Shown in pieces: positions 1 to 50,580 of a DNA stretch of 50,580 bases (position 1 is the stretch's first letter; the number at the start of each line of letters is the position of its first letter). The DNA lies in contig JAFGXD010000049.1 in the NCBI GenBank assembly GCA_016936815.1, positions 1-50,580 of the forward strand, read 5' to 3'. Position numbers and translations under genes: made by a program. The notes under the pieces were generated by a model. That model was not told where the DNA came from, did no database searches, and saw nothing but the letters and a program-made list of their open reading frames with translations. The DNA comes from Bacteroidales bacterium (lineage in GTDB: Bacteria > Bacteroidota > Bacteroidia > Bacteroidales > GWF2-38-335).

Positions 1-76
1 ATACCTGGGCTGTTGAATATCTATCGGAAGTAGGCAATGCAGAGCTACTTCCAAGCACAGTTAATTCAAAAGACAT
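1..76 (-). CDS. rnz: Ribonuclease Z, N-terminal fragment (runs off the left edge)
   Basis: Reading leftwards from the ATG at 74-76 gives 25 codons that begin MSFELTVLGSSSALP and continue open to the window edge. This start, with its beta-strand followed by a GSSSALPT-type loop, matches the N-terminus of the RNase Z/ElaC metallo-beta-lactamase family, which removes 3' trailers from tRNA precursors in the cytoplasm. The metal-binding HxHxDH motif would lie beyond the edge and is not visible. The start is only 7 bases after the stop of the STAS gene, so the two are probably co-transcribed. From memory, RNase Z next to a small STAS protein is a recurring arrangement in Bacteroidota. Confidence rests on a short but characteristic stretch. 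Confidence 0.75.
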   Translation of the reverse strand, partial: MSFELTVLGSSSALPTSDRYSTAQV

Positions 77-83
77 AATTTAC

Positions 84-440
84 TTAGTCTTTCTCCACTT
101 GTTTCAATACAAAAGCGGCAGCTTGATCTACCTTGTCGGTAATGTTTAGCACTGTATCCAGTTGCGAAATGGTTATGAGTCTTTCAACTGCGGTTTGCAA
201 ACCGGTTAAAACAAATATTCCATTTGCATTTTTGCATAATCTGTTCGCAACTAAAATCGAACTTAGTCCGGAAGAGTCGCAATAACGACAATTAGACAGG
301 TCTAAAATGATGTTTTTTTCGCCGTTTCCGGAAATTAACACCAATTCCGACTTCAAAGTTGGAGCAATATGCGTATCCAGTTTATCGACAACTACCTGAA
401 CCAGAGTATAATTGTCTTGTTTTGTAATTTTGAAATCCAT
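84..440 (-). CDS. STAS-domain anti-sigma factor antagonist
   Basis: This 118-residue protein is a single STAS domain. Such proteins (SpoIIAA/RsbV type) bind an anti-sigma kinase and are switched by serine phosphorylation. Visible marks are the strand reading NIILDLSNC near residues 43-51 and the conserved phospho-acceptor loop CDSSGLSS at about 54-61, where one of the two serines would be modified. The length is normal for a stand-alone STAS protein. No cognate anti-sigma kinase or phosphatase is encoded nearby, so the partner must be elsewhere or the domain acts differently. It sits between rpsA, from which it is separated by a strong hairpin, and rnz, with which it probably forms an operon. 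Confidence 0.8.
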   Translation of the reverse strand: MDFKITKQDNYTLVQVVVDKLDTHIAPTLKSELVLISGNGEKNIILDLSNCRYCDSSGLSSILVANRLCKNANGIFVLTGLQTAVERLITISQLDTVLNITDKVDQAAAFVLKQVEKD

Positions 441-461
441 AACCTTAAAAATATAAATAAT

Positions 462-494
462 AAAATAATTCCCGAAAGAATCGGGAATTATTTT
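462..494 (-). terminator. Intrinsic terminator after rpsA
   Basis: A perfect 14-bp inverted repeat (462-475 and 481-494, core AATTCCCGA/TCGGGAATT) encloses a 5-base loop. On the minus strand it follows the rpsA stop codon by about 10 bases and is succeeded by a T/A-rich stretch. It separates rpsA from the STAS-rnz pair. The arms end in A and T runs on both strands, so it could work in both directions. Confidence 0.8.
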
Positions 495-503
495 TGATAT
501 TTG

Positions 504-2486
504 TTAGTTTTTCTTGTTAGACTCTTCTTTTTCAGCCTTTTCCATTTCCTTTTTTAAAGCACCAAGGTCAGATACATCACCAAGAGTTGTTTTTTCTAAT
601 TTCTCTTTAATGTTCTTAACGGCAGTTTTATTGGATTTATCGGCTGCTTGTTTTTCGCTTTGTTCCTGAGCTTTGTTAACGTCTTCGAAAATTCTGCTAT
701 GAGAAACAATAATTTTTTTGGACTCTTTATTAAAGTCAATTACTTTGAAATCAAGTTTTTCTTCAACTTTAGCCTGAGTTCCGTCCTCTTTAACCATGTG
801 TTTTGGTGTCGCAAAACCTTCAACACCGTAAGGTAGAGAAATTACTGCGCCTTTTTCGTTAGATTCAATAATAATACCTTCGTGAACTGAGTCTACGTTA
901 AACAATGTTTCGAATACATCCCAAGGATTTTCTTCGAGCTGCTTATGACCAAGACTTAATCTTCTGTTTTCGGCATCAATTTCAAGAACTGAAACTTCAA
1001 TTTCTTCTCCAATTTGAGTAAACTCAGCAGGATGCTTAATTTTCTTAGTCCATGAAAGATCTGAAATATGAATTAATCCGTCAACACCTTCTTCAAGTTC
1101 TACAAATACACCAAAATTGGTGAAGTTTCTAACTTTTGCAGTATGCTTGGAGTTAATTGGGTAACGTTCTTCAATTTTTTCCCAAGGATCAGATTTAAGT
1201 TGCTTAATACCAAGAGACATTTTTCTTTCTTCACGGTCTAATGTAAGAATAACAGCTTCAACTTCGTCGTTTACATTCATAAATTCCTGTGCTGAGCGAA
1301 GGTGCTGTGACCAACTCATTTCAGAAACGTGAATAAGACCTTCTACACCTGTTGCTATTTCTACGAAAGCTCCGTAATCGGCCATAACAACAACTTTTCC
1401 TTTTACTTTGTCGCCAACATTAAGATTAGCATCCAAAGCATCCCATGGGTGAGGAGTTAATTGTTTTAGACCCAATGCAATACGCTTCTTGTCGTCGTCG
1501 AAATCTAAGATAACTACATTAAGTTTTTGGTCAAGTTGAACAATTTCCTCAGGATGTGAAATTCTTCCCCATGATAGGTCTGTAATGTGAATTAGTCCGT
1601 CAACTCCGCCAAGATCAATAAATACACCGTAAGAAGTAATGTTCTTAACAGTTCCTTCGAGAACCTGACCTTTTTCAAGTTTTGCAATAATATCTTTCTT
1701 TTGTTGTTCAAGTTCTTCTTCAATAAGTGCTTTGTGAGAAACAACAACGTTCTTAAATTCGTGGTTAATCTTAACAACTTTAAATTCCATTGTTTTTCCA
1801 ACATAAACATCGTAGTCGCGAATTGGTTTTACATCAATTTGTGAACCAGGTAAGAAAGCTTCAATTCCAAAAACTTCCACAATCATACCACCTTTTGTTC
1901 TGCACTTGATGTAACCTTTTATTACCTCGTCTTTTTCTAAGGCTTCGTTTACCCTGTCCCAAGATCTTAAAGCTCTGGCTTTTTTGTGCGATAATAATAG
2001 TTGTCCGCCTTTGTCTTCCTGACTTTCAACATAAACTTCAACTGTGTCGCCCGGTTTTAAATCGGGATTGTAACGAAATTCGTTTAAGGAAATAATTCCT
2101 TCAGATTTGTAGCCAATGTTAACTACAACTTCCCTTTTTGTTACAGCAACCACTGTCCCGTCTATTACTTCATTTTCAGTAATTGTAGAAAGTGTTTTGT
2201 CGTAAAGAGTTTCGAGTTTACTGCGCTCTTCAGCGGTATAAACATCTAATTTGCTTCCAACAGTGTCCCAGTTAAATTCTTCCTGATATACAGGCAAAAT
2301 TTCAATATCTTCCTCTTCTTCTTCCTCTTCTAAATCCTCAATTTCTTCTTCTTCTTCTTCGATTTCTTCTTCTTCGATTTCTTCGATTTCTTCCAATGTT
2401 TCTTCAGTTTTTTCAATTTCTTGATTTTCAACATTTTCAGCAAGGTTGTTAACCTCTTCTAAGTTTTTTTCTTCTTTTTCAGTCAT
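504..2486 (-). CDS. rpsA: 30S ribosomal protein S1 with acidic N-terminal extension
   Basis: This 660-residue protein is S1, the ribosomal protein that captures mRNA on the 30S subunit. After a Glu-dominated head (about residues 25-63) come six S1/OB-fold domains, at roughly 106-168, 187-253, 274-343, 359-430, 447-517 and 530-600, followed by a Lys/Glu-rich tail. The repeated GVFI/GAFVE and GLIH(I/V)S(D/E) motifs of domains 3-5 are clear. E. coli S1 is 557 residues, and the extra length is mostly the acidic head and tail. Such tails are common in Bacteroidota S1, where mRNA recruitment does not rely on Shine-Dalgarno pairing. The gene is monocistronic, with a TACTTTTG promoter box upstream and a strong terminator downstream. 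Confidence 0.97.
   Translation of the reverse strand: MTEKEEKNLEEVNNLAENVENQEIEKTEETLEEIEEIEEEEIEEEEEEIEDLEEEEEEEDIEILPVYQEEFNWDTVGSKLDVYTAEERSKLETLYDKTLSTITENEVIDGTVVAVTKREVVVNIGYKSEGIISLNEFRYNPDLKPGDTVEVYVESQEDKGGQLLLSHKKARALRSWDRVNEALEKDEVIKGYIKCRTKGGMIVEVFGIEAFLPGSQIDVKPIRDYDVYVGKTMEFKVVKINHEFKNVVVSHKALIEEELEQQKKDIIAKLEKGQVLEGTVKNITSYGVFIDLGGVDGLIHITDLSWGRISHPEEIVQLDQKLNVVILDFDDDKKRIALGLKQLTPHPWDALDANLNVGDKVKGKVVVMADYGAFVEIATGVEGLIHVSEMSWSQHLRSAQEFMNVNDEVEAVILTLDREERKMSLGIKQLKSDPWEKIEERYPINSKHTAKVRNFTNFGVFVELEEGVDGLIHISDLSWTKKIKHPAEFTQIGEEIEVSVLEIDAENRRLSLGHKQLEENPWDVFETLFNVDSVHEGIIIESNEKGAVISLPYGVEGFATPKHMVKEDGTQAKVEEKLDFKVIDFNKESKKIIVSHSRIFEDVNKAQEQSEKQAADKSNKTAVKNIKEKLEKTTLGDVSDLGALKKEMEKAEKEESNKKN
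2309..2394 (-). repeat. GAA-type low-complexity tract coding the poly-Glu head of S1
   Basis: On the plus strand this stretch is almost pure CTT/CTC/TTC, read on the minus strand as GAA and GAG codons with occasional Ile, Asp and Leu. It codes about 28 residues of near-continuous glutamate. Triplet runs of this kind can gain or lose whole codons by slippage without breaking the reading frame. Confidence 0.8.
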
Positions 2487-2542
2487 GTAATTTTTTTTTA
2501 ATTAATGAGTTAGACATTATATTTGTTTAAAATTTTGGACTG

Positions 2543-2550
2543 CAAAAGTA
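2543..2550 (-). promoter_or_regulatory. -7 box of the rpsA promoter
   Basis: On the minus strand the sequence reads TACTTTTGCA, a perfect match to the Bacteroidota -7 element TAnnTTTG. It lies about 57 bases ahead of the rpsA start codon. The -33 region is only T-rich, without a clean TTTG. No equally clear box was found for the divergent ugd operon in the same 260-base gap. Confidence 0.5.
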
Positions 2551-2746
2551 TAATTTATATATTAAAAAAGAAATAGTTATGCAATTTTTTTGTTAATTTC
2601 TTTTTTAGGGGGAAGATAGTTTTACAGTTTGAAAATGTTTTATGACTAATAATTACAATAAGGTTTTCACAATATTTTTTGCTTATTTTGTACTCAAAAA
2701 CTTGTTTTAACGGATTAAATTGAAAATTTTAAAATAAATATTAAAT

Positions 2747-4072
2747 ATGAAGATTACGATAGTTGGAACCGGATATGTGGGACTTGTTTCCGGTACTTGT
2801 TTTGCTGAAACAGGCATTAATGTTACTTGTGTTGATGTTGATACAGAGAAAATTGACAAGCTAAACGATGGTATTGTGCCAATTTATGAACCCGGACTTG
2901 AAAGGCTGATAAAAAATAATGTTGCTAAGGAAAGGCTTTTCTTTTCAACCAGTCTTAAAAATTCTCTTGAAAAGGTTGAAGCTGTGTTTATTGCCGTTGG
3001 TACTCCTCCCGATGAAGATGGTTCTGCAGATTTGCAATACGTTATTTCTGTGGCAAGAGAAATTGGAATGTATATGTCTGATTATACAGTTGTTGTTACA
3101 AAAAGTACTGTTCCTATAGGAACTGCAAAAAAAGTTAAGGCTGCCGTTCAGGAAGAATTAGATAAAAGGGGTGTTAATATTCCTTTCGATGTGGCTTCAA
3201 ATCCTGAATTTTTAAAGGAAGGAGCTGCAATTGACGATTTTCTTAAGCCCGATAGAATTGTTATTGGTGTTGAATCCGAAAGAGCCGAAAGCATAATGAA
3301 AAGGCTTTATAAACCATTTCTGCTTAATAATCATCCAATTATTTTTATGGATATTCCTTCTGCTGAACTTACAAAATACGCTGCCAATTCAATGCTTGCT
3401 ACTAAAATCAGCTTTATGAACGATATTGCCAATCTTTGCGAAATTGTTGGCGCAGACGTAAATTCAGTAAGAAGAGGAATTGGAACCGATACCAGAATTG
3501 GAAATAAATTTATTTATCCTGGAGTTGGTTACGGTGGTTCTTGTTTTCCAAAAGATGTGAAAGCATTGATTAAAACTTCCGATGATAACAATCACTCTTT
3601 GGAAATTTTAAAAGCCGTGGAAGATGTTAATGATAGACAAAAATTTGTTTTGTTTGAGAAACTTCATAAACATTTTAATAACGATTTGAAAGGAAAGAAA
3701 ATCGCAATTTGGGGCCTTTCTTTTAAACCAAATACCGACGACATGAGAGAAGCTCCGGCATTGGTTATAATTGACGAACTTTTAAAGGCAGGAGCTAATG
3801 TGTATGCTTACGACCCGGTTGCCATTCACGAATGTAAAAGAAAAATTGGCGAAATTATTAATTATGGAAAAGACCAATATGAAATAATTCAGGATGCCGA
3901 TGCTTTACTTCTTGTAACAGAATGGAATGAGTTTAGAGTTCCAAAGTGGAAACTTATGGAAGAAAAGATGAAAAATAAACTTATTTTCGACGGTAGAAAT
4001 ATTTATGAACCCGAAGAAATGAAAGAGTGGGGCTGGACTTATTATAGTATTGGTAGAAACACAATTATATAG
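2747..4072 (+). CDS. ugd: UDP-glucose 6-dehydrogenase
   Basis: This 441-residue enzyme oxidises UDP-glucose twice with NAD+ to give UDP-glucuronate for surface polysaccharide synthesis. The N-terminal Rossmann fold opens with GTGYVGLVSG (residues 7-16), the central dimerisation region carries KYAANSMLA, and the catalytic cysteine is C266 in GYGGSCFPKD. The C-terminal UDP-binding domain contains the expected WGLSFKPNTDDMREAP. Length and motif order are normal for the family. It is the first gene of a five-gene operon, and its product is the direct substrate of the next enzyme, UDP-glucuronate decarboxylase. Confidence 0.96.
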   Translation: MKITIVGTGYVGLVSGTCFAETGINVTCVDVDTEKIDKLNDGIVPIYEPGLERLIKNNVAKERLFFSTSLKNSLEKVEAVFIAVGTPPDEDGSADLQYVISVAREIGMYMSDYTVVVTKSTVPIGTAKKVKAAVQEELDKRGVNIPFDVASNPEFLKEGAAIDDFLKPDRIVIGVESERAESIMKRLYKPFLLNNHPIIFMDIPSAELTKYAANSMLATKISFMNDIANLCEIVGADVNSVRRGIGTDTRIGNKFIYPGVGYGGSCFPKDVKALIKTSDDNNHSLEILKAVEDVNDRQKFVLFEKLHKHFNNDLKGKKIAIWGLSFKPNTDDMREAPALVIIDELLKAGANVYAYDPVAIHECKRKIGEIINYGKDQYEIIQDADALLLVTEWNEFRVPKWKLMEEKMKNKLIFDGRNIYEPEEMKEWGWTYYSIGRNTII

Positions 4073-4107
4073 TACTTTTGTTTTAGTTCTTAACTAAAAT
4101 CGATTAA

Positions 4108-5049
4108 ATGAAAAAAATTCTGGTTACCGGAGGCGCAGGTTTTGTTGGTTCTCATTTGTGCGAACGACTTCTTAACGATGGAAACGAGGTTATATGCTTG
4201 GATAACTACTTTACCGGTTCAAAAGAAAATATTGTTCATTTGCTTAAAAATCCTTATTTTGAGGCAATTCGGCACGATATTACTATGCCTTTTTTTATTG
4301 AGGTTGATGAAATTTACAACCTCGCTTGTCCCGCTTCTCCGGTACATTATCAGTTTAATCCCATTAAAACCATAAAAACTTCGGTAATGGGTTCAATCAA
4401 TATGCTTGGACTTGCTAAAAGAATTAAAGCGAAAATTCTACATGCTTCAACATCCGAGGTTTATGGAGATCCGGAGGTTCATCCTCAGGTTGAAAGCTAT
4501 TGGGGAAACGTAAATCCTATTGGCTCACGATCGTGTTACGATGAAGGAAAACGTTGCGCAGAATCACTATTTGTAAATTATCATCTTCAAAACGATGTTA
4601 ATATCAAGATAATAAGAATTTTTAATACCTACGGCCCCAGAATGCATCCTAACGATGGACGTGTTGTTTCAAACTTTATTGTTCAGGCTCTTAAGGGTGA
4701 GGATATTACTATTTTTGGCGATGGCAAGCAAACCAGAAGCTTTCAATACGTGGACGATTTGGTGGAGGGTATGATAAGAATGATGAATACCGATGATTCT
4801 TTTATTGGCCCTGTTAATATTGGTAATCCGGGAGAATTTAATATGCTTGAACTAGCTAATAAAGTTTTGGAACTTACAGGCTCAAAATCTAAACTAACAT
4901 TTCTTCCTCTTCCCGACGACGATCCAGTTAAGAGAAAACCGGATATTAGCCTTGCTAAAAAAATGCTTAACAACTGGTCTCCCGTTATTCCTTTAGAAGA
5001 AGGACTTATTAAAACTATTGATTATTTTAAAGAAAATTTGAAAAAATGA
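4108..5049 (+). CDS. UDP-glucuronate decarboxylase (UDP-xylose synthase)
   Basis: This 313-residue short-chain dehydrogenase-type enzyme converts UDP-glucuronate to UDP-xylose. It begins with the NAD-binding [11 protein letters not shown], and the catalytic residues are visible as STSEVYG (about 114-120) and the YxxxK pair Y144/K148 in SCYDEGKR. The stretch [12 protein letters not shown] is typical of UXS enzymes and separates it from dTDP-glucose 4,6-dehydratase (RfbB), which is longer and lacks it. It lies 35 bases after ugd and its stop overlaps the rfbA start by 4 bases, so translation is probably coupled. The pairing with ugd supports the UDP-xylose assignment. Confidence 0.92.
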
Positions 5050-5930
5050 AAGGAATTATTTTAGCAGGAGGAGCCGGAACCCGCCTTTATCCTATTACAA
5101 GAAGTATTTCTAAGCAAATTATACCGGTTTACGATAAACCAATGATTTATTATCCACTTTCTGTTCTAATGCTTGCAGGACTTAGGGAAATTCTAATAAT
5201 TAGTACTCCTGAAGATATTCACCTTTACGAAAAACTTTTGGGCGATGGAAGTCAGTTGGGAATAAAAATTTCTTACAAAATTCAACCCAGTCCCGATGGT
5301 CTGGCTCAGGCATTTTTAATCGGAGAAGAGTTTCTTAACGGCGATAAAGCTTGTTTGGTCTTGGGCGACAATATTTTCTACGGTCATGGTTTTGGTGGAC
5401 TAATGCTTAATTCCGCTAAACTGCACGAAGGAGCTGTGGTTTTTGGTTATTACGTTAACGACCCCGAGAGATACGGTGTTGTTGAGTTCGATAAGAATAA
5501 AAAAGCAATTAGCATTGAGGAAAAACCTGAAAAACCAAAATCTAATTATGCAGTCACCGGGTTGTATTTCTATGGAAATGATGTTGTTGACAAAGCAAAA
5601 TCGCTAAAGCCATCAAAACGAGGAGAATTGGAAATTACAGATCTTAACAGACTTTATCTGGAAGAAAATAGATTAAAAGTTGAATTGTTGGGAAGGGGAG
5701 TGGCATGGCTAGACACCGGAACCCATGATAGTTTGCTTCAAGCTTCAAATTTTATTGCCACAATTGAAAAACGCCAGGGTTTAAAAGCTTCATGTATTGA
5801 AGAAATTGCATATAATAGAGGATTTATTGATAAAGCACAGTTATTGGAACTTGCCAAACCGCTAATGAAAAACCAATACGGTCAATACCTTTACAAAATT
5901 GCAAACGACGAAATAATTACTTTCGAATAG
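5046..5930 (+). CDS. rfbA: Glucose-1-phosphate thymidylyltransferase
   Basis: This 294-residue nucleotidyltransferase joins dTTP and glucose-1-phosphate to give dTDP-glucose, the first step of dTDP-L-rhamnose synthesis. The signature [11 protein letters not shown] followed by [16 protein letters not shown] is at the extreme N-terminus, and [10 protein letters not shown] (about residue 107) supplies the metal-binding Asp. [19 protein letters not shown] and [10 protein letters not shown] are also family-typical, and the length is standard. Its ATG lies inside the end of the preceding decarboxylase gene (ATGA overlap), while rfbC follows after 9 bases. Confidence 0.96.
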
Positions 5931-5939
5931 ATATTTCTT

Positions 5940-6494
5940 ATGAAGATTACAGAAACCGGAATTAAAGACTTGCTTATTATTGAACCAAAAATCTTTGAGG
6001 ATTCAAGGGGCTACTTTTTTGAAGCTTATAACTCAGAGACTTTCAAAAATGCCGGAATTGACATTTGTTTTAATCAGGATAATCAATCTAAATCTTCCTA
6101 TGGTGTAATTAGAGGTCTGCATTATCAGCTTGAACCACACGCACAAACAAAACTTATTCGTGTTATGGAAGGCGAAATTTACGATGTTGCAGTAGATCTA
6201 AGAGCTAATTCTCCTACTTACGGAAAGTGGTTTGGGATAACTTTAAATTCAACAGAAAAAAAACAGTTTCTAATTCCAAGAGGCTTTGCACATGGATTCT
6301 CCGTTTTGTCTGAAACAGCAGTAATTCTTTATAAGTGCGACAGGGTTTATAATAAGGAGTCGGAGAGGGGAATTGCCTATAACGACCCTTCTCTTGCAAT
6401 TAATTGGTTTATAGAACCTTCAAAAATATTGCTATCAGAAAGAGATTTGAATTTTCCAAATTTGCAAAATGCTGAAAAGAACTTTTCTCTATGA
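5940..6494 (+). CDS. rfbC: dTDP-4-dehydrorhamnose 3,5-epimerase
   Basis: This 184-residue cupin-fold enzyme carries out the double epimerisation of dTDP-4-keto-6-deoxyglucose. Diagnostic motifs are FFEAYNSETF near the start, QDNQSKSSYGVIRGLHYQ with the catalytic histidine (about residue 61), the DVAVDLR strand and IPRGFAHGF. Length is typical. The last four bases overlap the rfbD start. Its substrate is made by RfbB, for which no gene is present in this window. Confidence 0.95.
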   Translation: MKITETGIKDLLIIEPKIFEDSRGYFFEAYNSETFKNAGIDICFNQDNQSKSSYGVIRGLHYQLEPHAQTKLIRVMEGEIYDVAVDLRANSPTYGKWFGITLNSTEKKQFLIPRGFAHGFSVLSETAVILYKCDRVYNKESERGIAYNDPSLAINWFIEPSKILLSERDLNFPNLQNAEKNFSL

Positions 6495-7369
6495 AAAAAA
6501 TACTTATTACCGGTGCAAATGGTCAGCTAGGCAGCGATTTTAGAGAATTATCAGGAAAATATCCGGGTTTTATTTTTTTGCTCACAGATGTTAATGAGCT
6601 TGATATAACTTCTGAAAAAGATGTTAAGCAATTTTTTGAAAGAGAAAATCCCGACTATTTGATTAATTGTGCGGCCTACACTGCTGTTGATAATGCTGAA
6701 GATGACGAAAAAAACGCAGACTTAATTAATAATAAAGCCGTTGAAATACTTGCTAAACAATCTGCTAAATTTAAGACAAGATTTTTTCATATTTCAACTG
6801 ATTATGTTTTCGACGGGAATTCTTGTACACCATATTTGGAAACAGACGAAATGAATCCTGTATCGGCTTACGGAAAGGCTAAGGCTAAGGGTGAACTTGC
6901 TGCGCTAAAGTATAATACAGAAGCTACAATTATCAGAACCGGTTGGTTATATGGCAATTATGGAAAGAATTTTGTAAAAACAATGATAAAGCTTGGAAAG
7001 GAAAAGGAAAGTTTGCAAGTTGTTTTCGACCAGATTGGAACTCCAACATATTCAGGAGATTTGGCATCGGCAATAATGTATATAATTGACAATACTTCCA
7101 AGAAACTTATTCCATATAAGGCAGGAATTTACAATTTTGCTAATGAAGGTGTTTGCAGTTGGTACGATTTTGCTTTGGCCATTCACGAATTTGCTAAAAT
7201 TTCCTGTAAGGTTTATCCTGTAAACAGCTCAGCATTTCCAACAAAGGCTAAGCGTCCTTCTTACAGTGTTTTAAACAAGGAAAAAATTAAAACGGAATAT
7301 CGTATGGAAATTCCTTATTGGAGAGATAGTCTTAAACTTTGCATAAGCAGAATGAGGAAGGAATTGTAG
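6491..7369 (+). CDS. rfbD: dTDP-4-dehydrorhamnose reductase
   Basis: This 292-residue NADPH-dependent short-chain reductase performs the last step to dTDP-L-rhamnose. It opens with KILITGANGQLGSDF, the family's nucleotide-binding loop, and shows ISTDYVFDG and the catalytic pair in AYGKAKAKGE (Tyr/Lys). RTGWLYGNYGKNFVKTM and RPSYSVLNKEKI near the end are also typical. It closes the operon. Its stop is separated by a single base from the stop of the convergent serine dehydratase gene, and there is no visible terminator between them. Confidence 0.95.
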   Translation: MKKILITGANGQLGSDFRELSGKYPGFIFLLTDVNELDITSEKDVKQFFERENPDYLINCAAYTAVDNAEDDEKNADLINNKAVEILAKQSAKFKTRFFHISTDYVFDGNSCTPYLETDEMNPVSAYGKAKAKGELAALKYNTEATIIRTGWLYGNYGKNFVKTMIKLGKEKESLQVVFDQIGTPTYSGDLASAIMYIIDNTSKKLIPYKAGIYNFANEGVCSWYDFALAIHEFAKISCKVYPVNSSAFPTKAKRPSYSVLNKEKIKTEYRMEIPYWRDSLKLCISRMRKEL

Positions 7370-7370
7370 T

Positions 7371-9518
7371 CTATTCGGCCTGACCAAAAAACCTTGATAC
7401 TTCGCATTCAAAAGCTTTATCTACTGCTTTTCCATCTCGGGTTTTAGCTAAACCTCCACCTGCTGTTTCTTTAAAATCTCTGTGAAGTTTGTCGCCCACT
7501 TCTTTCATTGTTAAAATAACTTCATCGGGCGAAACAAATGATTTTACACCCGAAAGAGCCATAAGAGCAGAACTAACAGCTACAGAAGCAAAAATCCCAT
7601 TTCTTTTTACACATGGAACTTCAACAAGTCCTGCAACCGGATCGCAAATTAGTCCCAAAGAGTTTTTTATCGCAAGAATAAATGCTTGAATAGTTTGTTG
7701 TGTATCACCGTTTTCGAGGTAAGCTAAGGATGCGGCGGCCATAGCTGCACCAACTCCTACTTCGGCCTGACAGCCATAATCGGCACCTGCGGTTGTTACA
7801 TCATTAAAAAGTATCATTCCAAAGAAACCTGCAACAAGAATAGATTCGTAAAGTTTTTGCTGTGGCGGATTTGCAATTTCATTATATGCCTGAATAACAC
7901 CGGGAAGTAATCCGCAAGAGCCGGCGGTGGGACAAGCAACAATAACACCCGATTTGGCATTAACCTCATTAACAGCAGTTGCATAAGCCACAGCCCTACC
8001 GAAAAGATTATCGAATAATGGATTCTTATCTACAAAACGATATATTTTTCCGGCATTTTTTCCGGTAAGTTTTAGAAGTGATAATTCTTTACTGTTTACA
8101 CCGTCCACCACTGCTTTTTGCATAATTTTCCAGTAATTGGCGGTGGTTTCAAAAATATCTTCTTTTGAACTTCCTTGCAGGTTTTGTTCAATTTCCAAAA
8201 TAAGTTCAATAAGTTCCTTACCTGTTTCTTTTAAGTATTCCCATAACTCCTCGAAAGAATTTACGGGCATCATATAGTTGTGTTTTCCTTTGCCTTTTGA
8301 CAAATAAATGGGATTAACAATGTTTTTAATTTCAATCTTTTTTGCTTCAGATTCGGTTAATAATAATCCATTAGCTATATAAAAAGTTTCTTTTCCCGTT
8401 AGCGGAGTAGATAATCTACCGTTGAAATACCTAAGTTCAACATTTCCACCCCCAATGGAAAATCCGGTAATAACTATTTTTCCATTTTTTGTAAAAGCTT
8501 GAATTTCAGCAATATTGTTGTTGTTTTCGTTCTTATAGAACTCATCTTCCTCTGAAGTTCCCCTTATATATCCTGAGAATTTGGCTTTTTGCTTTCCCAA
8601 ATCTATCCCATTTTTGTTAAGAAAATCAGGATCGCCATGATTTAACATTTCCTGATGGTCGGTTGCAAATCCCCACAAACCACCTCCAATTGCAGCCGGA
8701 GTGCGGTGTCCGGGACCTGTATCTCTAAAAGAACCAAGAAGTTTAATGGAAATAGAATCAATTTTGCAATTCTGATTTTCTGACCAAGCGATTAGAATGT
8801 TGCGTGCAATATTTCCAATTTTGTTTGCTCCTGCTGTATGAGAACTCGAAGGACCAACCATTGCAGGGCCCACAATATCGAAAACGCTCATAGGTTTTAT
8901 GTATCGGTGCAAATATCTTTCGAAATCGCTTTGCAAAGAATCGGCCTCGCTTTTGCTGATATTTTTTTCGAAAACCGCTTTAAGATAATAAAGTGATTTT
9001 ATTTGTTTGTTTCGGCTTTTTAAATACCACAATTCGGTATAAACAGGGAAAATCTGATGTTTTTGAAAAGTTTCAACCACATTATTTATTACAGTAGTTT
9101 TAGCTGAATTAATGCTGTGAAGTTCAATAATATTGTTATTTGCCGAATATTTAAAATTTTTGTTGCATACCTTCATTTCCTCAACCATAGAATCAATATC
9201 GGGTAAGTCGGTTTTTGCATTAAGAGAAGAAGTTACGTCGTTGTAAAAGACCGTTAAAAAGTAGTTTTTTTCCTTATCGGCAATTATTTTGTACAAAGTA
9301 TATGGCTGAAAATGAAAAGGCTTTAGATTTAACAAAGTAGTTTTTAGTTTATTGTAGCTGAAATTGTGTGCAATACATTCTTCTAATTCTTCTTTATGAT
9401 GAAAAGTTTTGTTAGTCTCCCCCGACAATATTCTTTTCGACAAATCTTCGAAGCAGTAGGAAATTTGCTCTTCGCAAAAATATTTTGCCACAATAGGGTT
9501 AAAAAATGAATTAGTCAT
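7371..9518 (-). CDS. sdaA: L-serine dehydratase (iron-sulfur type) with long N-terminal extension
   Basis: This 715-residue protein deaminates L-serine to pyruvate with a [4Fe-4S] cluster. Residues from about 210 onward form a complete single-chain enzyme. The beta domain opens with MSVFDIVGPAMVGPSSSHTAG and the alpha domain carries the cluster-type cysteines in VIVACPTAGSCGLLPG, GLICDP and VEVPCVKRNG. E. coli SdaA is 454 residues and starts at the equivalent of residue 210 here. The first 209 residues match no domain I recognise; they read as a mixed alpha/beta region with several Cys and Phe/Tyr residues. A start at M210 (ATG at 8889-8891) would give a normal enzyme, but the extension is in frame and unbroken. 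The gene follows mobA by 5 bases. Confidence 0.92.
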   Translation of the reverse strand: MTNSFFNPIVAKYFCEEQISYCFEDLSKRILSGETNKTFHHKEELEECIAHNFSYNKLKTTLLNLKPFHFQPYTLYKIIADKEKNYFLTVFYNDVTSSLNAKTDLPDIDSMVEEMKVCNKNFKYSANNNIIELHSINSAKTTVINNVVETFQKHQIFPVYTELWYLKSRNKQIKSLYYLKAVFEKNISKSEADSLQSDFERYLHRYIKPMSVFDIVGPAMVGPSSSHTAGANKIGNIARNILIAWSENQNCKIDSISIKLLGSFRDTGPGHRTPAAIGGGLWGFATDHQEMLNHGDPDFLNKNGIDLGKQKAKFSGYIRGTSEEDEFYKNENNNNIAEIQAFTKNGKIVITGFSIGGGNVELRYFNGRLSTPLTGKETFYIANGLLLTESEAKKIEIKNIVNPIYLSKGKGKHNYMMPVNSFEELWEYLKETGKELIELILEIEQNLQGSSKEDIFETTANYWKIMQKAVVDGVNSKELSLLKLTGKNAGKIYRFVDKNPLFDNLFGRAVAYATAVNEVNAKSGVIVACPTAGSCGLLPGVIQAYNEIANPPQQKLYESILVAGFFGMILFNDVTTAGADYGCQAEVGVGAAMAAASLAYLENGDTQQTIQAFILAIKNSLGLICDPVAGLVEVPCVKRNGIFASVAVSSALMALSGVKSFVSPDEVILTMKEVGDKLHRDFKETAGGGLAKTRDGKAVDKAFECEVSRFFGQAE

Positions 9519-9523
9519 ACACT

Positions 9524-10474
9524 TTATTTTTTGATTATATTTTCCTGAATAAATTCCAAATAATCGTTATTGGTATTTAGATTTTTATACCATAAATTAT
9601 CGTCAAAGTCAATGAATTTTGTATTTGCAAATTGCAGTATTTCAACTATTTTTCTTTTGTTTTCATTAATAACTTTTTCGGCAAACTCAATATTGTTTTT
9701 AGAATAAACAGCAAAAAGAGGTTCTGTTTTGTTGTTATTGTCTTTTGGCATAACAATATCGAAACCGGAAGCAAAACTAAACATGTAATGAATTAAATTA
9801 GTGTTAATTACAGGAATATCGCAGGCAGTAATAAAGTTTAATGACGAATTTGAAGCTTTCAAGCATGAAAGAATTCCCATCAAAGGGCCTTGTCCTTTAG
9901 CTAAGTCCGGTATTATTCTGTAAGGCAAGAATGGGTAAAGTTCGGGTTCATTTGCTCCAATAATTATTTCATCGAAATGGTTTTCAAGTTGTTGAGCAAT
10001 AAACTGAATCATAGGTATGCCATTAATTTTAAGCAGGCTTTTGTTTATATAGCCCATTCTTGAACTTTGTCCTCCCGCCAGAATAATTGCACTTGCAGCT
10101 TCTTTAATAAACCATTTGTTTTTTATTAGCTTTATTCTATTCGGGGCAAGGCTGAATTCTCCATTTGACAACCAGATTTTTCTAATAATACTGTTATTTG
10201 TTTCTATATTAGTCTTTTGCAAATGAATTTCACTTTCATCAATAACAAAAAAATAAGAGGGAACAAAGTTTATTTTTGTAGTATTTGTTGAAAAAATGCA
10301 AATGCTATCAGAATTTAAAGAGTTTATTAAGCTTTTGTTTTGTTCATTATAATCAATTACAGAAATGTTTTTCGAATTGGCTGATTTTTCAATAATGCCA
10401 TTAATAAAACCCTTTCTAAAATTTATAATTTTGTCTGAAGAAAAGACTGCAATTGAATTTTGAAAAGAGTACAT
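9524..10474 (-). CDS. MobA-like molybdenum cofactor guanylyltransferase with N-terminal extension
   Basis: This 316-residue protein ends in an NTP-transferase domain of about 185 residues. The MobA motif LAGGQSSRMG starts at residue 132, followed by the nucleotide-binding lysine in INKSLLKINGIPM. The segment DLAKGQGPLMGILS and the metal-binding TACDIPVI are also present. MobA attaches GMP to molybdopterin in the cytoplasm. The first 125 residues are not part of usual MobA (about 190-200 residues). They could be a degenerate partner domain, but no P-loop of MobB and no FdhD motif is visible. It lies 3 bases after crcB and 5 before sdaA. No other molybdenum cofactor gene is nearby, and another small-molecule nucleotidyltransferase role is possible. 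Confidence 0.75.
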   Translation of the reverse strand: MYSFQNSIAVFSSDKIINFRKGFINGIIEKSANSKNISVIDYNEQNKSLINSLNSDSICIFSTNTTKINFVPSYFFVIDESEIHLQKTNIETNNSIIRKIWLSNGEFSLAPNRIKLIKNKWFIKEAASAIILAGGQSSRMGYINKSLLKINGIPMIQFIAQQLENHFDEIIIGANEPELYPFLPYRIIPDLAKGQGPLMGILSCLKASNSSLNFITACDIPVINTNLIHYMFSFASGFDIVMPKDNNNKTEPLFAVYSKNNIEFAEKVINENKRKIVEILQFANTKFIDFDDNLWYKNLNTNNDYLEFIQENIIKK

Positions 10475-10477
10475 TTA

Positions 10478-10855
10478 TTAGGCAATTTTTACTAATGAAA
10501 GACCTGCCCAAACAGCCAGCAAGCCTAAAACAACACTTGCAATAATATATGTAAATGCCAAGAAAGTATATCCGGAATTAAATAGATTTAGAGTTTCGGC
10601 AGAGAATGCAGAAAAAGTAGTAAAGCCGCCGCAAAATCCTGTAATAAGCAAGAATTTAAAATCGGGGTTAGTAATATGTTGTCTATCAATTAATCCTATT
10701 AATGCCCCAATAATTAAGCATCCAACAAAATTTACAGTAAAAGTTGCAAAAGGAAATGCATGCTGAGAATATTTTTCAAAAAACACACCGGTAAGGTAGC
10801 GTAATATGCTTCCAATACCTCCTCCAAGACCAACAAGCAGAATAGATTTCATCAT
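10478..10855 (-). CDS. crcB: Fluoride ion channel CrcB/Fluc
   Basis: This 125-residue membrane protein is a Fluc-family fluoride exporter, which works as a dual-topology dimer in the inner membrane. Four hydrophobic segments are visible. Family marks are GGGIGSILRYL near the N-terminus, FPFATFTVNFVGCLIIG (with the conserved Asn) and GFCGGFTTFSAFS in the third segment. Length is typical. No fluoride riboswitch pattern was recognised in the 123-base gap upstream. It is probably the first gene of a crcB-mobA-sdaA unit, judged only by the 3-5 base spacings. Confidence 0.93.
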   Translation of the reverse strand: MMKSILLVGLGGGIGSILRYLTGVFFEKYSQHAFPFATFTVNFVGCLIIGALIGLIDRQHITNPDFKFLLITGFCGGFTTFSAFSAETLNLFNSGYTFLAFTYIIASVVLGLLAVWAGLSLVKIA

Positions 10856-10978
10856 TTTCTATTTGATTTTTTTTCACCACAATACTACTACATTAGGAAA
10901 CAATAAGCAAGAAATAAAGTGGATAATTTAAGGGATTCTGTTCTACTAAATTAAGTGTTTTGCAGAATAGCTATTAGG

Positions 10979-11755
10979 TTATAAAAAAGATTTGAAGAAT
11001 TCATTTGTTTCTTCAATAATATGTTCTTGTTTCTCGAAATGAGGAATATGACCACATTCAGGTATTTGTAAAATAGAACAATTGGCTTTACAATGTTTAG
11101 TAATAAGCTGAATTTGTCTTAAGCTTCCGTATTCATCATTTTCACCTTGAATTACAAGAACGGGGCATATAATAGCTTCAAGAAAATTGCAAATGTTCCA
11201 ATTTTTCGATTCCTTGCTTATCCATGTATTTGCCCAAGCATAAAACATTGTTTCACTGTTATTTCCATGATATTTTTCGAGTATTTTTTTAAGATTTGAA
11301 TTTTGAAATTGATAAATAGCTGCTTTAATTCCATTCCTTGAAATGTCTTCAATAATAACATGGGCAGCTTCAGAAACTATAGCAATAACTTTTGTAGGAA
11401 ATAAACCTGCATAAATTAGAGCAATGCTGGCGCCGTCGCTGTGTCCGAACAAAAATACAGGCTTTTCAATTTTAAGAAATGCCAAAATGCCGGGCAGAAA
11501 TATTTCCGCTTCAGTTTGTAAATATTCTATTGTTCTGGGTTCTGAAAAGCCTTCTGATTTCCCATAGCCGTATCTATCGTATAATATGCCGGGAAGATTA
11601 AGAATACTGCATATTTTTTTTGGAAAATCTTTCCATTGTTCAATGCTTCCAAGACCTTCATGAAGAAAAACAATAGGAGTTAGTTTTTCATTAAGCAAGT
11701 GTTGGTTAACAAAGCTGTAATGAATCTTTTTGCCGGCAATTTTACAGAAAGGCAT
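10979..11755 (-). CDS. Alpha/beta hydrolase
   Basis: This 258-residue protein has an alpha/beta-hydrolase fold. It shows the oxyanion-hole strand IVFLHEGLGSIEQW, the YDRYGYGKS turn, the nucleophile elbow GHSDGAS, the acid-bearing strand LVIQGENDEYG and a C-terminal catalytic histidine in ECGHIPHFE. The substrate cannot be told from sequence; esterase, lipase or C-C hydrolase activities are all compatible. No signal peptide is seen, so it is probably cytoplasmic. Its start codon directly abuts the stop of the FabK-like gene, which implies one transcript. Confidence 0.85.
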   Translation of the reverse strand: MPFCKIAGKKIHYSFVNQHLLNEKLTPIVFLHEGLGSIEQWKDFPKKICSILNLPGILYDRYGYGKSEGFSEPRTIEYLQTEAEIFLPGILAFLKIEKPVFLFGHSDGASIALIYAGLFPTKVIAIVSEAAHVIIEDISRNGIKAAIYQFQNSNLKKILEKYHGNNSETMFYAWANTWISKESKNWNICNFLEAIICPVLVIQGENDEYGSLRQIQLITKHCKANCSILQIPECGHIPHFEKQEHIIEETNEFFKSFL

Positions 11756-12700
11756 TTAAAAATTTATTTTACAGATTTCACCTTGTGCTATAATAAACTC
11801 TTTTATTATTTGCTCAATTATTTCTCCTGCAGGCAAAATGCTATCAATTATTCCGGAAACTTGCCCAATTTCCATTTCGCCTTCATTCTCATTTCCTTCA
11901 AACATACCTAATTTGGCACGTCCTTTACCCAGAAACAGAGCTAATTCTTCTGTATTTGCACCTCTTTTCTCCATTTCTTCAACTTCATGTAAAAATTTGT
12001 TCCAAATTAGTCGTACAGGAACCAATTGTTTTAGAGTTAGTTTGGTGCTGCCGTCGTTACATTCAACAATTTTTTGTTTGAAATTTGGGTGAGCAGATGA
12101 TTCCAGACTTGCAGCAAAACGACTGCCAATTTGCACACCATCGGCTCCAAGGCTTAGAGCAGCGAGCATTTGTTGACCTGTGGCAATGCCTCCTGCTGCA
12201 ATAAGAGGAATTGATACAACTTTACGAACTTGAGGAATAAGAGCCATAGTGGTTGTTTCTTCTTTTCCATTATGACCACCGGCTTCGAAACCTTCGGCAA
12301 CAATAGCATTTACACCGGCTTCTTCGCATTTCTTTGCAAACTTAACATTGGCAACTACATGAGCAACCATACAACCATTTTCTTGAAGAAATTTTGTGTA
12401 TTTTGATGGATTACCTGCGGATGTAAAAATAATTTTGATATTTTCTTCAAGACAAATGTTTACCATTTCATCCATTTGTGGGTAGAGTAGGGGGAGGTTA
12501 ACTCCAAAAGGTTTATCTGTGGCTTTTTTACATTTTCTCACATGTTCCCTAAAAACCTCGGGGTGCATAGAGCCTGCGCCAATTAATCCTAAACCGCCTG
12601 CGTTACTAACAGCCGAGGCTAGTTTCCATCCCGAACACCAAATCATACCTCCCTGAATTATTGGGTATTTTATTTTAAAAAGAGAAGAAATAATATTCAT
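11756..12700 (-). CDS. FabK/nitronate monooxygenase-like flavoprotein
   Basis: This 314-residue protein is an FMN-binding TIM-barrel enzyme of the 2-nitropropane dioxygenase family, which includes nitronate monooxygenases and the enoyl-ACP reductase FabK. Seen motifs are IKYPIIQGGM at the start, AVSNAGGLGLIG, PFGVNLPLL, the EGFEAGGHNGK loop with the catalytic-type histidine, IPLIAAGGIATG and GADGVQIGSRF for phosphate binding. The end, GEMEIGQVSGII, resembles the AGQIAGL segment of FabK. Fatty-acid enoyl reduction and nitronate oxidation cannot be separated by eye. It is co-directional with the abutting hydrolase gene. Confidence 0.85.
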   Translation of the reverse strand: MNIISSLFKIKYPIIQGGMIWCSGWKLASAVSNAGGLGLIGAGSMHPEVFREHVRKCKKATDKPFGVNLPLLYPQMDEMVNICLEENIKIIFTSAGNPSKYTKFLQENGCMVAHVVANVKFAKKCEEAGVNAIVAEGFEAGGHNGKEETTTMALIPQVRKVVSIPLIAAGGIATGQQMLAALSLGADGVQIGSRFAASLESSAHPNFKQKIVECNDGSTKLTLKQLVPVRLIWNKFLHEVEEMEKRGANTEELALFLGKGRAKLGMFEGNENEGEMEIGQVSGIIDSILPAGEIIEQIIKEFIIAQGEICKINF

Positions 12701-12786
12701 TTCAAAAAATATTTTAATAAATAACAGTTCAAAAGTAATTTAATATTGATTTTTAACCAAAATTTATTATTTTTTAATACTTGAAA

Positions 12787-12819
12787 TTTGGTTTTATTTA
12801 GATTAATTATATATATTTG
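12787..12819 (+). promoter_or_regulatory. Promoter of the ferritin gene
   Basis: TTTG (12787-12790) is followed after 21 bases by TATATTTG (12812-12819), a perfect fit to the Bacteroidota -33/-7 consensus. It lies about 42 bases ahead of the ferritin ATG. Transcription should begin a few bases downstream of 12819. No operator sequence was recognised. Confidence 0.65.
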
Positions 12820-12861
12820 AATCGAATTTAAGTAATTAATTACCTAATAAAAAATACAGAT

Positions 12862-13371
12862 ATGCTTAAACCAAACATTGAAAAGATTTTAAACGAACAA
12901 ATTGAGAAAGAAGGTTATTCATCAAACTTATATTTAGCTATGGGAACTTGGGCCGAGGCTAATGGTTTACCGGGAGTAGCACAATGGTTATATGCCCAAT
13001 CGGAAGAAGAGCGTATGCACATGCTAAAATTTATTGGTTATATTGCCGAAAGAGGAGGTCATGCTATTATTCCGGCATTTAAGAAGCCTCCTGTAGAATA
13101 CGCCGATATTTACAAATTATTTGATGAGGTATTGAAACACGAACAATATATAACAGAGTCGATTAATGATATTGTTGGTCTTACTCTGGATGAAAAAGAC
13201 TTTAGTACTAATAACTGGATTCAGTGGTTTGTAACTGAACAAATTGAAGAAGAAGCTTCTGTTTCAGGAATTATAGACAAGCTGAATTTGATGGGCAAAG
13301 GAAATAACAATCTCTATATGTTCGACAGAGATATTATGTCGCTTAGATCTATTGATTCTAGCGGGCAGTAA
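12862..13371 (+). CDS. ftnA: Bacterial non-haem ferritin
   Basis: This 169-residue four-helix protein assembles into a 24-subunit iron-storage shell. All ferroxidase-centre ligands known from E. coli FtnA are present at the same positions: E17, E50, H53, E94, Q127 and E130. The SNLYLAMGTWAEANGLPGVAQWL stretch of helices A-B is typical. It has its own consensus promoter and is followed 65 bases later by peroxiredoxin. Storing iron and removing peroxide together limit Fenton chemistry, so the pair is probably an oxidative-stress or iron-load response. Confidence 0.96.
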   Translation: MLKPNIEKILNEQIEKEGYSSNLYLAMGTWAEANGLPGVAQWLYAQSEEERMHMLKFIGYIAERGGHAIIPAFKKPPVEYADIYKLFDEVLKHEQYITESINDIVGLTLDEKDFSTNNWIQWFVTEQIEEEASVSGIIDKLNLMGKGNNNLYMFDRDIMSLRSIDSSGQ

Positions 13372-13436
13372 GAATAAAGGAACCGGCTTAATAGTTAGTT
13401 CTAATTTTCTATTACGAATCTTTAAATTTTTAAATT

Positions 13437-14066
13437 ATGTCACTAGTTGGAAAAAAAGCGCCAAATTTCAGCGCGAAAGCAGTAATAAATGGTCATGAAA
13501 TTGTTGATGGATTTTCTTTGGACCAATATATTGGAAAACAACATGTAATATTTTTCTTTTATCCATTGGACTTTACTTTTGTTTGTCCTACCGAGCTTAT
13601 TGCTTTTCAAAGGAAAATGGATGAGTTCGAAAAGCGAAATGTTGCTGTAATTGGTTGTTCCATAGATTCTGAATTTTCTCATTGGGCATGGTTAAATACG
13701 GAGCAAAACAAAGGAGGAATTAAGGGAGTAAAATATCCTATTGTTTCCGATTTAACTAAAACCATTTCGGAAAATTATGAAGTTCTTGCGGGCGAGTACG
13801 ATTATAACGAAAATGGCGAGGCAGTATTTAACGGAGCTCCTGTTGCTTATAGAGGTTTATTTTTAATTGACAAAGACGGTATTGTTCGTCATCAAGTTGT
13901 TAACGATTTACCACTTGGTAGATCTGTTGATGAGGCTTTGCGAGTAGTTGATGCACTGCAGCATTTCGAACAATACGGTGAGGTTTGCCCGGCAGATTGG
14001 CACAAAGGAGACGATGCAATGAAAGCTTCCTCCGATGGTGTAGCTGATTATCTTGCAAGTCATTAA
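13437..14066 (+). CDS. Typical 2-Cys peroxiredoxin
   Basis: This 209-residue thiol peroxidase reduces hydrogen peroxide and organic peroxides. The peroxidatic cysteine is C50 in FYPLDFTFVCPTE and the resolving cysteine is C184 in GEVCPADW, so it is a Prx1/AhpC-class 2-Cys enzyme. The PVAYRGLFLID strand is also conserved. No dedicated reductase (AhpF) is adjacent, so thioredoxin or an unlinked AhpF would recycle it. It lies downstream of ferritin and is closed by a strong terminator. Confidence 0.95.
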   Translation: MSLVGKKAPNFSAKAVINGHEIVDGFSLDQYIGKQHVIFFFYPLDFTFVCPTELIAFQRKMDEFEKRNVAVIGCSIDSEFSHWAWLNTEQNKGGIKGVKYPIVSDLTKTISENYEVLAGEYDYNENGEAVFNGAPVAYRGLFLIDKDGIVRHQVVNDLPLGRSVDEALRVVDALQHFEQYGEVCPADWHKGDDAMKASSDGVADYLASH

Positions 14067-14083
14067 TAACAAATTGCATTAAT

Positions 14084-14115
14084 AAAAAAGAGGCTGTTTT
14101 TGCAGCCTCTTTTTT
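14084..14115. terminator. Bidirectional intrinsic terminator between peroxiredoxin and the LamG protein gene
   Basis: A 13-bp inverted repeat (14084-14096 and 14103-14115; core GAGGCTG/CAGCCTC) with a 6-base loop has A-run and T-run flanks. It sits between two convergent genes and has the form of a terminator from both sides. Confidence 0.88.
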
Positions 14116-14172
14116 TTGAAAAGTATTTTGTAAGAATAAAAATTTCTTCAAATGACTTAATACTGTGAAATA

Positions 14173-16920
14173 TTATTCTTTAACCAACTTTATTGTGTAG
14201 GGTTTATTTTGGTAAACAAAATTCAACAAATAAATTCCTGGTTCCTTTTTACTTAAATCAATTATGGTAAGATTTGAATTACTTGTTTTTTCAAAAATAA
14301 CTTTGCCTGTAATATCAGTAAGTTCAAGATTAATATTTGCTTCATTTAAGTTAAGTTCAAATATATCCTTAGATGGATTAGGGAAAACTGTAGGAGCAAT
14401 TTGATTTGCTAATGAAATTCCAACATAAGCATTAACTATAACATTATGAGTGCAAATTGCTGTATTTCCGCCAAAATCTGTAATGGTCCAAATAATTGTA
14501 TTAATACCAATAGGTAGTTCGGCGCCTTCTAATGACGCAAGGTTATTAAAATCATTTTCAATTGAAACTATACTGCAATTATCGTCCATAACAGTAGGGT
14601 TAAACTCTTCTAAGACAACAGTATAGAAAGTTTCCCCATCGTTAAGGTAAATAGTGTCATTTTCTAAACAGCTTATTGTAGGATCTTCAATATCAGCTAA
14701 GAAGTTAAGCTCAATAGTATCAGTATTGGAACAATTTTCACTAATAACTGTCCAAACTATTACCGATAAATCTGCTGAGTTTGATGTAAAAACTGCATCA
14801 TAAGCACTAGCATTGTCGAATGAACCTTCGCCAAAAAGAATTGACCAAATGCCGGTTTCAGAGCTTTCCGGTTCATTTGCATTAAGTTGTGTTGAAAGTG
14901 AACATTCAATTTCAAAATCATCACCGGCTAATGCAATGGGAAGATCAAATAGAACAATTGCAACAGTATCAGTAGTTATTACAAAACTTCCATCTGTTAG
15001 AACGCATGTATATAAATAATTTTGGCTTGTAGCATCATAAATAATATCCAAAGTATCATTATTTTCTCCGGTAATATCGTTAAAACTAACTCCTCCATCG
15101 GTACTAACTTGCCATTGGTACGTTAATCCGGCAGAGCCTAAAGCATTAAATAACAAGTCATAAGTGTCGTAAGAACAAACATGTAGTGCAGTTAGGTCTT
15201 GGCAGATTAGTAGAACATCTGAATTTACAAAGTTAGATGTATCATTTGTTTCGGTTAGCTGATGTCCTATAAGAAGACCATGCAAATTATTTCCGGACCA
15301 ATCATAAACACTTGCAATTGAAGTATTATCATCTTCACTAATACCTTGGTTATAATTATAATATAGAACCAAATGTTCGTATTCTTCATTTATGTCCAAT
15401 TGTTTATGCATATTTTCCTGAATTTGGGCTTCTGTTAAAGCAAGACTCCACAATCTTGTTTCTTCCATTTTTCCATTAAGATTATCCCAAGGAGAACCTA
15501 ATCCACCAACATAAACATCGTAATCGGTAGGAGATATTCCGGTTGTGTATTCGTATTCACCTGCAAACACTCCATTAATAAATATTCTAGAAAATGAACC
15601 ATCGTAAGTACAGGCAAAATGTACCCATTCATTATAAGGACAGGCTACACTGAATTCATTATCATACCCCTCTATTGCAAAGAAAATATTTGAGTTTTGG
15701 GTATAAACGTAATAGCCGGCATCCCAATTATAGCAATCCATTTTTGAAAAAATTCCATGATATTCGGAATACTGATTATCAATGTATAACCAGGTTTCAA
15801 AAGTGAAATTTCCATAATCGAAAGCCTCATTATCTTCTATTTTAATACAATTGTAAATATCATTGTTATCAGAAAGATTTGCTAAAGCATTATTATTAGT
15901 TATTGTATTAATCTGAATTGTTTTTGCATTGTTAGCTAAATCGTCATCGTTTGTTGGTGTTACACTAACCTGAACGTCGTAAATGTCTTCTTCAGAAAGG
16001 TCAATTATTTGAGTAAAAGTATATTCCATCTCAGTATTTGGGGCAAGAGTTCCTGAAAAAGTTTCAGTATAAGTAAAGCCGTTGAAAGTAAGACTTACCG
16101 TAAAATCTGATTGAGCATTAATACCATAATTTTTAATAATGGCAGAAATATTGTGATTACTTGAAAATAAAGGTTGTCCGTAGGATATATTTTTCACTGC
16201 TAAATCATCATTCTCAGCAAAAACAAATTGGGTATTAGGAATATAATCATAATAATCATCAGCACTAGGAGGACTTGCAGGGTCGGGGTTTTCAGTATCT
16301 TCGTAATATTCAATACTTCTATAATTTCCTTCCGGTGTTGCTGAAACATAAAAATCATCTTCATCTCTATCGTAATAAATTTGATGTTCGTTAACAGCAA
16401 TAATTAGATTTTCTGTATTGTCGTAATAAAAAGGTATATCTAAATCGAAAAACAACCAGCCAGCTTCGGAAACAGGAGTAATAGTTCCGTCAAAAACCAT
16501 AGTAAATTCAGAAATATCTACCCAATCGTCATTATCTGTGTACTCATATTTTGTACTTGTAGTCATATAAATAGTCCAGTCCAAAGAATTTATTAAAGAG
16601 GCCAGACTACTTTCAGGAGCATAATAATAGGCGATTCTAGAGATGTAACCAGATTGCCCAATTTCAGCTTGCAAATAAATACTTTGCGAATAGGAAAAGC
16701 CATAATACGGTTCAATTGGAAGATTGTAACCTGTATTAGTTTCTGTTCCAACAATAATTGAGCCTTTTGCAGCTTTTTCAAAAATTTCATGATTGGTATC
16801 ATCAATTCTTTTTTTAACAGACTCATGCTTTTGTCTATCAATTTTAGCTCCTTGAGCCAACAAACTGTTTGTTAATGCACAAAACAGTAAAACTGAAATA
16901 ATTGTAAAGATTTTTTTCAT
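14173..16920 (-). CDS. Large secreted LamG-domain protein with T9SS sorting domain
   Basis: An upstream in-frame ATG exists at 16965, but the start at 16920 is preferred because it begins a clean signal peptide (MKKIFTIISVLLFCALTNSLLAQ); this gives 915 residues. After a beta-rich N-terminal region comes a concanavalin/LamG-like module (about residues 355-515; FTFETWLYID, VHFACTYDGSFSRIFINGVF, LWSLALTEAQI). Ig-like and HYR-like segments follow, then a type A T9SS C-terminal domain (FPNPSKDIFEL, LTDITGKVIFE, PGIYLLNF). It should be exported by Sec and T9SS and attached to or released from the cell surface. No catalytic site is recognised, so adhesion or polymer binding is inferred. It appears monocistronic. 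Confidence 0.85.
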   Translation of the reverse strand: MKKIFTIISVLLFCALTNSLLAQGAKIDRQKHESVKKRIDDTNHEIFEKAAKGSIIVGTETNTGYNLPIEPYYGFSYSQSIYLQAEIGQSGYISRIAYYYAPESSLASLINSLDWTIYMTTSTKYEYTDNDDWVDISEFTMVFDGTITPVSEAGWLFFDLDIPFYYDNTENLIIAVNEHQIYYDRDEDDFYVSATPEGNYRSIEYYEDTENPDPASPPSADDYYDYIPNTQFVFAENDDLAVKNISYGQPLFSSNHNISAIIKNYGINAQSDFTVSLTFNGFTYTETFSGTLAPNTEMEYTFTQIIDLSEEDIYDVQVSVTPTNDDDLANNAKTIQINTITNNNALANLSDNNDIYNCIKIEDNEAFDYGNFTFETWLYIDNQYSEYHGIFSKMDCYNWDAGYYVYTQNSNIFFAIEGYDNEFSVACPYNEWVHFACTYDGSFSRIFINGVFAGEYEYTTGISPTDYDVYVGGLGSPWDNLNGKMEETRLWSLALTEAQIQENMHKQLDINEEYEHLVLYYNYNQGISEDDNTSIASVYDWSGNNLHGLLIGHQLTETNDTSNFVNSDVLLICQDLTALHVCSYDTYDLLFNALGSAGLTYQWQVSTDGGVSFNDITGENNDTLDIIYDATSQNYLYTCVLTDGSFVITTDTVAIVLFDLPIALAGDDFEIECSLSTQLNANEPESSETGIWSILFGEGSFDNASAYDAVFTSNSADLSVIVWTVISENCSNTDTIELNFLADIEDPTISCLENDTIYLNDGETFYTVVLEEFNPTVMDDNCSIVSIENDFNNLASLEGAELPIGINTIIWTITDFGGNTAICTHNVIVNAYVGISLANQIAPTVFPNPSKDIFELNLNEANINLELTDITGKVIFEKTSNSNLTIIDLSKKEPGIYLLNFVYQNKPYTIKLVKE

Positions 16921-16945
16921 AAAATAAATAGGTTGATTAAAAAGG

Positions 16946-16976
16946 TAAAAGTATATCATATACATTAGTCGGCAAA
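16946..16976 (-). promoter_or_regulatory. Promoter of the LamG protein gene
   Basis: On the minus strand TTTG (16973-16976) is followed after 19 bases by TACTTTTA (16946-16953), close to the TAnnTTTG consensus. It is 26 bases ahead of the start at 16920, which supports that start over the upstream ATG at 16965 because the latter would lie upstream of the expected transcription start. Confidence 0.55.
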
Positions 16977-17135
16977 ATAAATAACAACAAATTAATTTAA
17001 AAAACCAAAAGCTAAGATTGGAAAAACATATATTTAAAGTAGTATTATTAAATAAGGAAAACAGTCAATAAATCATTTTTATCAAAAAAAATAAAAAAAA
17101 ACTTTCAAGATTTTTAATTAATTGAAGAAAAGATA

Positions 17136-17143
17136 TATATTTG
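17136..17143 (+). promoter_or_regulatory. -7 box of the HU promoter
   Basis: TATATTTGCAG matches the Bacteroidota -7 element TAnnTTTG and lies 53 bases ahead of the HU start codon. The -33 region is T-rich without an exact TTTG. The rest of the gap between the LamG gene and HU is AT-rich and shows nothing else. Confidence 0.5.
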
Positions 17144-17196
17144 CAGTCCTAAAAAATTAATAAGTGTAATTAATTGATAATAAAATATTTTTAGAC

Positions 17197-17484
17197 ATGA
17201 CAAAAGCAGACATCGTAAACGAAATTTCAAAAAACACTGGAATTGAGAAAGTTACTGTACAGAAAACAGTAGAATCTTTCATGGACACTCTAAAGAGTTC
17301 ATTAGTAAAAGGTAACAATGTTTACTTAAGAGGTTTTGGTAGTTTTGTAGTGAAAAAACGTGCTAAGAAAACAGCTCGTAATATTTCCAAGAACACAACC
17401 ATTATTATTCCTGAGCATTTTATTCCTTCTTTCAAACCTGCAAAATCTTTTGTAACAAAGGTTAAAGGTAACGTAAAAAAGTAA
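17197..17484 (+). CDS. HU/IHF-family DNA-binding protein
   Basis: This 95-residue protein is a histone-like HU-fold protein that bends and compacts DNA as a dimer. The N-terminal helices (MTKADIVNEISKNTGIEK), the conserved turn VYLRGFGSFVVKKRAKKTARN and the beta-arm region are all present, and the basic C-terminus PSFKPAKSFVTKVKGNVKK is typical. It is followed 22 bases later by a tiny basic ribosomal protein gene, and RNase G lies after a hairpin. From memory this HU/small-protein/RNase G order recurs in Bacteroidota. Confidence 0.94.
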   Translation: MTKADIVNEISKNTGIEKVTVQKTVESFMDTLKSSLVKGNNVYLRGFGSFVVKKRAKKTARNISKNTTIIIPEHFIPSFKPAKSFVTKVKGNVKK

Positions 17485-17506
17485 TAAAAATTAAACAATA
17501 ATTATC

Positions 17507-17599
17507 ATGCCAAGCGGAAAAAAAAGAAAGAGACATAAGATGTCCACGCATAAGCGTAAGAAAAGGCTGAGAAAAAACAGGCATAAGAAGAAAAAATAA
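17507..17599 (+). CDS. Small ribosomal protein bS22-like (AURKAIP1/COX24 family)
   Basis: A 30-codon reading frame starts with ATG at 17507 and ends with TAA at 17597-17599. The product begins MPSGKKRKRHKMSTHKRKK and continues RLRKNRHKKKK, so more than half of the residues are Lys or Arg. The pattern KKRKRHKM-THKRKKRLRKNRHKKK matches the AURKAIP1/COX24 (bS22) family of tiny ribosomal proteins rather than a random basic ORF. It shares a transcript with HU by spacing and is commonly missed because of its length. Confidence 0.82.
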   Translation: MPSGKKRKRHKMSTHKRKKRLRKNRHKKKK

Positions 17600-17631
17600 T
17601 AGCTACATTATTTAATGTGGTATGAAATTGT

Positions 17632-17663
17632 AATAAACCTTTAGAGTCTTCTAAAGGTTTATT
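17632..17663 (+). terminator. Perfect 14-bp hairpin between the bS22-like gene and rng
   Basis: Arms at 17632-17645 and 17650-17663 (core AAACCTTTAGA/TCTAAAGGTTT) are fully complementary with a 4-base loop. No strong T-run follows (GCGTTATTCTTG), so it may be a weak terminator for HU-bS22, a partial read-through point, or a leader element for rng, whose GTG start is 37 bases downstream. Confidence 0.6.
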
Positions 17664-17700
17664 GCGTTATTCTTGTTATGTTTATCCTAATTGATTGTAA

Positions 17701-19254
17701 GTGAACAACGAACTAGTAATAGATGTTTCTGCGTCGGAAATAAATATTGCTTTGCTCCAAGAGAAGAAGTTAATTGAGCTTAATAAGGACAAAAGCAGTA
17801 CTCAGTTTTCAGTAGGAGATATTTTTCTGGGCAAGGTAAAGAAAGTAATGCCCGGTTTAAATGCGGCATTCGTAGATGTTGGCTACGAAAAGGATGCTTT
17901 TTTGCATTATCTTGACTTGGGGCCTCAGTTTCAGTCGCAGAACAAATATTTGCACATGGCGTTGTCGCAAAAGCAGAAGCTGCCTTCTATGCAAAAATTT
18001 AGAAGGGAAGTTGATATTGACAAAAACGGAAAGATTTCTGATGTTCTTACTGTTGGTCAGTATATTATTGTGCAAATAGCCAAGGAGCCTATTTCTACAA
18101 AAGGTCCTCGACTGGGTTCCGAAATTTCTATTCCAGGTAGGAATTTAGTTTTAATGCCATTTTCAGACAAAGTTTCTGTTTCTCAAAAGATTGGTTCGGA
18201 TGAGGAAAGAAGGCGATTAAAGAATTTGGTAGAAAGCATAAGGCCTGCAAATTATGGTGTAATTGTAAGAACAGTTGCAGAGGGAAAGAAAGTTGCAGAT
18301 TTAGATGGCGAACTTAGAATGCTAACAGAAAAATGGGAAGAAGCATTCAGAAAAATGAAGGATTATAAGCCTCCAAAATTATTGATTGGCGAAATAAATC
18401 GTGCTTCAGCCATTTTGAGAGATATGCTTAATGCAACTTTCAGCAGCATATATGTAAACGACGATACCGTTTACAGAGAAATTAAGGATTATATTAAAAC
18501 CATTGCTCCGGAGAAGGAGAAAATAATTAAACTTTATCAGGGCAAAGTGCCAATATATGAGCAATTTGGCATTCAAAGACAAATAAGTTCATTATTTGGA
18601 AAAACAGTTGCCGTAAAAGCCGGTGCATATCTAATAATTCAACATACTGAAGCGCTTCATGTAATTGATGTAAATTCAGGTAATAGGACAAAATTGGGTA
18701 ACGATCAGGAATCTAATGCATTGGAAGTAAATATTGCTGCTGCTGAAGAAATATCTCGTCAGCTTAAGCTCAGAGATATGGGCGGAATAATTGTGGTTGA
18801 TTTTATTGATATGATATCGAGTGAAAACAAGCAGTTATTATTTGAGAAGATGAAGGAATTCATGGCTACCGACCGAGCAAAGCATCATCTTCTGCCATTA
18901 AGCAAGTTTGGATTAATGCAAATAACCCGACAAAGAGTAAGGCCTGAAATTGATATTAAGGCTGTTGAAAAATGTCCGGTGTGCCACGGTTCCGGTGAAA
19001 TTAGCCCAAGTATTCTTTTTGTTGAGCAATTGGAAAATTCATTAGGTTTTGTAATAAACAAGAATAATAGCAAGACTATAGTTTTACATATACATCCCTA
19101 CATTGAAGCATATTTAAATAAAGGATTTTTTACAAGTATTAGAAAAAAGTGGCAGAAAAAATTCAAGTGTAGAATTAAGGTTCAACCTATTAGCTCTTTT
19201 AATTTCTTAGAATATAAGATATTAGATAAAGATGGAGTTGAGATTGGGGGTTAG
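17701..19254 (+). CDS. rng: Ribonuclease G/E family endoribonuclease
   Basis: This 517-residue endoribonuclease matures rRNA and cuts single-stranded AU-rich RNA. The start is GTG at 17701, directly after an in-frame TAA, and MNNELVIDVSASE aligns with RNase G starts. An S1-like segment (VGDIFLGKVKKVMPGLNAAFVDVG) leads the protein. The catalytic core shows HVIDVNSGNRT and GGIIVVDFIDM with the two metal-binding aspartates, then the zinc-link CPVCHGSGE. It lacks the long scaffold tail of E. coli RNase E, as expected for RNase G. Its stop overlaps by 4 bases the stop of the convergent secreted-protein gene. Confidence 0.95.
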   Translation: MNNELVIDVSASEINIALLQEKKLIELNKDKSSTQFSVGDIFLGKVKKVMPGLNAAFVDVGYEKDAFLHYLDLGPQFQSQNKYLHMALSQKQKLPSMQKFRREVDIDKNGKISDVLTVGQYIIVQIAKEPISTKGPRLGSEISIPGRNLVLMPFSDKVSVSQKIGSDEERRRLKNLVESIRPANYGVIVRTVAEGKKVADLDGELRMLTEKWEEAFRKMKDYKPPKLLIGEINRASAILRDMLNATFSSIYVNDDTVYREIKDYIKTIAPEKEKIIKLYQGKVPIYEQFGIQRQISSLFGKTVAVKAGAYLIIQHTEALHVIDVNSGNRTKLGNDQESNALEVNIAAAEEISRQLKLRDMGGIIVVDFIDMISSENKQLLFEKMKEFMATDRAKHHLLPLSKFGLMQITRQRVRPEIDIKAVEKCPVCHGSGEISPSILFVEQLENSLGFVINKNNSKTIVLHIHPYIEAYLNKGFFTSIRKKWQKKFKCRIKVQPISSFNFLEYKILDKDGVEIGG

Positions 19255-20981
19255 GGAACCATAAGTTTACCGGTGAAAAGCTCTTCTGAATTTACCACCG
19301 AAATACCAATAGTTTTTTGACTAAATTTTTCCAACGGAATTTCAATTACCTGATTATTTGAATCAATACTTATTGTGTTAGAATAAAGAATTCTACCCAT
19401 AACATCGAAAATTGAGATCTCATAAGTTTTGCCTTGTTTATTAATAAAGTCTATTTCGGCAACATTATTAATATTTGTAATTGTAACATTCTCCGATTCT
19501 TGTGATGAACATTTTACGGCAATCGGGTCAAATATTTCAGTCTTACCATCAAAATCGGTTTGAGATAATCGGTAATATTGAATGTTTGAAATTTCAGATT
19601 GATCGGCAAAAGGATAATGGAAGTTAACTCCTGAAGTAGTCCCTGCACCTTTTTTTGTTCCTATTTCAAAATAATCTATTCCATTAAAAGATTTTTCTAT
19701 AGTAAAATAGTCGTTATTTATTTCTGAAGCAGTTTCCCACGAGAGATAAACTTTATTGTTATTGCACTCTCCATTAAAATACGTAAGTTCAACAGGAAGT
19801 GTTGAGCAATCTAAAGAAGCTCCGTTGGTTAGATTCCATTGAAGAGTGTATGGGCTGGTTGTTGAGTAATAGTTGTCAATTAGAACTGTATAAGTTTGAC
19901 CGGCAGTAACATTTAAGGAGTTTACATATCCATCGTCCCAAATGCTTTCGCTGTTATCGCCTGCACCGGATTGCAGACCGGTTTGTACAAAAGGATTGAT
20001 TCCGTTTACATAAAGGAATACCAGACCATCCCAACCATCACCCCAGGAGTCATCTAAGCATATCTCATATTCGCAGTTTCCACTTGGACAGTTAATAACA
20101 GTATGAGAAATATCCCATGGTCCCCAACCAACAGCAGCAATAATAATGGAATTATGGTCATATATAGTATAACCTTCTTCGTTTGGATAAAAGCCTGCTT
20201 GATAATCTGTAGTAATTACATCACCATTATTTACGTAAAAAGAATGACATTCAGTACCAAAACCGTTTTCCAGTTGTTTGTAAGCCGCAGCATAAGAACA
20301 TCTTACCGGTGCAGTTGTTGGCGGGCAGTTTATTCCTTGCCAAATAGCAAAATCGTAATCATCGGTGCCATTGTCTGGATTTATATTAAACTCTACAGTT
20401 CCATTGGTTTGAGATGAAAAGTAGAACCATTGCGATTGATGTTCCAGACCAAAAAGACAACCTCTGTTGGTTGCATCAAGGTCAACAATATTTCCATCGC
20501 CATCGCTATTTCCGTTAATAGTTGCATCAGAACAAATAGTAGGTGCCCAACCACAATCCTGACCTTCTTGGGGTTCTACTGAATTGTCTTGATATGAAAC
20601 CGTTACTGAAAGATTTAATGTAATAGCATCACAATTAAAATTTTCATCATAAGAATAAATGCCAATTACTGTTCCGTTTGCAATATTGCCGTTAAGAGTA
20701 GAAAAAGTGTAAGTGCCATTGCAATAAAAATAGGAAATTGTTCCATCAAGATAAATGTCGAAAGTATACCAAGCAGGGCAATTTGCACCAATTGAAGCAG
20801 TAATAGAAACGCCTGTAATAGTTGCACCTGCAGGGGCACAGTTAATTGTAACGGCTGCAATAATATTGTCGCAATCTAAACCGGAAGTAGTGGCAGTTTG
20901 TGTGCAAGACTGCGAATAAACAGATGTATTTATAGTCCAAATTATGGATAGAAATGTTAAGAGTTTAATAATCTTTTTCAT
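19251..20981 (-). CDS. Secreted surface protein with T9SS-type C-terminal module
   Basis: This 576-residue protein starts with a signal peptide (MKKIIKLLTFLSIIWTINTSVYSQ). The body is beta-rich and cysteine-rich, with segments such as EICLDDSWGDGWDG and IDNYYSTTSPYTL that resemble surface jelly-roll or PPC-like modules. The C-terminal part (about 395 onward) begins LPVELTYFNGEC and contains LSWETASEINNDYFTIEKSFNG, a module shared with the protein at 21654-23054. It then ends in a type A-like sorting domain (ISIFDVMGRILYSN). Function is unknown; cell-surface display is inferred. The start is 3 bases after the stop of the small coiled-coil gene. Confidence 0.78.
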   Translation of the reverse strand: MKKIIKLLTFLSIIWTINTSVYSQSCTQTATTSGLDCDNIIAAVTINCAPAGATITGVSITASIGANCPAWYTFDIYLDGTISYFYCNGTYTFSTLNGNIANGTVIGIYSYDENFNCDAITLNLSVTVSYQDNSVEPQEGQDCGWAPTICSDATINGNSDGDGNIVDLDATNRGCLFGLEHQSQWFYFSSQTNGTVEFNINPDNGTDDYDFAIWQGINCPPTTAPVRCSYAAAYKQLENGFGTECHSFYVNNGDVITTDYQAGFYPNEEGYTIYDHNSIIIAAVGWGPWDISHTVINCPSGNCEYEICLDDSWGDGWDGLVFLYVNGINPFVQTGLQSGAGDNSESIWDDGYVNSLNVTAGQTYTVLIDNYYSTTSPYTLQWNLTNGASLDCSTLPVELTYFNGECNNNKVYLSWETASEINNDYFTIEKSFNGIDYFEIGTKKGAGTTSGVNFHYPFADQSEISNIQYYRLSQTDFDGKTEIFDPIAVKCSSQESENVTITNINNVAEIDFINKQGKTYEISIFDVMGRILYSNTISIDSNNQVIEIPLEKFSQKTIGISVVNSEELFTGKLMVP

Positions 20982-20984
20982 AGC

Positions 20985-21383
20985 TTATTGTTTTAGATTA
21001 TTTCTATTTTTCAAATATTTTGCTCTTTCTTTTTCCAATTCGAGCTTCATTTGTTCAATTTTCTTATCAATGGTGCTAAGGTCTTTATTTTGAGAAGCCA
21101 AGTTTTCTTTCTCCTGAATAAGCTTATCCAATTCTATTTTTGTTTCTATGTACCTATCCTGCGAATTAACTATATTGGGAATAAAATTTTTGCTTTTCGA
21201 CCTACTAATTCCCGAGCCTGTAAGCTCTTTTTCAGATTTTTCGATTACAACTTGTTTTTTTGAAGCATCAGAAGCTTCAATATTTTTTGTGTATTGAGGT
21301 TTGCTTTCCGGCTTTTCTAGAGTTAATTCCTGAGAGTACCCGGAAAGAGCAAATGCAATGAGCAAAATAATTGTTAATCGCAT
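20985..21383 (-). CDS. Small exported coiled-coil protein of unknown function
   Basis: This 132-residue protein has a signal peptide (MRLTIILLIAFALSGYSQ) followed by a charged linker and a helical C-terminal part (about 78-132) with heptad-like spacing of Ile/Leu. I recognise no family. It precedes the secreted protein at 19251-20981 by 3 bases and is probably co-expressed with it. A periplasmic accessory or chaperone-like helper is possible but not supported by any motif. Confidence 0.7.
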   Translation of the reverse strand: MRLTIILLIAFALSGYSQELTLEKPESKPQYTKNIEASDASKKQVVIEKSEKELTGSGISRSKSKNFIPNIVNSQDRYIETKIELDKLIQEKENLASQNKDLSTIDKKIEQMKLELEKERAKYLKNRNNLKQ

Positions 21384-21653
21384 ATTTAATGTTTTTAGTT
21401 TTAATTCAATTTACGGGTTTTTACCTAATTGGATTTTTTATTTACACATTGACATTTTATTAAACATGTAAATTGACATAAAATAGGTGAAAACTAGGTT
21501 GCTTTTTAGTAATAATTGGAACAAAATTAGGTATTTTACTTTGGGTAGACTACCGTATTTATACCTGTTTTTTATGTACTAAGGTGTAAGGAGCTATTAT
21601 TTTGATAAATAACTAAAAAGTAGTGACCAATTAAAAAGGGAATGGTTTAGGTA

Positions 21654-23054
21654 TTAATTTTTCATTATAGAAATTTTTTCTGAATTAATTGTATTATCAG
21701 AGATGGTTTTTACAAAATATACGCCTGAGGCCAGATTGGAAGTAGGAAGTATTATTTTTTCGTAAGAGTTTTCAATATTAATATTAGTCAATAAGACAAG
21801 TTTTCCGGTGGCATCAAAAACGCTAAGGGCATAATTGTTAGAAGGTGCATTAATAAAATCTACTACAATATCTTGAAAATTATTAGTATATATTTTAATA
21901 TCGTAGTCATTTTCGCAATTTACAGCCACAATGTTAGAGATATTGGAGTTTCCGTCGAAATCAACCTGAGTAAGTCTGTAGTAATTAATGTTTTCTTTTT
22001 CAGAGAAATCTTCAAAAGTGTAGGATTGTATTTGATTTGAATTTCCTGCGCCGTGTACATTTGCTATTGCGAAAAAGTCAGAACCATTAAAGCTTTTTTC
22101 CAGAATGAAATGGCTATTGTTAAATTCGCTCGAGGTTTTCCATTCAATTAAATTGAAGTTTTCTAAACAAGAGCCTGTAAATGAAATGAGTTGAACGGGT
22201 AGGGGAGTGTCATCGCTTCCCAGAGTTACCCTAACATTAGCAGAAAGTGCATTATAAACAGTTGTTGATGAGGCGTTTGGACTAGCATTAACAGAAGTTA
22301 GTGGTTCCCAGTAAATTGGGCCGCCCCAGCCACCCCAATAATATTGAACTCGCTGATATGCAACCAAAGTTCCGTCGGTATGAACACCCAATTCCCAAGC
22401 AGGGAAATAGGAAAAGACAAAATCTGTGTTACTATATGTAGTAGGTTGAATTTCGTAGTAACGATAAATGCTCCAGTTACCGGCAAAAGTTCCGGATCCT
22501 GCTTGTCGTTCGTGACCTCTAACCAATACCGTATTTCCCAGTGCAGCCGATGGAGTAATATTTAGACCAAGTCCTGCAACATTTCCCGATGGATTGTTTC
22601 TTGTTGCAGTAATTGTGCCTGTTCCAAAACCGTCAACTCCACCGCCATCGGTAGATTTTATTCTTCTTGCGCTTGTTTCGTTAACCAGACTTCCGGTGGT
22701 AGAAAAGTCAACCACATAATCTTTTAAATCGAAATCGCCTTGATTCATTGTTAAAGTTGTAAGAACAGAAATATCTCTTCCTACCTGAACGCTTACTCCG
22801 CTGTTATTCACCTCAACATTAGAAAAAGCTGTTGTACTAGAACCTTGAATTACCTGAGCAGCATTTCCTGTAAACCTAACCCAAGAACCCGTAATACAAT
22901 TGGCAGTACCGTTGTTAGTCCAGTTTCCGTTGCCTGAAATAATTAGATTTGCACCGTTTTGAATAATAATGTTTGCACCTCCGTCAACTCTCAGGCCTTG
23001 GGATTTTCCGAGAAAAGAGGAAAGGATTAATATTAGAAAAATAACAATTCTCAT
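21654..23054 (-). CDS. Secreted surface protein with T9SS sorting domain
   Basis: This 466-residue protein has a signal peptide (MRIVIFLILILSSFLGKSQG). Its N-terminal half is rich in short beta-strand repeats such as GANIIIQNGANLIISGNGNW, in the style of a beta-solenoid surface protein. From LPVQLISFTGSC (about residue 285) it carries the same module as the 19251-20981 protein (EWKTSSEFNNSHFILEKSFNG, NYYRLTQVDFDG). It ends with a type A sorting domain (LSVFDATGKLVLLTN, LASGVYFVK). It follows the 681-residue protein by one base and is probably made from the same mRNA. No enzyme motif is seen. Confidence 0.82.
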   Translation of the reverse strand: MRIVIFLILILSSFLGKSQGLRVDGGANIIIQNGANLIISGNGNWTNNGTANCITGSWVRFTGNAAQVIQGSSTTAFSNVEVNNSGVSVQVGRDISVLTTLTMNQGDFDLKDYVVDFSTTGSLVNETSARRIKSTDGGGVDGFGTGTITATRNNPSGNVAGLGLNITPSAALGNTVLVRGHERQAGSGTFAGNWSIYRYYEIQPTTYSNTDFVFSYFPAWELGVHTDGTLVAYQRVQYYWGGWGGPIYWEPLTSVNASPNASSTTVYNALSANVRVTLGSDDTPLPVQLISFTGSCLENFNLIEWKTSSEFNNSHFILEKSFNGSDFFAIANVHGAGNSNQIQSYTFEDFSEKENINYYRLTQVDFDGNSNISNIVAVNCENDYDIKIYTNNFQDIVVDFINAPSNNYALSVFDATGKLVLLTNINIENSYEKIILPTSNLASGVYFVKTISDNTINSEKISIMKN

Positions 23055-23055
23055 T

Positions 23056-25101
23056 TTATTGTGAAATATTATTAGATTTGTTATAATTACTACTATTCAA
23101 TTGAACCCCGTTTCCATATTTTCCATTTCCAAGTTTTGTTTTTCCTTTATTTGGACCCGCTGGAATAATTCCTCCTATTTCAGTAAATTCCTCTGGGTCG
23201 TATCCATAAACTTCCCAATCTGCAGGCCAAGACCAAATATTGTCTTTATTTCTTTGGTTTTTTGCTTTAGCAGTAGCAGGTTCTTTGTCCGGTTTTAGCC
23301 AACCTGGGCCGGGAGCCTGTGGAAATCTACCTTCTCCGTAGTTTGTTTTTGGTTTCGCAACAATGGTGTAATCTATTTCTCCGTTACTTGTGCCTCCATT
23401 TTTTTCAATTAAATCGAACCCCGTAGCTGATTTATTAACCACAACAATACCATTTGAGGTAAGGATATTATCTTGAATAAAAACTTTAATGGGGTTATTT
23501 TCATCTACTATTATTATGTCAGACAAAATCGGGTCTAATTCAACATGAGCTTTTCCGTTTATCAATTTTGTTGAGCCATAATCTATGTACCAGTATTCAG
23601 GAGATTCAGGGCATGTTAGAGTAATACGACCATGATTTGCTGTAGGAATAATTTCTGAAACCGAACCGGTTCCTAAAATTTTTCTTCCATTAAATTCGTC
23701 GGCAACATAAGCGTAACGATTTCCCCAACTACTTGTTGCGTCAAAATACCCACCTTTTGAATTAACAAAATTCCCACTTGCAATCCCCATAACTCCAAAC
23801 ACATCTTGATCGGCACCTTCAGCAAAAGCGTATAGACCAACAGAATAACCAGAGTTACCGCTTCCTCCACTTCTGTCGTGAACTGCTTGTAAGGCGGGTT
23901 GAATACCACCGACATTTACATTGACATTCATTTGTCCATAAACGGCAGGTCTTGCAGCCATTAATGCATTATTATGGTCTCCATAGCAAAAGGCAGGAAT
24001 CCAAACGTCAGAATATGATAGTAAAGCTGCAATGTCTGAATTTCCTGAAGTTTTAGCATAAACCGATGTCCTATCTGCATCTTCTACACGACCATGAACA
24101 GCAGCACCTCCAATTGTTGTGGCTCCAACAGTTATAGAAGCATTATAACCTAAATAGCCATATGTCTGATTTCCAGCTACATCGGAAAAGCCTTGTACTG
24201 CACAGGCTCCGTTAGTGGCATTTGTAGTTCTAAAATAGCCTGCAACAAGATTAGTGCTACCATTATAGTAATAACCGTAAGTTTCTCCATCATCATAGAT
24301 TCTTACGGCATCATTATATTCGGGTCTTATGTAATTTGATGCCACAGGTCTTATCCAATATTCAACACCTCCAGGAATTGATGGTGCTACAGGAAAAACT
24401 GACCAAGTACCACCACTATGTTTATACTCCATTGTTCCAGCATTATCCCTAAAACCATACCCTGTAGTCCCGAGAGTGGTGCTAAAATTTACATAATCAC
24501 CGTTTATTAGAGAAAGTCCATTTGAGCTAATTCTTATTTTTTCTAATCCCCCTGTTGAAAAATTTAATACATCCGCACCTGAAGAGAACATTCCTGTATT
24601 TGCATCGGCAGAAAAAGAATAAAAAGGCAATGCAGCAGAACCCAAACTCAATCCATGAATTTGATTGGCATTTGGGATTCTTAGCCTGGCAGTTCCTCCT
24701 GTTGAAAAATCTAATGCATCTGCGCCTGAAGAATAAATCCCTGTATTTGGATCGGCAGAAAAGGAATAAAATGGCAAAAGATTGGTTCCTAAACTTAAAG
24801 CATGTACTTGGTTGGCATTTGGTATTCTAAATCTTTCTGTATTACCGGTAAAAATACCTATATAGCCTGCCTCACGATTGTTCATGCTAAAATTAGCTCC
24901 GGTTGCACCTAAAATTAATCCGCGGTTAGCAGCATTGGTTGTGGTGTTGTTGGTCAATTGTAACAAATTACCATTCGCATTATAATATATATGTAACGGG
25001 CTTTGCGGAGTGAAATTAACATTTCCAACCCCTGTATTCTGTGCAATTAGAAAATTTAGCGACAATACAGCAGCTACAGCAAGTAGTAATTTTATTCTCA
25101 T
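23056..25101 (-). CDS. Exported repeat protein resembling tail-fibre-type beta proteins
   Basis: This 681-residue protein has a signal peptide (MRIKLLLAVAAVLSLNFLIAQ). Residues about 85-185 hold 49-residue repeats (FYSFSADPNTGIYSSGADAL, RIPNANQIHGLSL), a pattern seen in phage tail-fibre-like and beta-helical surface proteins. The middle is Gly/Asn-rich, with GYLGYNASITVGATTIGG and repeated short beta motifs. A Pro/Lys-rich C-terminal region follows (NIWSWPADWEVYGYDPEEF). There is no S74 endosialidase-chaperone end and no obvious T9SS sorting domain. It leads a two-gene unit with the 466-residue protein. A trimeric fibre or sheath role is inference. Confidence 0.75.
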   Translation of the reverse strand: MRIKLLLAVAAVLSLNFLIAQNTGVGNVNFTPQSPLHIYYNANGNLLQLTNNTTTNAANRGLILGATGANFSMNNREAGYIGIFTGNTERFRIPNANQVHALSLGTNLLPFYSFSADPNTGIYSSGADALDFSTGGTARLRIPNANQIHGLSLGSAALPFYSFSADANTGMFSSGADVLNFSTGGLEKIRISSNGLSLINGDYVNFSTTLGTTGYGFRDNAGTMEYKHSGGTWSVFPVAPSIPGGVEYWIRPVASNYIRPEYNDAVRIYDDGETYGYYYNGSTNLVAGYFRTTNATNGACAVQGFSDVAGNQTYGYLGYNASITVGATTIGGAAVHGRVEDADRTSVYAKTSGNSDIAALLSYSDVWIPAFCYGDHNNALMAARPAVYGQMNVNVNVGGIQPALQAVHDRSGGSGNSGYSVGLYAFAEGADQDVFGVMGIASGNFVNSKGGYFDATSSWGNRYAYVADEFNGRKILGTGSVSEIIPTANHGRITLTCPESPEYWYIDYGSTKLINGKAHVELDPILSDIIIVDENNPIKVFIQDNILTSNGIVVVNKSATGFDLIEKNGGTSNGEIDYTIVAKPKTNYGEGRFPQAPGPGWLKPDKEPATAKAKNQRNKDNIWSWPADWEVYGYDPEEFTEIGGIIPAGPNKGKTKLGNGKYGNGVQLNSSNYNKSNNISQ
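24554..24847 (-). repeat. Two tandem 147-bp coding repeats
   Basis: Two adjacent copies (24554-24700 and 24701-24847) have a period of exactly 147 bases, or 49 codons, with clear DNA similarity and scattered substitutions. The protein unit runs from RIPNANQ-type through FYSFSAD and GADAL to FSTGG. A shorter, more diverged remnant flanks the array. Because the period is a multiple of three, unit gain or loss would keep the frame. Confidence 0.8.
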
Positions 25102-25278
25102 AAGTTAAGTATTTACTAGTAAATTTGGTTGCAAAAATCTATGCAAAAATAGATCAAATAACAACCAATGTCAAGTTTTAAACTAAGTATTTTTACCTAA
25201 TAATCAACACTTAACTTTCTTTTGATGAATAATATTATTTTCTGAATGAATATGATATTTATAAGGATTAAAAATTAT

Positions 25279-25286
25279 TATCTTTA
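25279..25286 (+). promoter_or_regulatory. Probable -7 box of the hflX promoter
   Basis: TATCTTTA resembles the TAnnTTTG element and is 18 bases ahead of the hflX ATG. It is followed at once by seven consecutive C residues (25287-25293), so transcription would begin in or just after the C run, giving a very short leader. Confidence 0.4.
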
Positions 25287-25304
25287 CCCCCCCAATATTT
25301 TAAC

Positions 25305-26498
25305 ATGGAAAAAGGCCTCTTAACAGAACAAAAACAAGAAACTGCCGTACTGGTGGGACTTATTACCGATAGGGTTTCTAATACTCAGGTTTACGAGTAT
25401 TTAGATGAATTGGCTTTTCTGGTGGAGACTGCCGGCGCAACTCCAGTACGTAAGTTTGTTCAGGCTATGCCAAGTCCTCATCATAAGACTTTTGTGGGAT
25501 CAGGAAAATTAGAGGAAATTCGTTTTTTTGTCGAGGATAATGAGATTGATATTGTTGTTTTCGACGATGAACTTTCTCCTTCACAAATTAGAAATTTGGA
25601 GAAATTACTTAACAAACGTATTCTCGATAGAACCAATTTAATTCTGGATATTTTTGCCAAAAGGGCTCAAACAGCACATGCCAGAGTGCAGGTGGAACTT
25701 GCTCAATATCAGTATTTATTGCCAAGACTAACGGGTATGTGGACTCACTTGGAACGTCAACGAGGGGGTATTGGTATGAGAGGCCCGGGAGAGACAGAAA
25801 TTGAAACGGATAGACGAATTATTCGAGATAAAATTTCGAAACTGAAGGAGCAACTAATAAAAATTGATAAACAAAAAACCACCCAGAGACAAAATAGAGG
25901 AAAAATGGTTAGGGTGTCGCTGGTTGGATACACAAATGTTGGGAAATCTACAATTATGAATATGATTTCCAAATCGGAGGTTTTTGCTGAAAATAAACTT
26001 TTTGCTACCCTGGATACTACTGTAAGAAAGGTTGTTATAGATAATCTGCCGTTTTTGTTATCCGATACTGTTGGATTTATTAGGAAATTGCCGCACGGAT
26101 TGGTTGAGTCTTTTAAATCTACTCTAGATGAGGTTAGAGAATCGGATATTCTGCTGCATGTTGTTGATATTTCTCATCCTAATTTCGAGGAACAAATGGA
26201 TGTTGTTAATATTACTCTTTCCGAAATTGGTGTCGGAGATAAACCTACTTTTGTGATTTTTAATAAAACAGATGCTTTTACTTACGTGAAAAAAGACGAC
26301 GACGATTTAACTCCTATTGAAAAAGAAAATATTAGTCTGGATGATTTAATGCAGACCTATATGGCTAAGCAGGAACTTAATTGCATTTTTATTTCAGCTC
26401 TGAAAAAGAATAATATAGAAAATTTTAAAACATTGCTTTACAACAAAATAAAAGAAATACACACTGCTCGTTATCCTTATAACGATTTGTTGTACTGA
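25305..26498 (+). CDS. hflX: GTPase HflX (ribosome-associated)
   Basis: This 397-residue GTPase binds the 50S subunit and splits stalled or hibernating ribosomes, notably under heat stress. The N-terminal HflX domain holds HHKTFVGSGKLEEI and ELSPSQIRNLEK, then the glycine-rich linker RGGIGMRGPGETEIETDRR. The GTPase domain has G1 GYTNVGKST, G3 DTVGFIRKLP and G4 NKTD. Length is typical. It is single, on the plus strand, and its stop is 6 bases from the stop of the convergent LytTR regulator, with no terminator visible. Confidence 0.96.
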   Translation: MEKGLLTEQKQETAVLVGLITDRVSNTQVYEYLDELAFLVETAGATPVRKFVQAMPSPHHKTFVGSGKLEEIRFFVEDNEIDIVVFDDELSPSQIRNLEKLLNKRILDRTNLILDIFAKRAQTAHARVQVELAQYQYLLPRLTGMWTHLERQRGGIGMRGPGETEIETDRRIIRDKISKLKEQLIKIDKQKTTQRQNRGKMVRVSLVGYTNVGKSTIMNMISKSEVFAENKLFATLDTTVRKVVIDNLPFLLSDTVGFIRKLPHGLVESFKSTLDEVRESDILLHVVDISHPNFEEQMDVVNITLSEIGVGDKPTFVIFNKTDAFTYVKKDDDDLTPIEKENISLDDLMQTYMAKQELNCIFISALKKNNIENFKTLLYNKIKEIHTARYPYNDLLY

Positions 26499-26504
26499 AA
26501 TTCG

Positions 26505-27248
26505 CTAGAAATTAAGTCTTGATTTTAATTCTTTATACCCTGTTTTACTAACTTTCAGATTAACTCCGTTCTTAAGAATCAAGGAATATGACTCTTTCTC
26601 GAAAAGTTCTATTTTATCAATAAAAGCAATATTTACAATGCTGGAACGATGAATTCTAATAAAAATATCTTTTGGCAAATGGGCTTCATAATAATTCATG
26701 GTGCTTTTTTTAAGATATTTTTTATCGGATGTATAAAACATTACATAATCGTCTTGGGCTTCTATGTAAATAATTGAATCAATGGGTAATACATTAATTT
26801 TACTGCCGGATTTCACTACAATTCTAGAAATTTCTTCAACTGCTTGATTAATTGTGTTTTTGACTTTTTCAGCATTTCTTACCGAAGGAATATTTTCTAT
26901 TTTTTCAATAGCTTTGTTTACAGCATCCGTAAATCTTTCTTTTGAATATGGTTTCAATAGATAATCTACCGCATTCATTTCAAATGCTTTAAGTGCAAAT
27001 TGGTCGTATGCTGTTGAAAATATTACTATTGGCATTTCTTCCATAAGTTCAAGCATTTCAAATCCTGTTAGCTTGGGCATTTGTACATCCAGAAAAACTA
27101 AATCAGGTTTATTTTCCTGTATTGTTTTCAAACCTGTGAAACCATCTTCACATTCTGCAATTATTTCAATAGAATTAAACTCTTTTAGATAGGCCTTTAT
27201 TAGCTCTCTTGCCGGTTTTTCATCGTCAATTATTATTACTCGTATCAT
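26505..27248 (-). CDS. LytTR-family response regulator
   Basis: This 247-residue regulator has a receiver domain with the phospho-acceptor D54 in LVFLDVQMPKLTG, the acidic pocket IIDDEKPA at the start and the conserved Lys in DYLLKPYSKERF. The C-terminal LytTR DNA-binding domain (about 140-247) shows YIEAQDDYVMFYTSDKKYL and FIRIHRSSIVN. Such regulators control envelope or secreted functions. It follows the sensor kinase gene by one base and the membrane LiaF-like gene precedes both, so the three form one operon. Confidence 0.94.
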   Translation of the reverse strand: MIRVIIIDDEKPARELIKAYLKEFNSIEIIAECEDGFTGLKTIQENKPDLVFLDVQMPKLTGFEMLELMEEMPIVIFSTAYDQFALKAFEMNAVDYLLKPYSKERFTDAVNKAIEKIENIPSVRNAEKVKNTINQAVEEISRIVVKSGSKINVLPIDSIIYIEAQDDYVMFYTSDKKYLKKSTMNYYEAHLPKDIFIRIHRSSIVNIAFIDKIELFEKESYSLILKNGVNLKVSKTGYKELKSRLNF

Positions 27249-27249
27249 G

Positions 27250-28305
27250 TTATTCTTGATTTTGAGGTATTATCAATACTACTGTAAATTTATTCTCTGT
27301 TTTTTTTATTGAAATAAGATCCGATTGTTTATAAATTAAATTCAATCTGTTTTTTACGTTTTTTAATCCAACACCTGCTCCTTTTCTTGGGGGTGTTTCA
27401 GAATCGAAATCATTTTCAATGGTTAGTTTTAAATAACTCTGGTTGCAATCTGCTAATAATTTAATATAGACAGTTTCAGTACTTTCATAAACACCGTGCT
27501 TTATTGCATTTTCAAGCAATGGCTGCAATAGTAAATTTGGAATTTGTTTGTTTTTACAATTTTCGGATATTTCCTGAACTATCTGTAGTTTCTCACCAAA
27601 TCTAACTTTTTCAATTTCTAAATATAGAAGCATATTAGATATTTCTTCGCTGAATGTTGAAAATTGACTCTGAGTTTTCGATAGTGAATAACGTAAATAT
27701 TCAGATAGTTTTACAACCATTTCTCTGGCTTTCTCCGAATCTGAAATTGTTAATGAACTTACCGAATTTAATGAATTGAAAAGAAAATGTGGATTAATCT
27801 GAAGTTTTAGTGCATTTAATTCAGCTTCTCTAACAAGAGTTCTAAGTTGTGATTCCTGCAATTCCTGTTCTTTAAAGCTATCGTAATATTGTTTGAAATA
27901 ATAGACCATTGCTGCTATTGAATAAAAGGCAAGTCCTGATATTGCTCTCCAAAAAAGGCTATTAAAATAAAATTCATTATAATTGAAATTTCCTAGCCAT
28001 ATTAAATCTACAATATTTTTGCTAATAACCTGCCAGACAAATACCAACAATGCTGCTGAAGAAATATGATTAATTATTACATTAATTAGGCTTGTGTTTT
28101 CAATTCTATTAAATCGGGTAGCATAAAAAACCGATAACGATAGAAAAGAAAGAACAAAATATGAAACAAAACCATCGAGAAGAACTAGTTGAAAAGGAAT
28201 TTCTATTGTGCTGGCTACCAGCAGCAAGTGGACGGCCAAAATGACTGTCCACAAACCAAAGTGAAGATATGTGTTAAACCTATTAAAGAAAACCGGATGT
28301 TGCAT
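27250..28305 (-). CDS. LytS-type sensor histidine kinase
   Basis: This 351-residue protein has four or so hydrophobic segments (about residues 15-140), then the His_kinase region with H173 in LQINPHFLFNSLNSVSSL, and a C-terminal ATPase domain with LLLQPLLENAIKHGV (N box) and GAGVGLKNVKNRL (G box). This is the LytS/YehU class, which usually pairs with LytTR regulators such as the one immediately downstream. The sensing region is entirely membrane-embedded, with no extracytoplasmic domain, which suggests sensing within the membrane or through a partner such as the LiaF-like protein encoded one base upstream. Confidence 0.94.
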   Translation of the reverse strand: MQHPVFFNRFNTYLHFGLWTVILAVHLLLVASTIEIPFQLVLLDGFVSYFVLSFLSLSVFYATRFNRIENTSLINVIINHISSAALLVFVWQVISKNIVDLIWLGNFNYNEFYFNSLFWRAISGLAFYSIAAMVYYFKQYYDSFKEQELQESQLRTLVREAELNALKLQINPHFLFNSLNSVSSLTISDSEKAREMVVKLSEYLRYSLSKTQSQFSTFSEEISNMLLYLEIEKVRFGEKLQIVQEISENCKNKQIPNLLLQPLLENAIKHGVYESTETVYIKLLADCNQSYLKLTIENDFDSETPPRKGAGVGLKNVKNRLNLIYKQSDLISIKKTENKFTVVLIIPQNQE

Positions 28306-28306
28306 A

Positions 28307-29038
28307 TTAAATTCTTTTTACATCTCCACCACCAAAAATCATTACTCCTTTTATTAATAGTTCTCTATTTTCGTCAATTTCAATTGTTGAATGTCGTATT
28401 TTTTTATCGTTAAATCCTCCAAAAATTGAAGTAACATCCGATTTTACTTTCCATGTAGTGGGAATAATTAGCTCGGTACCACCAAAAATATTTGTAATAT
28501 CTAGAATATTAGTTCCTTCAGCCAGTTCGGCAGAGGTTAAATCGACTTTAGATCCACCAAAAACAGAAACAATTCTTCCACCTTTAAAATTTTTTGAGGT
28601 AACGAATTGCATTCCTCCACCAAAAACATTATGTTCGTCTATTACATCCATATCGCTTTGTTTTTTGGTGAATCTTTGCGACTTTTTTCCATCGCCAAAT
28701 GACTTAAAGATAATAAATAGGCCAATTATTATAAGAACAGCCGGCCACCAAAGATGATGAACATTTTCATCAACAAATCCAAATTTTGGTAGAAGGAAAA
28801 TTGCACCAACTGTTATAAGTATAATTCCTCCAATGCTTCCATTTTTACTTGTTAGAGAAATAATTCCTATACCAATTAGCAACGATTGCCAGGTAAAGAT
28901 GTATTTTTCCACATCGGGATCAAGTGCGTTTAGGTATTTAGCGGCAAACAGACCACCGGCTATTATAAAAACCAGCCCTGTTAGTAATCGTCGGGAGCCA
29001 CCCGAGCTGCATTTTGTTTCAACTTCAACTTTATACAT
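28307..29038 (-). CDS. LiaF-like membrane protein (four TM segments plus beta C-terminal domain)
   Basis: This 243-residue protein has four transmembrane stretches between about residues 15 and 110 (GLVFIIAGGLFAA, SLLIGIGII, GGIILITVGAIFLL, WWPAVLIIIGLFII). A C-terminal domain follows with four regularly spaced FGG motifs (NVFGGG, SVFGGS, NIFGGTE, SIFGGF) and a final IFGGGD, the pattern of the LiaF/YvqF C-terminal beta domain. In Firmicutes LiaF inhibits the LiaS kinase until envelope damage occurs. Its place as first gene before a kinase and regulator supports a similar sensing or inhibiting role. The mechanism is inference. Confidence 0.83.
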   Translation of the reverse strand: MYKVEVETKCSSGGSRRLLTGLVFIIAGGLFAAKYLNALDPDVEKYIFTWQSLLIGIGIISLTSKNGSIGGIILITVGAIFLLPKFGFVDENVHHLWWPAVLIIIGLFIIFKSFGDGKKSQRFTKKQSDMDVIDEHNVFGGGMQFVTSKNFKGGRIVSVFGGSKVDLTSAELAEGTNILDITNIFGGTELIIPTTWKVKSDVTSIFGGFNDKKIRHSTIEIDENRELLIKGVMIFGGGDVKRI

Positions 29039-29077
29039 ATTTTTTTGTTTTAATTAATGAATTGAAATATTATACTA

Positions 29078-29109
29078 CAAATGTAAAACAATCATATACA
29101 CATAGTAAA
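29078..29109 (-). promoter_or_regulatory. Promoter of the LiaF-like/LytS/LytTR operon
   Basis: On the minus strand TACATTTG (29078-29085) fits the -7 consensus exactly, with TTTA (29106-29109) 20 bases upstream as the -33 element. It is about 40 bases ahead of the start of the LiaF-like gene. Confidence 0.5.
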
Positions 29110-29157
29110 GCAAAAATCGGTGAAAGGTGGGATTAAGTCGGTAGATGAAAAAAAATA

Positions 29158-29580
29158 TTAATATTTCAAATCCAATGTAAAATAGCCGCCCTTAATTTCC
29201 CAGCATGTTGAATCGCAATATTTTCTAGATTTTTTGTAGATTCTATCTCCATCTATTGCATAAATTGTTTGCCCATTATTTTTATATTGAGCCTTTACCG
29301 TATAATACTCATCTAGAGGAACTTCATAATAGAGAGTAGGTGTTCTTATTGAACATTGCTTAATTATTTGGTTTTCTTCAATTTTTCCGCGATAAATTGT
29401 AACAGGAACAAGGGTATTTTCTTCGTTTATGGTAAGACTTATTACCAATTCTCCCCAAAATGGCTCCCATGTGTCGCAATCAGAATAATCTGCGTCAACA
29501 CATTCGGTATCTTCAACTTCGCAGAAAGAAAATAAAACAGAAATAAGAGATGCTAGTAAAATAATTTTTTTCGTTTTCAT
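29158..29580 (-). CDS. Small exported Cys-containing protein
   Basis: The frame is open from an ATG at 29601, but the ATG at 29580 is preferred because it starts a signal peptide (MKTKKIILLASLISVLFSFC) and avoids overlap with the ankyrin gene stop; this gives 140 residues. A cysteine ends the hydrophobic stretch, but the Phe before it is unusual for a lipobox, so lipoprotein status is uncertain. The mature part holds more cysteines (TECVD, SDCDTW, YCDSTCW) and beta strands. No family is recognised. It is the last gene of the ankyrin transcript. Confidence 0.68.
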   Translation of the reverse strand: MKTKKIILLASLISVLFSFCEVEDTECVDADYSDCDTWEPFWGELVISLTINEENTLVPVTIYRGKIEENQIIKQCSIRTPTLYYEVPLDEYYTVKAQYKNNGQTIYAIDGDRIYKKSRKYCDSTCWEIKGGYFTLDLKY

Positions 29581-29591
29581 TACAATAAATT

Positions 29592-30995
29592 TTACAACCA
29601 TGAAATTGTTTTATTTACAGGACTGGTTTTCTTTTTATGAATCAGGAAATTAAGTTCAATAGTAAATCTACTTGCAGGTATTTCAGCTTCAAAAAATTTT
29701 AGATATGAATAATTTACCTTAAAAAATAATAATCTGCCTTTTAAGAATAGTCCAAGCTGAGGGGCTGTTATCCATTGTTTATCAACTTTTTCAGCAAATC
29801 CTCTATATTTACCATAAGTATAAGCTTCTCTTACTCCAAGTGCAAATCCATAAGATGAATATCCGGAACTGTAAAGGTCGAATCTTTTGCTTATATTAAA
29901 AGATAGAATTGATCTTCTTTCCCTTCTTTGTTCAAACACATCATCCTCAAGAGGATAAAGAGTTCTTATTGGCCAAAGTCTTGTTGCCCAGTCAATATCA
30001 AAACCTAGTTTATATCTTGAATCAATCCATCCAAGGCATAAGGAATACATATAATCTTTGGAATTAAATTCATTTCCATAACCCAACGACCAGGTATTAA
30101 ATTTTGGCCAGATTCCCATTTTTGCTCCGTTTTCCCTTAAGTATTCAGCAGTTTCTTTTTGGTTGTTGGCAAGTGCAAATTCTAATGGTTTCATATTCAT
30201 GTGTGGAATAGAATTTACGTTTTCACCATAGTTTAATAATTGAAAAATGACTTCGTTGTGTCCATTTCTAATTGCTGTACTATAAGCTGTTGAACCTCTG
30301 TTATTTATTATTGTGGTTCTAGCCTTATTTTTTAAAAGAATTTCAACAATTTCTGCATAACCGTTTTGTGCAGCAAGTATTAAAGGGGTTGAACCCGAAT
30401 AATCTACTGCATTAATATCTGCACCTCTAAGAATAAGTATATTAACCAAGTCTTTATATCCGTAATATGCTGCAATATGCAAAGGAGTATTCCAATCTTT
30501 GTCTCTACATTCGATTTTTGCTTTATAGAAAAGAAGCATATCTGTCATTATTGTATAATTATAAGCTACTGAATATATTAGAGGTTCAGCATTGTATCCG
30601 TCTTCCATTTCAATATTTGCTCCTTTTTGAATAAGGTATTCTGCAACTGAATCGTGATTAAATTTTACAGCAGCTGTAAGCACCGGAGTAGCATCGTAGG
30701 TGTATGGTTTTGCATTTACATCGGCACCATTTGCGACAAGAGTTTTTACGGTTTTTAAATGGCCTTTTTGAGTGGCATACATAAGAGCAGAAACACCGTC
30801 GTATGTAACAGCATTTACATTTGCGCCTTGTTTTAGTAATATTAATACCGAATCGGCATCACCTTTTTCGGCTACAAAAAGCAAACGAGTGTTAAGTAAT
30901 TCAATATTAATAGAATCTGTTTTTGTTGCTACTGTATCCTGTGCGTTTGCAAGACCCATTAATAGGCAAAAAGCAGTTAATAAAATATTTTTCAT
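29592..30995 (-). CDS. Exported ankyrin-repeat protein with a probable outer-membrane C-terminal domain
   Basis: This 467-residue protein has a signal peptide (MKNILLTAFCLLMGLANAQ). Residues about 35-300 hold around eight ankyrin repeats with clear consensus (DGVSALMYATQKGHLKTVK, NTPLHIAAYYGYKDLV, GSTPLILAAQNGYAEIVE). Residues about 305-467 are different: alternating, aromatic-rich strands (YMYSLCLGWIDSRYKLGF, FALGVREAYTYGKYRGF, LLFFKVNYSYLKFFE, RFTIELNFLI) that look like a small outer-membrane beta-barrel. The ankyrin array would then face the periplasm. The gene follows the larger ankyrin gene by about 28 bases. Partners are unknown. Confidence 0.85.
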   Translation of the reverse strand: MKNILLTAFCLLMGLANAQDTVATKTDSINIELLNTRLLFVAEKGDADSVLILLKQGANVNAVTYDGVSALMYATQKGHLKTVKTLVANGADVNAKPYTYDATPVLTAAVKFNHDSVAEYLIQKGANIEMEDGYNAEPLIYSVAYNYTIMTDMLLFYKAKIECRDKDWNTPLHIAAYYGYKDLVNILILRGADINAVDYSGSTPLILAAQNGYAEIVEILLKNKARTTIINNRGSTAYSTAIRNGHNEVIFQLLNYGENVNSIPHMNMKPLEFALANNQKETAEYLRENGAKMGIWPKFNTWSLGYGNEFNSKDYMYSLCLGWIDSRYKLGFDIDWATRLWPIRTLYPLEDDVFEQRRERRSILSFNISKRFDLYSSGYSSYGFALGVREAYTYGKYRGFAEKVDKQWITAPQLGLFLKGRLLFFKVNYSYLKFFEAEIPASRFTIELNFLIHKKKTSPVNKTISWL

Positions 30996-31023
30996 TTTAT
31001 TTTTTTCTTAATAACTTTCAATA

Positions 31024-33066
31024 TTATTCATTTTCATTGATTTCTGAGCCTGATTTGGCTCCTTTTTTTCTTAATACTTCTTTCATTCTTTCATCTTGGG
31101 TTAAATCTAAAACTGTTTTTCCAAAGGCATCAACTGTATTTAACTCAGCATTTTTTTCTAAGAGATATTTCATAATTTCATATTCATTTCTTACTGCTGA
31201 AATCATAATTGGTGTCATGTTGTAATATTGGTTTAGTTTATCGTCTAACGCCATCATTTTTGCATTAATATCAGCTCCATTTTCAATAAGAAACTTAAGC
31301 ATTTCAAGGTTTTCCATAAATACAGCAAGGTGGGCGGGACCCCAATAATTTTCATTTGCCAAATTTAACTCGGCGCCGTTTTCAATCAGGTATTTCACCA
31401 AATTCAGATTATTATTCTGAATTGCAAGTTTTATTGCTGTTCCTTCCGGATAAACTACAGCATTAATATTGCTGCCTTTTCTTATTAGAAAATCTACCAT
31501 AATTTCATCATTTTTTTGGCAGGCCGACATTAATGGAGTCCAGGTAGTATCTTCGGGATTTAATTCTGCTTTTTTCATTAAGAGATAATTTACAATATTT
31601 GTATCTCCTGATTCGGCTGCAAAACAAAGAAGATCCATAGGTGCAGAATTTGACTTTCTTATTCTGTAATTAATATCTGGGTTTTGTTCGTTTTCAATTA
31701 ATAATTTCAGTAATTTAAAGTTGGCTTCCTGAGCTGCGGGCATCAAAGCAGACCAATCTTTATCTTCAAAAACTTCAATTTTTGCTCCTTTATTAATAAG
31801 TTTTTCAACAAGTTCTAAATCTTGATTTTTACTGGCCAGTTTTAAAGCTGTTTCAAAATAGGTGTTTACTGCATTTATGCAATCGTAATTATGGTTTAAA
31901 ATAATATTAGTCATTTCTTTTCTTCCTTCAGCAATAGAAATCATTAATAATGAAGAATTAAATGAAGCGAAGACTTCTTTTATTTTTGCTGAATTAAATA
32001 TTTTTTCAAAAGCGTAATAATTGTTTTCTAAAATTGCAATTATTAATGAATTTGCCGGATTTATTATTTTAATATCTTGAATTAACTTATCTAATAGTTC
32101 ATTATCATTTTTAATAATAACGTTAAATAATTTAGTTTCCTCCTCAATTCCCTGTTTAATAAATGGTTTCAACTCTTCATTTGCATAATCTAAAACCGTT
32201 TTATTCAAGTTATCGGTTTTTGATAATACTGCCCCATAATTAATTAATAGTTTTGCAACCTCGTTATTATTATTAGATGCTGCAAACATAAGCGGAGTAG
32301 TTAATTCCGGATTTCTAACATTTGGATTTGCTTTTAATAGAAGTAGTGTTTCAATAGTTTTTATATTAGCATTGGTTTTGCAAGCAAATAATAGTGGTGT
32401 TCCAATTAATTCAGAGTTTTCAGCTATTTCAGAGTAATTTATGTGAGCTCCGGCTTTTACAAGTAATTCAATTAATTCCAAATTGTTATTAATTGCAGAA
32501 TAAATTAATGGTGTAAAACCAAATGAATTGGCAATGTTTATTTTTGCTCCTGCTTTTATTAGCAATTCCGAAGATTTAGTATTTGAAGCACTGCAAGCGT
32601 TAATAAGTGGAGTATTTCCAAAATAATCCGAAGCATTTATTTCAAATTTATTGCTTAAAATAAGCATTTCAATAAATTGAGGATTATTACTTTTCGATGC
32701 AAAATGTAGTATATTTTCTCCCTTGTTATTTAATGCCAAAATATCTACCTTATTTTCAAGTAAATGGTAACATTCAACACCTCTAATATAATGACTTACA
32801 GTTGTTCCATTGTTGGTTTTATGGTTTAAGTCGGCTCCTTTTTCAATAATAAGTTTTACAATTTTCAAATCATTAAATTCCAGAGCTTTCATAATAGGAG
32901 TTTCCATTTCTTGATTTATAGAATTTACAAGCTCCTTATTTTTCTTCAAAATAATTTCAACTTCCTGATAATTATGCTTTTCTATAGCAATAAAAATGTT
33001 TTGAGCAATTAATGTTGTATTTGCTAAGATTAATAAAAAAAATATTGATGTTATTTTAAGGCTCAT
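31024..33066 (-). CDS. Large exported ankyrin-repeat protein
   Basis: The ATG at 33066 (MSLKITSIFFLLILANTTLIAQ) starts a good signal peptide and is preferred over an upstream ATG at 33096; this gives 680 residues. Nearly all of the mature protein is a continuous solenoid of roughly 16-18 ankyrin repeats. Some are near consensus (GNTPLINACSASNTKSSELL, GFTPLIYSAINNNLELIELL, TWTPLMSACQKND) and the ones around residues 300-390 are degenerate. No catalytic domain is present. Ankyrin repeats bind other proteins, so a periplasmic scaffold or inhibitor is inferred. It heads the ankyrin transcript. Confidence 0.88.
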   Translation of the reverse strand: MSLKITSIFFLLILANTTLIAQNIFIAIEKHNYQEVEIILKKNKELVNSINQEMETPIMKALEFNDLKIVKLIIEKGADLNHKTNNGTTVSHYIRGVECYHLLENKVDILALNNKGENILHFASKSNNPQFIEMLILSNKFEINASDYFGNTPLINACSASNTKSSELLIKAGAKINIANSFGFTPLIYSAINNNLELIELLVKAGAHINYSEIAENSELIGTPLLFACKTNANIKTIETLLLLKANPNVRNPELTTPLMFAASNNNNEVAKLLINYGAVLSKTDNLNKTVLDYANEELKPFIKQGIEEETKLFNVIIKNDNELLDKLIQDIKIINPANSLIIAILENNYYAFEKIFNSAKIKEVFASFNSSLLMISIAEGRKEMTNIILNHNYDCINAVNTYFETALKLASKNQDLELVEKLINKGAKIEVFEDKDWSALMPAAQEANFKLLKLLIENEQNPDINYRIRKSNSAPMDLLCFAAESGDTNIVNYLLMKKAELNPEDTTWTPLMSACQKNDEIMVDFLIRKGSNINAVVYPEGTAIKLAIQNNNLNLVKYLIENGAELNLANENYWGPAHLAVFMENLEMLKFLIENGADINAKMMALDDKLNQYYNMTPIMISAVRNEYEIMKYLLEKNAELNTVDAFGKTVLDLTQDERMKEVLRKKGAKSGSEINENE

Positions 33067-33170
33067 GATATTTACAAATGAATAAATGATTATCAAAAAT
33101 TGGACAAAAAATAGAAAATCGAAAAAATATTACAATTGTAAAAGTAATTAATTAGCGCAAAAAAGGAAAA

Positions 33171-33866
33171 CTAATTTTCAAAAAGAATCATGTCGAAGCA
33201 AAAACCATGATATAAGGTTAATTCAGGAAAAAAAGGGTTGTTTTCGTATTGCATCTGATCTTTAATCAGGTGCTTATAATCGGAACTTTCTTTTTCTCCA
33301 GTACCAACATTGACCAATAATATTTTTTTTCCTTTAAAGTAAAATTCTCTAACTGAATTTAGATTAAAAGGTTCTCCCATTCCACCTGCTGCAACTAGTT
33401 CTCTTTCAGCAAGGCTGTTTTTTGGTAAATCAATAAGAACTGATTTTTGTTCATTTTTAATAAAAATCGAATCTTTTGATATTCTATGCAATAATAAACC
33501 GGCACATTGAGGTTGATGTCTGCATAGTTTTATTTTGCTTATATCCAGATACTCATAAATATTGCCATCAATTTTCTCTTTTGCCTTGAAGAATATTTTT
33601 TCTAATTCATTAGAATAATTATCAGAGTTTAGCATTATAGAATCTAAGGAATAAAAAACCGATAATGAATTATTTTCAAAAGATAGAATATTAGCTGTTC
33701 CCGACCATGAGTTTTTGTTTGTGGCATCTCTAATCATTTCAATTTGAAGAAATAGTAAAGAGCTATCTGAAATGGCAATAGGAAATAGTCGGTATTGATA
33801 AGCTCTATGGCAGGCAAATGAGGAAAGGGAAATAATAAGAAAAAAAATTACTGCAATTTTCCTCAT
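33171..33866 (-). CDS. Probable exported lipoprotein of unknown function
   Basis: This 231-residue protein begins MRKIAVIFFLIISLSSFAC, a signal peptide ending in a plausible lipobox cysteine. The mature part has paired cysteines (LCRHQPQCAG) and a GGMGEPFN loop. I recognise no family. It lies 2 bases downstream of the 190-residue outer-membrane-like gene and 104 bases ahead of the large ankyrin gene, so the two neighbours may share a transcript while ankyrin expression could be separate or read through. Confidence 0.65.
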   Translation of the reverse strand: MRKIAVIFFLIISLSSFACHRAYQYRLFPIAISDSSLLFLQIEMIRDATNKNSWSGTANILSFENNSLSVFYSLDSIMLNSDNYSNELEKIFFKAKEKIDGNIYEYLDISKIKLCRHQPQCAGLLLHRISKDSIFIKNEQKSVLIDLPKNSLAERELVAAGGMGEPFNLNSVREFYFKGKKILLVNVGTGEKESSDYKHLIKDQMQYENNPFFPELTLYHGFCFDMILFEN

Positions 33867-33868
33867 AA

Positions 33869-34441
33869 TTAATAGTTGAAGGGTGAAAAAAGTCCATTTC
33901 CATAAGAATAAGGATTTCTGTTAGGGAAAATTGAACCATTGGATTGTATATAGTTAATCTCAACACCAATACTAAGTTCTTTGTTTATTTTATATTCTAA
34001 ATCTAAGGAGTAGATATTTGAAACCGGGAATAAGGTTGCATTTACGTTACCAATATTTTTCATAATTGAGCCGGTAATAAACAATTTGGAACCTGCCTGA
34101 TATGTTCCGCCAATTGTTAAAAATGTTGCCATACCTGAATTAGCCGGCACATATCCTGTTCCTTCCGAATTAGGTTGAAAACCAAAAATATTTGTATTCA
34201 CAAACATACCTCCAATATTAAGCCGGAATCGGGAATTTATTGAGTAAGAAGCTTGTGGATGAAAATAGGAACAAAACATTTGTTTGTTGTTGCCAAAAGA
34301 AAGGTAAGTACTTCCGGCAGTTAATTTATACTCAATATTTTTTTGTTCAAATTGCTTATTAAAAAGACTGTCATTATTGGGATTCTGACTAAATGCCCAT
34401 AATACGGAGAGAAAAAGAAACAGAGTTGTAAAAACTTTCAT
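33869..34441 (-). CDS. Small outer-membrane-like protein
   Basis: This 190-residue protein has a signal peptide (MKVFTTLFLFLSVLWAFSQ). The rest is amphipathic beta-strand-like with many Gly, Asn, Tyr and Phe residues (YKLTAGSTYLSFG, ASYSINSRFRLNIGGMFVN, YSLDLEYKINKELSIGVEINYI), the composition of a small outer-membrane barrel. No family is recognised. The C-terminus FSPFNY ends in an aromatic residue, as barrel proteins often do. It precedes the 231-residue lipoprotein-like gene by 2 bases. Confidence 0.65.
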   Translation of the reverse strand: MKVFTTLFLFLSVLWAFSQNPNNDSLFNKQFEQKNIEYKLTAGSTYLSFGNNKQMFCSYFHPQASYSINSRFRLNIGGMFVNTNIFGFQPNSEGTGYVPANSGMATFLTIGGTYQAGSKLFITGSIMKNIGNVNATLFPVSNIYSLDLEYKINKELSIGVEINYIQSNGSIFPNRNPYSYGNGLFSPFNY

Positions 34442-34505
34442 TTTTTAATTTTTTTTGTAAAAATACAAAATTCAGCTATTAAAAACTACAAAGCCCATAC
34501 CAAAA

Positions 34506-34898
34506 TTATAAATCATCGTCCATTATTTTCCCTAATTGACGTCTGTCTCGTTTGGTAGGTCTTCCCAATCCTTTATCTCTGAAAATGTATTTATCTTCTT
34601 TTGTCATTTTTAGTTTAATAAATTCTTCTTCGGGAGTTGTTTCAATAAGGTAATCTGCAACAATTTTTGCTGATTGTCTTTTTTCCAGAATTCCAATAAC
34701 CTTAAAGGATCTGACAATTGGAGGAGTTTTATATGTTATGAGGTCATTTACTTTTACCAATCTTGATGGTTTTGCAGTCATCCCAAATACTTCAATTCTT
34801 CCTTTTTTGCAGGCTTCGGTAGCCAGGCTTCGGTTTTTGAAAATTCTTACTGCCCACAAGTATTTATCAATTCTAACGTTGCTATCGGATGTTGTCAT
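34506..34898 (-). CDS. hslR: Hsp15-like S4 RNA-binding protein
   Basis: This 130-residue protein carries an S4 domain at the N-terminus (RIDKYLWAVRIFKNRSLATEACKKGRIEVFG), the pattern of Hsp15/HslR. Hsp15 rescues 50S subunits that still hold nascent peptidyl-tRNA. The C-terminal region is basic (RDKGLGRPTKRDRRQLGKIMDDD), matching Bacteroidota members. Its start lies inside the end of the response regulator gene (17-base overlap), which suggests translational coupling. Its role fits the nearby peptidyl-tRNA hydrolase. Confidence 0.88.
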   Translation of the reverse strand: MTTSDSNVRIDKYLWAVRIFKNRSLATEACKKGRIEVFGMTAKPSRLVKVNDLITYKTPPIVRSFKVIGILEKRQSAKIVADYLIETTPEEEFIKLKMTKEDKYIFRDKGLGRPTKRDRRQLGKIMDDDL

Positions 34899-35592
34899 TT
34901 ATTTCAAGTTTAAACCCGGTTCCATGAAGGTTTTGTATTTGAACCCTAGGATCTTCTTTTAAGTGTTTTCTTAGTTTAGCAATATAAACATCCATGCTTC
35001 GTCCCTTAAAATAATCGTCTTCGCCCCAAATATTTTGCAAAGCAATCTCTCTTCTAACTACCTTATCTTTATTAAGATAAAGAAGTCGTAAAACATCTGA
35101 TTCACGTCGGGTAAGATGTTTTTCGATAGTATTTATTTTTAGAATTTGATTTGAATAATCGAAAGAAAAATTGCCAATTTGATAATTTGTTTGCTTATCA
35201 GGTATATCTAATCCGTTATTGTATCTTTTGAGAATGGCTTTTATTCTTAAACTTAGTTCTTCGGTGCTAAAAGGTTTGGTAACGTAATCATCGGCACCTG
35301 CTCTAAAACCTTTTATTCTATCTTCTTTAAGATTTTTGGCAGTTAGGAAAATAATTGGAACAAGTTCATCATTTTTTCTTATTTCTTCCGCAAGGGAAAA
35401 TCCATCCATTACAGGCAACATAACATCAAGAATGCATAAGTCGAATTGGGATTTATGAAAAGCTTCAAGCCCCAATTTACCATTCTTTTCCCAAACAATT
35501 TCATAATTAAGAATTTCGAGATAATCCTTTAGAATGTAGCCTAAATTTTGGTCATCCTCCACTAAAAGAATCTTGGTTTTTTTGTTATGCAT
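34882..35592 (-). CDS. OmpR-family response regulator, RprY-like, without adjacent kinase
   Basis: This 236-residue regulator has a receiver domain (KILLVEDDQNLG acidic pocket, phospho-acceptor D56 in LCILDVMLPVMDG, Lys in DDYVTKPFS) and a C-terminal winged-helix domain (HLTRRESDVLRLLYLNKDKVV, WGEDDYFKGRSMDVYIAKLRKHL). Its receiver, with PIIFLTAKNLKEDRIKGF, resembles RprY of Bacteroides from memory. No histidine kinase gene is adjacent. It sits between pth and hslR and overlaps hslR by 17 bases. The target promoters are not apparent from the sequence. Confidence 0.92.
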   Translation of the reverse strand: MHNKKTKILLVEDDQNLGYILKDYLEILNYEIVWEKNGKLGLEAFHKSQFDLCILDVMLPVMDGFSLAEEIRKNDELVPIIFLTAKNLKEDRIKGFRAGADDYVTKPFSTEELSLRIKAILKRYNNGLDIPDKQTNYQIGNFSFDYSNQILKINTIEKHLTRRESDVLRLLYLNKDKVVRREIALQNIWGEDDYFKGRSMDVYIAKLRKHLKEDPRVQIQNLHGTGFKLEINDNIR

Positions 35593-35737
35593 TTTTTCTT
35601 TATTAAAATGTAAAAATAGAATCTTTTGATGCTAATGGCAAAAAAAATGTAGAAATATTCCTTAGTAGCGATAAGAATGTGTTAAAGAAAAGCACCGTCA
35701 AAATAGTTCAGCCAATTGTTTATTGTCTTTAATAAAA

Positions 35738-36301
35738 CTATTTATTATTAAATTCGTTCATAGTGTTTTGAAGTCCTTTTGTAGCAAAACTTTTTATTAC
35801 CTCAACCGCAATTTCAACTCTGGCTTGCAAATTTTTTGTTTCCTCGAAGTCCCAAGGACTAAGAACATAATTAGCTTGTTGACCGGAAAAAAAATCGTTA
35901 CCAATACCAAATCTAAGTCTTGGATAATCTTGTGTACCAATAATTTCTGTAATATTACGCAAGCCATTATGTCCGGCATCTCCCCCTTTAGGTTTTAATC
36001 TTATTGAACCAAATGGCAGTGCAATATCATCAACCACAACAATAAGGTTTTCCAAAGGTATTTTTTCATTTTTTAGCCAGTAATTAACAGCCAAACCGCT
36101 AAGATTCATGTAGGTTGTTGGCTTAATAAGTATAAGCGTTCTGGCCTTGTATTTTAGTTCACCTCGAAATGCATATCTGGTATCCCGAAAAAAAATATTG
36201 GATGCACTTGCTAATGCATCCAATACTGTAAAACCTATATTGTGCCTGGTGTTTTTGTATTTTTCTCCAAAATTGCCTAAACCGGCTACCAGGTATTTCA
36301 T
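35738..36301 (-). CDS. pth: Peptidyl-tRNA hydrolase
   Basis: This 187-residue enzyme releases peptides from prematurely dropped peptidyl-tRNA. It begins MKYLVAGLGNFGEKYKNTRHN with N10 and the catalytic H20, and carries the conserved KPTTYMNLSG, VVVDDIALPFG and GGDAGHNGLRNI motifs. Length is typical. It lies 14 bases downstream of the L25 gene, an arrangement common in many bacteria, and is followed after 145 bases by the regulator gene. Confidence 0.96.
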   Translation of the reverse strand: MKYLVAGLGNFGEKYKNTRHNIGFTVLDALASASNIFFRDTRYAFRGELKYKARTLILIKPTTYMNLSGLAVNYWLKNEKIPLENLIVVVDDIALPFGSIRLKPKGGDAGHNGLRNITEIIGTQDYPRLRFGIGNDFFSGQQANYVLSPWDFEETKNLQARVEIAVEVIKSFATKGLQNTMNEFNNK

Positions 36302-36315
36302 TTTGTTTATTTTTA

Positions 36316-36939
36316 TTAGCTTTCGCTTGCTTCTGCAGCTCCTTCAGCTCCTTCAGCACCATCAGCACCCTCTTCGTCTGTTGCAGCACCACGAGCAGCT
36401 CTTGTTAACTTAACAGAACAAACACTAGTATTTGGATTATCAATTAATTCAATGTTTTCGAACGATAATTCTTTTACTTTTAGTGTTTGACCAAGTTTAA
36501 TGTTTGTAACATCAACATTCAACTCATCCGGCAAATTATTTACTAATCCTTTAACTCTTAATTTTTTTGCCATTAAGTTTAGTTTACCACCATCCTGAAC
36601 ACCTTTTGCAAAACCATTAAGAATAACAGGAACTCCAATAACAACAGGGTTATCCTGATTTATTTCGTAAAAATCAATGTGCAAAATTTCATCGCTTACA
36701 GGATGATATTGTGCATCCTGAATAACTGATAAATGTTCATTATTATTAATAATGAGCTTAACGATGTAAGAATTTGGTGTGTAGATTAAATCTTTAAAAG
36801 CAGTTTTGTGAGCATAAAAGTGAATATTTTCTTTTCCACCGTAAAGTACACAAGGTACGCTTTCTTCAACTCTTAATTTTTTTGTTTCTTTTTTTCCAAG
36901 ATTCTCCCGGATTTTGGCATTAATTTCTATTGTTTTCAT
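36316..36939 (-). CDS. rplY: 50S ribosomal protein L25 (Ctc type)
   Basis: This 207-residue protein is the long Ctc form of bL25, which binds 5S rRNA. The N-terminal L25 domain (ENLGKKETKKLRVEESVPCVLYG, HIDFYEINQDNPVVIGVPV) is followed by the TL5-type C-terminal domain (VNNLPDELNVDVTNIKLGQTLKV). The last 20 residues are an Ala/Glu/Gly-rich acidic tail coded by short repeats. It leads the L25-pth unit and has a consensus promoter and a structured leader. Confidence 0.95.
   Translation of the reverse strand: MKTIEINAKIRENLGKKETKKLRVEESVPCVLYGGKENIHFYAHKTAFKDLIYTPNSYIVKLIINNNEHLSVIQDAQYHPVSDEILHIDFYEINQDNPVVIGVPVILNGFAKGVQDGGKLNLMAKKLRVKGLVNNLPDELNVDVTNIKLGQTLKVKELSFENIELIDNPNTSVCSVKLTRAARGAATDEEGADGAEGAEGAAEASES
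36329..36373 (-). repeat. Five imperfect 9-bp repeats coding the acidic tail of L25
   Basis: On the plus strand, nine-base units are visible at 36329, 36338, 36347, 36356 and 36365; the second and third are identical (GCTCCTTCA), the others differ by a few bases. They code repeated Ala/Glu(Asp)/Gly triplets at the C-terminus. Unit number could vary without frame change. Confidence 0.75.
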
Positions 36940-36963
36940 TTTTAATTAATTTGTGTGCTACCT

Positions 36964-37014
36964 GGAATCTTGCGACTCCCCATTACACGTTAAACATATC
37001 TGTTTTTTACAGAT
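36964..37014 (-). promoter_or_regulatory. Structured 5' leader of the rplY-pth transcript
   Basis: Two hairpins lie on the minus strand between the promoter and the rplY start. The first (37014-36998) is ATCTGT-AAAAA-ACAGAT. The second (36979-36964) is GGAGTC-GCAA-GATTCC, with one G-T pair and a GNRA-type GCAA tetraloop. The leader would be about 84 bases long. A leader with a GNRA hairpin ahead of a ribosomal protein gene suggests autoregulation by L25, but this is inference. Confidence 0.45.
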
Positions 37015-37029
37015 TGATTTTTGAGCCTG

Positions 37030-37059
37030 CAAAGGTAAATTAATTTTTCAACAATACAA
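37030..37059 (-). promoter_or_regulatory. Promoter of rplY
   Basis: On the minus strand TTG (37057-37059) is followed after 19 bases by TACCTTTG (37030-37037), then CA, an exact TAnnTTTG match. It is about 90 bases ahead of the rplY start codon. Confidence 0.6.
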
Positions 37060-37176
37060 TAGATAAAATATTACAATTAAATACCCAATCTTTAGCTTCT
37101 AATTAATAATGTAATTACTAATAAAACCTACCAATAAACCAAAAACGAACAACCAACAAACAAATCAACTTTTAAT

Positions 37177-37184
37177 TATATTTG
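37177..37184 (+). promoter_or_regulatory. -7 box ahead of the 87-residue gene
   Basis: TATATTTG fits the Bacteroidota -7 consensus and lies only 16 bases before the ATG at 37201, so the transcript would have a leader of about 10 bases or less. No -33 TTTG is seen at the usual distance. Confidence 0.4.
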
Positions 37185-37200
37185 TAAAAACAAAAAAAAT

Positions 37201-37464
37201 ATGAAAAAGAACACATTTTCAATAATTTTCGAATTCAGAACATATATTAGTGAAGATATTCCTGATTTTGCAAAAGAACTTAGTTTTATTCCTGCTACCG
37301 GAATGAATATCTATATTGACAGCGAAAGTCACATTTTTCCGGATGAAATAAAAGATGGAGGATGGTTTAAAGTTGAAGATACCGATTATTTACTTAAAGA
37401 TGATGTATTTGTAATTAGTCTTAAAGATGCCTCTGAATATGTTTTTAAAGAAGAAGATAATTAA
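37201..37464 (+). CDS. Small protein of unknown function
   Basis: This 87-residue protein has no signal peptide or membrane segment and is acidic overall (KDASEYVFKEEDN at the end). It looks like a small alpha/beta or SH3-like fold with strands FSIIFEFRTYI, GMNIYIDS, GGWFKVEDTDYLL and DVFVISL. I recognise no family. It precedes the DUF5686 gene by 49 bases. The coding call rests on its clean start, promoter box and codon use like its neighbours. Confidence 0.62.
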   Translation: MKKNTFSIIFEFRTYISEDIPDFAKELSFIPATGMNIYIDSESHIFPDEIKDGGWFKVEDTDYLLKDDVFVISLKDASEYVFKEEDN

Positions 37465-37513
37465 ATTGTAACTTTTTGCCATACTTGTTCGTCTCTCTTT
37501 CATAAATTTTACA

Positions 37514-40048
37514 ATGAAAAGACTTTTTATTTCTATTCTACTTTCTATTTTTTACTTTTCTGTTAATGCTGAGTACGTTAAAGGGAAGGTTACCGACCAA
37601 GGCGGAAATGCTCTTCTTTTTGCAAGTGTTTATGTAAAAAACTCTGTTTATGGTGTTGCAACCGATACTAAGGGAGAATATTTCCTTGAATTAAAAACAG
37701 GAAATTATATTTTGGTTTTTTCTTATTTAGGATTTGAAACGGTTGAAAAATCAATAAAAATTACCAATAACAAGCCTATTATCTTAAATGTAATTTTGCA
37801 GCAATCTGCTGAAATTATTGGCGAAGTAGAAATTTTTTCTAATAAGAAAGACCCTGCAAAACGAATTATGGCAAATGTTAGGGCTAATAGAAAAATATTT
37901 CTTGATGCTGTTGAAAATTACAGATGTAAAACATATCTGAAAACTTCTTTGGAAAAGGAATCTCTACTTAAAACAAAATCAGACTCATTGCGTAAAGATA
38001 CTGTTCCGTCAAAAGGTTTAGATGAGCATTTAAAGAAGGAAAAACTTAATCTATTAGAATCTATATCAATTTCACATTTTAAGAATCCTTCTTCTTATAT
38101 GGAAAAAATTCTTGCCCATCACGACTATGCAGAGGTAAAGAAAGAAGTTGGCAAATCGGTTAGTCTTTCAATTGATGTTGGCGAAGAAAATATTATTCCG
38201 GAAACAACTTTCGAGGATAATCCTTATATTATAGTAAAAGATTTAAGCACCGGAGATATTAATTTTTATAAAAACCTTATTAATATTCCTTCCTTAGCAC
38301 AAAAACCATTTCTTAGTCCTCTTGCTGCTAATTCAGCAATAAGTTATTCTTTTCTATACGATTGTGCATTTTTTGAAAAAGGAAAAAAAATTCATAAAAT
38401 TGAAGTTATTCCAAGAAACAATGCCGAACCACTATTCAGGGGATTTATTTACATTCAGGATTCTAGCTGGGCTTTGGTTACCGCAGATCTTACGGCAAAA
38501 GGACCTTCCTTGCAGTTTTGTAAGGATTTTAGAATTATTCAGAACTATCAACATTACGATAGCAATATTTTTGTGCCGGAAAGAAGAGAGTTTTTCTACA
38601 CTATTAGGGAAGGAAAATCTCTAATAATGGGCAATACAAGAATGGATCATTCAAACTATGAGGTTAATATTGAAATGCCGGAAAATACTTTCAAAAAAGG
38701 TTCGAAAACCTTCGATGTTTATGCTTTCGATAAAGATTCAAGTTTTTGGGCTAATGAAAGGCCTCTGGTTCTGAAAGATAATGAGTTGAATTTTATTCAC
38801 AAAACAGATAGTCTTAGAGATTATTATTCTTCTGATGAATTCTACGCTAAGCTAGATTCCGCTTTTAATAGAATAGACTGGTGGTTTTGGCTGGCAGGTG
38901 TTGGTAGAAGAAATCGATCGAAAGGAACTGAATGGTATGTTAGCGGTTTACCCGAACAAGTAAATCCCTTTGGTGTTGGAGGCTATAGACATAAACTTCC
39001 TGGCTATTTTAATAAAGAATTCAAAAATAATTGGCTTCTTGAAAATAAAGGTTTCATAGATTATGGTTTTAGAAACGAGGATGTTAAGGGTAAAATATCC
39101 GTGGGACTTACTTATTTTCCTTTAAAATTTGTTAGAACACGTATAATTGCAGGAAGTTTTTATGAAATGATTAATCAATATGCATCTATTGAACAAACTT
39201 TTGCAAGAAGCAATTATGTGCACAGCAAAACATTTGGACTTGCACAGCGAATGGAATTAATTAATGGACTTTATGCAGAATTAAGTTTCGAATTTAGCGA
39301 TCAGAATCCAATTAACAATTTAGAACTCGACAACTGGAGTGAAAGTTTGTTTGGAGAATTAAATACCCCTGCCGACTTTGAAAGATATAAAAAATCGGAG
39401 CTAAAACTCGAAATAAAATATAGGCTAAAACAAGATTACATTATTAAAGGCAACAAAAAGTACATAATTGGAACAGATTTTCCTGAATTTCAACTTGTAT
39501 ATAGAAAAGGAATTCCACAAGTTTTTGAAAGCGAAGTCGATTTTGATTTCATTGAAATTGGAGCAAAAGACGAAATGCAACTTGCCCGTTTTGGTTCTTC
39601 GGGTTGGGAATTGTATGCAGGAACTTTTTTCAACAAAAACAATTTAAGGGTATTGGAAAATAAATATTTTAGGGGCTCCGACAGATTTTTCTTTTCCGAC
39701 CCAAGAAGGTCTTTTCAACTTTTAGGGCCTAGTTTAAACACTAATGCTGAATATTTTAGAGCAAATTATATTCACCATTTCGAAGGAGCTATTCTTAATA
39801 AAATTCCACTTCTTAAGAAAATGAAACTTGGATTAGCGGGAGGTGCAGGAACTCTTATTATGAGCGACAACAGTTTTTCTCATTTCGAAATGTTTGGAGG
39901 ATTTGAAAAGATTTTCAGGATAAAAAAACAACTTTTTCGTTTTGGAATTTATGCCGTAACTTCTGATAATAATCTTTCTGAAGCCGATTTTACAATAAAA
40001 TTCGGAATAAATTTCTTCAATACTTTTACCAATAAATGGGATTATTAA
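37514..40048 (+). CDS. DUF5686-type outer-membrane protein with carboxypeptidase-regulatory-like domain
   Basis: This 844-residue protein has a signal peptide (MKRLFISILLSIFYFSVNAE). A CarboxypepD_reg-like beta-sandwich follows (about 21-100; VKGKVTDQGGNALLFASVYVK, GVATDTKGEYFLELKTGNYILVFSYLGFETVEK), which in Bacteroidota often leads surface and TonB-linked proteins. The remaining residues match the DUF5686 pattern as I know it: IMANVRANRK, long aromatic-rich strands and a C-terminal barrel-like region (FRFGIYAVTSDNNLSEADFTIKFG). No plug domain or TonB box is seen. The role of DUF5686 is not established. It is followed by a strong terminator. Confidence 0.85.
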   Translation: MKRLFISILLSIFYFSVNAEYVKGKVTDQGGNALLFASVYVKNSVYGVATDTKGEYFLELKTGNYILVFSYLGFETVEKSIKITNNKPIILNVILQQSAEIIGEVEIFSNKKDPAKRIMANVRANRKIFLDAVENYRCKTYLKTSLEKESLLKTKSDSLRKDTVPSKGLDEHLKKEKLNLLESISISHFKNPSSYMEKILAHHDYAEVKKEVGKSVSLSIDVGEENIIPETTFEDNPYIIVKDLSTGDINFYKNLINIPSLAQKPFLSPLAANSAISYSFLYDCAFFEKGKKIHKIEVIPRNNAEPLFRGFIYIQDSSWALVTADLTAKGPSLQFCKDFRIIQNYQHYDSNIFVPERREFFYTIREGKSLIMGNTRMDHSNYEVNIEMPENTFKKGSKTFDVYAFDKDSSFWANERPLVLKDNELNFIHKTDSLRDYYSSDEFYAKLDSAFNRIDWWFWLAGVGRRNRSKGTEWYVSGLPEQVNPFGVGGYRHKLPGYFNKEFKNNWLLENKGFIDYGFRNEDVKGKISVGLTYFPLKFVRTRIIAGSFYEMINQYASIEQTFARSNYVHSKTFGLAQRMELINGLYAELSFEFSDQNPINNLELDNWSESLFGELNTPADFERYKKSELKLEIKYRLKQDYIIKGNKKYIIGTDFPEFQLVYRKGIPQVFESEVDFDFIEIGAKDEMQLARFGSSGWELYAGTFFNKNNLRVLENKYFRGSDRFFFSDPRRSFQLLGPSLNTNAEYFRANYIHHFEGAILNKIPLLKKMKLGLAGGAGTLIMSDNSFSHFEMFGGFEKIFRIKKQLFRFGIYAVTSDNNLSEADFTIKFGINFFNTFTNKWDY

Positions 40049-40196
40049 TAAACAAAATACTGTTCTGATACCAATGTAATAATTGCTGAGTTTTTAACGA
40101 AAATACTTACAATGGTTGTTTTCCAATTATTGAAACATCTTAATAACAAATATAGATTTCCTAATAGCGGTCTTTAAGTTACAAGTATAAGAAAAT

Positions 40197-40233
40197 AAAA
40201 AAGGGACTTCTAAAACAGAATCCCTTTTTTTTT
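40197..40233. terminator. Bidirectional terminator between the DUF5686 and alpha-2-macroglobulin genes
   Basis: Arms AAAAAAGGGA-C-TTCT (40197-40211) and AGAATCCCTTTTTT (40217-40230) pair with one bulged C and a 5-base loop, with A and T runs outside. It sits between two convergent genes, 12 bases from the alpha-2-macroglobulin stop. Confidence 0.82.
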
Positions 40234-40245
40234 AAAAATCATTTT

Positions 40246-43200
40246 TTATTTTCCATCAATCTTAACTCTAATTCCTTCCGAATGTGATGTAAATTCGGGT
40301 GCATACATGCACTGAATTGTTGTAATTCCGTTCGAAAAGTCGCCCTGATGTGTTACCCTTACAGGATATTCGAAAACGTAGGTTCCTTTTGGTAAATATG
40401 AGAAGAAGAAGTTTGTTGAAACATCTTTTGTTGATTCATAATAACCAAGTCCATCCTGATATTTGTATCTGGAAATTACATTCAATGGCTCAAAACCCGA
40501 TGCTCGCATATCTTTCATGTGCACGTATTCCATTAGCCTGTCTACTCTCAATTCAATTCTTACAACCACTTTATCTCCAACTTTAAGCTCTGTCTTGTCA
40601 ATTGGTTCCAGTCTTTCTCCAGAACTTGTTCTTCGTTCAACAAAAAGTTTTTTGGTAAGTTTTAAAGGAGTTTCGTGAGTAGTAATTTTATCGAGTTGCT
40701 CAAAATACTGCCAATACATTGCACCCCAGCTTACGCCAACGTCTTTTTTAGTAACTGTAATATTACCCATTTCGTTTGTTATTTCTCCCGGTCCCCAAGA
40801 AGTTTTAAAATAGCCTGTTCCTGCTTCAACCTGAACGCCAGGAATCTTTTTAGGATCAATAATTTTGTCGGCCACTTTAATTTCAACATTCGATTCGGTA
40901 GCAAGCCATTCTGTTCCTCTTAGCAACAGAGCATAAACAGCTTCAGTGGTTGCTTTTGTAGTTTTCCAGTCTTGCGTTTGCTTTTGTTTTAGCAACCAAA
41001 CACGCAGATTATCAACTTTTTCCTGATTGGCAGTAATCTCATCAAATGCCTCAATCATAAGAGCTTGTGTTTCAATTGGAGCTTGATACCAGTAGTAACC
41101 GCCCTCGGTTTGCGATTTCCAGTACATACCCATTTCTTCAGAGTTTAAAGCATGTTCGTCGAGAGATTTCATTATTGCCTGAGGAGTTTCTTTATCTTCG
41201 AAACGGTGCAAAGAAAGTGCTATCATTGCCTGCATATACTGGTTAAAGTTAAGCCAATATTTTTCTGCCTGACCTTTATAATAGTTAAAAGCCTCCTGAT
41301 CTCTTTTGTCGATTTTAAAATCTTCCATAAAGTAAGACCTGCAATATAAATACTGAACCTGAAGATAGCTTATTTGCATTTTTTCCATTTCAGTTTTGGT
41401 ATAATGCTTTTTAAGGTATTCATAGTCTTTTCTAATCTGACCATCCAGATAATTAACTCCATCTTTGGCCATTTTCCAAATGCGGTTATCGTCTCTAATG
41501 CTTTTTACACCAAGTCGGTCGAGGTGACCAAAACCGGTAATAATATGCTGAGTCATGTACCTGTCAACCGGCATTCCCGGGAACCAAGTCCATCCACCAT
41601 AAGGAGCCTGAAGTTTGTCCAGTTTTCTAATTGCCGACTCCAAATTTGCTGCCATGTGGTTTAAATCGAAAAGCAATCCAACTCGTCTTTTACGTTCGCT
41701 TTCATCCTGAGCATCTAGTACCCATGGAGTTTCCTGAAGTAAGACCTCTTTTAGTTCCTGATTTTTTTCAAGATTTGAAAGAAGAGCTTTTGAGCCGGGA
41801 GTATCTCTCCATGCATCGAAAACCTTTTTAATTTTTGGGTTTGAATTTGCAATATGAGAAGCAATACTATTTGCATAGAATCTTGAGAATATTTGCTCGG
41901 CACATTCGTATGGGTATTCAATTAAATATGGAAGAGCCTGAACAGCATACCATGCCGGATTAGCAGTAAACTCAAGGGTTACTTTATGATGCTTAAGCGT
42001 TTTTGAATTGTTATTTACTAATTTAGTGAATGTAAAGTTTTTAGTCTGATTACCTCTAATTGGTAAAGGAAGCGATTCGGTAACAAGCATTCTGTTGGAA
42101 AGAACCGGAATGGTGTTTTCTTCGCCATCGGAATGTTTGCTGGTTTGAGCAGTAATTTTATAAGTAACAGCCTGAACTTCTTCAGGTATTTCCAATTCCC
42201 ATGAAACATTAACCGAAAGACCTTTCTTAACAGAGAATGATTGTGAGATGTTTTTATTCTTAAGCAAAGCATCAACAGGTTTCATTGTAAGAGCATCGAA
42301 AAGTTGAAGTTTGGCAACCCCGCTTTGGTCTGCTTCGCTAACGTTAGAGATTTTTGCATAAATAGTTATCTTATCGTTTTCCCTGAAGAATCTTGGTACA
42401 TTTGGCATTACCATAAGGTCTTTCTGAGTAACAAGCTCGTTATTTATTAGACCATATTTTAAATCTTTGGTATAAGCAAGACCCATCATTTTCCATTTGG
42501 TAAGCGATTCAGGAACAGTAAATTCAATAATTACTTCACCATTTTCATTTGTCTTAAGCTGAGGATAGAAGAAGGCTGTTTCTGCAAAATTTGTTCTGGT
42601 TTTAACAGGCATTAGTCCTCCTCCGGCTTCACGAGAAACAGTTTGCTCATTCTCTGCACGACTGCCGGACATTGGAGATTGAGCAGTTAAAGTGGAAGTT
42701 GAACCGGTAACAAGGCCAACATCTTTTTCTTTTTCGGCTGATTTTTTATCTACAGAAGCAACAGCATCCATTACTGGTAATGATTCTTCTGCAAGTTCAT
42801 AATCATAATCATCCATGCTTCCATCACTCTTACTATAATATCTCCTGTTGTACCGCCCGTCGTAATTGCCATAACTTCCATAATAATAATTGAACCAATT
42901 TAAACTTTCATAATATCTATTAGCAGGATACAAATACTCATTCCAACTGTCTTGCATAACCTGCATGTAAGAGTATGCAAACGACTGATTTGTATTCCAA
43001 TACAAAGTAGTATAATTAGACTGGACAACATTAAACCACCAAGAATTTGCTCTAAAAGCATCAAGAGACGCATCGTAAAGAGTTGCCATCATTTCTGCTG
43101 CAACTTTTTCTCCATCGGGTCCTTTAATTGAAATTCTCCATTTCTCGTTTTCACCCGGATAAAGTTTATCTCTAAAAGTTTCGAACTTCATTTTAAGTTC

Positions 43201-46200
43201 TTTGTTAGACCAAGGCACATAAACCATATCGGAATAAACGTAACTTCTTCCATTCTTAACAAAAACAAAATGAACCGAGAAATTACCCCTATGTTTCTCT
43301 AAAACAGGAATTTCAATAAGTCTTTGTTCGTTGTTAATTGTTAGCCATTCTGAATGAACAATTTTTCCTTTAAATTCAATTTCGTAGCGCATTTTAACAT
43401 TGTCGGCAGCCGATCCAACCAGAAATTTAGCTGTTTCTCCGGGTTCGCATTTGTTCTTAACCGGAGTAAACCACGAGAATTCATTAACAGGAATATCTTT
43501 TGTACCCGAATCGAAAAGAGTAAAATACATTTGATATTCAACATCGGCACCAAATTCATCTTTAGATTTCACCTCAATGTAATATTCACCGGGAGCCCAG
43601 TTTTTCATGTTTTTTAAAGAAACTTCTTTTGATTCTTTAGTGGAGAATGAACCGGAGAATACTTCATCTCCAATTTTTCTTTGTGCGAGCTCATTTTCTT
43701 TTGAATAGACATCATTCGGGAAAAGTTTGTAAAATTCTTCCTTTGTAAAACTCTTAATATCGGGCTCAGTCCATAGTCTATTTCTAAAAAGCCTTGAGTT
43801 CTTTTCAACCTTCTTAATACTAATAGAACCATTAGCATCAACAGGTTCACCGGAAAGATTAAAAGCCTCAAGTTTAAATTTAGAAACCTCTTTTCTATCT
43901 ACTTTTGCTTCCAGGTCGCAACTTAAAACCATTGCTGTATATCCAACATAAACAATTGTTTGCGTACTTCTTGTTTCACCATTTATGTCGGTAACATCGG
44001 CAATAACAGTGTACATAAAACCCGGTTTCATTTTTTCGGGGATTGATTTATCGGGTTCGGCAAGAAATTCAATCTCGAACTTGCCCTCGTCGTTTGTTTC
44101 GCAAGTTCCAACTTTTACAATTTGTTCGGAAGTATTGTAAGGATTGTAGCCATACCACCTCATATAATACCAGTAATAAGGAAAGTATGCCATTCTCTTA
44201 ACCTGATAGGAAACAGATGCATTATCAACCATTGTTCCTGCGTAGGTTTTGGCTTCACCATCTACCTTAACATTTTGGTTAAGCTTGTAACTTCCGGTTA
44301 TTGGTTTAAAATTAACTTCAAATTTTGGTCTTTTGTATTCTTCCACAGAAACATAAATAGAACCGTGAGCATTTCTAATTTGCATATTTCCGGTTAAAAC
44401 ACCCTGAGGAGCTGTAAAAGTTCCTGAAATAGAGCCAAACTCGTTAGTAGTAAGTGATTTTTGTTCAATCAGCTGATAATTAACATCATAAAAATACACT
44501 ATTGTGTTATAATTAGGTTTAATTGTATAGTTTTCCCCATCGTAATCGAGCACCACAGCTTTGCAGTGTATGTTTTGTCCGGGACGGTATATAGCTCTGT
44601 CGGCATAAAAATAAGTTACTGTTCTGTGTTTGTCGTATTCATAAGCTCTATATTGGTAGAAATATTCGTTAGAAATAAGTTCTTCCACGCCATGATTAAT
44701 CCCAATAAAATAGCTAACCGAGTAATCGCTTTTAGGAGCATTAATTTTTACATATCCATCCTCATTTGTGTTAAGAACCATGTGTTTCTTTTCACGGTAA
44801 CGTTGAAGAAGATAATCCCATTCCTGCTGCCAAAGAGTAACTTTTGCATTTTCTAGAGGTTCTCCAGAATTTCTGTCTAAAACATAAACCTCGTAATCAT
44901 TGTCCTGTGTTTTTCTCTGCACATAACTAATGTTTGTTGATTGAACAAAACCGTAAACTACAGCATTTTCTGAATAAGAAAAATCAGAATTATGACTTGC
45001 AATAACAATATAATAACCTTTTTCCAATTCAGGAAGAACAATTTCGGTGTTGTGCATCTGAAAATCACCATCGTTTTTAAGAGCCACAGACCATTCCTTT
45101 TCGAACTTTAGTTTACGAAGAAAATCAATTAATTTATCGCCGTAAAGATTACGAACATCGTTATTGTATTTAAATCTGTCTATTTTCACAACCCTGAAAT
45201 ACATTTTGTCTATATTTTTCCATGAAACAGATATTTTGGATGGTTGTCCCGGAGTTACATACGCTTCAGCAGTCATTGAAACCATTTTTTGTTCAATCTG
45301 GTTTTTCAAATATTTACAATTATCGGAACCATAACCGTAAGTAAATCTATCGAGTGCTTCCGAGCAATAATCGTGAGCCTTTTTATTCATCCATTTATTG
45401 TCGTCCGACACAAGAGGCTGATATTTACCCCCTTCTGCTAAATAATATGAAGCAATAAGGAAAGCAACATCGTTAGAAATACTATGTTTAATATATTTTT
45501 GTTCCAGTTTAAGCAAAGCATTTAAATAAAGCTCAGATTTTTCGGGGTGAAGTGAGTATGAATTAGCAAGGGTAAGACGTTTAATTTCAATATCAACCAA
45601 TGCACTTGGATCTTCATCCGATAAGTGAAATTTTGTAAGCTCCTGAAGGATTTTTACAGCATAATATCTAAGAGAAAGAGTATCTGTAGTACTAATATTT
45701 ATAACAGAAAAAAACTCTGCTGAAGCAAAATAATCTTTACTTTCAATTTGAAAATCAGTTTCAGGACGAGTAATGCCCGATTCGGAATTCATAAAAAAAT
45801 CAACTGCTCTATGAGCCAAAAAGTCGTAAAGAGTAGGTCTGAATTTTCGGCTGTTTGGATATTGATTTAAAACATCATCGTAAATATCAATTCTTGTTCT
45901 TTGCAAGCTGTCAATATTTGAAAGAGAAGCTGTATAGTTTTTTACAATCTCGTCTAGGATTTTTTCCAGCGACCAAGTTAAAGGATCGGAATTATCGAAA
46001 GCTACAGTTTCGGTACGGTTGTAATATTGCCAACGATTGGCCTGATAAAATCCCCAATAAGTTTCGGCCAACATAGATTGAAGAACAGGTTTTAACGGAA
46101 AAGAAGCAGTAGAAATTTCTCCATTTAGGAACTCCAGATTCTTTTTAAAACCATCCTCTTCAATAGCCATTACGTATTTCTGTTTATAAATTATGGCCTT

Positions 46201-46485
46201 CACAATTTGGGCATAATTATTCTCCTTTTTGGCTACCTTATAAATATTATCAACTAGTTCTAAAGCAGATTTTGGCAATCCTTTCTTTTCCAATTCATCA
46301 ACTTTTTCCCACAAATCGGTGTAGGAAGCCCCCTTTTTAAATTCCAAATATGGTTTTTTGTCAGGCTTCATTTCATAAGAATAATTGACAATTATTGCAG
46401 ATGCAGTAACAAAAAACAGCAATACAGCAATAGTTACAAATAAAGTTTTTCGGCTCATTTTTCTTTGGTTTTTAGTGGTTTTCAT
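40246..46485 (-). CDS. Alpha-2-macroglobulin family protein with thioester motif
   Basis: The ATG at 46485 (MKTTKNQRKMSRKTLFVTIA) is preferred over the ATG at 46545 because it starts just before the single N-terminal membrane anchor; this gives 2079 residues. Macroglobulin-type domains fill the first two thirds (MG2-like RAIYRPGQNIHCKAVVLDY, then YKRPKFEV). A Tyr/Asn/Ser-rich low-complexity segment at about 1195-1285 is a candidate bait region. The alpha-2-macroglobulin domain follows (FFYPQLKTNENGEVIIEFTVPESLTKWK), then the thioester motif CAEQ with C1528, an alpha-alpha thioester barrel and a C-terminal receptor-like domain (FEPLNVISRYKYQ). Such proteins trap proteases in the periplasm. There is no lipobox and no adjacent pbpC. 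Confidence 0.92.
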   Translation of the reverse strand: MKTTKNQRKMSRKTLFVTIAVLLFFVTASAIIVNYSYEMKPDKKPYLEFKKGASYTDLWEKVDELEKKGLPKSALELVDNIYKVAKKENNYAQIVKAIIYKQKYVMAIEEDGFKKNLEFLNGEISTASFPLKPVLQSMLAETYWGFYQANRWQYYNRTETVAFDNSDPLTWSLEKILDEIVKNYTASLSNIDSLQRTRIDIYDDVLNQYPNSRKFRPTLYDFLAHRAVDFFMNSESGITRPETDFQIESKDYFASAEFFSVINISTTDTLSLRYYAVKILQELTKFHLSDEDPSALVDIEIKRLTLANSYSLHPEKSELYLNALLKLEQKYIKHSISNDVAFLIASYYLAEGGKYQPLVSDDNKWMNKKAHDYCSEALDRFTYGYGSDNCKYLKNQIEQKMVSMTAEAYVTPGQPSKISVSWKNIDKMYFRVVKIDRFKYNNDVRNLYGDKLIDFLRKLKFEKEWSVALKNDGDFQMHNTEIVLPELEKGYYIVIASHNSDFSYSENAVVYGFVQSTNISYVQRKTQDNDYEVYVLDRNSGEPLENAKVTLWQQEWDYLLQRYREKKHMVLNTNEDGYVKINAPKSDYSVSYFIGINHGVEELISNEYFYQYRAYEYDKHRTVTYFYADRAIYRPGQNIHCKAVVLDYDGENYTIKPNYNTIVYFYDVNYQLIEQKSLTTNEFGSISGTFTAPQGVLTGNMQIRNAHGSIYVSVEEYKRPKFEVNFKPITGSYKLNQNVKVDGEAKTYAGTMVDNASVSYQVKRMAYFPYYWYYMRWYGYNPYNTSEQIVKVGTCETNDEGKFEIEFLAEPDKSIPEKMKPGFMYTVIADVTDINGETRSTQTIVYVGYTAMVLSCDLEAKVDRKEVSKFKLEAFNLSGEPVDANGSISIKKVEKNSRLFRNRLWTEPDIKSFTKEEFYKLFPNDVYSKENELAQRKIGDEVFSGSFSTKESKEVSLKNMKNWAPGEYYIEVKSKDEFGADVEYQMYFTLFDSGTKDIPVNEFSWFTPVKNKCEPGETAKFLVGSAADNVKMRYEIEFKGKIVHSEWLTINNEQRLIEIPVLEKHRGNFSVHFVFVKNGRSYVYSDMVYVPWSNKELKMKFETFRDKLYPGENEKWRISIKGPDGEKVAAEMMATLYDASLDAFRANSWWFNVVQSNYTTLYWNTNQSFAYSYMQVMQDSWNEYLYPANRYYESLNWFNYYYGSYGNYDGRYNRRYYSKSDGSMDDYDYELAEESLPVMDAVASVDKKSAEKEKDVGLVTGSTSTLTAQSPMSGSRAENEQTVSREAGGGLMPVKTRTNFAETAFFYPQLKTNENGEVIIEFTVPESLTKWKMMGLAYTKDLKYGLINNELVTQKDLMVMPNVPRFFRENDKITIYAKISNVSEADQSGVAKLQLFDALTMKPVDALLKNKNISQSFSVKKGLSVNVSWELEIPEEVQAVTYKITAQTSKHSDGEENTIPVLSNRMLVTESLPLPIRGNQTKNFTFTKLVNNNSKTLKHHKVTLEFTANPAWYAVQALPYLIEYPYECAEQIFSRFYANSIASHIANSNPKIKKVFDAWRDTPGSKALLSNLEKNQELKEVLLQETPWVLDAQDESERKRRVGLLFDLNHMAANLESAIRKLDKLQAPYGGWTWFPGMPVDRYMTQHIITGFGHLDRLGVKSIRDDNRIWKMAKDGVNYLDGQIRKDYEYLKKHYTKTEMEKMQISYLQVQYLYCRSYFMEDFKIDKRDQEAFNYYKGQAEKYWLNFNQYMQAMIALSLHRFEDKETPQAIMKSLDEHALNSEEMGMYWKSQTEGGYYWYQAPIETQALMIEAFDEITANQEKVDNLRVWLLKQKQTQDWKTTKATTEAVYALLLRGTEWLATESNVEIKVADKIIDPKKIPGVQVEAGTGYFKTSWGPGEITNEMGNITVTKKDVGVSWGAMYWQYFEQLDKITTHETPLKLTKKLFVERRTSSGERLEPIDKTELKVGDKVVVRIELRVDRLMEYVHMKDMRASGFEPLNVISRYKYQDGLGYYESTKDVSTNFFFSYLPKGTYVFEYPVRVTHQGDFSNGITTIQCMYAPEFTSHSEGIRVKIDGK

Positions 46486-46832
46486 AAGTTCCGTTTTTAA
46501 TTCGGGGTATTTCAAATAAAAATACAATTTAATGATACACGGCAATACAAAATTCCATAAAAATTATTTTTTATTTTATTTTTTTATCGCAAACCAAAGC
46601 CTGAAAGGCTTATTTAATTTAGTCTCGAGGCATCGTAAGAGGTTTATTGATAAAAACAAAAAGAATAAAAGAAACGCAGCAGGAAAAAATACTTCAAACT
46701 ATCTTCTTTACAAACTATCGTAAAACAGTTAAAATGTTGATTGTTTTTACACCATTAAAGCATATTTTTCTAAAAAAATCATGTAGGTTTGTATCCTTAA
46801 AAATTATTGTTTCATAAAATAATTAAGCGATA
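46486..46832. other. 347-base divergent intergenic region
   Basis: This gap separates the divergent alpha-2-macroglobulin and citrate lyase genes. It is AT-rich. It holds a small hairpin (AAGCCT-GAA-AGGCTT at 46597-46611) and a TAGGTTTG box near the citrate lyase gene. A 63-codon plus-strand frame (46532-46723) has no coding features and is not called. No tRNA or recognised riboswitch was seen. Confidence 0.6.
46785..46792 (+). promoter_or_regulatory. Probable -7 box of the citrate lyase promoter
   Basis: TAGGTTTG matches TAnnTTTG and lies about 40 bases ahead of the citDE start codon. The -33 region is a T run without an exact TTTG. Confidence 0.42.
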
Positions 46833-48047
46833 ATGACAAAAATTGCCATTGCTGGAAATTCAGGGCCTAAAGTTCGGTCCGATTGCCAAATTACCCTTGA
46901 ACTAACCAATACTAAAGGGCTTCAAATTGAAATGAAAAGTAAGGTTGCATCAATGTTTGGAGACGATATTCTTAAACAATGCAATGAATTGCTTAAGTTT
47001 TTCGAAATAAAAAATGCCAAATTAAGCATTGACGATAAAGGTGCTCTTCCTTTTGTAATAGCAGCGAGATTTGAAGCTGCTGTTAAGCAAATAATAGATA
47101 CCGATAAGGAATTCTGGCCGGAAATGATTAATGAAAATACTTACAAAAGCAAAAGAGATAAATTTCGATTTAGTAGATTATACCTTCCCGGAAATACACC
47201 GAGCATGATGCTTAATGCCGGAATTCATAATCCAAATGGAATAATTCTAGACTTGGAAGATGCAGTTGCACCCGCAAAAAAAGACGAAGCAAGATTACTT
47301 GTTAGAAATGCTCTTAGAACAGTAAATTATTATGGAGCAGAGAGAATGGTCAGAATTAATCAGGGCGAAAGAGGAATTGAAGATTTAAAATACCTCATTC
47401 CTCATAATGTTCATCTACTTTTGGTTCCAAAATGCGAATCTGCTGATTACATAAAGAGGCTTGATAAAGAAATTGAAATTCTTAAAAAACAGCATAAAGT
47501 AAAAGAACCTATTTATTATATGCCTATTATTGAAAGTGCTCTTGGTGTTGAAAAAGCCTTCGAAATAGCTGTTTCTTCAACAAATGTTGTTAGCCTTGCA
47601 ATAGGTCTTGAAGATTTTACAGCCGATTTGGGAACAAAAAGAACCAAGGAAGCTACAGAATCTTTTTATGCCAGAACAAGACTTGTTAATGCTGCAAAAG
47701 CTGCCGGGATTCAGCCAATAGATTCTGTTTTTTCGGATGTTGGCGATATGGAAGGTCTGCTTGAAAATGTAAAAACATCTAAAGGACTTGGATTTGAAGG
47801 TATGGGATGCATTCATCCTCGTCAGATTAGGGTAATTCATGAAGGTTTTGCTCCTACTAAAGATGAAATTGAAAAAGCTCAAAAAATTGTTCTTGCTTTC
47901 GAAGAAGCTGAAGCAAAAGGACTTGGAGTTGTTTCCTTGGGAACAAAAATGATTGACCCACCCGTTGTTAAAAGAGCCTTAAAAACTATTGTTTTGGCTT
48001 TAGAATTAGGATTAATATCAAAAGACTGGAGGACAAACAATGACTAA
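46833..48047 (+). CDS. citE: Citrate lyase: fused acyl carrier (CitD) and beta subunit (CitE)
   Basis: This 404-residue protein joins two citrate lyase subunits. Residues 1 to about 95 match CitD, the acyl carrier protein, with MFGDDILKQCNELLKFF and the conserved LSIDDKGALPFVIAARFEAAVKQ. The serine in VRSDCQITLEL (S16) is the likely attachment site of the phosphoribosyl-dephospho-CoA group. From about 110 the sequence is CitE, a citryl-ACP lyase of the HpcH/HpaI fold (FSRLYLPGNTPSMMLNAG, GIILDLEDAVAPAKKDEAR, LVPKCESADYI, IGLEDFTADLG, GCIHPRQIRVIHEGF). CitD and CitE are separate genes in the well-studied systems. The last bases overlap citF by 8. Confidence 0.9.
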   Translation: MTKIAIAGNSGPKVRSDCQITLELTNTKGLQIEMKSKVASMFGDDILKQCNELLKFFEIKNAKLSIDDKGALPFVIAARFEAAVKQIIDTDKEFWPEMINENTYKSKRDKFRFSRLYLPGNTPSMMLNAGIHNPNGIILDLEDAVAPAKKDEARLLVRNALRTVNYYGAERMVRINQGERGIEDLKYLIPHNVHLLLVPKCESADYIKRLDKEIEILKKQHKVKEPIYYMPIIESALGVEKAFEIAVSSTNVVSLAIGLEDFTADLGTKRTKEATESFYARTRLVNAAKAAGIQPIDSVFSDVGDMEGLLENVKTSKGLGFEGMGCIHPRQIRVIHEGFAPTKDEIEKAQKIVLAFEEAEAKGLGVVSLGTKMIDPPVVKRALKTIVLALELGLISKDWRTNND

Positions 48048-49599
48048 GATAAAAGAAGTAAAAAATGCACTGGGACGAATGGTTCCTGTTGAAATAAACG
48101 GACAGGCTGTTGTGCCATATAAGGGAATTGGAAAACACAAACCAACAGGCAGAAAACATGCACCTAGAATTTATTCATGTGCCGATTATCCTGCCGATGG
48201 CGACAAAAGAGTTAAATCTTTAAAAGATGCTCTTATAAAATGTGGGTTAAAAGATGGAATGACAATTTCTACTCATCATCATTTTAGAAACGGAGATTTA
48301 ATTGCTAATCAGATTTTTGATATTGCCAAAGAAATGGGAATTAAGAATCTTATTTGGTATCCTTCGGCTTCATTTCCTTGCCACGAACACCTTGTGCCAT
48401 ATCTTGAAGATGGAACTATTCATCATATTGAAGGAAGTATGAACGGCCCTTTGGGAAAATTTGCTTCTCTTGGAAAAATGAAAGGTGTTGGAGTGCTTCG
48501 TTCCCATGGCGGTAGATACCAATCTATTCAGGATGGCGAGGTAATAATTGACATTGCGGTAATTGCTGCACCAACTGCCGATCCTTTTGGTAATGCTACC
48601 GGCGATAGAGGTCCTGCTGCATGCGGTCTTTTAGGTTTTGCTCTTGCCGATTCTCAATATGCCGACCGTGTTGTTGTGGTAACCGATAATATTGTTCCTT
48701 TTCCTTGTATTCCCTGGCAAATTCATGGAAATTATGTCGATTTTGTTGTGGAAGTAGACCAAGTTGGTATTGCCGAAAAAATTGTTTCAGGTACAACAGA
48801 AATTACAAAAAGCCCCGACCGTTTGCTTATTGCTGAATTAACTTCTAAATTTTGCGATGAGGCCGGAATGGTAAAAGACGGCTTCTCATATCAGGCAGGA
48901 GCAGGTGGAACAGCTCTTTCAATAGGAATTTTCTTTGAGGAAATTCTTAGGGAAAGAAATATTAAAGCCCGATTTATTAGAGCAGGAAGCAACAAATATC
49001 CTGTTAAAATGCTTGAAGACGGTTATGTAGATTACATTCTCGACGGACAAACTTTCGATTTGGAAGGAGTTCGTTCTATGCGAGAAAATGAAGGTCATGT
49101 TAATACAAGTCCTTTTACTTCTTACAACTACCACGGAAAAGGCAATTTTACTACCTTAGTAGATATTGCAATTCTTGGAGCTACCGAAGTCGATTTAAAC
49201 TTTAATGCCAACGTTGTATCACATTCCGATGGATATTTGCTACATGGAATAGGAGGATGGCAAAACTGCTTGTTTTCTAAATGCACCATTTTACCAATTC
49301 CATTGTTTAGAGACAGAATCCCTGTAATTGTTGATGAGGTGACCACAATTTGCGGCCCCGGTGAACTAATTGACGTTATTGTAACCGAAAGAGGAATTGC
49401 AATTAATCCACTACGTAAAGATTTGATTAAGAAAATGAAGGGATCTAAATTGCCAATAAAATCAATTCAAGAACTTAAAGAAGAAGCCGAAAAAATTTGT
49501 GGCAAACCTAAGAAAGCCGAAACAACCGATAAAGTTGTTGCAGCAATAAAATGGGTTGATGGAACGGTAATTGATGTTGTAAGACAGGTTAAAATCTAG
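48040..49599 (+). CDS. citF: Citrate lyase alpha subunit (citrate-ACP transferase)
   Basis: This 519-residue protein is CitF, which swaps acetyl for citrate on the acyl carrier. Family-typical stretches are MTISTHHHFRNGD, IHHIEGSMNGPLG, GVGVLRSHGGR, AAPTADPFGNATGDRGPAACG and IVPFPCIPWQIHG. Together with the fused CitD-CitE it would make a complete catalytic lyase, giving acetate and oxaloacetate from citrate. The accessory genes citC, citX and citG, which make and load the cofactor, are not in the window. Its ATG overlaps citDE by 8 bases, and its stop overlaps by 4 bases the stop of the convergent outer-membrane-like gene. Confidence 0.95.
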   Translation: MTKIKEVKNALGRMVPVEINGQAVVPYKGIGKHKPTGRKHAPRIYSCADYPADGDKRVKSLKDALIKCGLKDGMTISTHHHFRNGDLIANQIFDIAKEMGIKNLIWYPSASFPCHEHLVPYLEDGTIHHIEGSMNGPLGKFASLGKMKGVGVLRSHGGRYQSIQDGEVIIDIAVIAAPTADPFGNATGDRGPAACGLLGFALADSQYADRVVVVTDNIVPFPCIPWQIHGNYVDFVVEVDQVGIAEKIVSGTTEITKSPDRLLIAELTSKFCDEAGMVKDGFSYQAGAGGTALSIGIFFEEILRERNIKARFIRAGSNKYPVKMLEDGYVDYILDGQTFDLEGVRSMRENEGHVNTSPFTSYNYHGKGNFTTLVDIAILGATEVDLNFNANVVSHSDGYLLHGIGGWQNCLFSKCTILPIPLFRDRIPVIVDEVTTICGPGELIDVIVTERGIAINPLRKDLIKKMKGSKLPIKSIQELKEEAEKICGKPKKAETTDKVVAAIKWVDGTVIDVVRQVKI

Positions 49600-50459
49600 A
49601 TTGCATAACGCAAGCCTAAGCCAAAGGTATAAAATGACCTTAGGTATCCTGCATTTCCAAAAACTTGTTGATGTTCAAATCCAAAACAGGAACGAATATC
49701 TATGTGAAGTTTTTTGAAAAAACTATCATCAGTGCTAAAGGCAAGATTTACTCCAAATGGAATGTAAAGCCTTGCAAAAAGTGATTGACTTACTTCGTAA
49801 ATTTTGTCCGGATTTTGTTGGTAATCATATACTTTTGAAAAGTTGAAATAATCTAAACTGTCTATTTCATATTTAAGATAAGTGTATTGGTAAGATTGGG
49901 TAATAATTCTCGAAACAACCGATAAACCCATGCTAAATCCAAAACCACCGTATGCAATAAACGATTTTTTTGGATTGGAACGGTGAATCTTCCTGAAATT
50001 TAAATTCAAGGTTGTTAAATCCTCTATTGCTCCCTGAAATCTACGGTAAGCAGTATCAAGATAAAATGTATGGTCTAAATCGGGAATTGTGTCAACTCGC
50101 ACGTATTTGTCGTAAATAAACCAGTTAGTTCTGTTTTCTTGAGAGGAAAAGCTGATGCCAAATTCAATTGACCTTAATTCAGAACGTGTGAAAATAAATG
50201 AAATACCATTATAGGAAACAGATTTGGTTTTGTAAGATGCGGGAAATAAAGAATGAAAAGCAAATTCCGATTCAACATTTTCTCTTATTATATCATACAT
50301 TAGATTTAAATCGTCTGAGGTATATTCGTATTTATTTGCATCCGAATAAATTGATATTGCAGAAAATTTGTACTTTCCTAAATCAATAATTTCTGTAGTA
50401 TCCTGAGAATAAGATGTAAAACCAAGTCCAAGCAAAATAATAAAAAGCAATTTTCTCAT
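49596..50459 (-). CDS. Outer-membrane-like protein of unknown function
   Basis: This 287-residue protein has a signal peptide (MRKLLFIILLGLGFTSYSQ). The rest is a string of amphipathic beta-strands with many aromatic residues (SFIFTRSELRSIEFGISFSS, KSFIAYGGFGFSMGLSVVSR, SLFARLYIPFGVNLAF, HIDIRSCFGFE, YTFGLGLRYAI), which suggests an outer-membrane barrel. I recognise no family. It is convergent with citF and has its own promoter. Confidence 0.7.
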   Translation of the reverse strand: MRKLLFIILLGLGFTSYSQDTTEIIDLGKYKFSAISIYSDANKYEYTSDDLNLMYDIIRENVESEFAFHSLFPASYKTKSVSYNGISFIFTRSELRSIEFGISFSSQENRTNWFIYDKYVRVDTIPDLDHTFYLDTAYRRFQGAIEDLTTLNLNFRKIHRSNPKKSFIAYGGFGFSMGLSVVSRIITQSYQYTYLKYEIDSLDYFNFSKVYDYQQNPDKIYEVSQSLFARLYIPFGVNLAFSTDDSFFKKLHIDIRSCFGFEHQQVFGNAGYLRSFYTFGLGLRYAI

Positions 50460-50482
50460 ATTAAATCATGTTGATTAGAAAA

Positions 50483-50513
50483 CAAAAATACAATATTAAT
50501 ACTTATGTATCAA
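50483..50513 (-). promoter_or_regulatory. Promoter of the outer-membrane-like gene
   Basis: On the minus strand TTG (50511-50513) is followed after 20 bases by TATTTTTG (50483-50490), an exact TAnnTTTG. It lies 24 bases ahead of the start codon at 50459. Confidence 0.5.
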
Positions 50514-50533
50514 GTGAAATTTATAATAATAAT

Positions 50534-50580
50534 ATGAGGCGAAACGAACCTTTGATAATTAAATTGCAACAAAATGAAAA
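50534..50580 (+). CDS. Possible start of a gene running off the right edge
   Basis: From the ATG at 50534 an open frame of 15 codons (MRRNEPLIIKLQQNE) reaches the window end without a stop. An alternative ATG at 50574 in another frame also stays open but is too short to judge. Neither can be assigned. Confidence 0.3.
   Translation, partial: MRRNEPLIIKLQQNE

Follow-up and report, generated by a model that had tools for sequence, protein, structure and literature searches.

Five consecutive open reading frames on the minus strand at 29158-34441 of the window (the whole 50,580-nt stretch analysed here, contig C171 of a genome of 3.58 Mb and 192 contigs) encode products that look exported, which raises the question of whether they make up one undescribed envelope system. 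All five frames are present in the list of translated open reading frames, and by inspection a signal peptide or a lipobox stands at the start of each: MKVFTTLFLFLSVLWAFSQ in 33869-34441, a sequence ending in SLSSFAC in 33171-33866, a sequence ending in LILANTTLIAQ in 31024-33066, MKNILLTAFCLLMGLANAQ in 29592-30995 and MKTKKIILLASLISVLFSFC in 29158-29580. An earlier note on this DNA, made from the letters and translations, had described five consecutive minus-strand genes for exported products and an envelope set that lacks an enzyme; both descriptions hold. The start of the lipoprotein gene is likely 29580 rather than 29601, and that of the long ankyrin gene is likely 33066 rather than 33096. 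The Pfam Ank_2 matches of the long ankyrin protein (5.5e-73) and of the 8-repeat protein (5e-42) are far beyond chance and bear out the ankyrin identity given to both; 16 repeats are detectable in the former, where about 17 had been counted, and the count of 8 stands for the latter. A promoter scan yielded nothing above shuffles, and a terminator scan found 4 against 2.6 expected, which is within noise. The features are summarized in Table 1.

Table 1. Features of the locus
Feature	Position	Strand	Basis and remarks
Ankyrin-barrel protein, core gene 1, 467 aa	29592..30995	-	Signal peptide, 8 ankyrin repeats, predicted C-terminal outer-membrane beta-barrel; family full-length across the order; AF2 pLDDT 92.7, pTM 0.81
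Ankyrin domain, residues ~31-292, eight helix pairs	30120..30905	-	Secondary structure and fold match; putatively on the periplasmic side
Predicted beta-barrel domain, residues 297-467, strands 299-453, probably 8	29595..30107	-	AF2 model, conservation, hydrophobicity alternation
Lipoprotein, core gene 2, 140 aa, lipobox Cys20, beta-sandwich	29158..29580	-	Putative disulfides Cys27-Cys122 and Cys35-Cys126; 38/38 co-occurrence with barrel
Exported 16-repeat ankyrin protein, satellite rather than core	31024..33066	-	Neighbour of the pair in this genus only
Lipoprotein-like protein, this genus only, separate pair with next gene	33171..33866	-	2/149 genomes
Small exported barrel-like protein, outside the module	33869..34441	-	Relatives in 28/149 genomes, other contexts

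Directly downstream on the same strand, 26505-29038 encodes a LiaF-like membrane protein, a LytS-type histidine kinase and a LytTR response regulator, the latter two named from sequence inspection. The arrangement resembles an operon for envelope stress or antibiotic response, and its genes have no conserved place beside the barrel and lipoprotein genes in other genomes. An open reading frame of 2099 codons lies on the minus strand at 40246-46545. The genome also encodes exported ankyrin proteins of 550 aa (L077 3142-4794) and 189 aa (L078 1770-2339) on other contigs, and proteins similar in size to both are present in the sister genome G001.

Two of the five genes are conserved together

Co-conservation of the five genes, which the earlier note had put forward as a check, was not found: only the ankyrin-barrel and lipoprotein genes are kept together across the order, which we surveyed in 149 genomes. 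A search with the full ankyrin-barrel protein at E 1e-20 recovers 42 of these genomes, a few of them through generic ankyrin matches, while a profile of the barrel domain finds matches in 40. The lipoprotein profile gives strong matches in 38 genomes, plus one marginal match at 9e-4. All 38 lipoprotein genomes fall among the 40 barrel genomes, with a Fisher p of ~2e-33, a value that ignores phylogeny and overstates independence, as it counts related genomes, many of them MAGs. G051 and G036 carry the barrel (weak in G036) with no recognised lipoprotein, and the barrel match in G066 is weak and paralogue-like. The pair is patchily distributed, being present in about a quarter of the order genomes.

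The barrel and lipoprotein genes are adjacent on one strand in 29 genomes (27 fetched loci, the window and G077). The gap between them is at most 20 nt in 20 of the 25 cases measured, and in 14 of the 25 it is negative, the genes overlapping. Nine genomes carry the two genes on different contigs, some at contig ends; in at least six of them (G141, G145, G069, G032, G070 and G044) the lipoprotein gene has other genes on both sides, well inside its contig. The co-occurrence is therefore kept across contigs, which indicates more than linkage. Clustering of all open reading frames around the pair revealed no third conserved family, so that no role can be inferred from the neighbours, and none of them is a gene that would name a client. 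Where the pair is split in G066, G044 and G070 (L101 99-1035, L103 174-1051 and L100 1930-3018), one and the same conserved gene of 139 aa (MKSYRKELWFN...) comes after the lipoprotein gene.

Of 395 genomes sampled across the phylum, two contain the lipoprotein, the window genome and G245, which lies outside the order; the barrel profile matches the same two genomes plus two fragments with stops. G245 (1 of 80 genomes of its order) has a 193-aa barrel protein that carries a signal peptide but lacks ankyrin repeats. The gene for it has a 4-nt overlap with the lipoprotein gene (L106 1-859), the lipoprotein running off the contig end. A barrel that lacks ankyrins yet overlaps the lipoprotein gene indicates that the core consists of barrel and lipoprotein. 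The ankyrin arm may be an addition to this core or may have been lost in G245. In contig searches, a small lipoprotein alignment retrieved eight named loci, mostly Bacteroidales/Bacteroidetes MAGs and one titled Chlorobiota, and the single ankyrin-barrel protein retrieved no relatives.

The other three genes behave differently. The gene 33171-33866 is present in 2 of the 149 genomes, both of this genus, its one relative being in G001. Weak relatives of 33869-34441, which matches DUF2490 only at E 0.047, occur in 28 genomes in other settings. In G001 the relatives of these two genes lie side by side (C16:60195-61447; L116 7184-8457), and the ankyrin genes lie elsewhere, on C7; the two are a second exported pair that is independent of the module. 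A 667-aa protein precedes this pair on C16. For 31024-33066, no conserved link to the barrel-lipoprotein pair was found among the 149 genomes beyond two genomes of the genus. In G001 (L013) a 673-aa ankyrin protein is encoded directly upstream of the pair, at the place equivalent to 31024-33066, which makes the 16-repeat gene a genus-level companion. With its side genes either unlinked or linked only within the genus, the five-gene set is a local assembly around a two-gene module.

The earlier note had taken ankyrin genes lying in unrelated places in related genomes as evidence against its proposal. This was found for the five-gene set, whose 33171-34441 pair is on another contig in G001, and was not found for the two-gene unit. 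Its suggestion of an undescribed system thus survives in a reduced form: a conserved, undescribed unit is present, but it comprises two genes, not five. Barrel and lipoprotein constitute an undescribed two-gene module of environmental Bacteroidales inside a five-gene run, and the literature searched contained no description of a fusion between ankyrin repeats and an outer-membrane barrel.

Architecture of the ankyrin-barrel protein

The 35 aligned ankyrin-barrel proteins of the order are conserved along their full length, including residues 297-467 of the 29592-30995 product, which carry no ankyrin match. The AlphaFold2 model calculated on this alignment (mean pLDDT 92.7, pTM 0.81) begins with eight ankyrin helix pairs at a 33-residue spacing, which are followed by long beta strands over residues 299-453. 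Residues 297-467 are predicted to form an outer-membrane beta-barrel domain, and the reading of this protein as an ankyrin solenoid and nothing more has to be extended accordingly, its ankyrin part being upheld. Read off the secondary structure, the strands probably number eight, if 330-338 and 343-350 form one broken strand. The alternation of hydrophobic and polar residues in the strands averages 2.47 versus 1.05 +/- 0.27 in shuffles, and none of 1000 shuffles reaches 2.47; such strong in/out alternation, as in membrane barrels, supports the barrel assignment. R339, Q356, E359 and R361 are near-invariant in the 35-homologue alignment, and the C-terminal tail of the domain often has a W and a hydrophobic residue at its end.

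The barrel domain has no convincing family in Pfam or NCBIfam. OMP_b-brl (PF13505) matches 2 of the 35 barrel domains at E <= 0.1 (best E 5.9e-4), the window member having no match, and a PDB sequence search with the barrel profile returned nothing. A fold search with the full protein was filled by ankyrins and bears on the solenoid only. The ankyrin domain superimposes on DARPins and ankyrin-1 with a VIA Z of ~30 and an rmsd of 2.0 over 260 aligned residues. Its conserved positions are mostly fold consensus; Y73, Q76, D152, M153 and Y157 are family-specific in the alignment and are candidates for a shared binding face. NCBIfam matches of the ankyrin protein to T4SS Ank effectors and MzaA were discarded as generic repeat matches, far below cut-off.

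The partner lipoprotein

The 29158-29580 product, previously set down as a small Cys-containing protein, is, judged by its lipobox, a lipoprotein of ~140 aa, with Cys20 invariant at the lipobox in 25 of 25 aligned homologues. The window copy has an unusual Phe at -1. Besides the lipid cysteine, four cysteines are conserved, and the homologues have in common the invariant lipobox Cys, a group of cysteines near the N-terminus and, at the C-terminal end, a C-x3-C motif with W or Y after it. In two members (L064 and L104) the first N-terminal cysteine and Cys122 are both lost, and Cys35 and Cys126 are kept. This paired loss points to one disulfide joining Cys122 to the first N-terminal cysteine (Cys27 in the window copy) and a second joining Cys35 to Cys126; two disulfides would fit an oxidising compartment.

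The lipoprotein is confidently modelled as one beta-sandwich (pLDDT 92.3). A fold search yielded no match at E <= 0.001. The top VIA rows reach a Z of 8.7 with an rmsd of 2.8 over 87 aligned residues and include CueP at Z 8.2; a CueP-like copper role was dropped, since the VIA matches reflect a common beta-sandwich arrangement. A PDB sequence search with the lipoprotein profile gave chance-level matches only, and Pfam and NCBIfam contain no convincing family; NigD and BSAP-5i were rejected as identities, matching in one or two members only. Evolutionary rates of the lipoprotein correlate at 0.46 with the barrel and at 0.43 with the ankyrin part; the former is not clearly above the latter, and the contact domain for the lipoprotein is not located by this comparison.

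Relation to known systems

Work on bacterial ankyrin repeats usually treats them as effectors or as binders in the cytoplasm. AnkB of Pseudomonas aeruginosa is an ankyrin protein reported in the periplasm and linked to catalase; to our knowledge it has neither a barrel nor a lipoprotein partner, unlike the module. Small barrels of the OmpA/OmpX type (OMP_b-brl) resemble the barrel domain in their apparently eight strands and periplasmic ends but have neither an N-terminal ankyrin arm nor a dedicated lipoprotein, and their Pfam family matches only the two homologues mentioned above. SusCD and BtuB-BtuG of Bacteroidota are likewise pairs, each made up of an outer-membrane barrel and a co-encoded lipoprotein seated on that barrel; those are large TonB-dependent barrels, whereas the module barrel is small and has no conserved nutrient-uptake genes nearby. 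We place the module among outer-membrane barrels with a dedicated lipoprotein, a known kind to which the ankyrin fusion would be new.

In Slam, an N-terminal TPR solenoid precedes a C-terminal DUF560 barrel, and the gene often lies beside a lipoprotein gene (PMC5449769). The module shares the order of repeat solenoid, C-terminal outer-membrane barrel and neighbouring cognate lipoprotein gene. It differs in that its repeats are ankyrin, not TPR, its barrel is small and occurs without a solenoid in G245, and neither the window protein nor the 35 barrel domains match DUF560. Bd3460 of Bdellovibrio, a self-protection protein with an ankyrin fold, binds endopeptidases of the envelope (PMC4686830). 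It has the ankyrin fold and acts on envelope enzymes, but it has no described outer-membrane barrel or lipoprotein partner, and no hydrolase gene is linked to the module in the clustering of open reading frames around the pair.

Proposed mechanism and alternatives

We propose, at even odds in our judgement, that the two-gene operon encodes an outer-membrane complex in which the barrel and the lipoprotein hold an ankyrin adaptor in the periplasm; the topology, the complex, the disulfides and the adaptor role are all inferred. The signal peptide would export the ankyrin-barrel protein, and its C-terminal barrel would enter the outer membrane with both ends periplasmic. Since both ends of such small barrels face the periplasm, the ankyrin domain is probably located there, and the eight-repeat solenoid would hang below the membrane and serve as an arm that binds proteins. 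Anchored in the outer membrane, the co-translated lipoprotein, a beta-sandwich braced by disulfides, would bind the barrel and be required for it to assemble or act. In this way the pair could tether, sense or restrain a client in the periplasm that the ankyrin arm holds. The pairing pattern could also reflect regulatory or assembly dependence instead of a stable complex.

One such dependence would make the lipoprotein a dedicated chaperone or plug that folds or stabilises the barrel in the style of LptE-LptD, with the ankyrin arm working alone. The strict co-occurrence and gene coupling of the two proteins would follow from this, as would the retention of the lipoprotein beside the ankyrin-less barrel of G245. 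We nevertheless regard it as unlikely: an apparently 8-stranded barrel is too narrow for a 12-kDa plug, small barrels normally fold by general machinery, and the explanation overlaps with that of a complex. Equally improbable in our estimate is self-protection, in which the exported arm would block an envelope hydrolase or toxin and the barrel and lipoprotein would fix it at the outer membrane. Bd3460, with its binding of envelope DD-endopeptidases (PMC4686830), is the precedent, and the patchy distribution over about a quarter of the order genomes is in keeping with it, but the neighbours vary everywhere and a hydrolase or toxin gene is never consistently adjacent.

The likeness to Slam (PMC5449769) suggests an exporter that takes its partner lipoprotein to the cell surface. 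Acidic residues after the lipid cysteine form the surface-lipoprotein export signal of Bacteroidetes (PMC5080379), and many lipoprotein members have them. However, the mean number of acidic residues at +2 to +6 is 1.84 versus 1.30 in 27 other nearby lipoprotein-like open reading frames, which is not a clear enrichment; passage of a folded domain through a barrel of ~155 residues and probably 8 strands is unlikely; and an ankyrin-less version exists in G245, whereas DUF560-only Slams are not found (PMC5449769). Export of this kind is therefore less probable still. That all five genes are one exported ankyrin system, as their common strand, small gaps and export sequences would allow, is very improbable, because 33171-34441 is a separate pair elsewhere in G001 and joint conservation is limited to the two core genes.

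The outer-membrane complex with a periplasmic adaptor thus remains our preferred reading. Taken further, and held tentatively, the module may be a previously undescribed outer-membrane machine of Bacteroidales, in which a barrel-lipoprotein core gained an arm. The small barrel would then work solely together with its dedicated lipoprotein and expose an ankyrin solenoid on the periplasmic side, to capture or shield periplasmic proteins. The tight genomic pairing makes the module directly testable, and the lipoprotein family is a clean marker for finding it. If the proposal is true, the conserved fusion of ankyrin repeats to a barrel, together with a near-obligatory lipoprotein, would represent a new design for a periplasmic adaptor seated at the outer membrane.
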